64,000 bases of DNA, taken from NCBI GenBank assembly GCA_022822005.1, contig JAJECO010000046.1, positions 62,001-126,000 on the forward strand. The letters are read 5' to 3'. A program made the position numbers and the translations under genes. Source of the stretch: Candidatus Poribacteria bacterium (GTDB lineage Bacteria > Poribacteria > WGA-4E > PCPOR2b). Numbering within the stretch: the stretch's first letter is position 1; each line of letters opens with the position of its first letter. The notes below the pieces were generated by a model. It ran no database searches and had not been told where the DNA came from. It saw nothing but the letters and a program-made list of their open reading frames with translations. Positions 1 through 64,000 of this stretch are shown piece after piece.

Positions 1-11
1 CAGATGTCATA

Positions 12-1244
12 TCATTTTGAGGTCAACAACCGCCATGTCGTTGCTACGATCAGTACCAGCGAAAAGGCAAGTCCTATCGCACTCACGGCCACAATCCCGG
101 CTTCTGCAAACACCGCACCCGTTCCCAAACTACCTGCTCCTGCGGCCAGCGCCACCATCATTTCACCAGCTCCCTGTGCCCGCCCTCTCTCAGGAGGCAA
201 AAGGCCACTGAAAAACAGCGCTGAGCCCGCGATAAAACAGAAATTCCATCCCAATCCCAGTAGGAACAGACTAAAGGCAAGCATGGGAACCTGACCGGAC
301 ATTGGTGTAAGCACGGCAGAAGCACCCAGTATCAATGCGCCAAAAACTATGATTGTCACGTTACCCAAACGGTTTGACAGCCGACTCGTCAAACTCGAAA
401 GCCCGTACATCCCCAATGTATGCGCCATTATCACCCACGAAATTGCCTGTTCACCATGGGCGTGGTGATTCATGTGCAGCGGTGTAATCACCATAATTAG
501 CGTCATAACAAATTGACCAATTATCGTAGCCGCCAAACCAAGCCTCACCGTTCTGTCGACAAAGATTTGCCACAATTTTCGCCCGGTGTTCTTCTCCTCC
601 GCGTCATTCAAATCTCCCGTCAGCGTTCGCCCAACCTTCATGGGATCCGGATATAGTAGGAGAAGGGTCAGCATCAGTGCAAGGGCAGCAAGCACTACTG
701 ATATCAGATAAGGACCGGCGTGACCATGCAAGCCAAACGATGTCGCCACCCAAGTCGCAGGAGATACAAGGAGTGGCCCACCGACTGCGCCTATAGTCCC
801 CGCAAACACAATAAGACCGATCACTCCTGCTCGCTTAATCGGGTGATAGACCTCAGCTGCAATAAAACGCGCCTGTTCGCTTACGCCGCGTCCCATACCC
901 ATCAACAACACACCGCCGCAGAGCCATGGCAATGATTCCCACACGCTGATTGCTAGAACGCAGAGCACTGATCCGATTGCAGTAAATAGATACCCCAGCG
1001 ATAGACCTGGCCTCCGCCCGATGCGGTCCATGAGCCATCCGACAGGGTAGGCAGCGATAGCTCTGCCCAACATCATCATAGTGGGTGGTATTCCTGCGGC
1101 CCGGTCTGTCCCACCAAGGTGTGCAGAAATAATCGGCAAGAGTGTAAACGACAAAATCATTGATGCGCTGAACAGACTCTGCGATATGAACAGCGTGGCT
1201 GTTATCCGCTGCTGCACAGAACGCAGAGTCGCTGACATGGACAT
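12..1244 (-). CDS. MFS transporter
   Basis: 410 aa ORF, many hydrophobic helices, MFS-like loop 'GWLMDRIGRRPGL'. Confidence 0.9.
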   Translation of the reverse strand: MSMSATLRSVQQRITATLFISQSLFSASMILSFTLLPIISAHLGGTDRAAGIPPTMMMLGRAIAAYPVGWLMDRIGRRPGLSLGYLFTAIGSVLCVLAISVWESLPWLCGGVLLMGMGRGVSEQARFIAAEVYHPIKRAGVIGLIVFAGTIGAVGGPLLVSPATWVATSFGLHGHAGPYLISVVLAALALMLTLLLLYPDPMKVGRTLTGDLNDAEEKNTGRKLWQIFVDRTVRLGLAATIIGQFVMTLIMVITPLHMNHHAHGEQAISWVIMAHTLGMYGLSSLTSRLSNRLGNVTIIVFGALILGASAVLTPMSGQVPMLAFSLFLLGLGWNFCFIAGSALFFSGLLPPERGRAQGAGEMMVALAAGAGSLGTGAVFAEAGIVAVSAIGLAFSLVLIVATTWRLLTSK

Positions 1245-1734
1245 AGGCGTTTTCGCTAAGAACTAAAATTGGAGCAATCCAACCCGTGCTGCACTTTAGT
1301 GTTATGTAGCTGCATTTCAGCTGCGAACATTGTATGTGCATCTTCAAGCTCAGGTTATATCTTATCATTTACCAAATGTAGGGTCAAATCTAAAACATTT
1401 GGATTAAAACAATCTACAGCGGATTCCTTGTAACACCTCAATCCCAACCGCATTGGGGCGCGTGATCAAACCATCAGGTACTTTCCACTCAGGTAACGCC
1501 AATTCCGTTGACAACCGTTGACGGGATAATTATAATGAACATCGTTTACTAATGGCAGTCGAAATCAGACTTTTCCTTTGATGGCAAGAATGAGATTTGC
1601 CCGTATAAATCGGGATTTACCTCCACTCACGCCAAGTAGCCTCTTTTCATGGACGCAGCACGCTGCCAGACTCCCGTAGCAAACTGGTGCAAGAAGTTGC
1701 AGCGTGCTTTGATATAATTCAAAAGGATTCAAAA

Positions 1735-2796
1735 ATGCCCAGAGAACTTATTGCTATTGCGCCACGCACACCTGTGCTTCGCGAATATGAGGAACCATCA
1801 CTCAACCCCGGTGAAATACGGCTGCGAAGCATCTTTTCTGCCCCCAAACACGGATCAGAGCTTCGCGGCTATCGAGCCGAAACCAAGGACCACACCTCCC
1901 CTTTTGAGTGGGAGCGACGGATGCACGTCCCTCTGAATCCCGATGAAATCGAGGATGGAAAAGGAGGTGGTCAGAAATTTCCGACACGATTGGGGAATAT
2001 GACGGTCGGAGAAGTGATTGAAGTTGGCGAAGGCGCTACACATTTTCAGGTAGGGGATCGTGTTTTCGGACACCTACCTATCCGCGAAACACACACCATA
2101 CACGAAGAACGTTTAGATGAAGCCCCAGATAAGATGTCAGCTGAAGCCATCGTGTATTCGGATCCAGCCGGTGTTGCACTCAGTCCCGTGCGAGATGCTA
2201 AAATTGGTCTCGGCGATCGTGTCGCGGTATTTGGGCTTGGCGCAATTGGACAGATGGCGGTGCAGATTGCACGGCTTCAAGGGGCCCGGTGGATCGCTGC
2301 AACCGACCCCATCCCCGTCCGTCGAGAGCTTGCCAAGCAGCACGGTACAGATGTGGCTATCGATCCCATTGCAGAGGACGCTGGGTTGATTATCAAAGAC
2401 CTAACAGACAAAATTGGCGTTGATGTCTCCTTGGAAACAAGCGGTATTTATGGTGCGTTAAACGACGCGCTGCGAGCGACGGGTTACATGGGAACTATTG
2501 TGTCTTCGGCATATTACACGGGGGACGCCCGTGCGTTGAGCCTTGAGGGGGAATGGCACCGAAATCGGTTGACCATGGTTTCGACCCGTGATGTGAGCCA
2601 ACCGCTTCCTGACCATCCGTTGTGGGACACACCGCGTCTGCATACGGAGGCTTTCGCGCTGTTACAAGAAGGACGGCTTTCGGTGGAAGGCTTGGTCTAT
2701 CCCATTGTTCCGTTCAGTGAGTCTGCTGAAGCCTATAGCGATATTGATGAGGCACCGGAAAAGAGCATCAAGTTGGGTGTCGTTTACGGAGACTAA
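1735..2796 (+). CDS. Zinc-binding-type alcohol dehydrogenase / MDR family oxidoreductase
   Basis: 'GDRVAVFGLGAIGQMAVQIARLQGA' Rossmann motif; start chosen at internal ATG 'MPRELIAIAP'. Confidence 0.85.
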   Translation: MPRELIAIAPRTPVLREYEEPSLNPGEIRLRSIFSAPKHGSELRGYRAETKDHTSPFEWERRMHVPLNPDEIEDGKGGGQKFPTRLGNMTVGEVIEVGEGATHFQVGDRVFGHLPIRETHTIHEERLDEAPDKMSAEAIVYSDPAGVALSPVRDAKIGLGDRVAVFGLGAIGQMAVQIARLQGARWIAATDPIPVRRELAKQHGTDVAIDPIAEDAGLIIKDLTDKIGVDVSLETSGIYGALNDALRATGYMGTIVSSAYYTGDARALSLEGEWHRNRLTMVSTRDVSQPLPDHPLWDTPRLHTEAFALLQEGRLSVEGLVYPIVPFSESAEAYSDIDEAPEKSIKLGVVYGD

Positions 2797-2850
2797 CACG
2801 TAAAGAATACTACATTTTATCGGAACGCATACCGATAAGGAGAACACAGA

Positions 2851-4026
2851 ATGTCCGAGCGTAAAAAAATTGCAGCAATCATTACCGAGTACCGTCCGGG
2901 ATCACACGCCGATGTAATCGTCACTAAGTTCCTGAAGGGAATCCCGACAGACGATGGATTGATTCAACCGCGCATCGAAATCGCATCAATGTATGTCGAT
3001 CAGTTTCCCGAAAACGATCTGAGCCGCGGGTTCGCCACAGCGCATAACGTGCCGATCTATCCGAGTATCGCCAAGGCGTTGACGCTCGGGGGCAGTGAGC
3101 TCGCTGTCGATGGCGTTCTCCTAATCGGCGAGCACGGCGACTACGCTTGGAACGAGAAAGACCAGCAACTCTATCCACGGAAATACTTCATGGAGCAGAT
3201 CTGCGGTGTTTTTTCGACGAGCGGTAGGGGGGTCCCCGTTTTCAACGACAAGCATCTCTCCTACAACTGGCACGATGCCAAATGGATGGTCGACCGTGCA
3301 GCGCAACTCGGTGCACCGTTCATGGCAGGTTCATCATTGCCTTTCGGTTACCGCAACCCATGGCTGGAGCATCCGTTGGAAACTCCTATCACAGAGGCAG
3401 TCTCGATTGGATATTCCGGGCTGGATATCTACGGCTTTCATACGTTAGAAACGCTTCAATGTATGGTTGAGCGGCGTGTTGGCGGTGAGACGGGTGTAGC
3501 AGCCGTGACCTGCCTGGAAGGTGATGCGGTATGGGAGGCAGGTAGAGCCGGGGCATGGTGGCGGGAACTGGCGGAAGCTGCTTGTGCGCCAATTGAGAAT
3601 AAACCGTCCGGGGCTATGGAGGATCACTGCGAAAATCCCGCGCTTTTTCTATTAGAATATCGGGATGGGTTTCGCGGAGCGGCTTTGATGCTGAATGGCT
3701 ATGTAACGGACTTGGCTTACGCGGGAAGGGTCGATGGTGAGATCTACGGTTCGGAATTCTATCTGCACGGGGATCCACATCCACACTTCAGCTACCTCAG
3801 CTTGAATATCGAAGAGATGTTCGTCACCGGAGTCCCAACCTATCCAGTCGAACGGACATTGCTAACGTCGGGCGTGTTAGAAGCCGCATTGGACTCACGC
3901 TATCGTGGCTATATCCATCTCGAAACACCACATCTTGATATCGCATACCGCTCCTACGATTCGATTCCTTGGCGTCCAACGGGACCACGCCCTGTCGGTG
4001 CATCGCAGGAACCGCTGCCGGATTAA
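2851..4026 (+). CDS. Conserved hypothetical protein, possibly oxidoreductase-like
   Basis: 391 aa ORF with RBS-like AAGGAGAA upstream; no decisive motif. Confidence 0.75.
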   Translation: MSERKKIAAIITEYRPGSHADVIVTKFLKGIPTDDGLIQPRIEIASMYVDQFPENDLSRGFATAHNVPIYPSIAKALTLGGSELAVDGVLLIGEHGDYAWNEKDQQLYPRKYFMEQICGVFSTSGRGVPVFNDKHLSYNWHDAKWMVDRAAQLGAPFMAGSSLPFGYRNPWLEHPLETPITEAVSIGYSGLDIYGFHTLETLQCMVERRVGGETGVAAVTCLEGDAVWEAGRAGAWWRELAEAACAPIENKPSGAMEDHCENPALFLLEYRDGFRGAALMLNGYVTDLAYAGRVDGEIYGSEFYLHGDPHPHFSYLSLNIEEMFVTGVPTYPVERTLLTSGVLEAALDSRYRGYIHLETPHLDIAYRSYDSIPWRPTGPRPVGASQEPLPD

Positions 4027-4040
4027 AGTTGTATCGGCAG

Positions 4041-6089
4041 CTACTGAAACGGCACCGGGATCGTCTCCCCGTGCCACGGGAAAGCGTAGCTTGGATCGTT
4101 CACAAAACGGCGCATCCCGACCTCTAACCGAACGGATGTCGAAGATGGGAGTTCGACCGCAAAATACTTGGCATTGACAGCGGTCTCCTTTCCTGTGTAT
4201 TCGCGGTTCGACCGGAGCCATAGATACGGATTTTGATGTAGCTCCTCTTGATTCATCTCTCGATATTTGAGTCCGGTAAACTGATGTTCTCCGAAAGCAC
4301 CTGCCTGTACGATGGCATTTCGAGTTTCAGTCGTGCTGAGGTTCACCAGTTGGATTCCGACGGCATCTGATTCCAATTTATCGACGAGAGCGGCGACATC
4401 TCGTGGCAAGCCGGGGCGGACGTTGTCCCGGTCATAATAGCGCACGGTCGCTCGGAGGAGCCCGCCGTTGTAGACCGACTGCGGTGCCCCCATCATGACC
4501 TGTGTCAGCCCCTTCGTAAAAACGGGATTTGGCGGAAAAAAATTCGTTGTGATAATTTCCTCGACGGAACGGTCATCAAGACGGATCTTATCGAAAGCCT
4601 CTACCGCCCATCGGTACTCCGCGCTCAGTATCTTTTCGGGCCAATCCGGATTCAGTCCGTCGTAGTATTGGAAGCGGGCAAATTCTGTTTCGCCACCGTT
4701 CTTCTCACCGCCTCTTGCTCCAATTTCATTCCAGTCACGCTCAACCTCGCCATCTCGTATCCGCGTGATTAGCTCATAGTCTTCAGCGGACATTGAAGCG
4801 TGATACAGGTGGGCAAGTTCCTGCATCCGCCACGGAATTGGACCGGTATAGACGCCTCTCTTGGGGAGAATGTCATCGTTTGAGGGACCAACGGGCGGGT
4901 CATAACACCAACCGTCAGGACCGTATCGCGTCGGCATTATCAGCTGTCCGTCTTCCCGCGTTATCGAGCTCTCCAACAGTAGCTGGATCTGGGAACGGAG
5001 AAGCTCAAGATAGCCGTAGTCGCCGGTGAGCAGCAAGGCGCATTCAGCGGCGATGGTGAGCGAGTGGAACATGATATTGTAGCCTTGATAGTGATTCCAG
5101 CCGTATTGTCCACCCCACCACAAACCATTGCGCCGCTCTCCAATCTTCCCGGTAGGTCCCACATTGTCGGGCATAATCCCGTTATTGCGACGCATCCGAT
5201 CCAGCCACGCTTCCGTATATTCCAATACCCATCGTTTGTATTTCTCATCGCCAGTATACAGGTAAGCATTGGTGACAAGGGCGGTAGCACCTAAACTATT
5301 CGGAGTGTCGGATTCCAAGACTATTTTCTCGAACAGTTCGACAATCTCTTCCCTGCGTTTTGGGTCTTCATACCAATTTAGTTCAAGATCTTCGACGATT
5401 GGATACAGACTCGCACGCACACCGTAATAGTTGACCTCGCCACCCAGATATCTTCCGGCGAGCAGCATGGTGTTCGCAAAGTTTGCATCTGCATGTAATC
5501 TGGGTCCCTGACTGGAATGAAACGGCGATCGTAGGATCTTATATTCCGGATCGTAATTTGGGGCTTCCGGATCCTCGCCGATGAACATCGCAGCGAATCT
5601 CCGCGCTCGACGGACGTTTTCCGAAACGGTGGGACAGGCAACCCCAAAATCGTAGAACGCCATATTGCCTTCGCCGAGATGATGCCACTCCGTAGATTGC
5701 GCCAAATTCCAGAATTCGTTGTACATCGACGGTCTGAACACTTTTGTGAAATCGTTATGCCGAAGGCGATGATTGAAGCTGTCATCACTGATCCGGGTCG
5801 ACGCGTTCCACCCCTGTAGCGCAAGGTTGAGCAAACTCTCATCGGCACCCATAGCATAGAACAGGGACCAGTTATAGAACTGCTCATATAGGTCGTCGAA
5901 ATCCTCTGCGAAGTAAAGGGCACCTCCCGGTTCAGTGTACTTCTTGAACATCATGGGTGCTGCTTCCTCCATGAGGTCGATAAGATTACGCTCCATCAAC
6001 GCCCATCCGGGTGGCGCAGAGATCTCAGTCGCCTTGATGGAAACCATATCGGGCATGGAGACTCCATTTGCGGAAACACTTGTTGTCAT
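4041..6089 (-). CDS. Conserved hypothetical protein, alpha/alpha-toroid glycosidase/lyase-like
   Basis: 682 aa ORF with helical aromatic-rich repeats (e.g. 'NGLWWGGQYGWNHYQGYNIMFHSLTIAAECALLLTGD'). Confidence 0.7.
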   Translation of the reverse strand: MTTSVSANGVSMPDMVSIKATEISAPPGWALMERNLIDLMEEAAPMMFKKYTEPGGALYFAEDFDDLYEQFYNWSLFYAMGADESLLNLALQGWNASTRISDDSFNHRLRHNDFTKVFRPSMYNEFWNLAQSTEWHHLGEGNMAFYDFGVACPTVSENVRRARRFAAMFIGEDPEAPNYDPEYKILRSPFHSSQGPRLHADANFANTMLLAGRYLGGEVNYYGVRASLYPIVEDLELNWYEDPKRREEIVELFEKIVLESDTPNSLGATALVTNAYLYTGDEKYKRWVLEYTEAWLDRMRRNNGIMPDNVGPTGKIGERRNGLWWGGQYGWNHYQGYNIMFHSLTIAAECALLLTGDYGYLELLRSQIQLLLESSITREDGQLIMPTRYGPDGWCYDPPVGPSNDDILPKRGVYTGPIPWRMQELAHLYHASMSAEDYELITRIRDGEVERDWNEIGARGGEKNGGETEFARFQYYDGLNPDWPEKILSAEYRWAVEAFDKIRLDDRSVEEIITTNFFPPNPVFTKGLTQVMMGAPQSVYNGGLLRATVRYYDRDNVRPGLPRDVAALVDKLESDAVGIQLVNLSTTETRNAIVQAGAFGEHQFTGLKYREMNQEELHQNPYLWLRSNREYTGKETAVNAKYFAVELPSSTSVRLEVGMRRFVNDPSYAFPWHGETIPVPFQ

Positions 6090-6195
6090 CCTCTACTCCT
6101 TTTGGAACAGATATTCTGAATTCGGAACTGATTGGCTGGAAACCCCAGAATTGACAGGCAGTCGTATATCATTCCAAGCTACATCATTGAGCCAT

Positions 6196-6960
6196 CTACC
6201 ACGCGACCCAGCCGCCATCGACTGCAAGGGTTTGTCCTGTTACCCAGTTGGCAGCGTCCGAGGCGAGATACAGAACCGCACCGACAACCTCTTCAACCTC
6301 ACCAACGCGTCCCATCGGAATACGACGCACGACATCATCATAGAACTCCTTGCGCTTCAGAAGCTCGTTGGCAAGCGGAGTCCGCGTAAACGCTGGTGCG
6401 ACTGTATTCACGGTTACATTGTGAGGTGCCCACTCAACCGCGAGCCCCTTCGTCAACGACAGAACGCCCCCCTTGCTGCCTGAGTAAATTGTTCGCAGCG
6501 GCCCTCCTACCAACGCCATTGTCGAAGTGATATTGATAATTTTTCCACTCTCCCGTTCAATCATCGGTTTCACAAGCGCCTGTGTGAGGAAAAACAGTCC
6601 CTTAAGGTTCAAATCATAAACCGTATCCCAATCGTCTTCAGTTACGTCAAGCGCAGGCTTAGGCCGATTTGTCCCGGCGTTATTGACAAGGACATCAACC
6701 CGCCCCCAAACATCAATTGATTCCTGTGCACCGCGGGCAATCTCGTCCATTTTGCTCGCATCGAAAACGACCGGTTCAGCCTTACCACCTGCTGCCTGTA
6801 TCTCTTCTGCAACCTCTTCGAGATCGGACAGCGTCCGACTATTGAGCAGGACATCGGCGCCCATCTGTGCCGCAGCGACTGCGATCCCTCGCCCGATGCC
6901 TTTTCCTGCGCCTGTAACCAACATCACTTTACCATCAAGATTAAATCCTGGAAACTCCAT
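6196..6960 (-). CDS. SDR family oxidoreductase (3-oxoacyl-ACP reductase/gluconate 5-dehydrogenase-like)
   Basis: 'VTGAGKGIGRGIA', 'NNAG', 'YSGSKGG' motifs; start at MEFPGFNLDGK. Confidence 0.93.
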   Translation of the reverse strand: MEFPGFNLDGKVMLVTGAGKGIGRGIAVAAAQMGADVLLNSRTLSDLEEVAEEIQAAGGKAEPVVFDASKMDEIARGAQESIDVWGRVDVLVNNAGTNRPKPALDVTEDDWDTVYDLNLKGLFFLTQALVKPMIERESGKIINITSTMALVGGPLRTIYSGSKGGVLSLTKGLAVEWAPHNVTVNTVAPAFTRTPLANELLKRKEFYDDVVRRIPMGRVGEVEEVVGAVLYLASDAANWVTGQTLAVDGGWVAW

Positions 6961-7031
6961 ACTAAACCTCCATTTTATATGATACGTAATATGCGAAATC
7001 AAGCATTGAATACACCCATGAACCAAAAGAT

Positions 7032-7958
7032 CTATTTCTCTTGCTGAGCCAAGGCTAATTTCAGTGTATTTTCTAACAACATTGCGCGCGTCATCGGGCC
7101 AACACCGCCGGGGACAGGGGTGATGAAACCCGCAACCTCCTTGACATCCTCATAATCAACATCGCCAACAAATCCATTCTCAGCAATAGTAATTCCCACA
7201 TCAATCACAACCGCTCCCGGTTTTACCATGTCTGCCGTAACCAATTCGGGTCTGCCGACCGCCGCAATCAAAATGTCCGCCTGCTGGGTTTCCGATGAAA
7301 GTTCGCGAGTCCTCGTGTGGCAGTAGGAAACTGTTGCATTGCGGTTGAGCAGCATCAATCCGACCGGTTTTCCAACCAGACTACTGCGTCCCACACAAAC
7401 CGCACGACTACCTTCAATCCTTACACCTGTCGATTCGATGAGGCGGATAATTCCTGCCGGCGTACATGGGACAGTCTGTTCACGATTAATGAGAAGATTA
7501 CCTAAATTCACAAGCGTTAAACCATCGGCATCTTTCTCAGGCGCGATTTCGTTGATAATTGTATCCCCATCAATAGAATCAGGGACCGGCATTTGAGCGA
7601 TAATCCCGTGTATATCCTTACAACTGTTCAGCATCTGAATCTGCTCGATCACCGCTGTTTGCGATGCTTCTGCCGGCATCTGATGCACCTCGGAATGAAA
7701 GCCAACATATTTACAGTCCTTCTCCTTGTTACTGACATAGACTGTCGAAGCGGGGTCATCCCCAACTTGGACTACTGCAAGCCCAGGGGTAAATTTCAGC
7801 TTCCTCACTTGCCGTCGAATTTCGCGTCGGATCAATCTGGCAAGCTCTTTTCCATCAATAATTTTCGCCCCGATGTCATCGGGATCCAAAGCAACTGGCA
7901 ATCGTGAATCCTCCTCGTCAAGCGATGTGATGTTTGCAAAAATGCGCTTCCCGTTCAA
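7032..7958 (-). CDS. folD: Bifunctional methylenetetrahydrofolate dehydrogenase/cyclohydrolase
   Basis: 'VGRSSLVGKPVGLMLL', 'PVPGGVGPMTRAMLLENT' FolD signatures. Confidence 0.95.
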   Translation of the reverse strand: MNGKRIFANITSLDEEDSRLPVALDPDDIGAKIIDGKELARLIRREIRRQVRKLKFTPGLAVVQVGDDPASTVYVSNKEKDCKYVGFHSEVHQMPAEASQTAVIEQIQMLNSCKDIHGIIAQMPVPDSIDGDTIINEIAPEKDADGLTLVNLGNLLINREQTVPCTPAGIIRLIESTGVRIEGSRAVCVGRSSLVGKPVGLMLLNRNATVSYCHTRTRELSSETQQADILIAAVGRPELVTADMVKPGAVVIDVGITIAENGFVGDVDYEDVKEVAGFITPVPGGVGPMTRAMLLENTLKLALAQQEK

Positions 7959-8228
7959 AGTTGTTGCTGAATTTTACAGCGCTGTATTATATCATATCTT
8001 GTGTTAAGGATCTACGATTTCTTCAATATAGAAACGGATTAGTGTACCCATCTATCAGACATTTCTTACAATATAGCAGAGGCTCAAAACATGAAGAAAG
8101 AAAAGCATCGTATAAACAAAAGGATAACAGGACAAGTTAGACTCGAAAAACATCAATGTAACGCCTTAACTCAAAGGCTTTAACCGCTTCGCCGGTATCA
8201 CGACTGCTCCGACTTTCGGTATCTGTTC

Positions 8229-11200
8229 ATGGGGAAACTTCTGGCAACATCGTATCTCTTATTCATTGGCATTCTCATTTCCGTGCCTTATACCGCAAGA
8301 TCCGAGCGTGACCCGTTCCAATTGCCCTCCCTTTCCCTTTTACAGAAAACCGAATCCGTTCGATTCAAAGACCTTCCTGATCCCTTCATTCTGAAGCATT
8401 GGCCCCCCATCCGCGACAGCGAACGCATAACAGTTGACGGCGTACAACTCGCCAAAAACTTAGATTATCTCATCGATTACAACGCAGGGACACTCAGGTT
8501 TCTGAAGGACTATCCTCCTGAAGCCACTATTCAGATTACTTACCGGGCTTTGCCCTTTGCAATCAAAAAGGGGTATAAACGAAACCTTTTTCGACAAGAT
8601 CAGCCGTTGGAAGAACCAAGCGATGCGGTTAAGCTGAAACCCCGCGCAGATCTCACTGAACAGCGATCACCGGAATCAGCGCTGCCTCCGGTGCAGGTAA
8701 CAGGCACCCAAACATTCGGTGTTTCGGTCGGCAGCAACAGATCACTGTCTCCGGAACGCGCCTTGCGAATCAGCGTCGACGGAAAAGTCTCGGAAAATGT
8801 GAGCGTCACAGCCCTGCTCTCGGACCAAGATCTGCCCATCCAACCTGAGGGCACAACTGAAAATATTCAAGACATCGATCAGAAACTCATCCGCATAACA
8901 AGCCCAAATGTCACGGGGCTGTTGGGCGACTTCGAAGGATCGCTGGGCAATACAGATATATTCTTCGATCGTGCGCTGGAGGGGGTGCAGGTCTCAGGAG
9001 ATTTCAGGTGGGGAAAATTTCATCTTATTCCGACCGCCATCCCAAAGGGTCAGTCTGACAGCAAGACAATCAGGGGCGAAGAAGGGCGTAGCGAATACCG
9101 GATTGATGCCGATGGTGAGTTTGTCATTGTCAAAGCGGGAACGGAAATTGTCTGGTTAAATGGTCAGCGGATGCGCCGTGGAGAAAACAACGACTACGTG
9201 ATCCGTGACTACGGCGACCCAATTATCGAATTTACGAGTAAACACTTAATCACAAGCAACGATGTAATCCGCGTCGATTTTGAATATATCCCCGAAGACT
9301 TGGCATATCAGCGAAACCTACAAGGTGTCAGTGGTTCGCTGAATCTGCCTGGCGAGCGCGTCACGATTGGAGTCGGCTACGCGGTTGAATCGGATCTAAA
9401 TGACCCGGAAAATGCGTTCATCATCATAAACGAACAGGAATTCAAGGAACTCCAGAGAAACGAGTTGGATGCAGACGGGGATGGAAATCCGCTGATCGCT
9501 CCACAGCGGCGCACCGTATGGGACATTAATGGACGCTTCGACTTCACCGAGAGCCAAGGCTTTCTACAACACGCTCCGATACTGGAAGGGCAGGTAGCGT
9601 TCGGTGCATTAGATCAGAACACCTTCTCCAACCAAGATCAAAAGACACTCAGCCGCGCTTGGAAACTCCTCGCGAATTCGTCAACAGAGAAACTAATGTT
9701 GAATATGGAACTCCGATCTCTTGATGCGGATTTTGTACCTGTGGGTGCGTCGAGCACCAACCGCACACGGTTTCGATACGAGGAACAGTACAGTGATGAA
9801 CAGTTCGATGACCTGTATCTATTGGGTGGCGTGGGTGCATCCCAAAACCCCGATGAAAAGTCCGTAGATCTCGATTTACAGGTGAAGCCGGTCAATTGGC
9901 TCAAACTCGACTACGGCTTAGGACGCACGGAGGAACGTTTCAGGAAATCGGCAGCGCAGCAAAGTCTCAACAGTTTGGAGACGGTTGACCCACCCCCCGA
10001 TGTTACGCTTCGTAATAACCTCAACGGTGGATTTGACTTCAATCCGCGGGAAGGGTTGGTGAAACGTCCATACATCCCTCGCCTCAGAGGTGACTATCGG
10101 AGGAGCACCTCGAAAGTCAGGGGACAGGATCAATTCCGCAAAACTCGTAGGCAAGGACAACTCTCCCAGCGCATTCGCCTGTTTAATCTGAACGCTTCCG
10201 TTGAACAGTTAGAGGCAATTGATCTCGACTTCGACGATAATGTAAATCTCAACCGAAAACGGGATATATCAACAGCACGACTCGATCTGGTAGACTTTCG
10301 ATGGGTCTCGGTTAACACGAAATATGCAATAGAGGAGGCCTACGATAAAGAACCGTTGCTTACGGTTGATGGAAGAGCGTTAGGCTTCTCGGATTGGCAG
10401 TCTGCGACGAACGCAAGAACTTGGACGGTGGGGCTTTTTTCGCAACCGCGTAAATGGGCAAACGTCTCGACAAACATCTCTCGACGTGTGTTCAAAGCGC
10501 AGCGAGGACCAGCGTCCGACTCAAAGACACAGTTGGCGGATATCGAAATGCGTCTCACGCCATTCAATCGGGCGTTGGACGGCCAACTCATCTACGAACT
10601 CGACAAGAAATTAGCGACGGAACGACGTGAAATTTTCACAAATATCAATCCGTTCACAGGACGGGAGATTAAGCCGGGCGAAGGACATTATGTCAGAATC
10701 GACGATCTGCACTACCGGGAAGATTTCGAGGAGGGAGACTATATCAAATTCATCCAGAATGTTGAAGACAAACCCGTTTCTGCAATTGATATGAAATTAA
10801 GCTTGCGTTTTCAGCCCCGCCGTCTCACATCACGTCGGAGGAGTGAGGTAACCGCTGGGGCCAAGCAGCCCGAAACCCCAAGTAACTTAGTATGGTTGGC
10901 AAACGCCATTCGTGGTCAGGCTGTCGTCAATATAACGGAAGAACAGGAAGATCCAGATCCATCAAGCCTCTATCTGTTGCGAAACTTGCGCAACGAACGT
11001 ACAGTTTTTGGGAGAGTCAATCAGCGATATCGGCTCGATTTTTCCCCTTCACCGCTACTGAACTTAGATCTCGGCTTTGATACCAATCGCCTGCTGAACA
11101 AGCGGATTAATAGCCGCGAACGACGCCGACATAGTCGGGATTGGGAGATAGATTTAACGCTGAACCCAACGTCGAAACTCTCATTCAAAGCAAAATGGGA

Positions 11201-11681
11201 ACAACGGCGGGAAGAGGAGCAGTTCACTGAACTCGATCTGGAGGGGAATGCGTCAGCAGCGATTTCCGATCTGACACAGTCTGAGCGGACGAACACGATT
11301 GAATTCAACTACGAACTCAGCCGTGTTCTACAGTTTGGCGTTGCTGGCATCCACGAATCTACTGCTGATCGTGAGCATCTTGACGACATGCCGGAAGCCC
11401 GGACACGAACACTTTCGTTGGAAAATCGACTGACCTATTCCTTTGTCCGCAAAGGACGATTCGACTTTACCTATCGACTCAACCACGGGAGCAGCGAGGG
11501 CGGTATTCCCTTCACGCGATATAACTTCTACGAAGGGATAAGCCACGAAATCCGCACCACTGCGGATTATAAAGTTCGGAAAGTGACAGATCTTTTGTTA
11601 CGATTCAACTACCGCCTACTTTCAACGGAACAGAATAAACCGGAACACCGAGTGGGAATGGAGGTTGTGGCAGAGTTGTAA
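8229..11681 (+). CDS. Large putative outer-membrane beta-barrel / cell-surface protein
   Basis: 1150 aa, N-terminal signal-like segment, alternating amphipathic strands throughout, ends in aromatic/charged strands; no confident family by eye. Confidence 0.65.
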   Translation: MGKLLATSYLLFIGILISVPYTARSERDPFQLPSLSLLQKTESVRFKDLPDPFILKHWPPIRDSERITVDGVQLAKNLDYLIDYNAGTLRFLKDYPPEATIQITYRALPFAIKKGYKRNLFRQDQPLEEPSDAVKLKPRADLTEQRSPESALPPVQVTGTQTFGVSVGSNRSLSPERALRISVDGKVSENVSVTALLSDQDLPIQPEGTTENIQDIDQKLIRITSPNVTGLLGDFEGSLGNTDIFFDRALEGVQVSGDFRWGKFHLIPTAIPKGQSDSKTIRGEEGRSEYRIDADGEFVIVKAGTEIVWLNGQRMRRGENNDYVIRDYGDPIIEFTSKHLITSNDVIRVDFEYIPEDLAYQRNLQGVSGSLNLPGERVTIGVGYAVESDLNDPENAFIIINEQEFKELQRNELDADGDGNPLIAPQRRTVWDINGRFDFTESQGFLQHAPILEGQVAFGALDQNTFSNQDQKTLSRAWKLLANSSTEKLMLNMELRSLDADFVPVGASSTNRTRFRYEEQYSDEQFDDLYLLGGVGASQNPDEKSVDLDLQVKPVNWLKLDYGLGRTEERFRKSAAQQSLNSLETVDPPPDVTLRNNLNGGFDFNPREGLVKRPYIPRLRGDYRRSTSKVRGQDQFRKTRRQGQLSQRIRLFNLNASVEQLEAIDLDFDDNVNLNRKRDISTARLDLVDFRWVSVNTKYAIEEAYDKEPLLTVDGRALGFSDWQSATNARTWTVGLFSQPRKWANVSTNISRRVFKAQRGPASDSKTQLADIEMRLTPFNRALDGQLIYELDKKLATERREIFTNINPFTGREIKPGEGHYVRIDDLHYREDFEEGDYIKFIQNVEDKPVSAIDMKLSLRFQPRRLTSRRRSEVTAGAKQPETPSNLVWLANAIRGQAVVNITEEQEDPDPSSLYLLRNLRNERTVFGRVNQRYRLDFSPSPLLNLDLGFDTNRLLNKRINSRERRRHSRDWEIDLTLNPTSKLSFKAKWEQRREEEQFTELDLEGNASAAISDLTQSERTNTIEFNYELSRVLQFGVAGIHESTADREHLDDMPEARTRTLSLENRLTYSFVRKGRFDFTYRLNHGSSEGGIPFTRYNFYEGISHEIRTTADYKVRKVTDLLLRFNYRLLSTEQNKPEHRVGMEVVAEL

Positions 11682-11691
11682 GACGATCCGA

Positions 11692-12495
11692 CTAAAGTCG
11701 AAATTCGACGGAAGACACAATTTTGTCATAAACAGACACATAGGTATTGTATTGATCGGTTGGTGCCCAGAACAAAATTCGATAGATAAAACGGCTGTTT
11801 TCCAAGCGACTTAGAAAGAAAGATTGTTTGGCTTTGCTTTCGACTTCAAGGATCTGTTCATTGAGAAGCAGTGGAATTTCTTCGTCCAGTACAATTTCCC
11901 AAAAATAACCGTGGCGGCGATCTTTGGAAAAGAGTGTTCCCTGATTGGTTACCTCATGTATCTCATCTGTCCAGTCAAAGGGGGGCGTGAATGATTCTAG
12001 GATTTCTACGGCAGCGTTTTTGGAAGAATCGAAATCAGTACCACTTTGCAGTTCAATAAAAATATAGATAAAAGGAATCTGATTGGTAAACGCTTCCGGC
12101 AAGGTATTGACAAAATCCTTTTCTGAAACCGGCTGCATGAATAGAAGGGAAATCACCTCGTTGGACACGCGGTCTAAGAAAAAGTCCTCTCCACGCGTGT
12201 ATGTTGTAGTAAACAGTGACCAAGGCAGAGGGACCCAGCCGATGAGATCCTCTTCGTTCTCTCCCTCGACTGTTCTATTTACCTCCTTGACGGTCCAATC
12301 ATCAATAGGTAGGTTGGAGATCTTGAACAACCGACGATTTCGGTATGTATCTCCATCAAGTCCAAACTTAATTTCAGGTTTCTTTTCTACGGTTGGAGTT
12401 GGTGAATCTGTTTCGCTATCACCGCCGCAACCCACGATGCAAAAACCCACTACCATCATACTGATAGCAGCGAATACGCTCAGTGTCGTTTTCAT
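11692..12495 (-). CDS. Putative lipoprotein
   Basis: Signal with lipobox-like 'VVGFCIVGCGGDSE'. Confidence 0.7.
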   Translation of the reverse strand: MKTTLSVFAAISMMVVGFCIVGCGGDSETDSPTPTVEKKPEIKFGLDGDTYRNRRLFKISNLPIDDWTVKEVNRTVEGENEEDLIGWVPLPWSLFTTTYTRGEDFFLDRVSNEVISLLFMQPVSEKDFVNTLPEAFTNQIPFIYIFIELQSGTDFDSSKNAAVEILESFTPPFDWTDEIHEVTNQGTLFSKDRRHGYFWEIVLDEEIPLLLNEQILEVESKAKQSFFLSRLENSRFIYRILFWAPTDQYNTYVSVYDKIVSSVEFRL

Positions 12496-12532
12496 TTTTT
12501 TCCGTTCCTGCGCCGACTTTCAAACGTAAGCC

Positions 12533-12967
12533 TTAGGTTTTCGACTGAAAAAAGACAGGATCGGGCTTGACCCATTCCTCCTCGCCATCCGTCCAGACTT
12601 CGCGTTTCCAGATAGGCACAATTTGTTTGAGTCTATTCATCGCGTAATGGCATGCCTCAAATGCTTCCTTACGATGCGGAGAAGCGACAGCAACCGCGAC
12701 GCTGACCTCACCGATTTCCAATCGTCCTACACGGTGGATCATAGCAACACGGTCCAGTCCCCACTTGTCGTGGATTTCCTGTGCAATTTCCGCCATCTTC
12801 TTTTCTGCCATTTGTGGATAGGCTTCATATTCGAGATAAGAGACCTCTCTGCCTTCCGTGTTGTTGCGCACGACACCTAAGAAGTGCACGATTGCCCCTG
12901 CATCTCGCGCCTCGACCGCACGAATCACATCTCCTAATTCGATTTCGTCGCTAGTAATTTTAAACAT
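12533..12967 (-). CDS. moaE: Molybdopterin synthase catalytic subunit
   Basis: 'GAIVHFLGVVRNNTEGREVSYLEYEAYPQMAEKKM' and 'HRVGRLEIGEVSVAVAVASPHRKEAFEACHYAMNRLKQIVPIWKRE'. Confidence 0.95.
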   Translation of the reverse strand: MFKITSDEIELGDVIRAVEARDAGAIVHFLGVVRNNTEGREVSYLEYEAYPQMAEKKMAEIAQEIHDKWGLDRVAMIHRVGRLEIGEVSVAVAVASPHRKEAFEACHYAMNRLKQIVPIWKREVWTDGEEEWVKPDPVFFQSKT

Positions 12968-12968
12968 C

Positions 12969-13217
12969 TTAACCTCCAGTCACCGGCGGAATCAGAGCCA
13001 CCTCATCGCCCTCTGAAAGTTCGCTATCTGGCGTGGCGTACTCCCAATTCACAGACATCTGCATCACATCGTAGTATTCTGCGATTTCGGGCCATTCTGC
13101 CTCAAGTCGGTCCAAGATAGTTCTCACCGTTGTTCCCTCTGGCAGGTCCATATCCTCTTCGTCTCTATCCAACTCCTCATGTAAAACTGCGAAATATTTA
13201 ACTTTAACTTTCATCAT
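12969..13217 (-). CDS. moaD: Molybdopterin synthase sulfur carrier subunit
   Basis: 82 aa, ends in 'ALIPPVTGG' (C-terminal Gly-Gly), directly upstream of moaE. Confidence 0.93.
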   Translation of the reverse strand: MMKVKVKYFAVLHEELDRDEEDMDLPEGTTVRTILDRLEAEWPEIAEYYDVMQMSVNWEYATPDSELSEGDEVALIPPVTGG

Positions 13218-13540
13218 TTCTCCAACGCAAATTGTGATTGCTAAAACGTAAAATAAAATAGGAAAGGTTTACTCAGAATTGCTTAACATTATACCCCAAC
13301 GCAGATTTGAATACAAAAGAAATCCATCGACCTTCAAGTGCATCGTGATATGGTAATGGTGTGACTTTTCATATTGGATATGATAAGATAAAACAGAATG
13401 AAACGTGAAGGTTCTCATCTATTAGGTTTCACGTTTCACACATCAAAAAATTGTCAGAGTCCGGTGCTCCGTTCCGCCTGTTCCGATGTAATCGGGGAGA
13501 GTTTTCAACTTGCCTCCCGATCTTATCAGGGATCTATCGG

Positions 13541-13566
13541 GATTAAAGGATTTTCAGGATAGTGTA
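13541..13566 (+). repeat. 26-bp direct repeat copy 1
   Basis: 'gattaaaggattttcaggatagtgta', identical to 13853-13878. Confidence 0.9.
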
Positions 13567-13583
13567 CCTGATGCGTTGGCTCA

Positions 13584-13607
13584 TTTAGCCCCAGCGGGGC
13601 GATATGT
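13584..13607 (+). repeat. REP-like palindrome 'TTTAGCCCCAGCGGGGCGAYATGT'
   Basis: Palindromic GCCCC/GGGGC core; family copies at 13679, 13731, 19268, 19320, 25083, 25135. Confidence 0.85.
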
Positions 13608-13678
13608 GAATATTGTCTGAATCACGGATTAACACGGATTAAACGATTACGCGGATGAAAAACAAGACGATCAAATCT

Positions 13679-13702
13679 TTTAGCCCCAGCGGGGCGATAT
13701 GT
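13679..13702 (+). repeat. REP-like palindrome, same family
   Basis: 'tttagccccagcggggcgatatgt'. Confidence 0.85.
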
Positions 13703-13730
13703 TTATAGAACACCGGAGCCACCAAACACC

Positions 13731-13779
13731 AAAGCCCCAGTTGCTTTGAATCCCGATTTATCGGGGCGGGGCGACATGT
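13731..13779 (+). repeat. REP-like palindrome interrupted by a 26-bp insert
   Basis: 'agccccag[ttgctttgaatcccgatttatcgggg]cggggcgacatgt'. Confidence 0.75.
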
Positions 13780-13852
13780 GCCCTGTGTCTGAATCGCAGA
13801 TTAAGCAGATGGCACAGATTGCACGGATTATTGTCAGAATCAGGATTCTCAA

Positions 13853-13878
13853 GATTAAAGGATTTTCAGGATAGTGTA
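13853..13878 (+). repeat. 26-bp direct repeat copy 2
   Basis: Identical to 13541-13566. Confidence 0.9.
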
Positions 13879-13967
13879 TGTCAACGGCTAGGATCCATCC
13901 TGTAAATCTTAAAATCTTGTAAATCCAGATTCAGATAGGAGATAGCGATGACTGTGGGGACTTCATT

Positions 13968-15134
13968 GTGAGTTCATTGAAAAAAATAACATTCAAGGAG
14001 TTTGTCACCTTACAAAGGGGATTTGATCTGCCGAAAAAGAATATGAACCCCGGAACGTATCCAGTCATCGGTTCAACTTCGATTATTGGTTATCATGATG
14101 AGTTCAAGGTTGATCCACCGGGGGTTGTGACAGGCCGCAGTGGAGCATTAGGGAATGTGCAGTACATACCGGTCAAATATTGGCCTCATAATACCTCACT
14201 TTGGATTAGAGACTTCAAGGGTAATTTTCCAAGATATGTTTACTATTTCCTACAGACCCTTGGGTTGCAACATTTTAATTCTGGTGCTGCCGTTCCAACA
14301 TTAAATCGAAACGATCTTGATGCCCTTCAATTAAAAGTTCATACTCTCCCAACTCAACGCAAAATAGCTGCAGTCCTCAGCGCCTACGACGGCCTGATCG
14401 AGAACAACACCCGCCGTATCCAAATCCTTGAGGAGATGGCGAATGCAATGTACCGCGAATGGTTTGTAGAATTCCGCTTTCCGGGACATGAGGGGGTGGA
14501 GATGGTAGAGTCGGAGTTGGGCTTGATACCGCAGGGATGGGAGGTGGTAGCTGCTAGTGAAGCTATATCTATAAATCCGACAACCGCTGTTCCGCGCGAT
14601 ACGCGAAAAACGTTTGTTCCAATGAAGGCAGCAACAGAACATTCAATGTTAATCACTGATATAGAGGAAAGAACAGGGAGTAGTGGGAAGAAGTTCAAAA
14701 ACCACGATACTTTATTTGCCCGTATCACACCATGCCTTGAAAATGGCAGGACAGGTTTTGTCCAATTTCTTCCCTCAGACGATATGATTGCTTTAGGATC
14801 TACTGAATTTATTGTCCTCAGATCCAAAACCTTAAATCCATATTTTGTCTATCTTCTAGCACAAACTCATGACTTTAGAGACAATGCAATCAAAAGTATG
14901 ACCGGAGCAACAGGAAGACAACGTGTTGTAGATCAATGTTTTGATAATTACTTCCTGCCAAACCCCAATCAAGACACGCTCTGCCAGTTTGAGAGTATAA
15001 TTGCACCCCTATTTAAGCAAGTCCAGAACCTTGGGGAGCAAAACGCCAACCTCCGCCAAACCCGTGATCTCCTTCTCCCAAAACTCATCTCTGGTGAGGT
15101 TGACGCATCCGAACTTGATATTGACACAGACTGA
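13968..15134 (+). CDS. hsdS: Type I restriction-modification system specificity subunit S (orphan in this window)
   Basis: Two TRDs; conserved linkers 'LPTQRKIAAVLSAYDGLIENNTRRIQILEEMANAMYREWFVEFRFPGHE' and 'LRQTRDLLLPKLISGEVDASEL'; GTG start. Confidence 0.93.
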   Translation: MSSLKKITFKEFVTLQRGFDLPKKNMNPGTYPVIGSTSIIGYHDEFKVDPPGVVTGRSGALGNVQYIPVKYWPHNTSLWIRDFKGNFPRYVYYFLQTLGLQHFNSGAAVPTLNRNDLDALQLKVHTLPTQRKIAAVLSAYDGLIENNTRRIQILEEMANAMYREWFVEFRFPGHEGVEMVESELGLIPQGWEVVAASEAISINPTTAVPRDTRKTFVPMKAATEHSMLITDIEERTGSSGKKFKNHDTLFARITPCLENGRTGFVQFLPSDDMIALGSTEFIVLRSKTLNPYFVYLLAQTHDFRDNAIKSMTGATGRQRVVDQCFDNYFLPNPNQDTLCQFESIIAPLFKQVQNLGEQNANLRQTRDLLLPKLISGEVDASELDIDTD

Positions 15135-15162
15135 TACCATTCCCAAAAAGGAGAATAAACTT

Positions 15163-15450
15163 ATGCAACCCGCCCCCCTGCAAAAATGGACAGACCGAAT
15201 TGTTATTGACGAAAGAGTTCTGATTGGAAAGCCTGTTATAAAAGGCACCCGTTTAGCTGTTGAGTTCATTATTGATCTGCTAGCGCATGGCTGGAGCGAA
15301 ACAGAGATTCTTGAAAATTACCCTGGTATTGTGGTTGAGGACATTCGCGCATGTCTCACTTATGCTAGTGCGATACTACATGCCGAAAAGGTTTACCCAC
15401 TTCCGACGAGGTTATCGGACGGATTGGGCGGGGGCCTTCTCCGTCGTTGA
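15163..15450 (+). CDS. DUF433-family small protein (antitoxin-like)
   Basis: 'RIVIDERVLIGKPVIKGTRLAVEFIIDLLAHGWSETEILENYPGIVVEDIRACLTYASAIL' is a DUF433 signature. Confidence 0.85.
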   Translation: MQPAPLQKWTDRIVIDERVLIGKPVIKGTRLAVEFIIDLLAHGWSETEILENYPGIVVEDIRACLTYASAILHAEKVYPLPTRLSDGLGGGLLRR

Positions 15451-15499
15451 TGAAAATCGTGTGCGTATGAAACGCCTTATGCCGCCGGACTGAACTATA

Positions 15500-15550
15500 C
15501 TGATTTTCGGTGAACTTGACGTATCCGAGCTTGATATTAACACTGACGGA
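15500..15550 (+). pseudogene. Remnant of an hsdS 3' end
   Basis: '...GELDVSELDINTDGIE*' parallels HsdS tail 'SGEVDASELDIDTD*' at about 15094-15134. Confidence 0.7.
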
Positions 15551-15729
15551 ATAGAGCCGAGAGTGAGAAGGGGTTCAAATCCCATATCCGTTGATAGAGC
15601 CGCTGCACACTAGCAACGGATTTTCTTTCGCATAAAAAACGAGGGGTGTGCTAAAATGCTTAGGGCTTAGATCAAACAAAGACGGACAGAAAGTAAATCC
15701 TCGATTAGGCACTTGCGGGAGGCAAATAG

Positions 15730-16629
15730 ATGGAAAAGCGACAGTTGGGAAAAGATGGTGATCATGTATCCGTAATCGGCTTTGGGGCGTGGCCCATTGG
15801 TGGAGCAATGGGCGCGGTGGACGAAGAGGCGGCAATTTCAACGGTACACGCGGTGCTTGACCACGGCATTACACTCATCGATACCGCACAATCATACCGC
15901 GTGTCGGAGGCAATCATCGGCAAAGCGCTGAAGGCTGGCCGACGCAATCAGGTTTTTCTCGCCACAAAGGTCAGTCGGGACTATTCGTCAGATGCCATCC
16001 GTCGTGCGATGGAGAACAGCCTTCGCGCTTTACAGACAGACCATGTAGACCTCTATCAGATTCACGGCTGGAATCCACAATATCCGGTTGATGACAGCAT
16101 GGAAATGATGGAGAGGTTGCGTCAAGAAGGCAAGACGCGCTACATCGGTGTCTCCAATTTCAATGTTGAACAGATGGAACTCGCCGCCCAAACTGCATCT
16201 TTCCATTCACTTCAACCGCGTTACAGCCTGCTCGACCGTGAAATCGAGACGAAAACGCTGCCCTACTGCGAGGCACACGGTATCGGCCTTCTCCCGTACA
16301 GTCCGTTAGCCAAAGGACTACTGACCGGCAAATACACACCAGACCATCAATTTCCGGCAGACGACGAGCGTTCCGGGATGGCCCGATTTCAGGGGGAGGA
16401 ATTTCGGCGGAACTTGGCGACAGCAAATAAGTTACAAAGTATCGCTCAAGAACGGAATCTCACACTCATTCAATTAGCAATTGGCTGGCAGTTGCGGCTG
16501 CCGGGAATTACCTGTGTCCTCGTCGGTGCAAAGACACCTGAACAGGTCGCCGAACATGTCGGGGGACAAGGCTGGCAGCTGACGGATACAGAATTGCAAG
16601 CAATTGAAACGGTGTTGGCAGAGGGATAA
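15730..16629 (+). CDS. Aldo/keto reductase
   Basis: 'MEKRQLGKDGDHVSVIGFGAWPIGG', 'IDTAQSY', 'YIGVSNF'. Confidence 0.95.
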   Translation: MEKRQLGKDGDHVSVIGFGAWPIGGAMGAVDEEAAISTVHAVLDHGITLIDTAQSYRVSEAIIGKALKAGRRNQVFLATKVSRDYSSDAIRRAMENSLRALQTDHVDLYQIHGWNPQYPVDDSMEMMERLRQEGKTRYIGVSNFNVEQMELAAQTASFHSLQPRYSLLDREIETKTLPYCEAHGIGLLPYSPLAKGLLTGKYTPDHQFPADDERSGMARFQGEEFRRNLATANKLQSIAQERNLTLIQLAIGWQLRLPGITCVLVGAKTPEQVAEHVGGQGWQLTDTELQAIETVLAEG

Positions 16630-16632
16630 AAC

Positions 16633-17574
16633 ATGGCTATCGAAGGTATTAAAACGATTGGAGTTATCGGTGCAGGCACAATGGGCGCGGGTGTCGCAGA
16701 AATCTTTGTGAAATTCGGCTACACTGTCATTCTCTACAATAGAAGTCAAGAGGGAATGCAGCGCGCCATAGAACGCCTCCAATCTAAGGTTTCTGCAAAA
16801 CCTGTCCCTACTGAAGCGGCAACGGATACGGCAAGCGCACAAATTTACACCACCCACGACCTGACCGCGCTCGAAGCGGTTGACCTGATCTCGGAATCGA
16901 TCGCCGAAAATTTAGAAGTAAAACAGGACATCTTCCGAAAACTGGATGAAATTTGCGACGCAGAAACGCTCTTCACAACAAATACTTCGGGATTAAGCAT
17001 TTCGGAGATTGCCACAGCAGTCTCCCACCCCGAACGATTTGCGGGGGTGCACTTTTTCAATCCGCCAGAAATTGTCCCAGCGGTGGAAGTTATCAAGGGC
17101 GAAGCAACCTCCGATGCGACCTGCAAAGTCCTAATAGATCTGCTGAAACAGATGCAAAAGCAACCGATCCTGGTGCAGAAGGATGTTCCCGGATTTGTCG
17201 CCAGCCGTCTACAGTTTGCCGTAGTGCGCGAAGCGTTACATCTTGTGGAGGAAGGGATCGCATCCCCCGCTGACATCGATGCGGTAATGAAGCATGGATT
17301 GGGATTGCGGTGGGCATTGCTGGGTCCGTTAGAGATTGCAGATCTCGGTGGCCTTGATATTTTCAACACAGTCGGAAGCTACGTTGCCAAGTCCTTGAGC
17401 AATGCAACCGATTCCCCGAAAGTGCTTCAGGATTTAGTCGCAGCGGGAAAATTGGGTGCGAAGACCGGTTCCGGCTTTTACGACTATCCACCGGGAAAGG
17501 CGAGCGCGCTCACCGAAGAACGGGATGAAAAGTTGCTGGAGATACTCAAGCTAAAATCGCAGCAATCTTCGTAA
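16633..17574 (+). CDS. 3-hydroxyacyl-CoA dehydrogenase family protein
   Basis: 'IGVIGAGTMGAGVAEIF', 'HFFNPPEIVPAVEVI', 'GFVASRLQFAVVREALHLVEEGIASPADID'. Confidence 0.93.
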   Translation: MAIEGIKTIGVIGAGTMGAGVAEIFVKFGYTVILYNRSQEGMQRAIERLQSKVSAKPVPTEAATDTASAQIYTTHDLTALEAVDLISESIAENLEVKQDIFRKLDEICDAETLFTTNTSGLSISEIATAVSHPERFAGVHFFNPPEIVPAVEVIKGEATSDATCKVLIDLLKQMQKQPILVQKDVPGFVASRLQFAVVREALHLVEEGIASPADIDAVMKHGLGLRWALLGPLEIADLGGLDIFNTVGSYVAKSLSNATDSPKVLQDLVAAGKLGAKTGSGFYDYPPGKASALTEERDEKLLEILKLKSQQSS

Positions 17575-17615
17575 ATCCCCAACCCTCACACAATCTATTG
17601 GACAGGACAGCAACC

Positions 17616-18809
17616 ATGGCAATCGAGAAATTCACCATTTCACGAAACGACGACATTTATGAATGCTTCCCCTATATCTGTCGTTCCCGAACCGGCAGAA
17701 TCATTTTGACCTACCGCGAAAGCAATGGTCATGTCGCCAGTGAGTTTTGTCGCTTAATCGTCCGGATCAGCGATGATGCGGGACACACCTGGTCCGAGGC
17801 ACAGGTGATTCGCGATGAAGATAAATCGACCGGCATCTTGACAACGTGGAACTGCCCTAAGATACAGCAACTCAAGGACGGACGGATCCTACTGCTCTGC
17901 GATACCTATCTTTTTCCGCCGGGCGAGTGGGGTGAAGGAGAGGCGCACTGCCACATCGTGCTCTGGTTCAGTGACGATGATGGAGAAAGCTGGTCGGATC
18001 CGATCCCAACCCCGGTCAAAGGCATCTGCCCGGACATAGTCACGGAGATGGACGATGGACGGTGGCTGCTGCCGAGCAACGTCACCAACCCGAAAACCGG
18101 ACGGAGTATCCAAAATATCACAACAAGTCACGACGAAGGAGGGACGTGGGAGGCTCCACTGACCATCTTCGACAACCCTGACCGCGAACTCGGCGAAGCG
18201 ACCATCGTGCCTTGTCCCGACGGGGAATTGGTTGTCTATCTGCGGGAGGACTCGGGCAGCCCGTTACAAAAGATGATTTCAACAGATGGCGGTTACCGGT
18301 GGGAAGGTCCCTACGACACCTTAAACCCAGCCGCTCACGGGATGCCGGTCGCAGGTCTCACACAAGACGGGTTTATGTTAATCGTCGGACGTTTTGGCTT
18401 ACACTCTTGTTGGCGTGTTGACATGTCTGAAGAGACTTGGGGGAAACGGTTGGCACGACGCACCATTGTCATCCCAAGAGTCCCCGCTAACGAATCGTTC
18501 ATCGCCCGCAGACAGCCGGGCCCCAGTGAATTGGCAACAGATGATGAGGTGATTGTCGCTGCAGGCGGTTCATCGGTACATACCTTTGCATTTCTGGAAC
18601 CGCTGGATAGTGCACTCGATCCAGATAAAGGGACCCAAAAGGGCTTGCTACTCCCGTTAGACCTCGACGCCAATAACCTCGGCGCCGATAGCGGTTATGC
18701 CTCTTGGGTCGAATACGAGCGAGGGAAATTCTTAGCTGTAAACTACATCAACGACGACGCACCGATGGCACAGATTCGTGGTTATCGGTTCGGATTAGAA
18801 GATTTCTGA
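17616..18809 (+). CDS. Sialidase/neuraminidase-like exo-glycosidase (BNR repeats)
   Basis: Asp-box motifs 'SDDAGHTWSE', 'SDDDGESWSD', 'SHDEGGTWEA', 'STDGGYRWEG'. Confidence 0.9.
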   Translation: MAIEKFTISRNDDIYECFPYICRSRTGRIILTYRESNGHVASEFCRLIVRISDDAGHTWSEAQVIRDEDKSTGILTTWNCPKIQQLKDGRILLLCDTYLFPPGEWGEGEAHCHIVLWFSDDDGESWSDPIPTPVKGICPDIVTEMDDGRWLLPSNVTNPKTGRSIQNITTSHDEGGTWEAPLTIFDNPDRELGEATIVPCPDGELVVYLREDSGSPLQKMISTDGGYRWEGPYDTLNPAAHGMPVAGLTQDGFMLIVGRFGLHSCWRVDMSEETWGKRLARRTIVIPRVPANESFIARRQPGPSELATDDEVIVAAGGSSVHTFAFLEPLDSALDPDKGTQKGLLLPLDLDANNLGADSGYASWVEYERGKFLAVNYINDDAPMAQIRGYRFGLEDF

Positions 18810-19186
18810 GATCTACACAAATTAAAATAATCTAAGTTGCTAAGACGTGTTGACATTTTGATTTTGCTAATTCGACAAATGTGGCGCAAACTGTATGATG
18901 TTTAAGTAAATATGCCGGTAATGTTATCCCCAAAAAACCATTGTAGGGGCAGGTCTTGTGCCTGCCCGTATATTACCGAATTAATAAATTAATCTTCATT
19001 TATAGTGAATAATAGAAATAAGTAAACATTACCCATAACTCCGACCTTCGAGAGGTTGCCAAAGTCCCCCTGACAAGTTTCCCCCCTGACAAGGGGGGCG
19101 AGGGGGGTTGGGGATTTAGGGGGTTGGCTGTGCAGTGGGAATGTCTAAGTATGGTAAAAATTATAATTACTGATACATTTGAATAA

Positions 19187-19451
19187 TAACCACTGCTGTT
19201 AGTTTGCAGCTGTTGATAACGTCAAACGTGATGCGTGAAACATCAAAACTATTGGATCTTCGGTGCCTTTAGCCCCAGCGGGGCGGCATGTTTATAGTAC
19301 ATGGATAAACAAATACCCAAAAGCCCCGGAGGGGCGACATGTGCAGCCAAAGGGTAGAACCTAAGAAGAATCAATCAGCTACCCCACTAATGAATCAATC
19401 AACGCTTCAACAATGTGGAAAAGACCCTTTCACTAACTAGCACCAAAGGTT
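19187..19451 (+). repeat. MITE-like noncoding repeat, copy 1
   Basis: Similar along its length to 25004-25288; contains paired GCCCC/GGGGC palindromes; imperfect TIRs. Confidence 0.7.
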
Positions 19452-19565
19452 AATGTGTGTACTTATGTATTGTTCACCATAGTTTGCGTACTCGGATCAC
19501 AATCTAACAGATCGTGGTACAAAAGACTATTTTTATGAAATCATTTTTTGCAAAGGAGGCAGAGC

Positions 19566-20510
19566 ATGGCAACAAGACTTGGTAGTGAAGATTACATCTA
19601 TGAGGAACTGGCGGATTGGGCACAGCTGCCCGATGGTTGGAGCTTTAAGGAGGTTGCCGATGTCGTGGTGGATGCACAAGACCGCGTCTATGTGTTCAAT
19701 CGGGGCGAGCATCCCATGATAATTTTTGAGCCTGATGGCAGCTTTGTCGCCTCGTGGGGAGAGGATCTGTTCACCCGCGCCCACGGCGTTACCGTCGGTC
19801 CCGATGGAATGCTCTATTGTGTGGACGACGGCGACCATTCAATCCGGAAATGCACCCCCGACGGCGAAGTCTTGATGACTATCGGCACACCCAACGAACC
19901 CGCGCCGATCCATAGCGGGGAACCCTTTAACCGTCCAACCAAGGTAGCCTTTGACCCGAAAACTGATGAACTCTACATATCGGACGGATACGGAAATGCC
20001 AGCGTGCACAAGTTCTCCCTTGATGGGAAACATCTTTTCTCTTGGGGAGAGTATGGGACAGACCCGGGGCAATTCAACTTGGTACACAGCGTCTGCACCG
20101 ACAGCGATGGCAAGGTGTATATCGCTGACCGGGAGAGCCACCGTGTACAGATTTTCGATGCGGATGGCCGTTATTTAGACCAATGGAACAATCTGCACCG
20201 CCCCTGTGGACTGCACATCGAAGATGACTTGGTCTACATCGGTCAAGTTCCGACCCAACTTGAGGTGAACGCCGACTATCCCAACATTGGGGGATGCGTT
20301 ACTATTCACGATCTGAATGGTCATCGTCTGGCTCGGTTGGGCGATGTGTGGCGTGGAGAGGGGCCCGGACAATTTATCTCGCCTCACGGGATAGCAATTG
20401 ATTCGCACGGGGATATATACGTGGGCGAGGTTTCTTGGGCAGCCTACGGTCGAACGCTTTCCCCACCCAGAGAGGTTCGCAGCTTCCGTAAGTTGGTCAA
20501 GGTTGATTAG
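19566..20510 (+). CDS. NHL-repeat / 6-bladed beta-propeller protein
   Basis: Repeats such as 'PHGIAIDSHGDIYVGEV', 'HGVTVGPDGMLYCVDDGDHSIRKCTPDG'. Confidence 0.9.
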   Translation: MATRLGSEDYIYEELADWAQLPDGWSFKEVADVVVDAQDRVYVFNRGEHPMIIFEPDGSFVASWGEDLFTRAHGVTVGPDGMLYCVDDGDHSIRKCTPDGEVLMTIGTPNEPAPIHSGEPFNRPTKVAFDPKTDELYISDGYGNASVHKFSLDGKHLFSWGEYGTDPGQFNLVHSVCTDSDGKVYIADRESHRVQIFDADGRYLDQWNNLHRPCGLHIEDDLVYIGQVPTQLEVNADYPNIGGCVTIHDLNGHRLARLGDVWRGEGPGQFISPHGIAIDSHGDIYVGEVSWAAYGRTLSPPREVRSFRKLVKVD

Positions 20511-20542
20511 AATCACTACCGTCTAGATTTGGAGGACGCATT

Positions 20543-21427
20543 ATGAAATTGACAACTGAACAGATTAAAGAATTTCAGACCCGCGGTGTCCTTATCGCCA
20601 AGAATGCCCTCGCCGACGAGGATTTGCAGCCGGTAATCGACGAGATATGTGAGTTCATAGATCGGCGGGCACTTGAATTGAAGGAAGAGGGAAAGATCGA
20701 AGACCTATGTGAGGCTGAGCCGTTTGAGACCCGGTACGGACAACTTTTCGCACAATGCAGAGAAATTGGCAACGGTCTTGATATCATGAACTATCGTGGC
20801 AAGGCGGTCTTTGACTTTCTGCACAATAAAAACCTGCTTGATGTCATCGAATCGCTCGTTGGGCCGGACATCGTCTGCAATCCGATCCAACACCTACGAC
20901 CCACTCCCCCAATCCGGTACTATGAGGACAGCAGTCCCGCTTCGCATATCGGACCCCTGCACCAAGACGCTGGTGTCATCATGCCGGAAGCCGAGGGCTC
21001 AGACATCATCACTTGCTGGCTCCCACTGGGCGATGCTACCGCTGAGATGGGGTGTCTGGAGGTCTTGCCCGGCGTGGTCAACAGTGGATATTTACGCCAT
21101 CAGCCCGAAGGCGGAACGAGCATCTATCCCGAAGACATACCAGAGATTGAACCTGTGCCGATGGTATGCTGCAGGGGTGATTTGGTACTGATGAGTCGTT
21201 TCACACCGCATCGCGGGATGCCCAACCGTTCGGATAAATGCCGCTGGTCGATGGATCTGCGCTACCACCCAACCGGTCATCACACGGGTCGCACGGGACA
21301 TCCGGATTTTGTCGTGCGCAGCCAAAGCGATCCAGACAGTGTCATGCACGATCATGAAGCGTGGTGTCGTCTCTGGATCGACGCCTTTGAGAATCCGAAG
21401 GGTGTGGTCATGCACAGAGCGGATTGA
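20543..21427 (+). CDS. Phytanoyl-CoA dioxygenase family protein
   Basis: 'GPLHQDAGVIMPEAEGSDIITCWLPLGDATAEMGCLEVLPG' with HxD-like motif. Confidence 0.9.
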   Translation: MKLTTEQIKEFQTRGVLIAKNALADEDLQPVIDEICEFIDRRALELKEEGKIEDLCEAEPFETRYGQLFAQCREIGNGLDIMNYRGKAVFDFLHNKNLLDVIESLVGPDIVCNPIQHLRPTPPIRYYEDSSPASHIGPLHQDAGVIMPEAEGSDIITCWLPLGDATAEMGCLEVLPGVVNSGYLRHQPEGGTSIYPEDIPEIEPVPMVCCRGDLVLMSRFTPHRGMPNRSDKCRWSMDLRYHPTGHHTGRTGHPDFVVRSQSDPDSVMHDHEAWCRLWIDAFENPKGVVMHRAD

Positions 21428-21493
21428 GATTGTATACACTTCTGACCGGTTAGAGAGATTCAAGGATCTGAACTACCAATAAGGAAAATCAGA

Positions 21494-22522
21494 ATGCAAG
21501 AGATTAATGTTGGTATCATCGGTGCAGGTGGAATTGCTGGAGGCAAACATCTGCCGGGGCACCGAAATGTCGAAGGCGTCTCAATAACTGCTGTCTGCGA
21601 TATTGATCAACAGCGTGCAGAGAATTTCGCGAAGCAACATGACATCAAACATGTCTTCACCGACTACAACGAAATGGTCGCGATGCCTGAGTTGAACGCC
21701 GTTAGTGTCTGTACGCCCAATAATTTCCACGCGCCCCCAACGATCGCGGCACTTGAAGCGGGAAAGCATGTTATCTGCGAAAAGCCGATCGCCGGGAACG
21801 CAATCGACGGACAGGCGATGGTCGATGCCCAGAAAGCGTCGGGAAAAGTGCTTCAGATTGGATTGCAGTCGCGGTTTGGGGCAGAAGCACAGACCTTGCG
21901 CAAGCTATATGAAGATGGGTTCTTCGGCAATATCTACTACGCGCGTGCCATGGCGATGCGACGCCGAGGTGTGCCCGCTTCACCATCATTTATCACAAAA
22001 TCAATCGCAGGCGGCGGCCCCCTGATTGACATCGGGGTGCACATCCTTGATGTGCTGTTGTGGATGATCGGGGCACCGAAACCGATTGAGGCATTTGGAT
22101 CAGTCGCACAGAAATTTGGACATCAAGCCGATGTGATTAACCCGTGGGGGACATGGATCCCCGCCCAATTCGATGTTGAAGATTTTGCGATGGGTGCTAT
22201 CCGCTTTGAGGGCGGCTTAACTGTGACGCTGGAAACCGCGTGGGCATCTCATATTGAGAACACCGGACAGACCTTCTTCATGGGCGACAGAGCCGGTGCG
22301 ACATACGGTCCCACACGTATCTATATGGACAAAGACGGTGAAATGATCGACTACGAACCGGAACTCCTAACCGGCTTGCTGGGCGAATTTGAATCGTTCC
22401 ACAAAGCGATTCGTGAAGGGCTGCCGTCACCCGTGCCCGCAGAAGAGGTGCTTATTGTTGCGAAAATCTTCGATGCCCTCTACGAATCCGCTCGAATCGG
22501 TCGGTCGGTGCCTATTCACTGA
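21494..22522 (+). CDS. Gfo/Idh/MocA family oxidoreductase
   Basis: 'VGIIGAGGIAGGKHLPG', 'VCTPNNFHAPPTIAALEAGKHVICEKPIA'. Confidence 0.95.
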   Translation: MQEINVGIIGAGGIAGGKHLPGHRNVEGVSITAVCDIDQQRAENFAKQHDIKHVFTDYNEMVAMPELNAVSVCTPNNFHAPPTIAALEAGKHVICEKPIAGNAIDGQAMVDAQKASGKVLQIGLQSRFGAEAQTLRKLYEDGFFGNIYYARAMAMRRRGVPASPSFITKSIAGGGPLIDIGVHILDVLLWMIGAPKPIEAFGSVAQKFGHQADVINPWGTWIPAQFDVEDFAMGAIRFEGGLTVTLETAWASHIENTGQTFFMGDRAGATYGPTRIYMDKDGEMIDYEPELLTGLLGEFESFHKAIREGLPSPVPAEEVLIVAKIFDALYESARIGRSVPIH

Positions 22523-22751
22523 AACTATTGAGACCGATATAGACTCTCTTCGCCAACCTTCATTGAAGGGAAATTCGTCGAGCGATTGAGTTCTTACTGC
22601 TCACATCGGCGGCTGACTCATCGACCTGTTGCGCTCCGATGGCGACCCACCTCTAACCATTTACTTACAGCGCATAGTATCTCCCCCAAGAAGCATCTCA
22701 TCGAGATGAATATAGGCACTACCCAACGTGCAAAACAAGGTGGCCTGACAA

Positions 22752-23684
22752 ATGAGCGATAACCCCACGAAACAGATTGCCGTCATCGGTAGTATCGTCA
22801 TAGATTTAGCGGTGCAAACGCCACGCATCCCCGCTGTGGGAGAAACGCTGCTGGGGGACAATTTCAAGATCGGTCCCGGAGGTAAGGGGGCTAACGCCGC
22901 CGTCGCTGTGCAAAGGGCAGGAGGGGCAGCGGTGCTGCTCGGCTGCATCGGCGACGACGATTTTGGACGTATGGAGATGGCTGCCTTGCAAACGGAAGGC
23001 GTTGATGTGGATGCCGTCACGGTCCATCCAGAAGCCTCGACGGGTGTGGGCATCGCAATGATCGACGCTGACGGCGAAAATACCATCTTGGGTGTTTTGG
23101 GAGCTAATGATTACCTAAGTCCCGACGATGTGGGACGTGCCTTGGCACTGCATCGAGATATGTTAGATGGTATCTTGGTCAACTTTGAAGTTCCTGAACC
23201 CGCTGTGGCAGCTGCCGTGCGACTGGGGGTGGATTATGGCGTTCCAGTAATTGTAGACGCCGGACCCGCTCGTCCCTACACACCGGAAACTTGGCGAGAC
23301 TGCACAATTCTAACACCCAATGAACAGGAGACCGAAACCCTAGTAGGCTACCCCATTTCAGACGACACGATAGCGGAACGGGCTGCGCGTGAATTGCTTG
23401 GGATGGGACCGAGTGCCGTGGTACTGCATCGGGGGGCACATGGTGCCCTTCTCGTAACGGCAGACGATACGATTCATATTCCAAGTTTCTCTGTGGATGT
23501 GGTGGACACAACCGGCGCTGGAGACGCCTTTTCCGGCACACTGTCTGTCGCCGTGGCGGAAGGACTGCCGCTTGCGGATGCTATCCGTCGCGCCAACGCC
23601 GCTGGTGCACTGGCTGTTACCCGTTTGGGAACGCTACCCATCATGCCCACCCGTCAAGAAGTGGATGCGTTTCTGGAACATTAA
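22752..23684 (+). CDS. rbsK: Ribokinase (PfkB family)
   Basis: 'GPGGKGANAAVAVQRAGG' and 'DTTGAGDAFSGTLSVAVAEG'. Confidence 0.92.
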   Translation: MSDNPTKQIAVIGSIVIDLAVQTPRIPAVGETLLGDNFKIGPGGKGANAAVAVQRAGGAAVLLGCIGDDDFGRMEMAALQTEGVDVDAVTVHPEASTGVGIAMIDADGENTILGVLGANDYLSPDDVGRALALHRDMLDGILVNFEVPEPAVAAAVRLGVDYGVPVIVDAGPARPYTPETWRDCTILTPNEQETETLVGYPISDDTIAERAARELLGMGPSAVVLHRGAHGALLVTADDTIHIPSFSVDVVDTTGAGDAFSGTLSVAVAEGLPLADAIRRANAAGALAVTRLGTLPIMPTRQEVDAFLEH

Positions 23685-23726
23685 AGTGAGCATACACTCA
23701 TCTAAACAGAACGAGGAGAGAGCAGG

Positions 23727-25001
23727 ATGAAGCGATCCTATCAATACGCCGGCTTGCAAAACCCAAAACAGGAGGGACTCAGCGTTGATCAATGCGCCGC
23801 CCGAATTCATCGATTCGCCTACGCTGCAGAACGATTGATGTTTTTGCAAGCCTCCCACATCATCAGCACACCGGAACGGGATGTCAAGGTATTGCTGGCA
23901 AGACTTCAATATGAAAACTCACAACATGCGTCCCAGTTCAAAGCCCGGCTGCCTGAATTGCGCATCTCTAAGAAAAAAGCGTATCAAGCACCCGATGTGT
24001 CCCTACAGATCGTTTTCGATGAAGCGATGTATGCAGCGAACACTGTTGAACTGTTGGCAGGATTGACAAAAGTGTTCAAACCCGCACTTTTGGAGGCATA
24101 CCGAAGGTATGTGGAGGACACCAACGGCTTGGCGGACTACCCTACTGTACGCATCCTGAAAACTGTCATCGCCGAAGTAGCGGATGGGCTGCGTCAGCTA
24201 GAAGCTGCCTACGACGACCTTATCGACACACCGGAAAAAGAAGCGGAAGCGGAGACTTGGAGCAGGACGCTTCACAACCTGCTCGCAGCTGCAGGGGGCA
24301 TTGATGGCACAGGCGAAGTGAACCTTGACGCACTCGAACCCGTTAGAGCGACCAACCCATATCTGATTCCGAAGCAGCTCACCCGCGATGATACTTTCCC
24401 GCGTGTGTGGGATATCATCCACGTTGACAACGAGCGGGTGGAAGAACGATTGATGCAGATGATTGCGACCCGTCTCGGAGAAACTACGATTGCGGAAGCG
24501 TTGGGATTTGTGCTGTATGAAATGAAAGATCAGCCGTGGGAATTTTATACCGATATTTCGCGTCATCTTTGGGATGAGATGCGGCATTCCGTCTTTGGTG
24601 AGGCAGCGGCAGAGGATATTTTCGATAATCGTTCCACGATGCCGATACGCGATTGGGAGTCTGCTTATCTCTTTAGGATGGATCCTTTGGAATTATACGC
24701 CATGCTCTTCGGTGTCGAGGCCGGTCTGATGAAATACCCTCCCGGCAAACGTGAGGAGTTTGAGTTTTGCCGCGATGCCGCACGCCACCCCCTGATGACA
24801 ACCCTCCAAGATTTTGACTGGGCAGACGAGGTGTTGCATGTCCACATTGCTCGCCGACGGTTGAAGGAGTGGTTTAACGGCAGTCCAGAAGAGCTGCAAG
24901 CACTCGGTCAAAAAGGACTCGACTTCCGAGCGAGGGCGCGAGCGATGCATCCCCAGTCTCCCCTGCCCGATGCAAGCGGCAAAATCAAGAGCACTCAATA
25001 G
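23727..25001 (+). CDS. Conserved hypothetical protein, ferritin-like helical
   Basis: 424 aa, helical, late 'DISRHLWDEMRHSVFGE'; family not identified with certainty. Confidence 0.7.
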   Translation: MKRSYQYAGLQNPKQEGLSVDQCAARIHRFAYAAERLMFLQASHIISTPERDVKVLLARLQYENSQHASQFKARLPELRISKKKAYQAPDVSLQIVFDEAMYAANTVELLAGLTKVFKPALLEAYRRYVEDTNGLADYPTVRILKTVIAEVADGLRQLEAAYDDLIDTPEKEAEAETWSRTLHNLLAAAGGIDGTGEVNLDALEPVRATNPYLIPKQLTRDDTFPRVWDIIHVDNERVEERLMQMIATRLGETTIAEALGFVLYEMKDQPWEFYTDISRHLWDEMRHSVFGEAAAEDIFDNRSTMPIRDWESAYLFRMDPLELYAMLFGVEAGLMKYPPGKREEFEFCRDAARHPLMTTLQDFDWADEVLHVHIARRRLKEWFNGSPEELQALGQKGLDFRARARAMHPQSPLPDASGKIKSTQ

Positions 25002-25003
25002 TA

Positions 25004-25288
25004 ACCAATGGTGCTAGTTTGCAGCTGTCGATAACGTGAAACGTGATGCGTGAAACGTAAAAATCATTGGTTCATCGGTTCATTTAGCCCCAGCGGGGCG
25101 ACATGTCTATAGTACACGGATAAACAAATACCCCAAAGCCCCAGCGGGGCGACATGTGTATCCGAAGGGTGAAACATAAGAAGAATGAATCAACCAACCG
25201 ACTAATGAATCAATGAACTCCCCGATAAATTGGGAGCTAAAGCGACTTGAACAATATAAAAACTTTCTCATTAAACTAGCACTAAAGG
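25004..25288 (+). repeat. MITE-like noncoding repeat, copy 2
   Basis: Inverted ends GTGCTAGTTT (25011-25020) / AAACTAGCAC (25273-25282); internally similar to 19187-19451. Confidence 0.75.
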
Positions 25289-25354
25289 TCAGTATTCAAA
25301 GCCAGAATTGTATGATTTTCCGAGATAAACTCACTTTAAAAATAAGGAGATTCT

Positions 25355-26989
25355 ATGAAAGTTGCTGATGCTGTTGCTCATATTTTGAAGGCGGAGGGTG
25401 TAGAGTACCTATTTGCCTATCCGGTCAATCCTATCATCGATGCTGCGGCTGCCGTAGGAATTCGCCCAATCATTGTCCGTCAAGAACGGATTGGCCTTCA
25501 CATGGCGGATGCGTTTAGTCGGGTGTCCTCCGGTGAACGGATCGGGGTGTTTTGTATGCAGAGCGGTCCCGGTTCGGAGAACGCTTTCGGCGGTGTCGCC
25601 CAAGCTTACGGCGACTCGGTGCCAATCGTGGTGCTGCCGATGGGCTATTCGCGCTCCTTAACCAATGTTCCCCCTAACTTCAATTCCTTCCTCAATTTCC
25701 AGAATGTTACCAAGTCCTGCGAACAGGTCATCCTGCCTGAAGCAACGCCGGATGCGCTGAGACGCGCCTTCACTCAGGTGAAAAACGGCAGGCCCCGTCC
25801 TGCATTGGTGGAATTTCCGGCGGATGTGTTTCAGGAGGAAATCTCTGAACCCCTGAATTACCAACCCGCCCCGGTCACGCGTCCCGGACCAGACCCCAAC
25901 GCGATCCCAGAGATTGCCAGTATCCTGCTGGAGGCAGAAAGACCTGTGCTCTACGCCGGTCAGGGCGTCCATTATGCCAAAGGATGGGATGCTTTAAGAG
26001 AACTTGCGGAACTACTGGAGGCGCCCGTGACCACCAGTCTCGGCGGTAAGAGCGCTTTTCCTGAAAACCATCCCCTGTCCCTCGGCTCCGGCGGTCGATC
26101 CCTGCCGAAACCTGTGCATCACTTCCTGCAAAACGCCGATGTCATCTTTGGGGTTGGGTGCAGCTTCAGCATCACCAACTACGCACCGACCATCCCGAAG
26201 GGCAAAACGATTATTCAAGCCACGTTGGATGCAGCGGATCTCAACAAGGACGTAGCGGTGGAACACGCTTTGGTTGGGGACGCTCGCCTGACGCTGGAGG
26301 CGTTGGTCGATGAAATCCGTGGGCGTATAAGCAATACCCCACGTGGCCGCCGTGAGGGGGTGACACAGGAGATTCAAACGGTCAAAGGGGAATGGTTAGC
26401 ACAGTGGAGTCCCAAGCTGAACTCCGACGAGGTTCCGCTCTCCCCTTACCGGGTGATTCGGGATCTGATGGGTACGGTGGACGTGGCAAACACCATCATC
26501 ACTCACGACGCCGGGAGTCCCCGCGATCAGCTTTCACCCTTCTGGGAATCGGTCACACCGCTGTCCTATATCGGTTGGGGCAAAACCACACAACTGGGGT
26601 ACGGACTTGGTCTGATGATGGGTGCAAAACTGGCAGAGCCAGACAAACTGTGTATCAACATCTGGGGCGATGCTGCCATCGGTTTCACAGGCATGGATTT
26701 CGAGACCGCCGTCAGAGCAGGGATCCCTATCCTGTCGGTGTTGTTCAATAACTTCTCCATGGCGATCGAATTGCCAATTATGCAGCTCTCCACTGAGAAA
26801 TATCGCAGCACGGATATATCCGGGAACTATGCAGACATGGCGAAGGCATTCGGCGGCTACGGTGAGCGGGTGGAAACCCCGGATCAGATTATCCCTGCGA
26901 TTAAACGTGGGATTCAGAAGACAGAGGAAGGCGTTCCAACTCTGTTGGAATTCATCACGGCAAAGGAAATCGACTTTTCCATGTTCTAG
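25355..26989 (+). CDS. Thiamine pyrophosphate-requiring enzyme (acetolactate synthase large subunit-like)
   Basis: TPP N-terminal domain 'GVEYLFAYPVNPIIDAAAAVGIRPIIVRQERIGLHMADAFSRVS'; C-terminal 'NIWGDAAIGFTGMDFETAVRAGIPILSVLFNN'. Confidence 0.93.
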   Translation: MKVADAVAHILKAEGVEYLFAYPVNPIIDAAAAVGIRPIIVRQERIGLHMADAFSRVSSGERIGVFCMQSGPGSENAFGGVAQAYGDSVPIVVLPMGYSRSLTNVPPNFNSFLNFQNVTKSCEQVILPEATPDALRRAFTQVKNGRPRPALVEFPADVFQEEISEPLNYQPAPVTRPGPDPNAIPEIASILLEAERPVLYAGQGVHYAKGWDALRELAELLEAPVTTSLGGKSAFPENHPLSLGSGGRSLPKPVHHFLQNADVIFGVGCSFSITNYAPTIPKGKTIIQATLDAADLNKDVAVEHALVGDARLTLEALVDEIRGRISNTPRGRREGVTQEIQTVKGEWLAQWSPKLNSDEVPLSPYRVIRDLMGTVDVANTIITHDAGSPRDQLSPFWESVTPLSYIGWGKTTQLGYGLGLMMGAKLAEPDKLCINIWGDAAIGFTGMDFETAVRAGIPILSVLFNNFSMAIELPIMQLSTEKYRSTDISGNYADMAKAFGGYGERVETPDQIIPAIKRGIQKTEEGVPTLLEFITAKEIDFSMF

Positions 26990-27180
26990 AACTCCGTAGA
27001 AGTTACGCACTTCAGATTGTAGCTGCCTGCCTGTCCCGATAAGTCGGGGATTTATCGGGCGTCGAGGGACATGTTCAGACTCTAAACCCATCGTAGGCGG
27101 GGCATCTTGCCCCGCACTTACATCTCTCAACCCGACAAAAACTCGGTGTTTCTCTAATTTACACCGTCTTTTTATAACCG

Positions 27181-27284
27181 AAGTTGCTAGTTGTCCAGTC
27201 TGCTCAGCTTGGATAGGCATATCCAAGCCATTTTGGCGCGTGTGCGGTGGATTTGCCAATCCACCGCGAGCAGTGAGTAATAGG
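27181..27284 (+). repeat. Double-hairpin repeat, copy A (inverted relative to 33140-33239)
   Basis: CTTGGATAggcaTATCCAAG and GGTGGATTtgccAATCCACC hairpins; reverse complement resembles 33140-33239. Confidence 0.85.
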
Positions 27285-27359
27285 TCAGACACCAATGAAC
27301 TAATGAACCAAATCGTTTTCGCGTTTCACGTTTTACCTTTCACGCTCAAGGAGGAAACT

Positions 27360-27944
27360 ATGCAAATTTCTGAAGAGTTACGACAATCGGTTATCCGCTC
27401 ATTACCCGAAGTCAACGAGATTGGCGACGAAACGTTGCGGAATCAGGTTATTGATGCGTGGGCATACGCCCTTGGGAAGAGTTCATTCACAGCCATTGAC
27501 GAAATTCGTGCGTCAGGCAATCCAGATACACCGCCACTCAAGCGGGGAACACAGACCCATCATATCCGTGGGGTCACGCTGCTTGCAATGCGAACCTACG
27601 ACGAACTGACGGGGCTGTTTCCTGAACTTGAAGTGGATCGGGACCTCCTGATCGCCTGCGCGTTGTGTCACGATGTGGGCAAGCCGTGGGAATTCGATCC
27701 AGAAAACCAAGCCCGTTGGCGAGAATCACCGGGCGCTGCCGGGTTCCCATCAATTCGGCATCCGGGCTACGGCGTACACGTCTGCCTGACCGTCGGACTT
27801 CCGGAGGCGGTCGCGCATACGGCGGGCGCACATTCGGGTGAGGGAGAGTTAGTTGTCCGCAGCTTGGAGAACACGATTGTCCACCATGCGGACTACACCT
27901 TCTGGCGCGTGTTAGACGCCGGTGGTCTCTTGGAACACACCTAG
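27360..27944 (+). CDS. HD-domain phosphohydrolase
   Basis: 'HHIRGVTLLAM...LLIACALCHDVGKPWEF' HD motif. Confidence 0.85.
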   Translation: MQISEELRQSVIRSLPEVNEIGDETLRNQVIDAWAYALGKSSFTAIDEIRASGNPDTPPLKRGTQTHHIRGVTLLAMRTYDELTGLFPELEVDRDLLIACALCHDVGKPWEFDPENQARWRESPGAAGFPSIRHPGYGVHVCLTVGLPEAVAHTAGAHSGEGELVVRSLENTIVHHADYTFWRVLDAGGLLEHT

Positions 27945-28272
27945 TTACTAGGACGTGTTAACGCTGTCTGTAATCGTAGGGGCGAGGTCCCCTCGCCCAT
28001 CACCCAACGCTGGACGGGAGCACCAAACCATACGGGTTAAATCAATCGTAGATTGTCCCGATTCATCGGGAGGCTCGGAACAGCCTAGGTTTATTTTCAT
28101 CTCTCGACACCCCAATGTTGCTTTGAATCTCGACCTTATCGGGACTCCGTCGTGCCGTTTACCTGAATCCATCAACCAATGAGTCGCTAATTCTAGGCAA
28201 CACAGATTTCGATGCTCTTATCAAGGTAGCAACTTGAGTTATGTTTATCGTACACTCCCAAGAAGAGAATCT

Positions 28273-31200
28273 ATGAATAAACAGCTTCTTCGTTTTACCC
28301 CTTTCCTGTTGATGTGTCTCGTCTTTCCATTGGCTGCAACGGCACAAGTCGTATCTATTCCCGACGCCAACCTCCGTACTGCGATTGAAAACGCACTTGG
28401 AAAGCCAGTGGGTGTATCTATCACCGTAGATGAGATGGCACAGTTGACCCATCTTGAAGCACCAAATGCCAACATCAGTGATTTGACCGGACTGGAACAC
28501 GCAACCAACCTGACCGGGCTGTGGCTTGGCGATAAGGAGGTGGAGGGAAAGGGGTGGATTAACAGCAATTCGATTAAAGACCTCTCGCCACTGGGAAAGC
28601 TAACCGATCTGACGTGGCTAAATCTGAGTCAAAACAACATCACGGACCTCTCACCTTTGGCGGAATTAACCAATCTAACATGGTTGGATATTGGGGGCAA
28701 TAACCTCTCGAACATCTCACCAATATCCGGGTTAACCAACCTGACAGCCCTGCGGCTATGGCGCAACAACATCTCGGACATATCGCCGGTGACAGGCTTA
28801 ATCCACCTAACCGAATTGAACTTTCATAGCAACAACATCTCGGACATATCGCCTATTGTAGCCAATACAGGATTGGGAAATGGAGACGAGATTTATGTGC
28901 AGGGAAACCCACTGAGTTACCAATCTATTTACACATACATCTCAATCCTCCAAAGCAGAGGGGTTACAGTAGAGTTTGATAACCGGACGCCTGCAACTCT
29001 TCTGACAATATCAGGCGTGATTACAGAGTTAGATAACTTGCTTATCGTTGAAGTGAGAGATAGTAACGGGCGCGTCTTTGAAGGAGTTCCTGTAACGTTT
29101 ACCGTCACCTCCGGTGGTGGAACACTCAGTGCTACACGCACCACGACGGATGCCAATGGCAGGGCAGAGAGTCAGTTCACCCTAGATTCCGGCGGGGGTA
29201 CGAACACGGTTCGCGCAAGTGTCGAAGGAATTTCCGAGTCGGTGACCTTCAACGACGATGAGGCAGACATCCCCGACCCCAACCTCCGCGCTGCCATTGA
29301 AAACGCGCTTGGTAAGACACCGGGCACTCCGATAGCACCAGCAGAGATGGCAGCATTAACCCATCTTGAAGCAAGAAACGCCAACATCAGCGATTTAACC
29401 GGGCTTGGGTTTGCAGCCAACCTGAAGTGGCTGTGGCTTGACGGTGAAGAAGTTAGGACTGGTGTTTGGAGTAATAGCAATTCTGTATCAGATCTTTCAC
29501 CCCTTGCGGGCTTAATCCATCTTGAATCACTGGATCTGTGGAAAAACTCGGTATCAGACATCTCGGCTTTGGCAGGATTAACCAATCTGACGCACTTGGG
29601 GCTTGTAGGTAACGATATCTCGGATATTTCAGCTGTGGTAGGCTTGATTAACCTGGAATCGCTGTCGCTTGACGGCAACAACATAACAGACATCTCAGCA
29701 GTAGCAGGATTAATGAACCTGACGCGTCTAGGGCTTGGAAATAACACGATTACGGCTATCTCGACTTTGGCGGAATTAACCAACCTGACAATGCTGCGGC
29801 TTGGGAACAACTACATCTCGGACATCTCGCCAATGGTAGGATTAACCAAACTGACAGAGTTGCAGTTGGATCGTAACAACATCTCCGACCTCTCACCCCT
29901 CATAGCCAATACGGGATTGGGGAGTGGCGACACCGTTGAGGTGAGAGGAAACCCTCTCAGTTCCGTATCCATTAGCACTCACATTCCCGCCCTCCAAAGC
30001 AGAGGGATTACAGTCGAGTTTGACGATCGCGCCCCGCCCCCTCCAATTGACGCTAACGGCATGGTGCGAACGATTTACTTTCTCCCTAATGACCGTCCTC
30101 CCCGACCGGATAGAGTGGCAGCGCTCCGTCAGTTGATTAAAGATACACAGCAGTTTTACGCTGACGAAATGCACAGACACGGATTCGGTAGAAAAGCTTT
30201 TACTATTGAAACCGATGCAGATGGAGAACCTCTTATTCGTCAGATTAATGGAAAGTTCAGGGAGGAATATTACTATAGTGAGGAGCTTACTGATTTCTCA
30301 GTTTGGGCAGAACTTCTTGAACACTTTGACGGTGCTGATCTGCAGCACGTCTATTTCATTGCAATAGATCTCAGTTACGAAGCCCTTAACAGCGGAGAAT
30401 CAGGTGGTCTAGGTGGTGCTATTTTCTATCCCGCCCAAGGAGATATCGGTTTCGGTCCAGCCGGGAAAGCTAAATTGAGATATAGAGATATAACTATGGG
30501 GGAAGAATTGCTGGGTGGTTTTGCCTTAATTCCTTCGTTCGGTCATAATTTTGACAGATTGGGCTTGACACTCCATGAACTCGGACACGCTTGGGGATTA
30601 GTCCACGATTTCCGAAAAGGTCCTAACAGTGACTACGTTCTGGCGGGTGCCGCGCAAAATCGTTTGTCTAAGTGCGCCGCAGAATGGTTGTCTGTTAGCC
30701 GTTTTTTTAATACCAAATCAATATTTCATAACGAGCCGGGTGAGATTCAACTTCTTTCGTTACAGCCTTATAGCCAAGAAGCAATAAGCCTCCGTTTTAA
30801 GGTAACAGATCCCGATGGGCTTCATCAAGCGCAGTTGCTGGTGCCGGAAATTCTCAACGACACTGGATGGGGGGCCTTCCAGTTGTTCGACTGTAAACGA
30901 TTAAACGGCAAAACGGGCACCGTCGAATTTGCTGTTAGAACGGCAGAACTCGTTGATAGAATCGCACTTCAAATTATTGATGTGGGCGGCAACATCGCTT
31001 GGGCGACCTTTCCTATCCAGTTGGATGAGGCAGTGCTTACCCAAAACAAATTAGATGTTAATAGCGATGGCGTCGTGAACCTCTCAGATTTGATACCATT
31101 TGCCTCGCGTTTCGGACAGCGTGGGCCATCTAAGGCGGATGTCAATGAAGATGGGATTGTCGATATTGTCGATGCGCTCTTGGTTGCAGGGCTCATATCT

Positions 31201-32886
31201 TCTTTACCGCGACAGACAGTGGAGATGTTCGCTTCGGCAGATGTTCAGAAGTGGCTGACCGATGCCAAACAAATTGGAGTTGAAAATATAATCCTACAAA
31301 AAGGAATTGAAGGGCTTGAGTATCTCTTGACAGAGATAAATCGGCCCCCTACTGTCACAGCCCATGACGGTTACAACGTGTCACAATTCAAAGCCACTCT
31401 TGAAGGGCATACAGATGCTGTCCAGAGCGTTGCGTTCAGTCCCGATGGTCAAATGCTCGCCAGTGGAAGTTGGGATAGCACCATCCGCTTGTGGAATCCA
31501 AACACTGCACAACAAAAAAATCTCCTAATAGGACATACAAATATTGTCAGCGTTGCGTTCAGTCCCGATGGTCAAACGCTCGTTAGTGGTAGCTGGGACA
31601 GAAGCATTCGTCTATGGCAGACACATACCGGGAAACTCAAAAGAACCCTTCCCACCCAGAAAGGAAGTGTTGCATCGGTCACGTTCAGTCCTGATGGAAG
31701 CACCCTTGCTAGTGCCGGTGCCTACCAGACCATTTCACTATGGGATACGACCACATGGCAAGTCAAAAGAGAACTGCCGGGACATACGGGGCTTGTGGAG
31801 GTCCTAGTGTTTTCTCCGGACGGGGGAATCCTTGCCAGTGGGGGTTGGGATGGCACGATTCGTTTGTGGAATTCAAACACCGGAGAACACATAAGGACTC
31901 TCCCCGCTACGTCTCCTGCCAATAGCCTCGCATTCAGCCCGGATGGAGGAACGCTTGCTAGTGGGAACTGGGACGAAACGGTTCGGTTATGGTCAACGCA
32001 CACCGGGAAACTCAAAAGAACACTTCCAAATCAGGGAGGTTGGATGAATCCGGTTGCGTTCAGTCCTGATGAGACAACACTTGTCATTGGAAATCGTGGA
32101 ATTTCGTTGTGGGACCTAGAGACAGGTCAATACAAAGAGCCCCTCGCTGAGGATATAGGGAATGCCTTATCTGTCGTGTTCAGTCACGACGGACGGCTGC
32201 TTGCCAGTGGGAGTGCCGACAAAAAGGTGCGGCTGTGGGAGCTCACCCCTGCTGACCTCCCTTCTGACGACACGAACGGAGATATTAACAGCGACGGTAA
32301 AGTGAATATCTTCGATTTGGTCGCGATTGCGTCCGATTTCGGGAATCAGGGGCAAAATTTGGCAGCCGATGCTAGCGGCGATGGGGTTGTCAATGTTCTG
32401 GATCTAATACTAGTTGCAGGTTTGTTTGATGGGGTAGCAGCCGCACCTTCAGCACAGCTGCAAGCACCCGAAACACTCACGGCGGTAGAGGTTCAGCAGT
32501 GGTTGATCGACGCAAGGTCACTTGAGGTCAGGGATCCTATCATGGAAAGGGGGATTTTGGTGCTTGAGCAACTCTTGGTAGCCCTAACGCCAACAGAGAC
32601 GGAACTGTTAGCAAACTATCCGAATCCGTTTAACCCAGAGACATGGATACCGTATCGGTTGGCAGAGGATACTTTTGTGATGTTGACCATCTATGACAGT
32701 AGCGGTCAGATTATCCGCACACTTGAGGTTGGACACCAGATTGCATCGGCTTATGAGAACCGGTCAAAGGCAATCCATTGGGATGGAAGAAATGATGTAG
32801 GTGAGCAGGTAACAGGTGGCGTGTACTTTTACACCCTGACAGCGGGTGATTTTTCCGCCACCCGCAAGATGTTGATCCTCAAGTAG
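28273..32886 (+). CDS. Giant secreted mosaic protein: LRR - Big_1-like - LRR - metalloprotease - dockerin - WD40 - dockerin - T9SS-like C-terminal domain
   Basis: Signal peptide; 22-aa LRRs 'LTNLTxLxLxxNNISDISP'; 'HELGHAWGLVHD' at 30574-30609; WD40 'VAFSPDGQTLVSGSWDRSIRLW'; dockerin-like 'DVNSDGVVNLSDL'; C-terminus 'LANYPNPFNPETWIPYRLAED...KMLILK'. Confidence 0.9.
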   Translation: MNKQLLRFTPFLLMCLVFPLAATAQVVSIPDANLRTAIENALGKPVGVSITVDEMAQLTHLEAPNANISDLTGLEHATNLTGLWLGDKEVEGKGWINSNSIKDLSPLGKLTDLTWLNLSQNNITDLSPLAELTNLTWLDIGGNNLSNISPISGLTNLTALRLWRNNISDISPVTGLIHLTELNFHSNNISDISPIVANTGLGNGDEIYVQGNPLSYQSIYTYISILQSRGVTVEFDNRTPATLLTISGVITELDNLLIVEVRDSNGRVFEGVPVTFTVTSGGGTLSATRTTTDANGRAESQFTLDSGGGTNTVRASVEGISESVTFNDDEADIPDPNLRAAIENALGKTPGTPIAPAEMAALTHLEARNANISDLTGLGFAANLKWLWLDGEEVRTGVWSNSNSVSDLSPLAGLIHLESLDLWKNSVSDISALAGLTNLTHLGLVGNDISDISAVVGLINLESLSLDGNNITDISAVAGLMNLTRLGLGNNTITAISTLAELTNLTMLRLGNNYISDISPMVGLTKLTELQLDRNNISDLSPLIANTGLGSGDTVEVRGNPLSSVSISTHIPALQSRGITVEFDDRAPPPPIDANGMVRTIYFLPNDRPPRPDRVAALRQLIKDTQQFYADEMHRHGFGRKAFTIETDADGEPLIRQINGKFREEYYYSEELTDFSVWAELLEHFDGADLQHVYFIAIDLSYEALNSGESGGLGGAIFYPAQGDIGFGPAGKAKLRYRDITMGEELLGGFALIPSFGHNFDRLGLTLHELGHAWGLVHDFRKGPNSDYVLAGAAQNRLSKCAAEWLSVSRFFNTKSIFHNEPGEIQLLSLQPYSQEAISLRFKVTDPDGLHQAQLLVPEILNDTGWGAFQLFDCKRLNGKTGTVEFAVRTAELVDRIALQIIDVGGNIAWATFPIQLDEAVLTQNKLDVNSDGVVNLSDLIPFASRFGQRGPSKADVNEDGIVDIVDALLVAGLISSLPRQTVEMFASADVQKWLTDAKQIGVENIILQKGIEGLEYLLTEINRPPTVTAHDGYNVSQFKATLEGHTDAVQSVAFSPDGQMLASGSWDSTIRLWNPNTAQQKNLLIGHTNIVSVAFSPDGQTLVSGSWDRSIRLWQTHTGKLKRTLPTQKGSVASVTFSPDGSTLASAGAYQTISLWDTTTWQVKRELPGHTGLVEVLVFSPDGGILASGGWDGTIRLWNSNTGEHIRTLPATSPANSLAFSPDGGTLASGNWDETVRLWSTHTGKLKRTLPNQGGWMNPVAFSPDETTLVIGNRGISLWDLETGQYKEPLAEDIGNALSVVFSHDGRLLASGSADKKVRLWELTPADLPSDDTNGDINSDGKVNIFDLVAIASDFGNQGQNLAADASGDGVVNVLDLILVAGLFDGVAAAPSAQLQAPETLTAVEVQQWLIDARSLEVRDPIMERGILVLEQLLVALTPTETELLANYPNPFNPETWIPYRLAEDTFVMLTIYDSSGQIIRTLEVGHQIASAYENRSKAIHWDGRNDVGEQVTGGVYFYTLTAGDFSATRKMLILK

Positions 32887-32983
32887 GAACGGGGTTGTAG
32901 GTATTTTAACCTAAGTTGCTAGGGCGTGTTGACATTTTGCTTTTGCTGTCGCGAGAAACGCTCAAATCACTGGAAAAGAGACC

Positions 32984-33020
32984 AGAAACCGAGTTTTTTC
33001 TGCAAAACTCGGTTTCTTTT
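32984..33020 (+). terminator. Intrinsic terminator-like hairpin AGAAACCGAGTTTT...AAAACTCGGTTTCT
   Basis: 14-bp perfect stem followed by T-run; same element at 43706. Confidence 0.8.
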
Positions 33021-33139
33021 TTGGGGTCTTACGTCCGTGAACCGATTTATGTCTCTCTATCATATGGTTACAATGAAATGTCAACAGAACCTAGTTATGG
33101 AAAATGTTGTAAAACGGGAGAATGGGAACTGAATAAAGC

Positions 33140-33239
33140 CCATTACCCGCTCGCAGTGGATTGACAAATCCACTGCACACGTACAAAGATGGCTTGGATA
33201 TGGCTATCCAAGCCGAGCGAGTTGGACGACTAGCAACTT
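33140..33239 (-). repeat. Double-hairpin repeat, copy B (inverted relative to 27181-27284)
   Basis: GTGGATTgacAAATCCAC and CTTGGATAtggcTATCCAAG hairpins. Confidence 0.85.
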
Positions 33240-33264
33240 GCGTTATTTTAGGAAATAATGATTG

Positions 33265-34686
33265 TTATTCCCCGTCGGTTATTGATCCCATATCTTCTAA
33301 CGCAGCGATTGCGTATTCGCGGATGATGGCGTATTCGTCGTCATACATCACCGTTGACAGCGCACGGCTGGCGGCATCAATTCCGTCATTAGCCCCTTTG
33401 CATGTCCGAGCCAGTGCATTCACCGCATTACAGCGAACCAACGGATGGTCATCCTTCAAAGCCGTTATCAACCCCTCCGTCCCTTCACCGATCGTCCCTA
33501 ACGCATTCACGGAATTACGACGGACCCACTCAGACGGATCATCCAGGGCGTGAACTAACGCGGGAATTGCTTCTGCAGCAGGTTTACCTATATCTCCCAA
33601 GGTATCTGCTGCGGTTGCGCGCACCCACCACGCAGCATCTCCGTTCAGCACGGAAGTTAGTGCAGGAACAGCAGCCTCTCCAATCGCACTCAAGGCGTAT
33701 GCCGTGTGGGTTAAGATAGGTTCCTCCGTGATCTCAGCGGGTTCAGCGGTTTGTCGTAGTGTTTCTATCAGTGGATCGACCGCAGGCTCACCAACCGCTC
33801 CGAGGGCATAAACGGCATTCAGCCGAGCGGGTGCGGAGGCATCTTTCAGCGTACCAATCAATTGAGAGACAACGTGCCCATTTCCTTCTCCATTTTTTGC
33901 CATCGCCACATTGTCTCCGTTTAACCAATCCCATACATGGTTCCACGCCGATTCTTGACCGGGTGTCGGTGCGTCATCCGCGAGCGGCGCATTATCTGCT
34001 GAACCAGCACCATTGGCGTTCCAAGAGGGATATTCCGGTTCCTCCGTGCGGGTGAGGAGAAACTTGATCATGTAACGATTCTTGTTGCTATGATTCGTTC
34101 CCCAACTGCTGTGCCACTGATGGTAATGGCCAATCGTTATTGTCCCTGCCTTCCCACAAAGCAGCGCGCCAATTTCCGGATCGCTGTAGGCATTGTTATA
34201 GTGCCGCATACTCTCCAGATCGTGGTACTGGGCACCCGGTATCACCGCTGTCGGTCCCATATCTTCGGTGACCTCCTGCGGATAATACCACGCCCAAACA
34301 GATCGAAAGCGATGGTGTCGTCTCCATTCAAAGAGCCATCCGTGATCTTTTGTCGTAAAATGTTTTGATCTGCCGTCCTGATGCCAAGCACCGCCTTTTT
34401 GGCCCGGTCCCTTCATATGTGCATGGCGATGTGGATGCATCATGTAATTCGGTCCCAGCAGACTGGTCAGGACACCGCGGACAGTTGGATGGGCAAACAC
34501 CTGATACAGTGCAGGAATTTTTTGCAGGATATGGTTCCGCGGGTCGCCCTCTTTCTCAAATATTGCTGCGGTCTCCCAGTAGATTTCTTCGTGGAGGTCG
34601 GGTAAATCGGGGTGGACCGTGATATACCCATTCTTGACGAAGTTTTGTACCCCTTCATCGTTCAGAAGATACTGTTGATCAACCAT
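33265..34686 (-). CDS. Phytanoyl-CoA dioxygenase family protein with C-terminal HEAT repeats
   Basis: 'HPHRHAHMKGPGQKGGAWHQDG' N-terminal; 'AVPALTSVLNGDAAWWVRATAADTLGDIGKPAAEAIPALVHALDD' HEAT repeats. Confidence 0.85.
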   Translation of the reverse strand: MVDQQYLLNDEGVQNFVKNGYITVHPDLPDLHEEIYWETAAIFEKEGDPRNHILQKIPALYQVFAHPTVRGVLTSLLGPNYMMHPHRHAHMKGPGQKGGAWHQDGRSKHFTTKDHGWLFEWRRHHRFRSVWAWYYPQEVTEDMGPTAVIPGAQYHDLESMRHYNNAYSDPEIGALLCGKAGTITIGHYHQWHSSWGTNHSNKNRYMIKFLLTRTEEPEYPSWNANGAGSADNAPLADDAPTPGQESAWNHVWDWLNGDNVAMAKNGEGNGHVVSQLIGTLKDASAPARLNAVYALGAVGEPAVDPLIETLRQTAEPAEITEEPILTHTAYALSAIGEAAVPALTSVLNGDAAWWVRATAADTLGDIGKPAAEAIPALVHALDDPSEWVRRNSVNALGTIGEGTEGLITALKDDHPLVRCNAVNALARTCKGANDGIDAASRALSTVMYDDEYAIIREYAIAALEDMGSITDGE

Positions 34687-34950
34687 GATAGTGCTCCTTT
34701 CGACCGTGTATTTCGGCAGTCCCACAATGGCGTTGTAATTTTTCAGATTCCATCCTATTTTGTCTCCCACCGGCGTAACGCACATTATAGCAGAATCTGT
34801 CTACAATCGAGAAACAAAAAGAGAATGGTTCACCGTCTCCTTCTGAATCCGATATGGATACCCTCTTGACTTTCGGAAGCGCATCATGTCAAAATAGGAA
34901 TTGACCAATCTTGACTCCAAAATCGGTCATCTCAAATAAAGGAATCCGTT

Positions 34951-36525
34951 ATGAAAAAGCCACGCATCATGTTCTATCACGATGGACGGCATCCGCTCCT
35001 CTACATGTACGAACCACCGATGCAGAAAGAGGAGTGTGAGGCAGCAGTTGACGAGTTGGCTGGCACTCCTGTCGAGGCACTGATGTTTTGCTTGGGGGAT
35101 GGACGGACGATGCTACATGATACGGCGGTTGGCGAACTGTGGGGACATAATGTCCAAAAGTGGCCCCACCTCATCTTCCGTCGGGCATACCAGAATGCGC
35201 TGCACCTGATCCAAGCGGACAACGATCCCTTACGGATAATCTGTGACCGCGCCCATGAGGTGGGATTACTGTTCTACCCCACGCTGTTGATGCAGTTAGA
35301 GAGTGGTGAACGAGGGGGACCGGGATACGATATTCGTAGCTCAGATTTTCGGTTGGATAACAAACATCTGGAAATCGGCGCAAAGGGTGACTTAGATCCC
35401 AGTTTCCCCGGTATCCACTGCGCCGATTTCATGCACCAAGCGGTCCGTGATGAACGATTCGCGGTCATCTCAGAGGTGCTTACCAACTATGAAGTGGATG
35501 GGTTTGAGCTCCAATTCAATTTCTGGCCCCACTACTTCCACCCTGATGAAGTGGAGGCGGGGCGCCAGATCATGACGGAGTGGGTCGGGCAGATCTATCA
35601 AGCGGTGAAGAATAGCGGCTCCGACCGGGAGTTAGCAATCAGCATCCCATCAAATGTCGAGGATTGCCTGTCTCGCGGGTTGGACCCACAGGAGTGGCTG
35701 CATCGGGGTATTGTGGATGTTCTCATCGTCCAAGCAATTGCGAAGCCTGAGTTGCGGGATCCGAACGGCACCTCCCTGACGTATGAGGCACCCCTGCTTG
35801 ATGATCTCCGTTTCTTGGTAGAGTCTGCCAAAGGGACACAGGGCCGCATCCACGCTGCTATCGACAGCAATGTAGACTCCGACCGTTTGGGCGAGGCATC
35901 AATTGAAATGATTCGTGCCGCGGCTTGCAACTACTGGGCACAAGGCATAGACGGACTCTATATCAGCCAGTGGTTCACGAATTGGCCCTACGAGGCTTCG
36001 TTCTACGAAAAACTCCGTGAGTTGCCTCATCCGGATGTTATGGCACCCAAGGATAAATTCTATCACATCCCCACGGAAACAGGGCGCTTCCCAAGTCCGG
36101 AACTCACATCACAACTACCCGCTGACTTAGAGGTGAACGTACCCGTCCAGTTGGAACTGACGATCAGCGACGATCTGCTCCGTTGGGATCGGGTGGGTAG
36201 AGTCCATGAGGTTCTCCTACGTGTGAGAATCATGAATACCACCGAAAATGACAGCCTGCGCTTTCAACTCAACGGAACAGAGCTGCCGGGGCATCTGCTG
36301 CGAAAAATTAACGAGATGTATCGTATGCGGGCACCGCGCTATCGTACCGGTTCAGGCTATTGGTTCGTCTACCGGCTTGACCAAAACCATTGGCCCCAAA
36401 AAGGGAATAACGTCCTCAAAGTCATACTACTGGAACGCGATCCTGATGTAACTCCTCAGCCCTACGTCCGCGATGTTGAGTTAGAGATTAAGTATCTTCC
36501 GGGCAAGCATTTCAATCGCGATTAG
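34951..36525 (+). CDS. TIM-barrel glycoside-hydrolase-like protein
   Basis: 524 aa; 'VDGFELQFNFWPHYFHPDE', 'GIDGLYISQWFTNWPYEASFYEKLREL'. Confidence 0.7.
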   Translation: MKKPRIMFYHDGRHPLLYMYEPPMQKEECEAAVDELAGTPVEALMFCLGDGRTMLHDTAVGELWGHNVQKWPHLIFRRAYQNALHLIQADNDPLRIICDRAHEVGLLFYPTLLMQLESGERGGPGYDIRSSDFRLDNKHLEIGAKGDLDPSFPGIHCADFMHQAVRDERFAVISEVLTNYEVDGFELQFNFWPHYFHPDEVEAGRQIMTEWVGQIYQAVKNSGSDRELAISIPSNVEDCLSRGLDPQEWLHRGIVDVLIVQAIAKPELRDPNGTSLTYEAPLLDDLRFLVESAKGTQGRIHAAIDSNVDSDRLGEASIEMIRAAACNYWAQGIDGLYISQWFTNWPYEASFYEKLRELPHPDVMAPKDKFYHIPTETGRFPSPELTSQLPADLEVNVPVQLELTISDDLLRWDRVGRVHEVLLRVRIMNTTENDSLRFQLNGTELPGHLLRKINEMYRMRAPRYRTGSGYWFVYRLDQNHWPQKGNNVLKVILLERDPDVTPQPYVRDVELEIKYLPGKHFNRD

Positions 36526-36710
36526 ATTGTCTTATATCATAGAAATTCAATCCGCTGACAGCTGCTATACATATTGCGCTCCTCTGGAGCGCAGTATCGG
36601 ACCTATCAACGTTCTACAGGCATATCGCTCCTCTGGAGCGAAGGACGAAGCACATTAGGTTTAACAGAAAACGAATGAATCTTCAATACCTCGGTCAGGA
36701 GGAATCATAG

Positions 36711-37565
36711 ATGGAAATTGTACTCAACTCTAAATTCTTTACGGAGCTATCCGTCGAACAGCTTGGCGAGAAAACCATCGAACTCGGCTACGATGGGGTG
36801 GATATCTGCGTCCGTCCGGGACACCCGATCCACGTCGATAACGTCGTTGATGCGCTCCCCAAAGCTATGAAGGTTTGGCAGGAGCAAAACCTCACCTGTC
36901 CGTTGGCGACAGCGGCAACGGATATAACAGATCCGAATGCGCCGGAGATAGAGGGGCTATATGCGGCGTGTGCGGAGGCGGGCATACCGCGCCTAAAAAT
37001 TGGGTTCTGGCGGTTCAGCGAGGAAGACGATTATTGGCAGGTGATTGATACTGCACGTAAGGAGCTTGAAGGGTTTGGTGCGTTTAGCGAAAAATATGGG
37101 GTACAAACCTGCTATCAGATTCATAGCGGTGCCTGTGTTGGATCCAACTGTGCAGGGTTGATGCACCTCATTAGAGGTTTCGATCCGCAGCACATCGGCG
37201 CCTATCCGGATCCCGGACATCTCCTACTTGATGGCGAGGATTGGGCGATGGGGCTGGCGATGATCGGGGATTATCTGTCCGTTGTCGGAATCAAAGATGC
37301 CCTCTACCTCTCGCAGCCCGATCAAACTCCTCCCTACGTTCCCTGTTTTGTAAAGCTGGGAGATGGGGGGGTCGATTGGAGGCGTTATCTGGGACTTCTG
37401 TGCAAAAGCGGTTTTGACGGTCCCCTAACAGTGCATACGGAGTACCGCTTTGACGAATCGATTATTCGTCAGGTGGGATATGCGGAAACCACGCCACCGA
37501 ACTTGGAGCAGTGGGCGAAAGAGGATGCCGTGTATCTCCGAAATGTGCTATCCAGTTTAGATTGA
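36711..37565 (+). CDS. Sugar phosphate isomerase/epimerase (xylose isomerase-like TIM barrel)
   Basis: 'LGEKTIELGYDGVDICVRPGHPI', 'IGAYPDPGHLLLDGEDWAMGLAMIGDYLSVVGIKDA'. Confidence 0.88.
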   Translation: MEIVLNSKFFTELSVEQLGEKTIELGYDGVDICVRPGHPIHVDNVVDALPKAMKVWQEQNLTCPLATAATDITDPNAPEIEGLYAACAEAGIPRLKIGFWRFSEEDDYWQVIDTARKELEGFGAFSEKYGVQTCYQIHSGACVGSNCAGLMHLIRGFDPQHIGAYPDPGHLLLDGEDWAMGLAMIGDYLSVVGIKDALYLSQPDQTPPYVPCFVKLGDGGVDWRRYLGLLCKSGFDGPLTVHTEYRFDESIIRQVGYAETTPPNLEQWAKEDAVYLRNVLSSLD

Positions 37566-37800
37566 AATAACTTTCCTAAATTAGAATTTCTGAATCCTAT
37601 TTGAGGTGGTGGACACATTGCGTTCTTGGCGATTTGCTGGATTATCAAAGGATTTCGGAAGGAGTAGAGACAACTCCCGCATTAACAAAAAATGTTGGAG
37701 TATGTTTTACCCCCAAGAGACTGTAATTTAGTGTAATTCATGGTAATTTAATTAAATCGGATTAACCCAAATGAATCTAAATGAATTCAAATTAAGGTGA

Positions 37801-38061
37801 ATGATGCACTCGACAAGTTGTTCTCGTGAGTGCAGTAAAAAAAATCATAAAATTGCAGCTACTTCGCGTAAGGCTATTTTGGGGCGGCGGGTGGTAGAGC
37901 AGGGTAGCGACTGTGCTGCAATCGTACGCGAGTTTGGCATAGGAAAGCCCCAAAACAAGAACAACTTCATTGAAGAATGGTATTGGAACACGGGAATAGC
38001 TTTCAGATATAAAAATAGGGATAAGGTTGTAGATATTACGGTGTTTGAACCAGACCAGTAA
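37801..38061 (+). CDS. Small hypothetical ORF (possible gene or gene fragment)
   Basis: 86 aa, just upstream of the kinase gene; no recognised family. Confidence 0.35.
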   Translation: MMHSTSCSRECSKKNHKIAATSRKAILGRRVVEQGSDCAAIVREFGIGKPQNKNNFIEEWYWNTGIAFRYKNRDKVVDITVFEPDQ

Positions 38062-38083
38062 CATGGACCGCTAAGGAGAAAAA

Positions 38084-40591
38084 ATGGCAGATACAAAGAT
38101 TTTAATTGTTGAAGACACGAAGTCCGTTGCTGAAGACGTCGAAACACGCCTCAAAGAGTTAGAATATACTGTTTGCGCTGTGGTCCCAACTGGAGCACAA
38201 GCGGTTGAAAAAGCAGCAGAAATGCATCCCGATATAGTCTTCATCGATATAGAACTTGAAGGGGAAATAAACGGCATAGAAACTGCAGAACGTATACGTA
38301 ACTCCTTAGACATTCCGACCATATATCTGGCTAATTATCCAAACAAGGTTTTCTTGAGGAAAGAAAATGTATCAAAACGCGCAGAGATAACTAATCCGTT
38401 TGAGTATATCCCACAACCCTTTGGAAAAAGACGATTATACCTGACCATCGAAAGCGTTTTATCTAAGCATAGGATGGAAAAAGAATCCGAATCACACAAA
38501 CAGCATCTCACTACGATTCTCAGCGGTATTAGCGATGCTGGGGTTGCCACGAACAACAAGGGATTGATAACATTTATGAATCCGGTTGCCGAAACCTTGA
38601 CAGGTTGGGCAATGGAAGAAGTATCTGGAAAGCCCGTAACGGATATTCTCGATATTTATGTTGACAACGCAGGGGATCGTGAAAAAGACCCGTTTCTGAT
38701 GGGTGTATTTGAAAAAAGATCTGTTCACATCCGCGAATCATCGCCTGCTTCTGGGGTAGACTCTAATACTTACCTCATTGCCAAATCTGGTCGAGAGATC
38801 CCTATTGACTATAACATCACACCCATCAAAGACGAGGAAGAAGACCTCACCGGCATCGTTATAACTTTCCACGATATCACCAAGTATAAGAGGATGGAAG
38901 ATCAATTAAACCAAACGATCCGCAAGTTACGCCATCGAACCCAAGTGATGAAAACCGTTTTTGCTAGTATGCATGAGGGTATCGTCGTCATCGATTTAAG
39001 GGGTCGAGTATTGCTCGTCAATCCAAGTATAGAACAAATGCTTGGTACGGAGCCCCCGGGTCCATTCGCCAGCAGATGGGCTAAACAGTACGGTGTTTTT
39101 TATCCTGACAAAGAAACACGCGTTCCATTCGATCAGTTTCTCACGCATATCTCCCGGGGTGAGGAAATAAGGGACGAAGAGTTTTTTGTACGCAATAAGG
39201 AACAGCCGGAGGGAATTCATGTCAGGGGGAGTGGCATTCCCTTATTTGGTGCGAATCAGGAGGTTGTAGGCTGCGTGTGTGTTGTTCGCGACATCACGGA
39301 GGACAAAATAGCAGCAATACGGTTGGAACAGATGATGCAAGAACTACAAAATCAGGTTCAACTGACCGATACCATTTTTAATAGTATCAGTGATGGGGTA
39401 GTCGCTGCCGATGCAAATGGCACCTTTACAATTTTTAATCCAAGTGCCGAGAGAATTCTCGGAATTGGTCCAATAGATACAACCCCTGATGAATGGAGTG
39501 AGAACTACGGTTTCTTTTTCCCCGATAGAGTTACACCCTTCCCAGCAGAAGAACTCCCACTTGCACGGGCCCTTAGAGGTGAAGACTCAGATGAGGTAGA
39601 GATGTTTGTGCGAAACAGGGAAGTACCAGACGGCGTTTTTATCAGCGTCAGTGGGAGGCCACTACAGGCTGAAGAAGACAATGAGACAGGAGGTGTGATC
39701 GTGTTCCGCGATGTCACGCACCGAGTCGTCGCCGAAGAAGCGTTGACACAAGCGTTCGCACAAGGACGGCTGGAAATTGTCGAGACTATCCTCCACAATA
39801 TCGGTAACGCAATCAACAGCGTAACGGTAGGAATTGACGTACTCCAAAAGAATTTAGTTGGTAGTGAACTCCTGCACCACTTCTTTGCATTTGCTGATGT
39901 GGTTAAAACACATCAAGAGGATTGGGTTGATTACATCACACATGACCCGCAAGGACAGCAGGTGCTCCCAATTATAATCGCACTCGCTGCAGATTTTACC
40001 GATCGGAATAGAGAGGTGACCGAGACGCTTGAGCGTGTCAGTGAAAGAGTAACGCATATCAATGATATCATCCGTACGCAAAGGTCCTCTAATCAACCCA
40101 GTGTGACGTGGAAAACTGTCAACCTTCAGCAAACAATATTGAGTGCGGTGAAATTACAGCAAGAATCGATTGACAAAAGAGGCATCCAAGTACATGTCAA
40201 CTGCGAGAACGCGCCTCAAGAGATTCGGGTTCAAGAGAGTCAATTTCATCAAATGTTGGTGAATCTGGTCAAAAATTCAATTGAAGCCATCGATGAACGT
40301 ATTCAATCGGACGGACTCCGTGAAACCCCGCGCATCGAGGTCAAAACCTATATCAGTGACGATTTCGTCTGCCTTGATGTTACCGATAACGGCATCGGTA
40401 TTGCACAGAAAAACTTGAAGTTGATTTTCAGTGCTGGGTATACTACAAAGGAATCAGGAACCGGGCTGGGCCTCCATTCGAGCGCCAATTTTGTGATCGG
40501 GTCTGGCGGGAAAATTTATCCCTTAAGCGAGGGGATTGGCAAAGGCACAACCATGCGAATCATGCTGCGGTGCTCCTCAGTTATACCGTAG
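38084..40591 (+). CDS. Hybrid sensor histidine kinase: N-terminal REC, multiple PAS, HisKA-like, HATPase
   Basis: 'KILIVEDTKSVAEDVETRLKELEYTV...IVFIDIELEG'; PAS 'GVATNNKGLITFMNPVAETLTGW'; 'VETILHNIGNAINSV'; 'LDVTDNGIGIAQKNLKLIFSAGYTTKESGTGLGLHSS'. Confidence 0.93.
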   Translation: MADTKILIVEDTKSVAEDVETRLKELEYTVCAVVPTGAQAVEKAAEMHPDIVFIDIELEGEINGIETAERIRNSLDIPTIYLANYPNKVFLRKENVSKRAEITNPFEYIPQPFGKRRLYLTIESVLSKHRMEKESESHKQHLTTILSGISDAGVATNNKGLITFMNPVAETLTGWAMEEVSGKPVTDILDIYVDNAGDREKDPFLMGVFEKRSVHIRESSPASGVDSNTYLIAKSGREIPIDYNITPIKDEEEDLTGIVITFHDITKYKRMEDQLNQTIRKLRHRTQVMKTVFASMHEGIVVIDLRGRVLLVNPSIEQMLGTEPPGPFASRWAKQYGVFYPDKETRVPFDQFLTHISRGEEIRDEEFFVRNKEQPEGIHVRGSGIPLFGANQEVVGCVCVVRDITEDKIAAIRLEQMMQELQNQVQLTDTIFNSISDGVVAADANGTFTIFNPSAERILGIGPIDTTPDEWSENYGFFFPDRVTPFPAEELPLARALRGEDSDEVEMFVRNREVPDGVFISVSGRPLQAEEDNETGGVIVFRDVTHRVVAEEALTQAFAQGRLEIVETILHNIGNAINSVTVGIDVLQKNLVGSELLHHFFAFADVVKTHQEDWVDYITHDPQGQQVLPIIIALAADFTDRNREVTETLERVSERVTHINDIIRTQRSSNQPSVTWKTVNLQQTILSAVKLQQESIDKRGIQVHVNCENAPQEIRVQESQFHQMLVNLVKNSIEAIDERIQSDGLRETPRIEVKTYISDDFVCLDVTDNGIGIAQKNLKLIFSAGYTTKESGTGLGLHSSANFVIGSGGKIYPLSEGIGKGTTMRIMLRCSSVIP

Positions 40592-40926
40592 GGGGATATT
40601 TTTCCTATGTGGATTGTCAACAGGGCATAGCACCTTGGTGATGCCATTTATAGTGAATCCTAAAAACAGATAGACGCTTTTACTCCTCATGTTTGGTAGG
40701 CGCTGTTTCCAACTGCGCCTATACGGTGCGGTTAGAAACCGCACCTACCGGGTCATAGACCAGATTTTTTCAGCTCCCGGTAGTCAAGGTTTGCTCACCT
40801 CGACGATTTGCAGTGTCTCATTAATTCTAAAATCTACCATAATTTTCTATTTTCTTTTTGCATGCGTCCAAAAAAATCGCTGCTATAAAGTCAAGTAACT
40901 CATAACGTATCAGTTGAGGTAGTTCA

Positions 40927-42849
40927 ATGGAATCAAAAGAACATTGGAATTATCGTGTTTTGATTGTTGATGATGAAGCCGGGATCCACAGCGACTTTAA
41001 GGATATGTTAAATCCCAGACATAGACAGACGTTAGCAGCCGCGTTAGTAGAAACCTTTCTTAACGAGGTTCCTGACAAGGTTCCAAAGAAGAAAACCGCC
41101 TTTCTGCCCAACTTTGAACTGTTGCATGCAACAAGTGGAGAGGAGGCGCACGATATTATATGTGCGGGAAAGGCAGCAAACCGTCCGATTGCGGTTGCAT
41201 ACATGGATGTCAGAATGCCACCGGGCATTGATGGGGTGGAAGCCATCCGTCGAATTAGACAGACCGAGAAGGATATTGAGCTAGTCATTATGACCGCTTA
41301 CACGGATAAACCCCTACCTGAGATTCTGCGCGATATGGAGCTGCTGAACAAACTGCTTTATATCCGAAAGCCTTTTGCGCCGGAGGAGGTTCAGCAGATT
41401 ACGCTTTCCCTCGTTGAGCGGTGGAACGTCGAACAAGAGTTAGCCAAGAAGCAACAGCAAATCATAACAGGTCATAAAAACCTCGAAACGGTACTTGATT
41501 CTGCGGAAGATGCGATCGGTATGTTCGACGACGAGGGACACCTGCTGTTTGCAAACCGATACTATCAACAGCTGTTTGATTTAACGGAAGACCAACTGAG
41601 ACAGATGTCGCCGGACGAACTCAAAGCACGTATGAAAGCGCGTTTCCAAAAGCCAAAACTATCGCAACAGGGAGCAGGAGCACATTCTGAAATTCTTGAA
41701 AACATAGTGGAAGCCGTTGGAGAAGCGGACCGGTCTGAACCGAGGTTGCTTTATCGCTCGATTACCCCGGTGGGGAATAATCAAGGCGATTCTGCTGGTA
41801 GCGTCGTCAGTTACCGTGATCTGTCCAAAGCGGTTGAGATTCAGCAGATGAAAGCGGAGGTCCACCGCATACGCACCGAACTTGAAGCGAGCTACTCCTT
41901 TGATGAAATTGTAGGCGAGAGTCAGATCATGCAGCAGATGTTCGCGTTGATGCAACAGGCAGCGGGAAGTGATATCACCGTCCTTATCTCAGGAGAAAGT
42001 GGGACTGGTAAAGAATTGGTCGCCCGTGCGATTCACTTTAATAGCCCTCGAAAAGCGGGACCCTTCGTTACAGTCAATTGCGCTGCTATACCTGAAACAC
42101 TCATTGAAAGCGAGTTGTTTGGTCATGAGCAGGGGGCTTTCACCGGTGCCACAGCGAAACGGATTGGCAAATTTGAACAAGCGAATCGAGGGACTATCTT
42201 TTTTGATGAAATTGGTGATATGCAGTGGGCTCTGCAAGTGAAATTGTTGCGTGTCCTCCAAGAACGGCAGATCCAGCGCGTCGGCGGCACAACCGATATC
42301 CCAATTGACATCCGGGTGCTAACAGCGACAAATCAGAATTTACAAGATGCAGTGGAAGCGGGTACTTTCCGAGAGGATCTGCTCTATCGAATTGCGGCTT
42401 TCCCAATCGTGGTTCCCCCGCTTAGGGACCGGCGTGAAGATATCCCACTCTTGGCGGACTATTTTCTGAAAAAATACGCTGAGAAAACGACGAAATCCAT
42501 TAAAGCGATTTCTGCCGATGCGTTACGGTTATTGATGCAGTATAACTTTCGCGGCAACGTGCGCCAACTTGAAAACATGATAGAACGCGCTGTTCTCCTT
42601 GAGACCACAAACCTGTTACAACCGGGTAATCTATCCCCACAGATTCTGTCAATGATGTCTTCCCAACCTATCCCATCTTCCCCTGACTCAACAGGAATCC
42701 TGCCGTTTGAAGAGGTCGAACGTCAAATACTTATCCACGCACTTAAAGTGATGGATAATAATATCACGAAGGCTGCCCAAGCCTTGAACATCGACCGATC
42801 AACCCTTTATCGGAAACTGAAGTTGTATAAACACTCCGTGTCGAACTAG
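40927..42849 (+). CDS. Sigma-54-dependent response regulator (REC-PAS-AAA+-Fis HTH)
   Basis: '[14 protein letters not shown]', Walker A 'GESGTGKE', 'GAFTGA' sigma-54 loop, C-terminal '[23 protein letters not shown]'. Confidence 0.96.
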
Positions 42850-43414
42850 GATCCCGAAGGGATCGCTTGAGACCGACTTGTCATTACTAGGACTTACGCA
42901 GTTAAACGGTCAAAGCCTCCGTTCCGATCCTGATCTTATCGGAGGAGCCTTCGACCTGTAGTTCGCCGATTCATCGCCGCCCCGATAGATCCCCGACGAA
43001 TCGGGACAGGCGGGCAACTACAACCTGATGAATCAGGCAACTACAATTGAAGTGAGTAAGTCCTGATTACGTGAAACATGAAAACAGGACAATGGAATCG
43101 TCTCGTTTGCTCGTCACGGCGTAATGTGCCAATGAGCGCTTCTTGACTACGGCAAAATACGACAGTTGTAATATTCTGCTGTAATATTCTGCGACAATCC
43201 CGTCCGCCTCCTGCATCGTTAGAGTCTTTCCGCTGATATTGTCCGATTTAATACTATCTTGCCTATCGCATTTTGCCACATTTTCAACCCACTTTCTATC
43301 ACGCTATCTGCCCGTCTGTATCCTTCCCCATATCCCTCAAAGCTAAGCTACCAAAGGATTTCTCTGTCTCTATAGAGTCTCTATAGAGCTGAACCCCCTC
43401 CTTCGACCAAGCAT

Positions 43415-43429
43415 TGGCACAGTTTATGC
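43415..43429 (+). promoter_or_regulatory. Candidate sigma-54 promoter TGGCAC-N5-ATGC
   Basis: tTGGCACagtttATGCt: one mismatch to TGGCAC-N5-TTGC with correct -24/-12 spacing. Confidence 0.5.
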
Positions 43430-43439
43430 TGTCCATATA

Positions 43440-43663
43440 TTTTCTTCTTTGATTCAGCCAACTTATGGGTGAGGTAACTATTCAATAGACCCCAATGCAG
43501 AAGCGTTGAAGTCTGCCCTTCAACGTTTGTGGCCTTGGTTGTCTCACCCGCCAATTATGCGAGGACAATGAGGGATTAGGCGTCCCGCATTATTTCAAGT
43601 ATGGGTTCCCAGTAGCGGGTCCTCCTAATACGGGGGGCACTCCATGGAGGAGGTGCCCCCTTT
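43440..43663 (+). ncRNA. Candidate structured noncoding RNA
   Basis: Outer stem GGGTGAGGTAAC (43467-43478)/GTTGTCTCACCC (43538-43549), inner hairpin CGTTGAAG/CTTCAACG (43504-43511/43518-43525), CCCGC/GCGGG stem (43584-43588/43615-43619), then intrinsic terminator. Confidence 0.5.
43633..43663 (+). terminator. Rho-independent terminator
   Basis: GGGGGCAC...GTGCCCCC 8-bp perfect stem followed by TTT. Confidence 0.7.
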
Positions 43664-43705
43664 AATAGGCTAACGTTTATCGCTCATGTTAAGAAAAAGT
43701 GCAAC

Positions 43706-43742
43706 AGAAACCGAGTTTTTTCGGCAAAACTCGGTTTCTCTT
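43706..43742 (+). terminator. AAACCGAG-type hairpin, second copy
   Basis: AGAAACCGAGTTTT ttcggc AAAACTCGGTTTCT; matches 32984-33017. Confidence 0.8.
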
Positions 43743-43877
43743 CGTGCTTTGCATTTTCTTTTTACATGAATCAAGACTTTTTCCATTTATACACCTTCAG
43801 CGATTATGTCGCACTGTTCTGAGTCATATCTTTTGAATTGTAACTGGTTTTTGGATGGGTCAGCCACTTTTTGGGTG

Positions 43878-43934
43878 CCCCTTTCGGGTTTGACTAACTT
43901 GACAGAGCTGGATCTTTATAACAACCCCATATAA
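43878..43934 (+). pseudogene. LRR gene fragment
   Basis: In-frame '(P)LSGLTNLTELDLYNNPI*', a single LRR unit with stop. Confidence 0.65.
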
Positions 43935-44149
43935 GACTTTCACACAGGAGGTGATAATCCTGAAATAAGAGGCAACTATGGAATGTCAACTGACCGAGTT
44001 GTATGCACACGGTGAGACCAACCATCATAACAGAATTGACTGCTATTGAAGTTTCTAGTATGCCGATTACCCCTCCATTCCGTAGTGAAGCATTTGTGTT
44101 CTTCACACATATTTCAAATCACTTGTCCAACCATAAAGGAGATAAATCT

Positions 44150-47100
44150 ATGACGAAACAACCCCTTCGCTTCACTTTATTCCTGTTAATATGTCTCTCA
44201 ATTCCATTAACGGCAACCGCACAAACAGTAGATATCCCCGACCCCAATCTCCGTGCTGCGGTTGAGGCGCAACTCGGCAAAGCGGCAGGGGACACCATCA
44301 CCACAGACGATATGGTGAATTTGACCGAACTTATCGCCCGTAATGCGAACATTAGTGATTTGACCGGGCTGGAACATGCAACCAACCTGACAGACCTGAG
44401 GCTTAGGGACAACAATATCTCAGACATATCGTCACTTTCGGGATTAAACAACCTGACAGCGCTGTGGCTTTCGGACAACAATATCTCGGACATCTCACCG
44501 GTGGCGGGATTAAACAACCTGACAGCGCTGATTCTTTGGAACAACAATATCTCAGACATATCGTCACTTTCGGGATTAAACAACCTGACAGCGCTGGATC
44601 TTTCGCTCAACAACATCTCAGACATATCGTCACTTTCGGGATTAAACAACCTGACAGTGCTGGGGCTTCCGGGCAACAGCATATCGGACATATCGCCACT
44701 TTCGGGATTAAACAGCCTGAGAAACCTGTATCTTCAGAACAACAACATTTCGGATATCTCACCGGTGGCGGGATTAAACAACCTGACATTGCTGAGTCTT
44801 GATGGCAACAACATCTCCGATATCTCACCGATAGCGGGATTAACCAATCTGGCATGGATGCGTCTTGCTGGGAACGATATCTCGGACCTCTCACCCTTGG
44901 CAGACAACATGGGATTGGGGGAAGGAGACCGGATTGATGTGCGAGACAACCCTCTGAACCGCACATCAATAGAGATCCACATCCCCGCACTCCAAGGCAG
45001 AGGGGTTACCGTTGAGTTTGACGATGTTATAACGGAATTGGTCGATATACCCGACCCGAACCTCCGCGCTGCAATTGAGGCGCAACTCGGCAAAGCCGCA
45101 GGTGACACCATCACCACCGCGGATATGGCGACTTTGACCCGTCTTGAAGCGGAGGAGGCAGGCATCAGCGATTTGACCGGGCTGGAACATGCAACCAACT
45201 TGGCATCCCTGAGTCTTGGGGACAACAACATATCGGATATATCACAGGTGAGGGGCTTAACGAATCTGACACGTCTAGGACTTCGAGTCAATACGCTATC
45301 GGACGTTTCGCCGGTGGCAGACCTGACAAATCTGACACGACTGGACCTTGTGGGTAACAATATCTCAGACGTGTCGGTTTTGGCGAACTTAACCAACTTG
45401 GAATCATTATTTCTTGACGGCAACCCCACCTCGGATATGTCGTCTTTGGCAGGATTAACCCAACTGACACGACTTGGGCTTGGGGGCAACAATATCTCTG
45501 ACATCTCACCTTTGGCGGACTTGACTGATTTGACGTGGCTGCGCCTTGGGGGCAACAATATCTCTGACATCTCACCTTTGGCGGACTTAACTGATTTGAC
45601 ATGGCTGCGCCTTGAGGACAATTATATCTCTGACATCTCGCCTTTGGCGGGATTAACTAGCCTGACAGAGCTATGGCTTTGGGGCAACAGTATCTCAGAA
45701 ATTTCGGCTTTAGCAGGCTTAACCAATTTGACACGCCTAAATCTTGCGGAGAACTCAATATCAGATATATCAGCTCTGGTGAACTTAACAAATCTGACAT
45801 ACCTAGAACTTCCATTCAACTCAATATCGGATCTCTCGCCCCTTGTAGCGAACACAGGTGTGGGCAGTGACGACGAGGTTGATGTGAGAGGCAACCCCCT
45901 GAACCGCGCATCAATAGAGACCCACATTCCCGCACTCCAAGGCAGAGGGGTTATGGTTGAGTTTGACGATGTTATAACGGAATTGGTCGATATCCCCGAC
46001 TCGAACCTCCACTCTGCGATTGCAGCGGCTCTGGGCAAAGCGGCAGGAAACGCAATCACCACAGATGATATGGCAAATTTGCGTCAGCTTTTCGCTATTG
46101 ACGTGAATATCAGCGATTTGACCGGACTTGAATTGGCAACCAACCTGACAGAGCTGGTTCTTATTAGAAACGCTATTAAGGACATCTCACCACTAGCAAA
46201 GTTGACCAATCTGACAAGTCTGCGTCTTAGTGCTAACACCATCACAGACATCTCACCGCTTGCAGGCTTGACCAATCTGACACTGCTATGGCTTAGTGAC
46301 AACAACATTTCTGATCTCTCACCGTTGACAGGCTTAACGAAACTGGAATCCCTCCTTGTTTCAGGCAACGGCATTGAGGACATCTCGCTTTTAGCCGGCT
46401 TAACCAACTTGGAAACGCTGGGGGTTAGAGACAACAACATCTCGGACATCTCGCCATTGGCGGGCTTAACCAACCTAGAAACACTGTGGCTCTACAACAA
46501 CGCCATCTCTGACCTGTCGCCGCTGGCGGGCTTAACCAACCTAAGATTCCTCTCGCTTCACACCAACCGGGTATTGTTCCTCTCGCCTTTGGTAGCAAAC
46601 ACGGGATTGGGAGTAGGTGACACGATCGAGTTGTGGGGAAATCCGCTAAACGAAGCATCTATCGGCACCCACATCCCCGCGCTCCGAGCCAGAGGGGTTG
46701 ACGTGGATCTCCGAACGCCGACCACCCTTGTGAAAATATCAGGGACGGTGACGGCGGAAAATAACCTGCTTATCGTTGAAGTCTGGGATGATCGAGCCCG
46801 TCCGGTGGAGGGGGTGCCGGTAACATTTACTGTCATCTCAGGCGGCGGGAAGCTCAGTGTAACAAGTGTAGCGACTGATGACCGTGGCAGGGCAGAGAGT
46901 CAGCTCACGTTGGGTCCCACTAAGGGAACGAACACGGTTCACGCGACTGTTGAAGGCATTTCGGAACCTGCGGTCTTTAGCGATGTGCCGGAGCCTGCGG
47001 TCCGTATTCCCGATCACAACCTCCGCGCTGCGATTGAGGCGGAGCTCAGGGTGACACCGGGTAGCACACTCACTGCGTCGAATATGGCGAGGTTGACCGA

Positions 47101-49705
47101 TATTTCCGCCCGTAATGCTAACATCAGTGATTTGACCGGGCTTGAGACTGCAATCAATCTGACATGGCTGGATCTGGGTTCTGAGTATGTGGAGGCAGAG
47201 GGACGTTCCATTAACAGCAACTCAGTATCAGACCTCTCGCCCCTTGCAGGATTAACCAACCTGACATTTCTGGGGCTTTCGGATAACAGCATCTCGGATA
47301 TCTCACCGGTGGCGGAATTAAACAACCTGACATCGCTGAGTCTCGGGAACAACAACATTTCCGATATCTCACCGGTGGCGGGATTGAACAACCTGACATC
47401 GCTGTTGCTTTGGGATAACAGCATCTCGGACATATCGCCTTTGGTAGCCAATACGGGATTGGGAGAGGAAGACTTGGTTTTTGTGACGGGAAATCCCTTG
47501 AGTTACCTATCCCTCTACACACACATTCCCGCACTCCAAAGCAGAGGCGTTACGGTGGTTTTTGACCGTCCTGTGGAAACGCTCTCAGGGCATACAGACG
47601 GAGTTGTCAGCATCGCCTTCAGTCCGGATGGCAGTATATTAGCAAGTGGCAGTGCGGACAACACGGTGCAACTGTGGGATACCGTCACGGAGTTGCCCAT
47701 AGCCACACTCATAGGGCATACCGCCATGGCAAGAAGCGTTGCATTCAGTCCGGATGGCAGCATACTTGCCAGTGGGGGACACGATGGCACGGTGCGGCTG
47801 TGGGATGTTGCTACCAGAACCCCGATAGACATACTCCTAGGGCATACTGATGGTGTTGAGAGTGTTGTGTTCAGTCCGGATGGCAACACGCTCGCTAGTG
47901 GAGGGCGCGACAGCACGGTGCGATCATGGAATCCCGTTACGGGACAACCTATAGAGATACTCCTGGCCGGTTCAGCCCTAGGCACAGTCTGGAGCGTCGC
48001 ATATAGTCCGGATGGCAATACCATTGCCATTGGGCTTGGCAACGGCGCGATACTGCTGGGTGACGTTGCCAACGGACTCCCTAAAGGTTACCTCACAGGG
48101 CATACCGGCCATGTTGAGAGTGTTGCATTCAACCGGGATGGCACTATGTTAGCAAGTGGAAGTGGAGATAACACGGTGCGCCTGTGGGATGCCATCACAG
48201 GAGACCCCATAGACACACTCACAGGGCATGCGGCGGGTATCAATAGTGTTGCGTTCAGCCCGGATGGCACCATCCTCGCCAGCGGGAGTGATGACCAAAC
48301 GGTGCGCCTGTGGGATGCCATCACAGGAGACCCCATAGATACACTCAGGGGGCATACGTCCTGGGTCAGGAGTGTTGCGTTCAACCGGGATGGCAGCGTG
48401 TTGGCAAGTGGCAGTGGAGATAGCACGATCCGCCTGTGGGAACTCGCACCACCTACTACTATAGAATACACCCTGTCGATACCAGCGGGCATCAGTCTGA
48501 TTCATGTGCCATTGAAGGTAACAGAGGTTGACGGAACAGCACAGACCATCGAATCGGTCGGCGACCTCTACGACGTCCTCGGTGGCGCGAGTGTCGTCAA
48601 TTTCCTCATCACCTACGACTCACAAACACAAGAATGGCGCAGCTTTTTCGTCTCTTCGGACAAAGGCACTCCCGCGGATGCGGCATTGACCGACGACATA
48701 GGAATTATAGCCGGTCTGAGAGTACCAGTATCGGTTCAACTCAGCGGTGATCCGCTAGGGACAAATGGAAGCAGCACCATCAGCTTGAGCCAAGGACTCA
48801 ACGTTGTGGGACTGCCGTTAAGAGATCCCACAATAGAGCGTGTCAGCGACCTGTTCACGCTTGACGGGATTGGCGGCAACGTCCCTGTGATTATCCTCAC
48901 CGATGGCGGAGAATTCAAGTTGGTCGGACGCGCGGGTGACCCCGGTGATATAGAAATCACCGGCGGACAAGCCTTTATCATGAACGCTTCACGAGAAGCG
49001 ATGGTTGAGATCTCTGGCGATCCGTGGGCTAACTCTCCAGAAATGGCTGCCGCCCCACTGTTGGCACTGACAGGTATCGAAGTGGGGAATACCACCCCTG
49101 TTTTGGGATTGAGAGGCTCAATTGTTGACGAAGGAACGGGCTTAAAGGTGCCAAACTTCCGGGTAACCGTCAAGAACCTATCAACCCGCAGGGCAGTCGC
49201 CACTGTCACAGCACCCGATGGGGCAGGTTATCGGTCCACCGTCGTTGACATAGAAACAGGACGTGCAGCTACGGTTGGGGATGTCCTCGAAATTTCTGCG
49301 CAATCGACTAATCCGTTTATCGGTGTAAAGCCGTTGCGGTATACAGTCACGGCTGAAGATGTGAAGCAAAGCCTGATTCAGTTACCAGAACTGGTTGCCT
49401 ACGAGATACCGGCGGAGACGGAATTGCTGCCCAACTATCCGAATCCGTTCAACCCAGAGACGTGGATTCCCTATCGGTTGGCGGAGGACGCTTTCGTCAC
49501 CTTGGCCATCTACGACTTAGGCGGTCAGGTCATCCGTACACTCGACGTGGGACATCAGGTCGCGGCGGTCTACGAGAATCGGTCAAAAGCAATCTACTGG
49601 GATGGCAGAAACGAGGTCGGTGAGGGGGTGGCAAGTGGTGTGTATTTTTACCACCTGTCCGCAGGGGACTATTCCGCCACGCGGAAGATGTTGATTATCA
49701 AGTAA
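44150..49705 (+). CDS. Giant secreted LRR - Ig-like - LRR - WD40 protein with T9SS-like C-terminal domain
   Basis: Signal 'MTKQPLRFTLFLLICLSIPLTATAQ'; dozens of 22-aa LRRs; 'VEGVPVTFTVISGGGKLS' Big_1-like; WD40 'VAFSPDGSILASGSADNTVQLWD'; C-terminus 'LLPNYPNPFNPETWIPYRLAEDAF...KMLIIK'. Confidence 0.93.
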   Translation: MTKQPLRFTLFLLICLSIPLTATAQTVDIPDPNLRAAVEAQLGKAAGDTITTDDMVNLTELIARNANISDLTGLEHATNLTDLRLRDNNISDISSLSGLNNLTALWLSDNNISDISPVAGLNNLTALILWNNNISDISSLSGLNNLTALDLSLNNISDISSLSGLNNLTVLGLPGNSISDISPLSGLNSLRNLYLQNNNISDISPVAGLNNLTLLSLDGNNISDISPIAGLTNLAWMRLAGNDISDLSPLADNMGLGEGDRIDVRDNPLNRTSIEIHIPALQGRGVTVEFDDVITELVDIPDPNLRAAIEAQLGKAAGDTITTADMATLTRLEAEEAGISDLTGLEHATNLASLSLGDNNISDISQVRGLTNLTRLGLRVNTLSDVSPVADLTNLTRLDLVGNNISDVSVLANLTNLESLFLDGNPTSDMSSLAGLTQLTRLGLGGNNISDISPLADLTDLTWLRLGGNNISDISPLADLTDLTWLRLEDNYISDISPLAGLTSLTELWLWGNSISEISALAGLTNLTRLNLAENSISDISALVNLTNLTYLELPFNSISDLSPLVANTGVGSDDEVDVRGNPLNRASIETHIPALQGRGVMVEFDDVITELVDIPDSNLHSAIAAALGKAAGNAITTDDMANLRQLFAIDVNISDLTGLELATNLTELVLIRNAIKDISPLAKLTNLTSLRLSANTITDISPLAGLTNLTLLWLSDNNISDLSPLTGLTKLESLLVSGNGIEDISLLAGLTNLETLGVRDNNISDISPLAGLTNLETLWLYNNAISDLSPLAGLTNLRFLSLHTNRVLFLSPLVANTGLGVGDTIELWGNPLNEASIGTHIPALRARGVDVDLRTPTTLVKISGTVTAENNLLIVEVWDDRARPVEGVPVTFTVISGGGKLSVTSVATDDRGRAESQLTLGPTKGTNTVHATVEGISEPAVFSDVPEPAVRIPDHNLRAAIEAELRVTPGSTLTASNMARLTDISARNANISDLTGLETAINLTWLDLGSEYVEAEGRSINSNSVSDLSPLAGLTNLTFLGLSDNSISDISPVAELNNLTSLSLGNNNISDISPVAGLNNLTSLLLWDNSISDISPLVANTGLGEEDLVFVTGNPLSYLSLYTHIPALQSRGVTVVFDRPVETLSGHTDGVVSIAFSPDGSILASGSADNTVQLWDTVTELPIATLIGHTAMARSVAFSPDGSILASGGHDGTVRLWDVATRTPIDILLGHTDGVESVVFSPDGNTLASGGRDSTVRSWNPVTGQPIEILLAGSALGTVWSVAYSPDGNTIAIGLGNGAILLGDVANGLPKGYLTGHTGHVESVAFNRDGTMLASGSGDNTVRLWDAITGDPIDTLTGHAAGINSVAFSPDGTILASGSDDQTVRLWDAITGDPIDTLRGHTSWVRSVAFNRDGSVLASGSGDSTIRLWELAPPTTIEYTLSIPAGISLIHVPLKVTEVDGTAQTIESVGDLYDVLGGASVVNFLITYDSQTQEWRSFFVSSDKGTPADAALTDDIGIIAGLRVPVSVQLSGDPLGTNGSSTISLSQGLNVVGLPLRDPTIERVSDLFTLDGIGGNVPVIILTDGGEFKLVGRAGDPGDIEITGGQAFIMNASREAMVEISGDPWANSPEMAAAPLLALTGIEVGNTTPVLGLRGSIVDEGTGLKVPNFRVTVKNLSTRRAVATVTAPDGAGYRSTVVDIETGRAATVGDVLEISAQSTNPFIGVKPLRYTVTAEDVKQSLIQLPELVAYEIPAETELLPNYPNPFNPETWIPYRLAEDAFVTLAIYDLGGQVIRTLDVGHQVAAVYENRSKAIYWDGRNEVGEGVASGVYFYHLSAGDYSATRKMLIIK

Positions 49706-50152
49706 GGGGAAAGGAAATTTCACTATTTACGATGCCTACGGTTTATGCCAGATCTGTTGTGGGGCCCTTGATGGTGGTGATCCCGAGGTCCATCTTGTTA
49801 AAGATACTGAGGATTCTCTTCATTTTCAGTGGAATGAACCGCTAGGAGAAGACCGTATAGTTTTAATTCGCATAGTATATACTACACTTAGGGTGGGCGA
49901 ATCTCGTAGGGAGGTTACACTGACTTCGGAAGCCCCTACTATGGTGGATGTTAGAATTAATGAGACACGCCAAACCGAACCGCATTGCCCCTAAGACCGG
50001 TAGGTGCGGTTTCTAACCACACCGCATCGGCGCATTTTGAAACAATACCTCCCAAACGGGGGGCTAGTAGGTTCGGTTTCCACCCGCACCGGAACATAGG
50101 GAACGCAAGTGTCAATTTATTTTTAGAATCCACTATAGAAAGGAATTTACAG

Positions 50153-50476
50153 ATGCTAAAACTTGCTTTAACTCTCATTGCTATCCTCGCTATCGCCGCC
50201 TGCGGTGGCGATAGTGCCGATCAAATTGTTGGTTCCTGGAAAGGAACATATGAAGGGGAAACGGGTGTCTTTATCTTTAACAATAATGGAGGAGCCATAT
50301 TGAGTGCCGACGGTGACACTTTCCGCGGAACTTATCTTGTGCGTGGAAACCTTCTAGAACTAAATTACAAAGGTGAATCAATGTTCGTCACCTTCAGTAT
50401 CAACGGGAATCTGATGGTGTGCGAAGCAACTTTTGATGGCGAAAAACATACCGTAGTCCTTGAGAGAGGATTATAG
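50153..50476 (+). CDS. Small putative lipoprotein
   Basis: 'MLKLALTLIAILAIAACGGDSADQIVGSWKGTYEG' lipobox. Confidence 0.75.
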   Translation: MLKLALTLIAILAIAACGGDSADQIVGSWKGTYEGETGVFIFNNNGGAILSADGDTFRGTYLVRGNLLELNYKGESMFVTFSINGNLMVCEATFDGEKHTVVLERGL

Positions 50477-50671
50477 ACTTATAGATAGTTACGGTATCGC
50501 TCAAGTTGCGCCCTATTCATCGAATATGCGAAGGGAGGGGTAGACATAACGATAGAGAAACCGAGCTTTTGTCAAGTGTGGGCAGGCAGTTCCCGCACCT
50601 ACTTTGGGGTGGTGACAACCCCCTGGTATTGCCAAGGACAAATAAACCCAGTCAGAAGGAGATTATCATTT

Positions 50672-51184
50672 ATGAAGGATTCTGAATGGACACAAAAGGT
50701 GGTCCGCTGTCTGTTTTTCTTGTTAGTGAGTCTTTATGCGGTTTTTATTCTCGGACTCGTTGGTTGCGGTGATGATGATACTGGTTGGAGCGGTACATAG
50801 GCTCTCGTTTCAGTTGATGGTGAGAGTCCTGACCAGATTCTTGGAGCAGATAGAGAACTAATCGTCTCCATTACTACCAACTAGTGGACGTTTAATAGCG
50901 ATGGAACGATGCGGGCGGAACTTGGTTTTAGGTTTCAAGGGCAGCAGCGAGGTTCTGCGGTTACAGGAACGGTTTCAGGAAAATTCAACGGCACTTACTT
51001 CCTATCCGGTTTCGACTATACGCTTAGTATGAGCATACTCACAGAAGGACAGATCATAACAGCAGCGCGCGTTGAGAATATCCAAGATACCGATACAGAA
51101 GAAGACACCGGCACATGGTCTAGAACAGGGGATACTCTCATACTAAACAGTTATGATGGTGAGGACCTGGTCTTCGTAAAGTGA
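50672..51184 (+). pseudogene. Small lipoprotein gene interrupted by two in-frame TAG codons
   Basis: One frame reads MKDSEW...VGCGDDDTGWSGT*ALVSVDGESPDQILGADRELIVSITTN*WTFNSDGTMRAEL...LVFVK; stops at 50798-50800 and 50882-50884. Confidence 0.75.
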
Positions 51185-51462
51185 TAAAGCGTAGTAGGGT
51201 GAACCCCTTTGACAGACTAACTCGAAATGTAGCGCAAACTGTTAGTTTGCGTCCTCGGATCACAAGCCCACAGCCCGTAGGTTGGGTTGAACGGAGAGCC
51301 GTGAAACCCGACAATAGTTGGTAGGGAACACCAATAGTTGTTCCCTACGAAGCAGGACGTAGACCCGTTTATATTTCGTAGGGAACGGAGATCTCCGTTC
51401 CATCTGTAAAATGTCAACAGAACCCAGCTAAGTGTTCATCTTTCCAAAAAGAGGACTTTTAC

Positions 51463-54198
51463 ATGAAAACAATCGTGCCATTACTGATGCTTTTAACCCT
51501 ATTTCCACTCAACACCTCCGCCCAAGATTACACGCAATGGAGTTTACCCGAAGGCACCAAAGCGCGCCTCGGTAAAGGGTGGATAAGTGAGATAAAGTAT
51601 TCTCCCAACGGCACACATCTCGCGGTGGCGAGTAGTATAGGGATTTGGATATACGATGCCCACACCGGCGAAGAACTCGCCCTGGTCACCGGGCATACGG
51701 GTTGGGTCAGGAGCGTATCGTTCAGTCCAGATGGTCTAACCCTCGCCAGTGGGAGTTGGCAGGAAATCCGTCTGTGGGACGTCAACACAGGTGCACACAG
51801 ACGCACCCTTACCGGGCATACGGATTGGGTCTTAAGCGTATCGTTTAGTCCAGATGGTCTAACCCTCGCCAGTGGGAGTTATGACGATACGGTTCGTCTG
51901 TGGGACGTCAATACAGGTGCACATATACGGACGCTCACTGGGCATACATCTGGTGTCAGTAGCGTATCGTTCAGTCCCGATGGAAACACTATCGCAAGTG
52001 GGGGTCGGGACGTGGTGCGACTGTGGGACGTGGACACAGGTACCCTCATACGCACACTTGAAGGGCATACATCTTGGGTCTATAGCGTATCGTTCAGTCC
52101 CGATGGACGCACACTAGCCAGTGGGAGTGAGGACAGCACGATTCGTTTATGGAACGCGAATACAGGCAGGCATATCCGCACACTTGAAGGGCATACATCT
52201 TGGGTCTATAGCGTATCGTTCAGTCCCGATGGTCGCACGCTTGCCAGTGGGAGTGGGGACGATACGGTTCGTCTGTGGGACGTGAACACCGGTGCACACA
52301 AACGGACACTCACAGGGCATACGGATTGGGTCTTAAGCGTATCGTTCAGTCCCGATGGACGCACGCTTGCCAGTGGGAGTGAGGACAGCACGATTCGTTT
52401 ATGGAACGCGAATACAGGCAGGCATATCCGCACACTTGAAGGGCATACGGATCGGGTCAATAGCGTATCGTTCAGTCCAGATGGTCTAACGCTCGCCAGT
52501 GGGAGTGGGGACGCAACGGTTCGTCTGTGGGACGTCAATACAGGGGCACACAAACGCACGCTCACTGGGCATACGGATCGGGTCAGAAGTGTATCATTCA
52601 GTCCTGATGGTCTAACGCTAGCCAGTGGGAGTGGAGACGAAACGGTTCGTCTGTGGAATGCGAAAACGGGTGCACATATACGGACACTCACTGGGCATAC
52701 ATCTTGGGTCAATAGCGTATCGTTCAGTCCAGATGGTCCAACGCTCGCCAGTGGGAGTAGTGACGCAACGGTTCGTCTGTGGGACGTCAATACAGGGGCA
52801 CACAAACGCACGCTCACTGGGCTTACGGATTATGTCACGAGTGTGTCGTTTAGTCCAGATGGTCGCACGCTGGCTAGTGGGAGTTGGGACGGTACGGCTC
52901 GTCTGTGGGACGTCAATACAGGGGCACATATACGGACACTCACTGGGCATACATCTTGGGTCAATAGCGTATCGTTCAGTCCAAATGGTCTAACCCTCGC
53001 CAGTGGGAGTGATGACGATACGGTTCGTCTGTGGGACGTCAATACAAGGGCACACAAACGCACGCTCACTGGGCATACATCTTGGGTCGGGAGCGTATCG
53101 TTCAGTCCCGATGGTCTGACGCTTGCTAGTGGGAGTGGGGACGGCACAGTCCTCCTGTGGGAGTTGAGCCCGTCCGTTTCCACGCGCACTACAGTGAGCG
53201 TTTCGCCCTCTCCAGTGTCGTCACCCGCTATCGGAGAACAATTCACCCTCTCCCTCACCATCACAAACGGCACAAAGGTCGCAGGCTATCAGGCGACTGT
53301 GGGGTTCGATACCACCGCGCTCCGTTATGTGGAGAGCAGCAATGGTGATTACCTGCCCACCGGCGCATTCTTTATCCCCGCGGCTGTGTCAGGAAATAAG
53401 GTCTCCCTCGCCGCAACCTCTCTATCGGGAGAAAGCAACGGCGATGGCACGCTTGCCACCCTCACCTTTGAGGTTGTCATGGTCAAGGCATCGACGTTGA
53501 CGTTATCCGATGTGGTGCTGTCTGACAGTGTGGGTGTCGGTTTCCAGCCGCAGGTTGAGCATGGGGAAGTGGTCGAACCCAAACAGGTCAAAGGGGATAT
53601 CAACGGGGACGGCGTGGTTAATATCCAGGACTTAGTCCTCGTTGCCGGTCGGTTGGGTCAGACGGGGCAGAACGATGCCGATATGAATGGCGATGGCGTG
53701 GTGAACATCCAAGATTTAGTGCTCGTTGTCGGAGCATTTGGGAATACGGCGGCTGCGCCGTCGTTACACGCCCAAACAGCGGGGCTGTTGACCGCCGCTG
53801 AAGTCGAAGCGTGGCTCATCGAAGCGGAACAGTTGGGACTGACCGATCCCGCCTATCTGCGCGGCATTGCCGTGTTGGAACAACTGCTCGCCGCGTTGAC
53901 ACCGAAAGAGACGGTCCTGTTGCCCAACTACCCCAATCCATTCAACCCTGAAACATGGATACCGTACCATCTCGCGCAAGATGCGGAGGTCGAAGTCACG
54001 ATTTATGATACCAAAGGCGTAATGGTACGTCAGTTCGATCTGGGACATCAGCCTGCGGGGTATTACACGGAGCGGAGTCGTGCCGTATATTGGGACGGAT
54101 GCAACGAGCGCAGGGAATCAGTCGCGAGTGGTGTCTATTTCTATCAACTCCGTGCGGACGATTATACTGTGTCACGACGGATGGTCATCCTCAAGTAG
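51463..54198 (+). CDS. Secreted WD40 beta-propeller protein with cohesin, dockerin and T9SS-like C-terminal domains
   Basis: About 13 WD40 blades; cohesin-like 'TTVSVSPSPVSSPAIGEQFTLSLTITNGTKVAGYQATVGFDTTALRYVESSNGDYLP'; dockerin pair 'GDINGDGVVNIQDLVLVAGRLGQ...DMNGDGVVNIQDLVLVVGAFG'; 'LLPNYPNPFNPETWIPYHLA'. Confidence 0.93.
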   Translation: MKTIVPLLMLLTLFPLNTSAQDYTQWSLPEGTKARLGKGWISEIKYSPNGTHLAVASSIGIWIYDAHTGEELALVTGHTGWVRSVSFSPDGLTLASGSWQEIRLWDVNTGAHRRTLTGHTDWVLSVSFSPDGLTLASGSYDDTVRLWDVNTGAHIRTLTGHTSGVSSVSFSPDGNTIASGGRDVVRLWDVDTGTLIRTLEGHTSWVYSVSFSPDGRTLASGSEDSTIRLWNANTGRHIRTLEGHTSWVYSVSFSPDGRTLASGSGDDTVRLWDVNTGAHKRTLTGHTDWVLSVSFSPDGRTLASGSEDSTIRLWNANTGRHIRTLEGHTDRVNSVSFSPDGLTLASGSGDATVRLWDVNTGAHKRTLTGHTDRVRSVSFSPDGLTLASGSGDETVRLWNAKTGAHIRTLTGHTSWVNSVSFSPDGPTLASGSSDATVRLWDVNTGAHKRTLTGLTDYVTSVSFSPDGRTLASGSWDGTARLWDVNTGAHIRTLTGHTSWVNSVSFSPNGLTLASGSDDDTVRLWDVNTRAHKRTLTGHTSWVGSVSFSPDGLTLASGSGDGTVLLWELSPSVSTRTTVSVSPSPVSSPAIGEQFTLSLTITNGTKVAGYQATVGFDTTALRYVESSNGDYLPTGAFFIPAAVSGNKVSLAATSLSGESNGDGTLATLTFEVVMVKASTLTLSDVVLSDSVGVGFQPQVEHGEVVEPKQVKGDINGDGVVNIQDLVLVAGRLGQTGQNDADMNGDGVVNIQDLVLVVGAFGNTAAAPSLHAQTAGLLTAAEVEAWLIEAEQLGLTDPAYLRGIAVLEQLLAALTPKETVLLPNYPNPFNPETWIPYHLAQDAEVEVTIYDTKGVMVRQFDLGHQPAGYYTERSRAVYWDGCNERRESVASGVYFYQLRADDYTVSRRMVILK

Positions 54199-54437
54199 GC
54201 ACATAAACTTGACATTTTCGAGTTGTAGAAGGGAACTCCGATTCCTGACTATCTTTGGGCCTATTTTATACACCTAGACCGATATTGCGTTAAACGCCGC
54301 AGGTGCTATTTATCCTGTAAATCCTTCAATCCCGTAAATCCTGATTCAGACAACAATCACGTCACACCATACATAAATCTCAACATAACCCAGCAACTTC
54401 GGTTAAATAGGAGAACCCAACTAGGGTCTTATGCTAG

Positions 54438-54479
54438 TTAACTTCCCTTTTTTATTGGACCTAAAAAAAGGGAAGTTAA
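54438..54479 (+). terminator. Long hairpin at the IS left end
   Basis: TTAACTTCCCTTTTTT (54438-54453) / AAAAAAGGGAAGTTAA (54464-54479) 16-bp perfect stem. Confidence 0.7.
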
Positions 54480-54543
54480 AAAGCCCTCCAGTCTGTTACT
54501 ATAGATGGACCTGACAACCCATCTAACACTGGAGGATATCCCT

Positions 54544-55452
54544 ATGATAACTGATTTCGATGACTTGTGTCTATGGACTTATGTCACTGTTGATGACATT
54601 CTGATAAAACTCACACCATTACTCCGGCGCCCTGGTCCCTGTCCCGATTGTAGTGATAGTGAGTTAATTGCTATGATATTGATTGCCGAGTGTAAGGGGT
54701 GGGACATCGAAACCCAACTGCTATCGGAATTTAGCCAGCACCGGCATCTGTTCCCTATATTGCCGTGTCAGAGCCGGTTCAATCGGCGAAGACGCAACTT
54801 GGGGGCAATCATCAATCAGATTCGACAGCTTCTGTTGGCAGGCATTGAAGCAGCGTCAGAACAACTGTGTATTATTGATAGTTTGCCGATTCCAGTCATT
54901 CAGTTTCATCTGGTGCCTTCATCAACTAACAATTGGTCATGCTATGAAGCCGATTATGGTCGAGTCGAATCCAAGAAACAGACCATTTTCGGCTATAAAC
55001 TGCATCTGTTAGTCACTGCAAGTGGAGTGATTGTTGATTTTGAACTGGCACCCGCTTGTGAAACCGATTTAGCGGTTGGTTACGAATTACTCTCCAATCA
55101 TCAAAATAAGCAAGTGATAGGGGATAAAGCCTATATTAGCACACAAGTCAAAGACCAATTAGCCCAACTGAACTGTATCGATTTGATAACCGCACCACGA
55201 CGCAACCAGAAACAGCAGATTTCCACACAACCCAAGCGGTGGATTAACCAAATTAGGCAGATAGTTGAAACCGTTAATGGGCAATTGAGTCAACAATTTC
55301 ATACACAAAACAATCATGCACATAGTTTCTGGGGATTATGCTCGCGCTTATACGCCAAACTCACCGCTCATACCCTCTGTATTTATCTGAATCAGCTATC
55401 CAAAAAAGAGGCATGTTTACAGATTAAAGAGTTGGCTTTTCCTGTGCATTAG
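54544..55452 (+). CDS. IS982-family transposase
   Basis: 'LCIIDSLPIPVIQF', 'KKQTIFGYKLHLLVTASGVIVDFELAPACETD', 'VIGDKAYIS' DDE-type motifs. Confidence 0.9.
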   Translation: MITDFDDLCLWTYVTVDDILIKLTPLLRRPGPCPDCSDSELIAMILIAECKGWDIETQLLSEFSQHRHLFPILPCQSRFNRRRRNLGAIINQIRQLLLAGIEAASEQLCIIDSLPIPVIQFHLVPSSTNNWSCYEADYGRVESKKQTIFGYKLHLLVTASGVIVDFELAPACETDLAVGYELLSNHQNKQVIGDKAYISTQVKDQLAQLNCIDLITAPRRNQKQQISTQPKRWINQIRQIVETVNGQLSQQFHTQNNHAHSFWGLCSRLYAKLTAHTLCIYLNQLSKKEACLQIKELAFPVH

Positions 55453-55487
55453 CAACTAGCATAAGACCCTATTAACTATCTGCTAGC

Positions 55488-55526
55488 GATTATTCCAAAA
55501 CGCGGAAGATGTTGATCATCAAATAA
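55488..55526 (+). pseudogene. Remnant C-terminus of a T9SS-like secreted protein gene
   Basis: 'DYSKTRKMLIIK*', matching 'DYSATRKMLIIK*' of the 44150-49705 gene; similarity continues past the stop. Confidence 0.8.
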
Positions 55527-55871
55527 GGGGAAAGGAAATTTCACCGTTTACGATGACTATAGTTTATACCAGCTCTACGGCACGCATATCGCATGTGGAG
55601 CCAATTCCCTGCTTGATGGAGGGGCAGTACACAAAGACACCGTGTGTCAAGTATAAGGAGGTCTATCTCAACAACTATGACTTAGTGACTACGACTTGGT
55701 AACGATCAAGCCCTTATTATTACAGTCAGAGGATAAAGGAGCCATTTGTGGTCTATTAGCACATTCGGAACGAGAGCGGAGAGTTAATTTATTATACGGT
55801 TAGGGGCGAAAATTAGATCGAGACTCTTACCATTCGATTAAACGAAACTCTTACAAATAGGAGGACTAAAC

Positions 55872-56445
55872 GTGAAATTACCTGATAACTTCAATATCGC
55901 TTATTATGCAGCTAGATATTCTGACGATGATACCCCTATCGAACGCATCGCAACTGAAGTAAAAGAGAGAAGTAAAAGAGAGGGGATATCTAACGAAAAG
56001 TGACTTGATAACCGTTTCAATTTGGAAATCGAAATACAGAAATGTGGGCAGTGTCAAACAAAACAGTGATAATTTTATTGAGGAGATAACACGTACTGCT
56101 TTATATCCTGACACACCTGAACAGGATAGAATTAACGGTTTATGTCATCTGCGAGGCGTTAGTTTGGCAACAGCATCTGCAATCTTACATTGGTTTCATC
56201 AAGACCCGTATCCCATTTGGGATGGCCCCGCCTTAGAGACTATTCAGTTTGACAAAGACCAATATAAAAATGACCTTGAACGGTGGGGTGCCTATGTGTC
56301 ATTTTGTAGGGATATAGTAGGGCAAAAAGGGGTGCATATCCGAGTTTTAGGCCGTGCGCTCTGGCAATTCTCAAAAAGCAACATAATCTGGCAAGTTGGA
56401 TCTGGAAACTGCAAAGCGGGGGATAGCGGTGCTCACCGGGGTTGA
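55872..56445 (+). pseudogene. Conserved hypothetical gene frameshifted by a 13-bp tandem duplication
   Basis: gaagtaaaagaga x2 at 55956-55968/55969-55981; deleting one copy fuses VKLPDNFNIAYYAARYSDDDTPIERIATEVKER with GYLTKSDLITVSIWKSKYRN... Confidence 0.8.
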
Positions 56446-56545
56446 TTGTGCGACAAATCTACGAGCATCAACCCTCCAAGGTAATCCAATCTCGAACCGA
56501 CCTGCCGTCAGCATCTGGTTGCCCCGATAGCGGGTGTAGTGCTTT

Positions 56546-57235
56546 TCAGGCTAACTGTTTCCTTTCTCGCCAGACGCCCCTATTGGAATCGTAAATAACC
56601 GGCATGTTTCGGTCCCCGACTCTCACTGTTCCAACGGGGTCTCCCATCGCATTCGTTTCGATGGCATCAACCCGGATGTCCTCTACTCGGCTTTCATGAC
56701 CTAAGACAAGGGTTTGGCGTTTCAGACCGACCACCAAATTCTGGGGATTGTCCTTAGTGACATCGATAATCCGTTGGATCTCCACCACCTGCATCTTAGG
56801 CGTTTCTTTCCATTTCCGCATCCAGTTCCAGACCCTATCGATAGGGATATCCAACTCTTCCGCGATAATTTTGCCGCGCCTCGACCTCGGCAGATGCGAC
56901 AGCGAGTTCCATAACTCCTCTGCGCGTTCATAGTTAGGGTGAGGGCGTCGTGCGGGTTTGGTTCGAAAATTACGCGGTCCATCGTAGCCCAGTGCCTCCA
57001 GTTCCGCGTTAAAGTCGGGGCGCTCTATCATCCGATATACTGTTCGGGGATTCACCTCAAGGGCTTTAGCGATTGCGTCGGCGTCCCTGGTCAACCGCGC
57101 GAATATAAACGCTGCTCTTTTAACCTGTTCGTGCTTCTCGTCTCTGGTGGGTCTTGTTATTCTGCGGGAGGGTTTTATGACCTGCTGGTGTTTCTTGTTT
57201 CCGGTGGATTTCGTCCCACTATGGGGAAATCTCAT
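56546..57235 (-). CDS. Hypothetical protein with helix-turn-helix-like N-terminus
   Basis: 'DADAIAKALEVNPRTVYRMIERPDF' HTH-like; second HTH-like 'GKIIAEELDIPIDRVWNWMRKWK'. Confidence 0.6.
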   Translation of the reverse strand: MRFPHSGTKSTGNKKHQQVIKPSRRITRPTRDEKHEQVKRAAFIFARLTRDADAIAKALEVNPRTVYRMIERPDFNAELEALGYDGPRNFRTKPARRPHPNYERAEELWNSLSHLPRSRRGKIIAEELDIPIDRVWNWMRKWKETPKMQVVEIQRIIDVTKDNPQNLVVGLKRQTLVLGHESRVEDIRVDAIETNAMGDPVGTVRVGDRNMPVIYDSNRGVWRERKQLA

Positions 57236-57376
57236 TCAGTTGTCTCCTTTTACATTTGACACGCTTTGTTAGAACTGGCGTCAATCGGTATTGTCATACA
57301 GTTCCTGTCGCGGATTGAGTAATGCCAGCGAGTAGATTGTTAGCTGTGGCGATGAATCCACTCGCCGGCGGCTGGG

Positions 57377-57724
57377 CTATTTGAATTGTTCATTAAAGAG
57401 AAGGACTGCGATCTGGTGCTTGCACTGATTGCCTTGGGAAGCGTCAGCGCAGTTGCACTCAACCTGTCCATTTTTGCGGACACGGTAAACCGTATCGGGA
57501 TGGGTCTGGGAATCCACCCAGTAGAATTCGTTGGTCTGGTCCCTATGATCGAACGCGACGCTTCCATGATTTAAGAGGTCAAGCGCTTGACGGACGCGAC
57601 GCATGTTTGAGCGTTGCGGGCTAATGCCGATTGCCCGGCATTGGGTACGAAGTTCGTCTACATCGTAAACACCGGTAGGAGCAACGTCGCTTGACTTAGG
57701 AGGTCTTCTCATGTTATTATTCAT
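57377..57724 (-). CDS. SWIM-type zinc-finger-like small protein
   Basis: 'VECNCADASQGNQCKHQIAVLL' fits a SWIM CxCx(n)CxH pattern. Confidence 0.65.
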   Translation of the reverse strand: MNNNMRRPPKSSDVAPTGVYDVDELRTQCRAIGISPQRSNMRRVRQALDLLNHGSVAFDHRDQTNEFYWVDSQTHPDTVYRVRKNGQVECNCADASQGNQCKHQIAVLLFNEQFK

Positions 57725-57785
57725 AACAATATCCTTTCCTAAGGATACATTATCCCTTCCGGGATAATTGGTCATACATCTATAT

Positions 57786-57839
57786 CGGTGAAATTGAAGC
57801 AGTGATAAGCACCGCGAATGCTTATCACTGCTTTCACCG
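57786..57839 (-). promoter_or_regulatory. Long stem-loop in the 5' leader of the SWIM-like gene
   Basis: CGGTGAA[attga]AGCAGTGATAAGCA ... TGCTTATCACTGCT TTCACCG: 14-bp plus 7-bp stems around a bulge. Confidence 0.65.
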
Positions 57840-57856
57840 ATTCTTTAACTATTATA

Positions 57857-57886
57857 ATGATACTACACAGTCTTTGGTTTTGTCAA
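57857..57886 (-). promoter_or_regulatory. Candidate sigma-70 promoter for the SWIM-like gene
   Basis: Minus strand TTGACA (57886-57881) - 18 bp - TATCAT (57862-57857), TATAAT overlapping just downstream. Confidence 0.55.
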
Positions 57887-58298
57887 GTGAAAATTCTTGT
57901 CAAGTAAAAACACAATATTAATTGACAATTCAATTGTCAATAACTTGCCCCGGAGATGCTCCCTATCTCCTCACTTTGACGAAGTTCATTCTTACCGCTA
58001 TCAATCATTCAGAAGCCCCTCCCTCCTGTAGTAACCTCCCAATCATCAATAACCTAATCAAAACGCAAAAGTACCCTTAACTAAGAAGGTGTAAGATTGA
58101 ATTTCGCCGTAAATTGAGGGATAAATGTAAAAACTTGCGGACAAATTTTACACAGTTGACATATTCAGATCCAAAATCAGGACTGTCGGTAAAACCGACA
58201 CCCGATGGACTTATCGATAGATAATGATTTAGAATAAAAAAGGAAGGAAATTTACTGTTTAGGATACGACGCCATTGGCGCAATTGTGTGGGCGTTTG

Positions 58299-58679
58299 TC
58301 ACTGGTTAGCATAGAACTCAAACGCATTCTCGATGTGATGAAGTTTGATGAGTTCAAAATTCCACGACAGAACAACTGCAACAACGTCGAATTGGCAGGG
58401 GACATCTAGGAGCTTCTGTGTTTGCAAGTAATGTAACGCAACCTTAGAGATCTGTTTCTGTTTGGCAGGGGTGACAGCGGCTTGTGGCGGACCAAACTTG
58501 CTGCTCCGCCGTGTCTTGACTTCAACGAACGCAATCCGTCCTCCACGTTGGACGATCAGATCAATCTCACCTGAACGCGTACGATAGTTCCGCGCATGAA
58601 TTTCGTATCCTTGCGCTTTGAAGTGCTCGACGGCAAGGGCTTCGCCGATCCTTCCCACCTTAATTCTGGAGTCGCTCAT
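58299..58679 (-). CDS. yraN: YraN family endonuclease-like protein (UPF0102)
   Basis: 'KVGRIGEALAVEHFKAQGYEIHARNYRTRSGEIDLIVQRGGRIAFVEVKTRRS'. Confidence 0.93.
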   Translation of the reverse strand: MSDSRIKVGRIGEALAVEHFKAQGYEIHARNYRTRSGEIDLIVQRGGRIAFVEVKTRRSSKFGPPQAAVTPAKQKQISKVALHYLQTQKLLDVPCQFDVVAVVLSWNFELIKLHHIENAFEFYANQ

Positions 58680-58680
58680 T

Positions 58681-59403
58681 TCATTGAAGTTTAAAACTAT
58701 GCCGATGGATAGGGCAGGGACCGAGTTGGGCAATTGCCTGACGATGTAGAAGTGTGCCGTATCCTTTGTGGATCCGAAAGCCATATCCCGGATAGGTGTC
58801 ATCAAATTCAACCATCAGACGATCTCGTGTGACTTTCGCGATAATCGAGGCAGCAGCAATAGACTGGATGAGGGTATCCCCCTTGGGAATTGCTTTAGCA
58901 GGTTGCTCTGAATCCCGATGCGATCGGGGTAGAGGAATTTCAGGAAGGTGTGTGCCATCCACAAGGGCGTAATCTGGGGAAGGCGTGATTTCCGTAACAG
59001 CCTGAGCCATCGCCTCCATAGTGGCTCGAAGGATATTGATTTGATCAATATCCTGATTATTAATACAACCAACACCAACTGCTACAGCCGCATGGTGGAT
59101 CTCGTCGAACAATTTCTCCCGCTTTTTGGGTGTCAGCTGTTTTGAATCTGTCACACCTGAGATCTGACAGTCGACGGGAAGAATAACAGCTGCTGCGACA
59201 ACAGGACCGGCTAATGCACCTCGTCCAGCTTCATCAATTCCTGCGATACGCTGATAGCCCTGCTGTCGTAGGGTTTGTTCAAACTGTTGTATCTCTGTTG
59301 GAGAGTTTTCTCTACGCGTTATCTTGCCGCCTTTCACGGATTCGTATACCTTTTCCAGTTCGGTCTCGTAGGTAGTACAGCTTTGCTCGACGGATGGAGC
59401 CAT
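58681..59403 (-). CDS. rnhB: Ribonuclease HII
   Basis: '[24 protein letters not shown]', '[14 protein letters not shown]', '[13 protein letters not shown]'. Confidence 0.95.
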
Positions 59404-59665
59404 ATCGAATAATCTGGATACTCTCGATATTCGGTGAATGTGCGGGAAAGGTCCTTTCACTCCCCTCGCCATACGCAACACGACGGACGGTAAACGTTTC
59501 ACTCAAGCCACCGTTGGACCGCCGAATGACCGTGCCTTCATAAGCCTGGATACGTTCTTTCGAGCCCTCTCGGATACGGGTGTTAACCCGCACGAGATCA
59601 CCGGGTCCAAAATTAGGAAGATCGCTTTTGGTATGTTCGCTCTCTACAGATTCAATAAGATTCAT
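59312..59665 (-). CDS. rplS: 50S ribosomal protein L19
   Basis: '[67 protein letters not shown]'. Confidence 0.97.
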
Positions 59666-59749
59666 TGCTTGGTTCCTCCTTAGACATAATACGTATAAAA
59701 AAAGAAATAATGCGTAATGCGTAAAGGCCATCTGCTTACGTATTACTCG

Positions 59750-60469
59750 CTACTTGTTATTCTTCAGGTAGGCAACATCCTCAGCCGAAAGCTCCATGTT
59801 TTTCAACAACTCTGGACGGCGTTCGGCAGTTCGCTTGAGAGACTGTTCATGCTGCCAACGCGTAATGTTATCATGGTGTCCGCTCAACAGGATGTCGGGA
59901 ACTTGCATTCCCTCAAACTCAGCGGGGCGTGTGTAATGTGGGCAATCCAGTAAACCCTGGCTGAATGAGTCCTCCTGTGCTGATTCGTAATTCCCTAACG
60001 CACGCGGTAAAACTCGTCCGATCGCATCAACCAAAGCCAGTGCCGGAATCTCTCCACCGCTGAGGACATAATCACCTATCGAAATCTCGTCTGTAACCAG
60101 CTTCATACGGACTCGCTCATCAATTCCTTTGTAGCGCCCACAGATCAAAATTAGGTGCGATTCAAGGGAGAAGGCTTCAGCCAATGACTGGTTAAAGGGC
60201 GTTCCCTGTGGGGTCAGGTAAATGATACGCGCTGTTGATTCTGGCTCCAGTTTTTTGATCGCGGCGAAAAGCGGCTCCGGTTTCAGAATCATGCCTGCGC
60301 CGCCCCCGTAAGGATAGTCGTCAACCGTTTGATGGCGGTCCGTCGTAAAATCGCGCAGGTTATGAACGTTGACTGTCAATAGGTCCCTGGCTTGCGCACG
60401 CTTCAAAATACCCGCTTGCAGAACCGGCAGGATGACCTCTGGAAAAATGGTGATGATGTCGATTCTCAT
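59750..60469 (-). CDS. trmD: tRNA (guanine-N1)-methyltransferase
   Basis: '[12 protein letters not shown]', '[17 protein letters not shown]', '[30 protein letters not shown]'. Confidence 0.97.
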
Positions 60470-60888
60470 TCAATGACCTGGACAACAATTCCATCTTTGA
60501 CAATAATTTCTGCCTGAGATAACTTGGTACGGATGTCATCCCCAACTTCAATTTTGACAGGCGCATCATACGTTCCACTGGTAAAAAGGGTATCGATCTC
60601 AAGTTCCTTGACCTGCGCCAACTTCTGGCTGAGATTACTTTTCACCTGCTCCTGTTTCTCGCGTTCTTGGTGAATCTCGTCGCGCAGCTGATTAACATGA
60701 CGTGGATCTCGCTTTTGAGCCTCCGCAATCAAACGACGGCTTTGGAATTCTTCTTGTTGCAGCCATGTATCAATCTGGCGAATCGTGTGTTCTAACTCCG
60801 TCGTAAGTTGCTCCTTGAAAGCAGGGGTCACAATATTTTTCAAAATAACGGGTCTTTTGACAATAACTGCCATATCTCTTTCACTCAT
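60466..60888 (-). CDS. ylqD: YlqD family protein
   Basis: Coiled-coil plus C-terminal '[28 protein letters not shown]'; position between khpA and trmD as in Firmicutes ylqD. Confidence 0.75.
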
Positions 60889-60932
60889 TCGTCATAGTGA
60901 GTTGGTAGGCTTGAAAATGCTAACTTTCCCAC

Positions 60933-61172
60933 TTAACGTTGTTCGACAATCTCAAGTATTGCCTTCTTACGCGCCTTGACTCCCGCAGCAAGCAACAGAG
61001 ATCGCATCGCCTTGGCGGTGCGCCCCTGTTTCCCGATGACCTTCCCTAAATCTTCAGGGACAACGCTCAGTTCAAGAATAGTCACAGTGTTACCTTCAAC
61101 TTCATTGACACTGACTTGATCAGGATTATCAACAAGCGATTTTGCGAGATATTCAATCAACTCTTTGAGCAT
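60933..61172 (-). CDS. khpA: KH-domain RNA-binding protein KhpA
   Basis: 'LIEYLAKSLVDNPDQVSVNEVEG', 'PEDLGKVIGKQGRTAKAMRSLL'. Confidence 0.95.
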   Translation of the reverse strand: MLKELIEYLAKSLVDNPDQVSVNEVEGNTVTILELSVVPEDLGKVIGKQGRTAKAMRSLLLAAGVKARKKAILEIVEQR

Positions 61173-61199
61173 GAGATTCCCCCAGAAACACGATTTTCG

Positions 61200-61556
61200 C
61201 TAAGTTGCTTCTTCTGTTGATTCTTCAGCGGAGGCAGGTTCTTCCTCTGCTGCTTCGGAAGCCCCTTCCTCTGGCGTTGGGTTAGGCTGCCCCAGTTTTT
61301 CGTTTATAAATGTTTCCCAAACACCGACCTTTGACATTAGGTCCTTCGCAGTATCAGAAGGTTGCGCACCGGTTCTCAACCATTTTAATGCCTTCTCTGC
61401 GTCAATTACGATGTTTGCCGGATCGGTCATTGGATCATAATGCCCAATCCGTTCGATAAAACGTCCATCTCTTTGGCTGCGAGAGTCAGCGGCCACCAAC
61501 CGATAAAAGGGACGTCTTTTCTTTCCATGCCGCTGTAGTCTAATTCGTACTGCCAA
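61200..61556 (-). CDS. rpsP: 30S ribosomal protein S16
   Basis: '[42 protein letters not shown]'. Confidence 0.97.
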
Positions 61557-61744
61557 ATGTTACCTCCTATTTCGTAAAAACTTTTTTCTATCACTATGTC
61601 CACCGAGTTGAAAAACGTGCTGCATCACACCACATGAAACCCTACATGCGATAAGAAGGGGTTTTTCACGTTTCAATTCTGGTTGTAGTTATCGTTAAAA
61701 CTATAGCAAAGGACAGTGATAATAAGATTAACTGTGTCTTAAAC

Positions 61745-63133
61745 TTAGCGTGATTTACGCCTTTTCCTTTTCTTACGTTTCCTTGGTTTTCCTTTAATCG
61801 CAACGGGACCACCGCCACCAAGTTGTGACATGTCCGCCATCGGGTGTTGCTTCATCATGCGGTTCATGAATTTGAGTTGATCAACCAACTGATTAACTTG
61901 CCGGACTGTCGTACCGCTCCCCTTTGCAATACGCAACCGACGACTGCTGTCAAGAAGCAGCGAATTCTGACGTTCCATCGGCGTCATTGACTGAATCATC
62001 GCTTTGGTGTATTTCAACTGCGATTCGTCAATCTGCATGTTTTTCATCGGAAGCTTATTGACACCGGGGATCATCTCAACGAGTTGGTCCAACGGTCCCA
62101 TATTCTTGATCTGTTCAAGCTGCACCAGCAGATCATTGAAATCCAAACCCTCCTGCCCAAGCAGCTTGCGCTCCAACTCGTCGGCTTGATCTTGGCTAAA
62201 AACAGATTCAGCCCTTTCGAGCAGGGTTGCAAAGTCACCTTCCCCAAGTATTCGAGAAGCCATCCGATCCGGATGAAACTCCTCCAATGTTGTCGCATCG
62301 ATCTTCTCGCCAACGCCAACAAACTTGATCGGTTTCTGCGTTACGGAACGAATAGATAGCGCTGCACCGCCACGCGCATCCCCATCAAGCTTGGTCAGGA
62401 TAACGCCATCAATGTCCAAGTTGTCGTTAAAATGCTGGGCGACATTGACCGCATCTTGACCGGTCATCGCATCAACGACAAGTAGAATTTCGGTCGGATT
62501 GACGGCAGATTTAATCTCCTCTAACTCACCCATCAATGCTTCATCAACATGTAGTCGACCTGCCGTGTCGATGATGACGAAATTATTCCCGCGATTCAAT
62601 GCCTGCTTAACCGCCGCTTGAATAATGGTAGCAGGGGAAATGTCCGTGCCCATCGAAAACACAGGCACATCAATCTGTTCTCCAAGTAGCTGAAGTTGTT
62701 TAATCGCTGCCGGACGGTAAATGTCTGCTGCGACCAAGAGGGGATTTCTGCCCTCTGATTTGAACCTCAGCGCCAGTTTGGCTGAAGCTGTCGTTTTCCC
62801 ACCACCTTGTAGACCGACCATCATAATGATTGTTGGACCACTTGGCGCTATGGAGACGGGTACGGCTTCCTCTCCCATCAGTTTTGCGAGCTCATCGCCG
62901 ATAATCTTTGCTATCTGAAGATCTGAGGTGAAGCTGCCGAGTACTTCCTGACCGATCGATCTTGTCCTGACACCGTTGATAAATTCGCGGACGGTTTTGT
63001 AATCCACATCCGCCTCAAGCAATGCGAGACGAACCTCGCGTAGTGCATCAGATATGTTCTTCTCGGTTAATTTGCCTTGCCCACGTAGCGATTTGAGGAC
63101 GCCTTGCAACTTGCCCGATAAACTCTCAAACAT
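61745..63133 (-). CDS. ffh: Signal recognition particle protein
   Basis: 'MFESLSGKLQGVLKSLRGQGKLTEKNISDALREVRLALLEADV', 'GLQGGGKTTASAKLAL', 'DTAGRLHVDEALM'. Confidence 0.97.
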   Translation of the reverse strand: MFESLSGKLQGVLKSLRGQGKLTEKNISDALREVRLALLEADVDYKTVREFINGVRTRSIGQEVLGSFTSDLQIAKIIGDELAKLMGEEAVPVSIAPSGPTIIMMVGLQGGGKTTASAKLALRFKSEGRNPLLVAADIYRPAAIKQLQLLGEQIDVPVFSMGTDISPATIIQAAVKQALNRGNNFVIIDTAGRLHVDEALMGELEEIKSAVNPTEILLVVDAMTGQDAVNVAQHFNDNLDIDGVILTKLDGDARGGAALSIRSVTQKPIKFVGVGEKIDATTLEEFHPDRMASRILGEGDFATLLERAESVFSQDQADELERKLLGQEGLDFNDLLVQLEQIKNMGPLDQLVEMIPGVNKLPMKNMQIDESQLKYTKAMIQSMTPMERQNSLLLDSSRRLRIAKGSGTTVRQVNQLVDQLKFMNRMMKQHPMADMSQLGGGGPVAIKGKPRKRKKRKRRKSR

Positions 63134-63362
63134 GACATTTCCTTCGCGTGAGACGTAGTGTGTAAAACTTCGGATGAACTCATGAATATGTTCCTGACCT
63201 CCATCTGAATAAGGACAGGTTTGCGAATCAGTTAAGATACACCATCCGCGCCCATATTGTCAACAGAAAAATGAGTGTGAAAGTTCTTGACAGGCACACT
63301 AACGGTTGCTATAATCTAACGGATGCCACAAATCGCCAACTTTTTGGCTTGGAGGGGAACAA

Positions 63363-64000
63363 GTGAAAAAGGATAGAGTGAGTAACCACAAGCGAGATGA
63401 GAGCAGTGTGTTACCCTTCCCACCCCTACCGGCGCAGGTACACCCTGTTCCGCAGTCCCAATCAACAAACCGAGGTCCCCTGATAATAGGAACTATTGTG
63501 GGGGTTGGACTGATCGCACTCCTGATCTATGCCGTCCCTTGGAGTTTAGTGACGCAAACATTGACAGGATCTTTCGATTCGTTGTCCGACCAAGTCAAAC
63601 AGGTCCAGTTCGCTCAAGTTAAAAAATCCAAAAAGTCGAATGTTCCGCCAGAGGTTTCTACGCCAGCAACATTAACGGACGAAACCGCACCGGTTCAGGA
63701 AGACTCAACACTGACCACATCGACGGTTGAAACTACGCCCGATCCAGAAGTTTCAACACCAGAGACACTGGCAGCCGAAACCCCATCTACCCAAGAAGCC
63801 CCAGTCCCTACAACGCCGTCAGGCGAAACCTCACCTGTGCCGGAGGTTTCAACACCCGCGACACCTCCAATCGAAGCTGCTTCAGGAACTTCGTTTTCTG
63901 AGCCGGATTCGCGGCTGCTTGTTGGACGATATCCAGTCAGGAAATATACCGATATTCGACATAAGATTGCTCCTGGTGAGACACTCTACAGTTTTATTCG
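63363..64000 (+). CDS. Single-pass membrane protein with Thr/Pro/Glu-rich linker and LysM-like domain (3' end beyond window)
   Basis: GTG start after GGAGGGGAACAA RBS; TM 'GLIIGTIVGVGLIALLIYAVPW'-like segment, repetitive 'EVSTPAT/ETTPDPEVSTPETL' linker, 'HKIAPGETLYSFI' at window end; open to the edge. Confidence 0.75.
   Translation, partial: MKKDRVSNHKRDESSVLPFPPLPAQVHPVPQSQSTNRGPLIIGTIVGVGLIALLIYAVPWSLVTQTLTGSFDSLSDQVKQVQFAQVKKSKKSNVPPEVSTPATLTDETAPVQEDSTLTTSTVETTPDPEVSTPETLAAETPSTQEAPVPTTPSGETSPVPEVSTPATPPIEAASGTSFSEPDSRLLVGRYPVRKYTDIRHKIAPGETLYSFI

Follow-up and report, generated by a model that had tools for sequence, protein, structure and literature searches.

What does the non-coding DNA between a sigma-54 activator gene and a giant LRR gene specify in a genome of Candidatus Poribacteria, and is it controlled by the neighbouring regulator? 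The window analysed here is a stretch of 64,000 nucleotides of that genome (G000). An initial annotation had placed in this interval a structured RNA behind a sigma-54-like TGGCAC-N5-ATGC element and had suggested that the adjacent kinase and regulator drive it. Poribacteria are known chiefly as marine sponge symbionts. The phylum is rich in LRR and WD40 proteins, and an action toward the host has been suggested for eukaryote-like repeat proteins (PMC3909097). The features of the locus are as follows; G003 is the sister species used for comparison.

38084-40591, + strand: hybrid sensor kinase (receiver, three PAS and HATPase domains, Pfam), the first gene of the unit
40927-42849, + strand: NtrC-type response regulator/sigma-54 activator (receiver, PAS, Sigma54_activat (AAA+) and HTH_8 (Fis-type HTH) domains, Pfam)
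42889-43064, strand not assigned: MITE-like insertion downstream of the regulator gene and upstream of the enhancer sites, with terminal inverted repeat AGGACTTACGCAGTT...AGTAAGTCCT; missing from G003
43148-43164, + strand: enhancer-like palindrome 1, TACGGCAAAATACGACA (consensus TGTCGCAAAATGCGAYA), from alignment; degenerate here
43180-43196, + strand: enhancer-like palindrome 2, TGTAATATTCTGCGACA, from alignment; 13 nt tandemly duplicated at 43167-43179
43264-43280, + strand: enhancer-like palindrome 3, TATCGCATTTTGCCACA (consensus TGTCGCATTTTGCGACA), from alignment
43317-43361, + strand: conserved box ATCCTT...TCAAAG.TAAGC..CCAAAGGATT upstream of the promoter, from alignment
43414-43430, + strand: sigma-54 promoter TTGGCAC-N5-ATGCT (-24/-12), TTGGCACAGTTTATGCT, conserved in relatives
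43440-43663, + strand: putative structured non-coding RNA of ~224 nt, its start predicted from the -12 position
43467-43549, + strand: 5′ hairpin domain, with a 12-bp outer stem (43467-43478/43538-43549) and an inner hairpin (43504-43511/43518-43525)
43570-43631, + strand: element B, with an AUUAGG/CCUAAU stem, a CCCGC/GCGGG stem and a conserved GUAUGGnGUCC-type apical loop (seven loci, model R2, covariation)
43632-43663, + strand: intrinsic terminator of element B, with a 9-bp G+C stem GGGGGGCAC/GUGCCCCC at 43632-43660
~43678-43772, strand not assigned: insertion 3′ of the terminator, GCTCATGTTAAGAA...TTTTTACATGA; missing from G003
44150-49705, + strand: giant LRR and WD40 protein (Pfam) with a signal-peptide-like start

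The sigma-54 promoter and its probable regulator

The element proposed in the initial annotation was found in place as the box TTGGCACAGTTTATGCT, the sole match to YTGGCAYN5WTGCW in the window, where 0.21 matches were expected from shuffling. It carries the -24 GG and -12 GC of a sigma-54 promoter in a YTGGCAYRN4TTGCW-type context, with ATGC and not TTGC at -12. The lone consensus match in 64 kb is weak evidence by itself, and a chance match of this kind turned up in 19 of 100 shuffled windows. That figure is what speaks for the reading that the box arose by chance and that the RNA, if any, comes from another promoter; against it stands the recurrence of the box at the equivalent position downstream of homologous regulators in many genomes, other phyla included, so that this reading is very improbable and, as far as sequence comparison goes, largely refuted.

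Homologues of the regulator were found in 22 of 86 genomes of the phylum. A strict sigma-54 box lay within 650 nt downstream in 25 of 31 homologous regulator genes, a set that includes MAGs of Latescibacterota, Acidobacteria/Terriglobia and Gemmatimonadota besides Poribacteria; the background was 0.029 per 650 nt over 464 kb scanned, true sites included. When up to one mismatch was allowed, the box was found in 27 of 40 related genomes, some of these being chance matches inside genes. In many relatives, boxes of the type TTGGCACRGTTTATGC share an upstream module, and in ~25 copies the shared module is long and comprises, in order, three TGTCGCAwTTTGCGACA-type palindromes, the box ATCCTTCAAAGATAAGCCTATCAAAGGAT and the -24/-12 elements. 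In most copies an NtrC-type regulator gene ends 300-480 nt before the promoter; in the window the non-coding DNA between the two measures 564 nt because of the insertion at 42889-43064. The kinase orthologue in G003 likewise lies upstream of a matching sigma-54 promoter. RpoN is encoded in G000 (PF04552, E = 5.7e-57). Judged on these comparisons, the promoter at 43414-43430 is real and the regulator–promoter arrangement has been kept across many relatives, in Poribacteria and in MAGs of other phyla, which supports the proposed link between the regulator and this promoter. Several genomes of the group carry a second, divergent RpoN alongside the normal one (G000:C20:136426, ~454 aa).

The domain content of the gene ending at 42849 agrees with its annotation as a sigma-54 activator. 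Neither the three palindromic enhancer-like sites between this gene and the promoter nor the two insertions that flank the RNA had been mentioned in the initial annotation. In relatives, the regulator-to-promoter DNA usually contains such palindromes; in the window copy all three are degenerate, which counts against the explanation favoured below. Within the close clade, the palindromes follow the recognition helix of the adjoining regulator. With the helix IDRST, half-sites are TGTCGCA or TGTAGTA and the right half is TTTTGC-; with MSRST, MARST, MAQST, IGRST or IARST, the palindromes carry TGTCCCA or TGTCTCA and the right half is TTTTGG- or ATGA-. The letter after the central TG is C with IDRST (e.g. 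TTTTGCGACA) and G or A with the A/S/G/AQ variants (e.g. TTTTGGGACA). The correspondence held in seven versus five lineages with zero exceptions (Fisher p = 0.0013), a value that is only indicative, since sites and helices were matched by eye in lineages that are related to one another. These results suggest that the adjoining regulator is likely the activator of the promoter, acting at the predicted sites.

The putative structured RNA and its 3′ module

The stems described in the initial annotation pair as it had proposed. In the outer stem, GGGTGAGGTAAC at 43467-43478 pairs fully, G-U pairs included, with GTTGTCTCACCC at 43538-43549, and in the inner hairpin CGTTGAAG pairs with CTTCAACG. The CCCGC/GCGGG stem is present too, nested in the AUUAGG/CCUAAU stem at ~43573-43629. 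The terminator had been placed at 43633-43663; its stem is followed by a U tract of only three U (43661-43663), and this shortness counts against the favoured explanation. The predicted fold of 43438-43667 has a free energy of -81.5 kcal/mol (z = -2.94), none of 200 shuffled sequences folding equally well, and z-scores across four copies range from -2.9 to -4.2.

No ORF of at least 60 aa overlaps 43280-43893, in agreement with the earlier reading that no good ORF covers the region. Stop-free stretches inside the RNA reach 51 codons at most, and G003 carries an 8-nt insertion that makes a common reading frame impossible. A conserved small protein inside the RNA was ruled out on these two grounds.

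Searches with the covariance models of Rfam 15 gave no hit in the window at the gathering score, and 6S, tmRNA, SRP, RNase P and the riboswitch classes all stayed under their family cut-offs. Under permissive thresholds the best match in 43300-43800 had E = 1.6, far under the cut-off. The initial annotation had recognised none of the first four families, and this assessment holds even at permissive thresholds.

With the RNA as query, a full-length counterpart was found only in G003, at the same place between regulator and LRR gene; the full RNA of the window thus has one known close relative, which also counts against the favoured explanation. The 3′ half recurs in G004 and in a paralogous cassette of the same genome (contig C38), and in G003 and in the C38 paralogue an LRR gene again lies 3′ of the RNA. 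Over the RNA, identity to G003 is 86.9%; in the kinase and regulator genes, four-fold-degenerate sites reach 74% (p = 9e-5). The difference supports the RNA without being decisive, because the stretch after the terminator and the one just before the LRR start are well conserved too, and conservation by itself therefore does not set the RNA apart. All 12 pairs of the outer stem are kept in G003, with one compensatory change (G-C to A-U) and two one-sided changes.

The 3′ half at 43570-43663 is, on comparison of its copies, a portable and separable stem-plus-terminator module. A covariance model of element B was built on four copies, and the search added three lower-scoring ones (E = 0.002, 0.003 and 0.058) with the same architecture and other stem letters, e.g. 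UUACC/GGUAA for CCCGC/GCGGG. In the alignment of all seven, 95.9% of cells are paired and nine show changes on both sides; this count favours the structure, since four of these copies supplied the structure to which the alignment was fitted. None of 500 shuffles reached the count, slid controls were far lower, and a manual count was also made. The three added copies are not beside a sigma-54 promoter: one lies in the interval between a STAS and an LRR gene, another follows a STAS gene and the third is 570 nt before another gene. The copy at G002:C68 was considered as a further sigma-54 copy and rejected, since its box is TTGACA-N18-TACAAT, a sigma-70 promoter; element B therefore occurs there without a sigma-54 promoter. 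A same-strand gene follows element B at all seven loci, ~170-650 nt away, and at five of them it is an LRR or TPR gene. Because element B stands directly after a gene in two cases, it may be a mere 3′-end terminator.

These comparisons also bear on the possibility that the region is an ordinary long 5′ UTR with a leftover terminator, in which the promoter drives the LRR gene and the folded segment, without regulatory function, is what remains of a lost TPR gene operon. The short ORF at 43979-44050 (MECQLTELYAHGETNHHNRIDCY) is conserved in G003, stop included; it resembles the N-terminus of a TPR gene, left as a remnant here but intact in the cassettes of G004. Insertions have also accumulated on both sides of the RNA. 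Against this explanation stand the conservation of the RNA, which exceeds that of four-fold sites, its covariation and the presence of element B at seven loci in varied gene contexts, and we consider it improbable. A relative of the insertion at 43678-43772 is present at G003:C24:54300.

The initial annotation had made its proposal depend on conservation and covariation in relatives and on the Rfam result: the region proved conserved, its stems covary, and no known family was matched. The order of regulator gene, enhancer-like sites, sigma-54 promoter, structured non-coding stretch and terminator is shown by comparison, as a predicted arrangement. Taken together, the promoter family, the conservation, the covariation and the presence of RpoN support well a sigma-54, regulator-driven, terminated RNA, and such an RNA as such is highly probable at this locus.

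Possible action in cis or in trans

How such an RNA would act is less certain. In the mechanism that we propose, the phosphorylated regulator would bind the enhancer sites and contact sigma-54 polymerase at 43414-43430; transcription would start near 43440 and mostly end at ~43663, and the RNA would fold into the 5′ hairpin domain and the element-B/terminator module. With less certainty, the module would set transcription read-through into the LRR gene, and the RNA would therefore be a leader gating a surface repeat protein in cis. Once terminated, the 224-nt RNA may also be active in its own right. To this full account, in which a self-contained signalling unit has the RNA as its output node and the cis gating of the LRR gene is included, we assign a probability of about 0.5.

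A stand-alone trans-acting sRNA, made by the regulator from the sigma-54 promoter, released at the terminator and either pairing with distant mRNAs or sequestering a protein in the manner of CrcZ, GlmY or Qrr, would fit the strong terminator stem, the stable fold and the lack of an ORF. The layout is that of CbrAB-CrcZ, where crcZ forms its own transcription unit downstream of cbrAB (PMC8871633), and sigma-54 sRNAs controlled by a regulator are an established class (PMC7073468; PMC10162802). However, the usual protein partners were not detected. Hfq (PF17209) was below the cut-off in all 14 genomes, with none in G000, and CsrA (PF02599), which a CsrB/RsmZ-type decoy would sequester, was absent in G000-G006; control genomes were positive for both. 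A mechanism based on Hfq or CsrA was accordingly rejected for this genome, and the classical trans-sRNA reading is weakened. No repeated target motif was identified either, and the units driven by this promoter at many sister loci are protein-coding. A stand-alone trans-acting RNA is less likely than the favoured account, if more credible than operon debris.

A cis role is slightly favoured over a trans role. A slight pointer in this direction comes from the 3′ module, which precedes a same-strand gene at every one of its loci and recurs away from sigma-54 promoters; that many other promoters of the family lead straight to genes was also counted in favour. Counted against a cis role were the distance of ~170-580 nt from the module to the next ORF, far for a typical attenuator, and the inspection of predicted folds, in which no competing antiterminator was apparent.

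Known systems and related cassettes

The closest parallel is CbrAB-CrcZ/CrcY of Pseudomonas, in which an NtrC-type activator gene likewise lies directly upstream of a sigma-54 promoter making a structured non-coding RNA, and in which there are likewise three activator subsites. The CbrB subsites are reported to be non-palindromic (PMC6296734), whereas those of the window are palindromes; CrcZ antagonises Hfq/Crc repression, whereas Hfq was not detected here; and the RNAs are unrelated in sequence, judging from the absence of any Rfam match. By analogy, the unit in the window would work like CbrAB-CrcZ but is not a member of that family on the features compared, having no match to any Rfam model and no Hfq above the cut-off.

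Regulated sigma-54 RNAs have been described mostly in Proteobacteria, and Qrr RNAs pair with mRNAs through Hfq. The LuxO/SypG-Qrr1 system of Vibrio resembles the window in that a regulatory RNA of a host symbiont is transcribed from a sigma-54 promoter in dependence on an enhancer-binding protein (PMC10162802), but the length, fold and neighbours of the RNA differ. QseEF (GlrKR)-GlmY of Enterobacteria shares an sRNA with a sigma-54 promoter under a two-component system; GlmY, however, is a RapZ decoy (PMC7073468), nothing in the window points to RapZ, and sequence and structure differ. Terminator-type cis leaders (riboswitches and attenuators) share the conserved stem and apical loop that abut an intrinsic terminator ahead of a gene on the same strand, and a conserved, covarying structure of this kind was found here. 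The window differs from them in that no antiterminator, known ligand or protein, or Rfam family was found and in that the gene is distant. Searching the open literature on Poribacteria with sigma-54 or small RNA yielded nothing relevant.

If the proposed account is true, sigma-54 regulated RNAs extend to a distant phylum, probably without Hfq, and an uncultivated phylum of sponge symbionts gains a signalling-to-RNA circuit with a readable DNA code, from which the regulon could be listed from the promoters alone. At least one structured RNA module new to Rfam would also stand before LRR proteins for which contact with the host has been proposed.

Most other cassettes have a different module, A, behind the promoter. 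It forms a long hairpin, and the bulge on its 5′ side base-pairs with the loop of the hairpin that comes after it (GGCGA/UCGCC, GUCCA/UGGAC, GACGA/UCGUC). In this pseudoknot helix 100% of cells are paired and two positions are changed on both sides; module A belongs to no Rfam family. Because the window copy lacks it, module A is context and not part of the finding. The module A cassettes show that the promoter family repeatedly drives predicted structured RNA leaders.

Weaker matches to the module A model (20-39 bits; L248, L249, L247, L267, L260, L265 and L268, ~1501-1616) lie, at least in the cases checked, upstream of TnpB (OrfB_IS605) genes. They keep the bulge–loop pseudoknot with other letters (e.g. 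GTTCGA/TCGAAC, GTACGA/TCGTAC, AGACGA/TCGTCT) and had no match in Rfam.

The same type of sigma-54 promoter, with three enhancers, was also observed at G000:C77:121819 (L117:2820). It has a cas_NE0113 (Csm6-type ring nuclease) gene on one side, a type III-A operon encoding Csm1/Cas10, Csm3 and Csm4 on the other, and no adjoining regulator gene. Apparently, this CRISPR operon belongs to a two-component sigma-54 regulon. A more tentative proposal, which we hold with less confidence than the full account for the window, is that Poribacteria have several insulated kinase–activator–enhancer–sigma-54–RNA cassettes, each with its own co-evolved enhancer code, and that their RNAs (terminator-coupled module B and, in sister copies, pseudoknotted module A shared with TnpB leaders) would constitute new families of regulatory RNA, with control over LRR-type surface proteins and, via the same promoter type, a CRISPR operon.

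A further motif, CTTATGGCRGTTRG, forms a hairpin (CTTATGGCAGTTGG...CCAACTGCC) and recurs in the intergenic regions of these operons (L109, L110, L118 and L193); wherever loci were read, the strand carrying it was the transcribed one. That it is a general genome repeat was considered and rejected, as it occurs 13 times in 14 genomes, mostly at cassette loci, and hardly at all elsewhere; it is also found before genes far from the promoter. Finally, a second promoter subfamily with CTGTCACATTTTGAAACG enhancers, at G000:C58:234593 and in orthologues in G001-G005 and G008, drives a conserved protein-coding gene whose product starts MNQTNQPMALTRPIDYIHTVQEAL.
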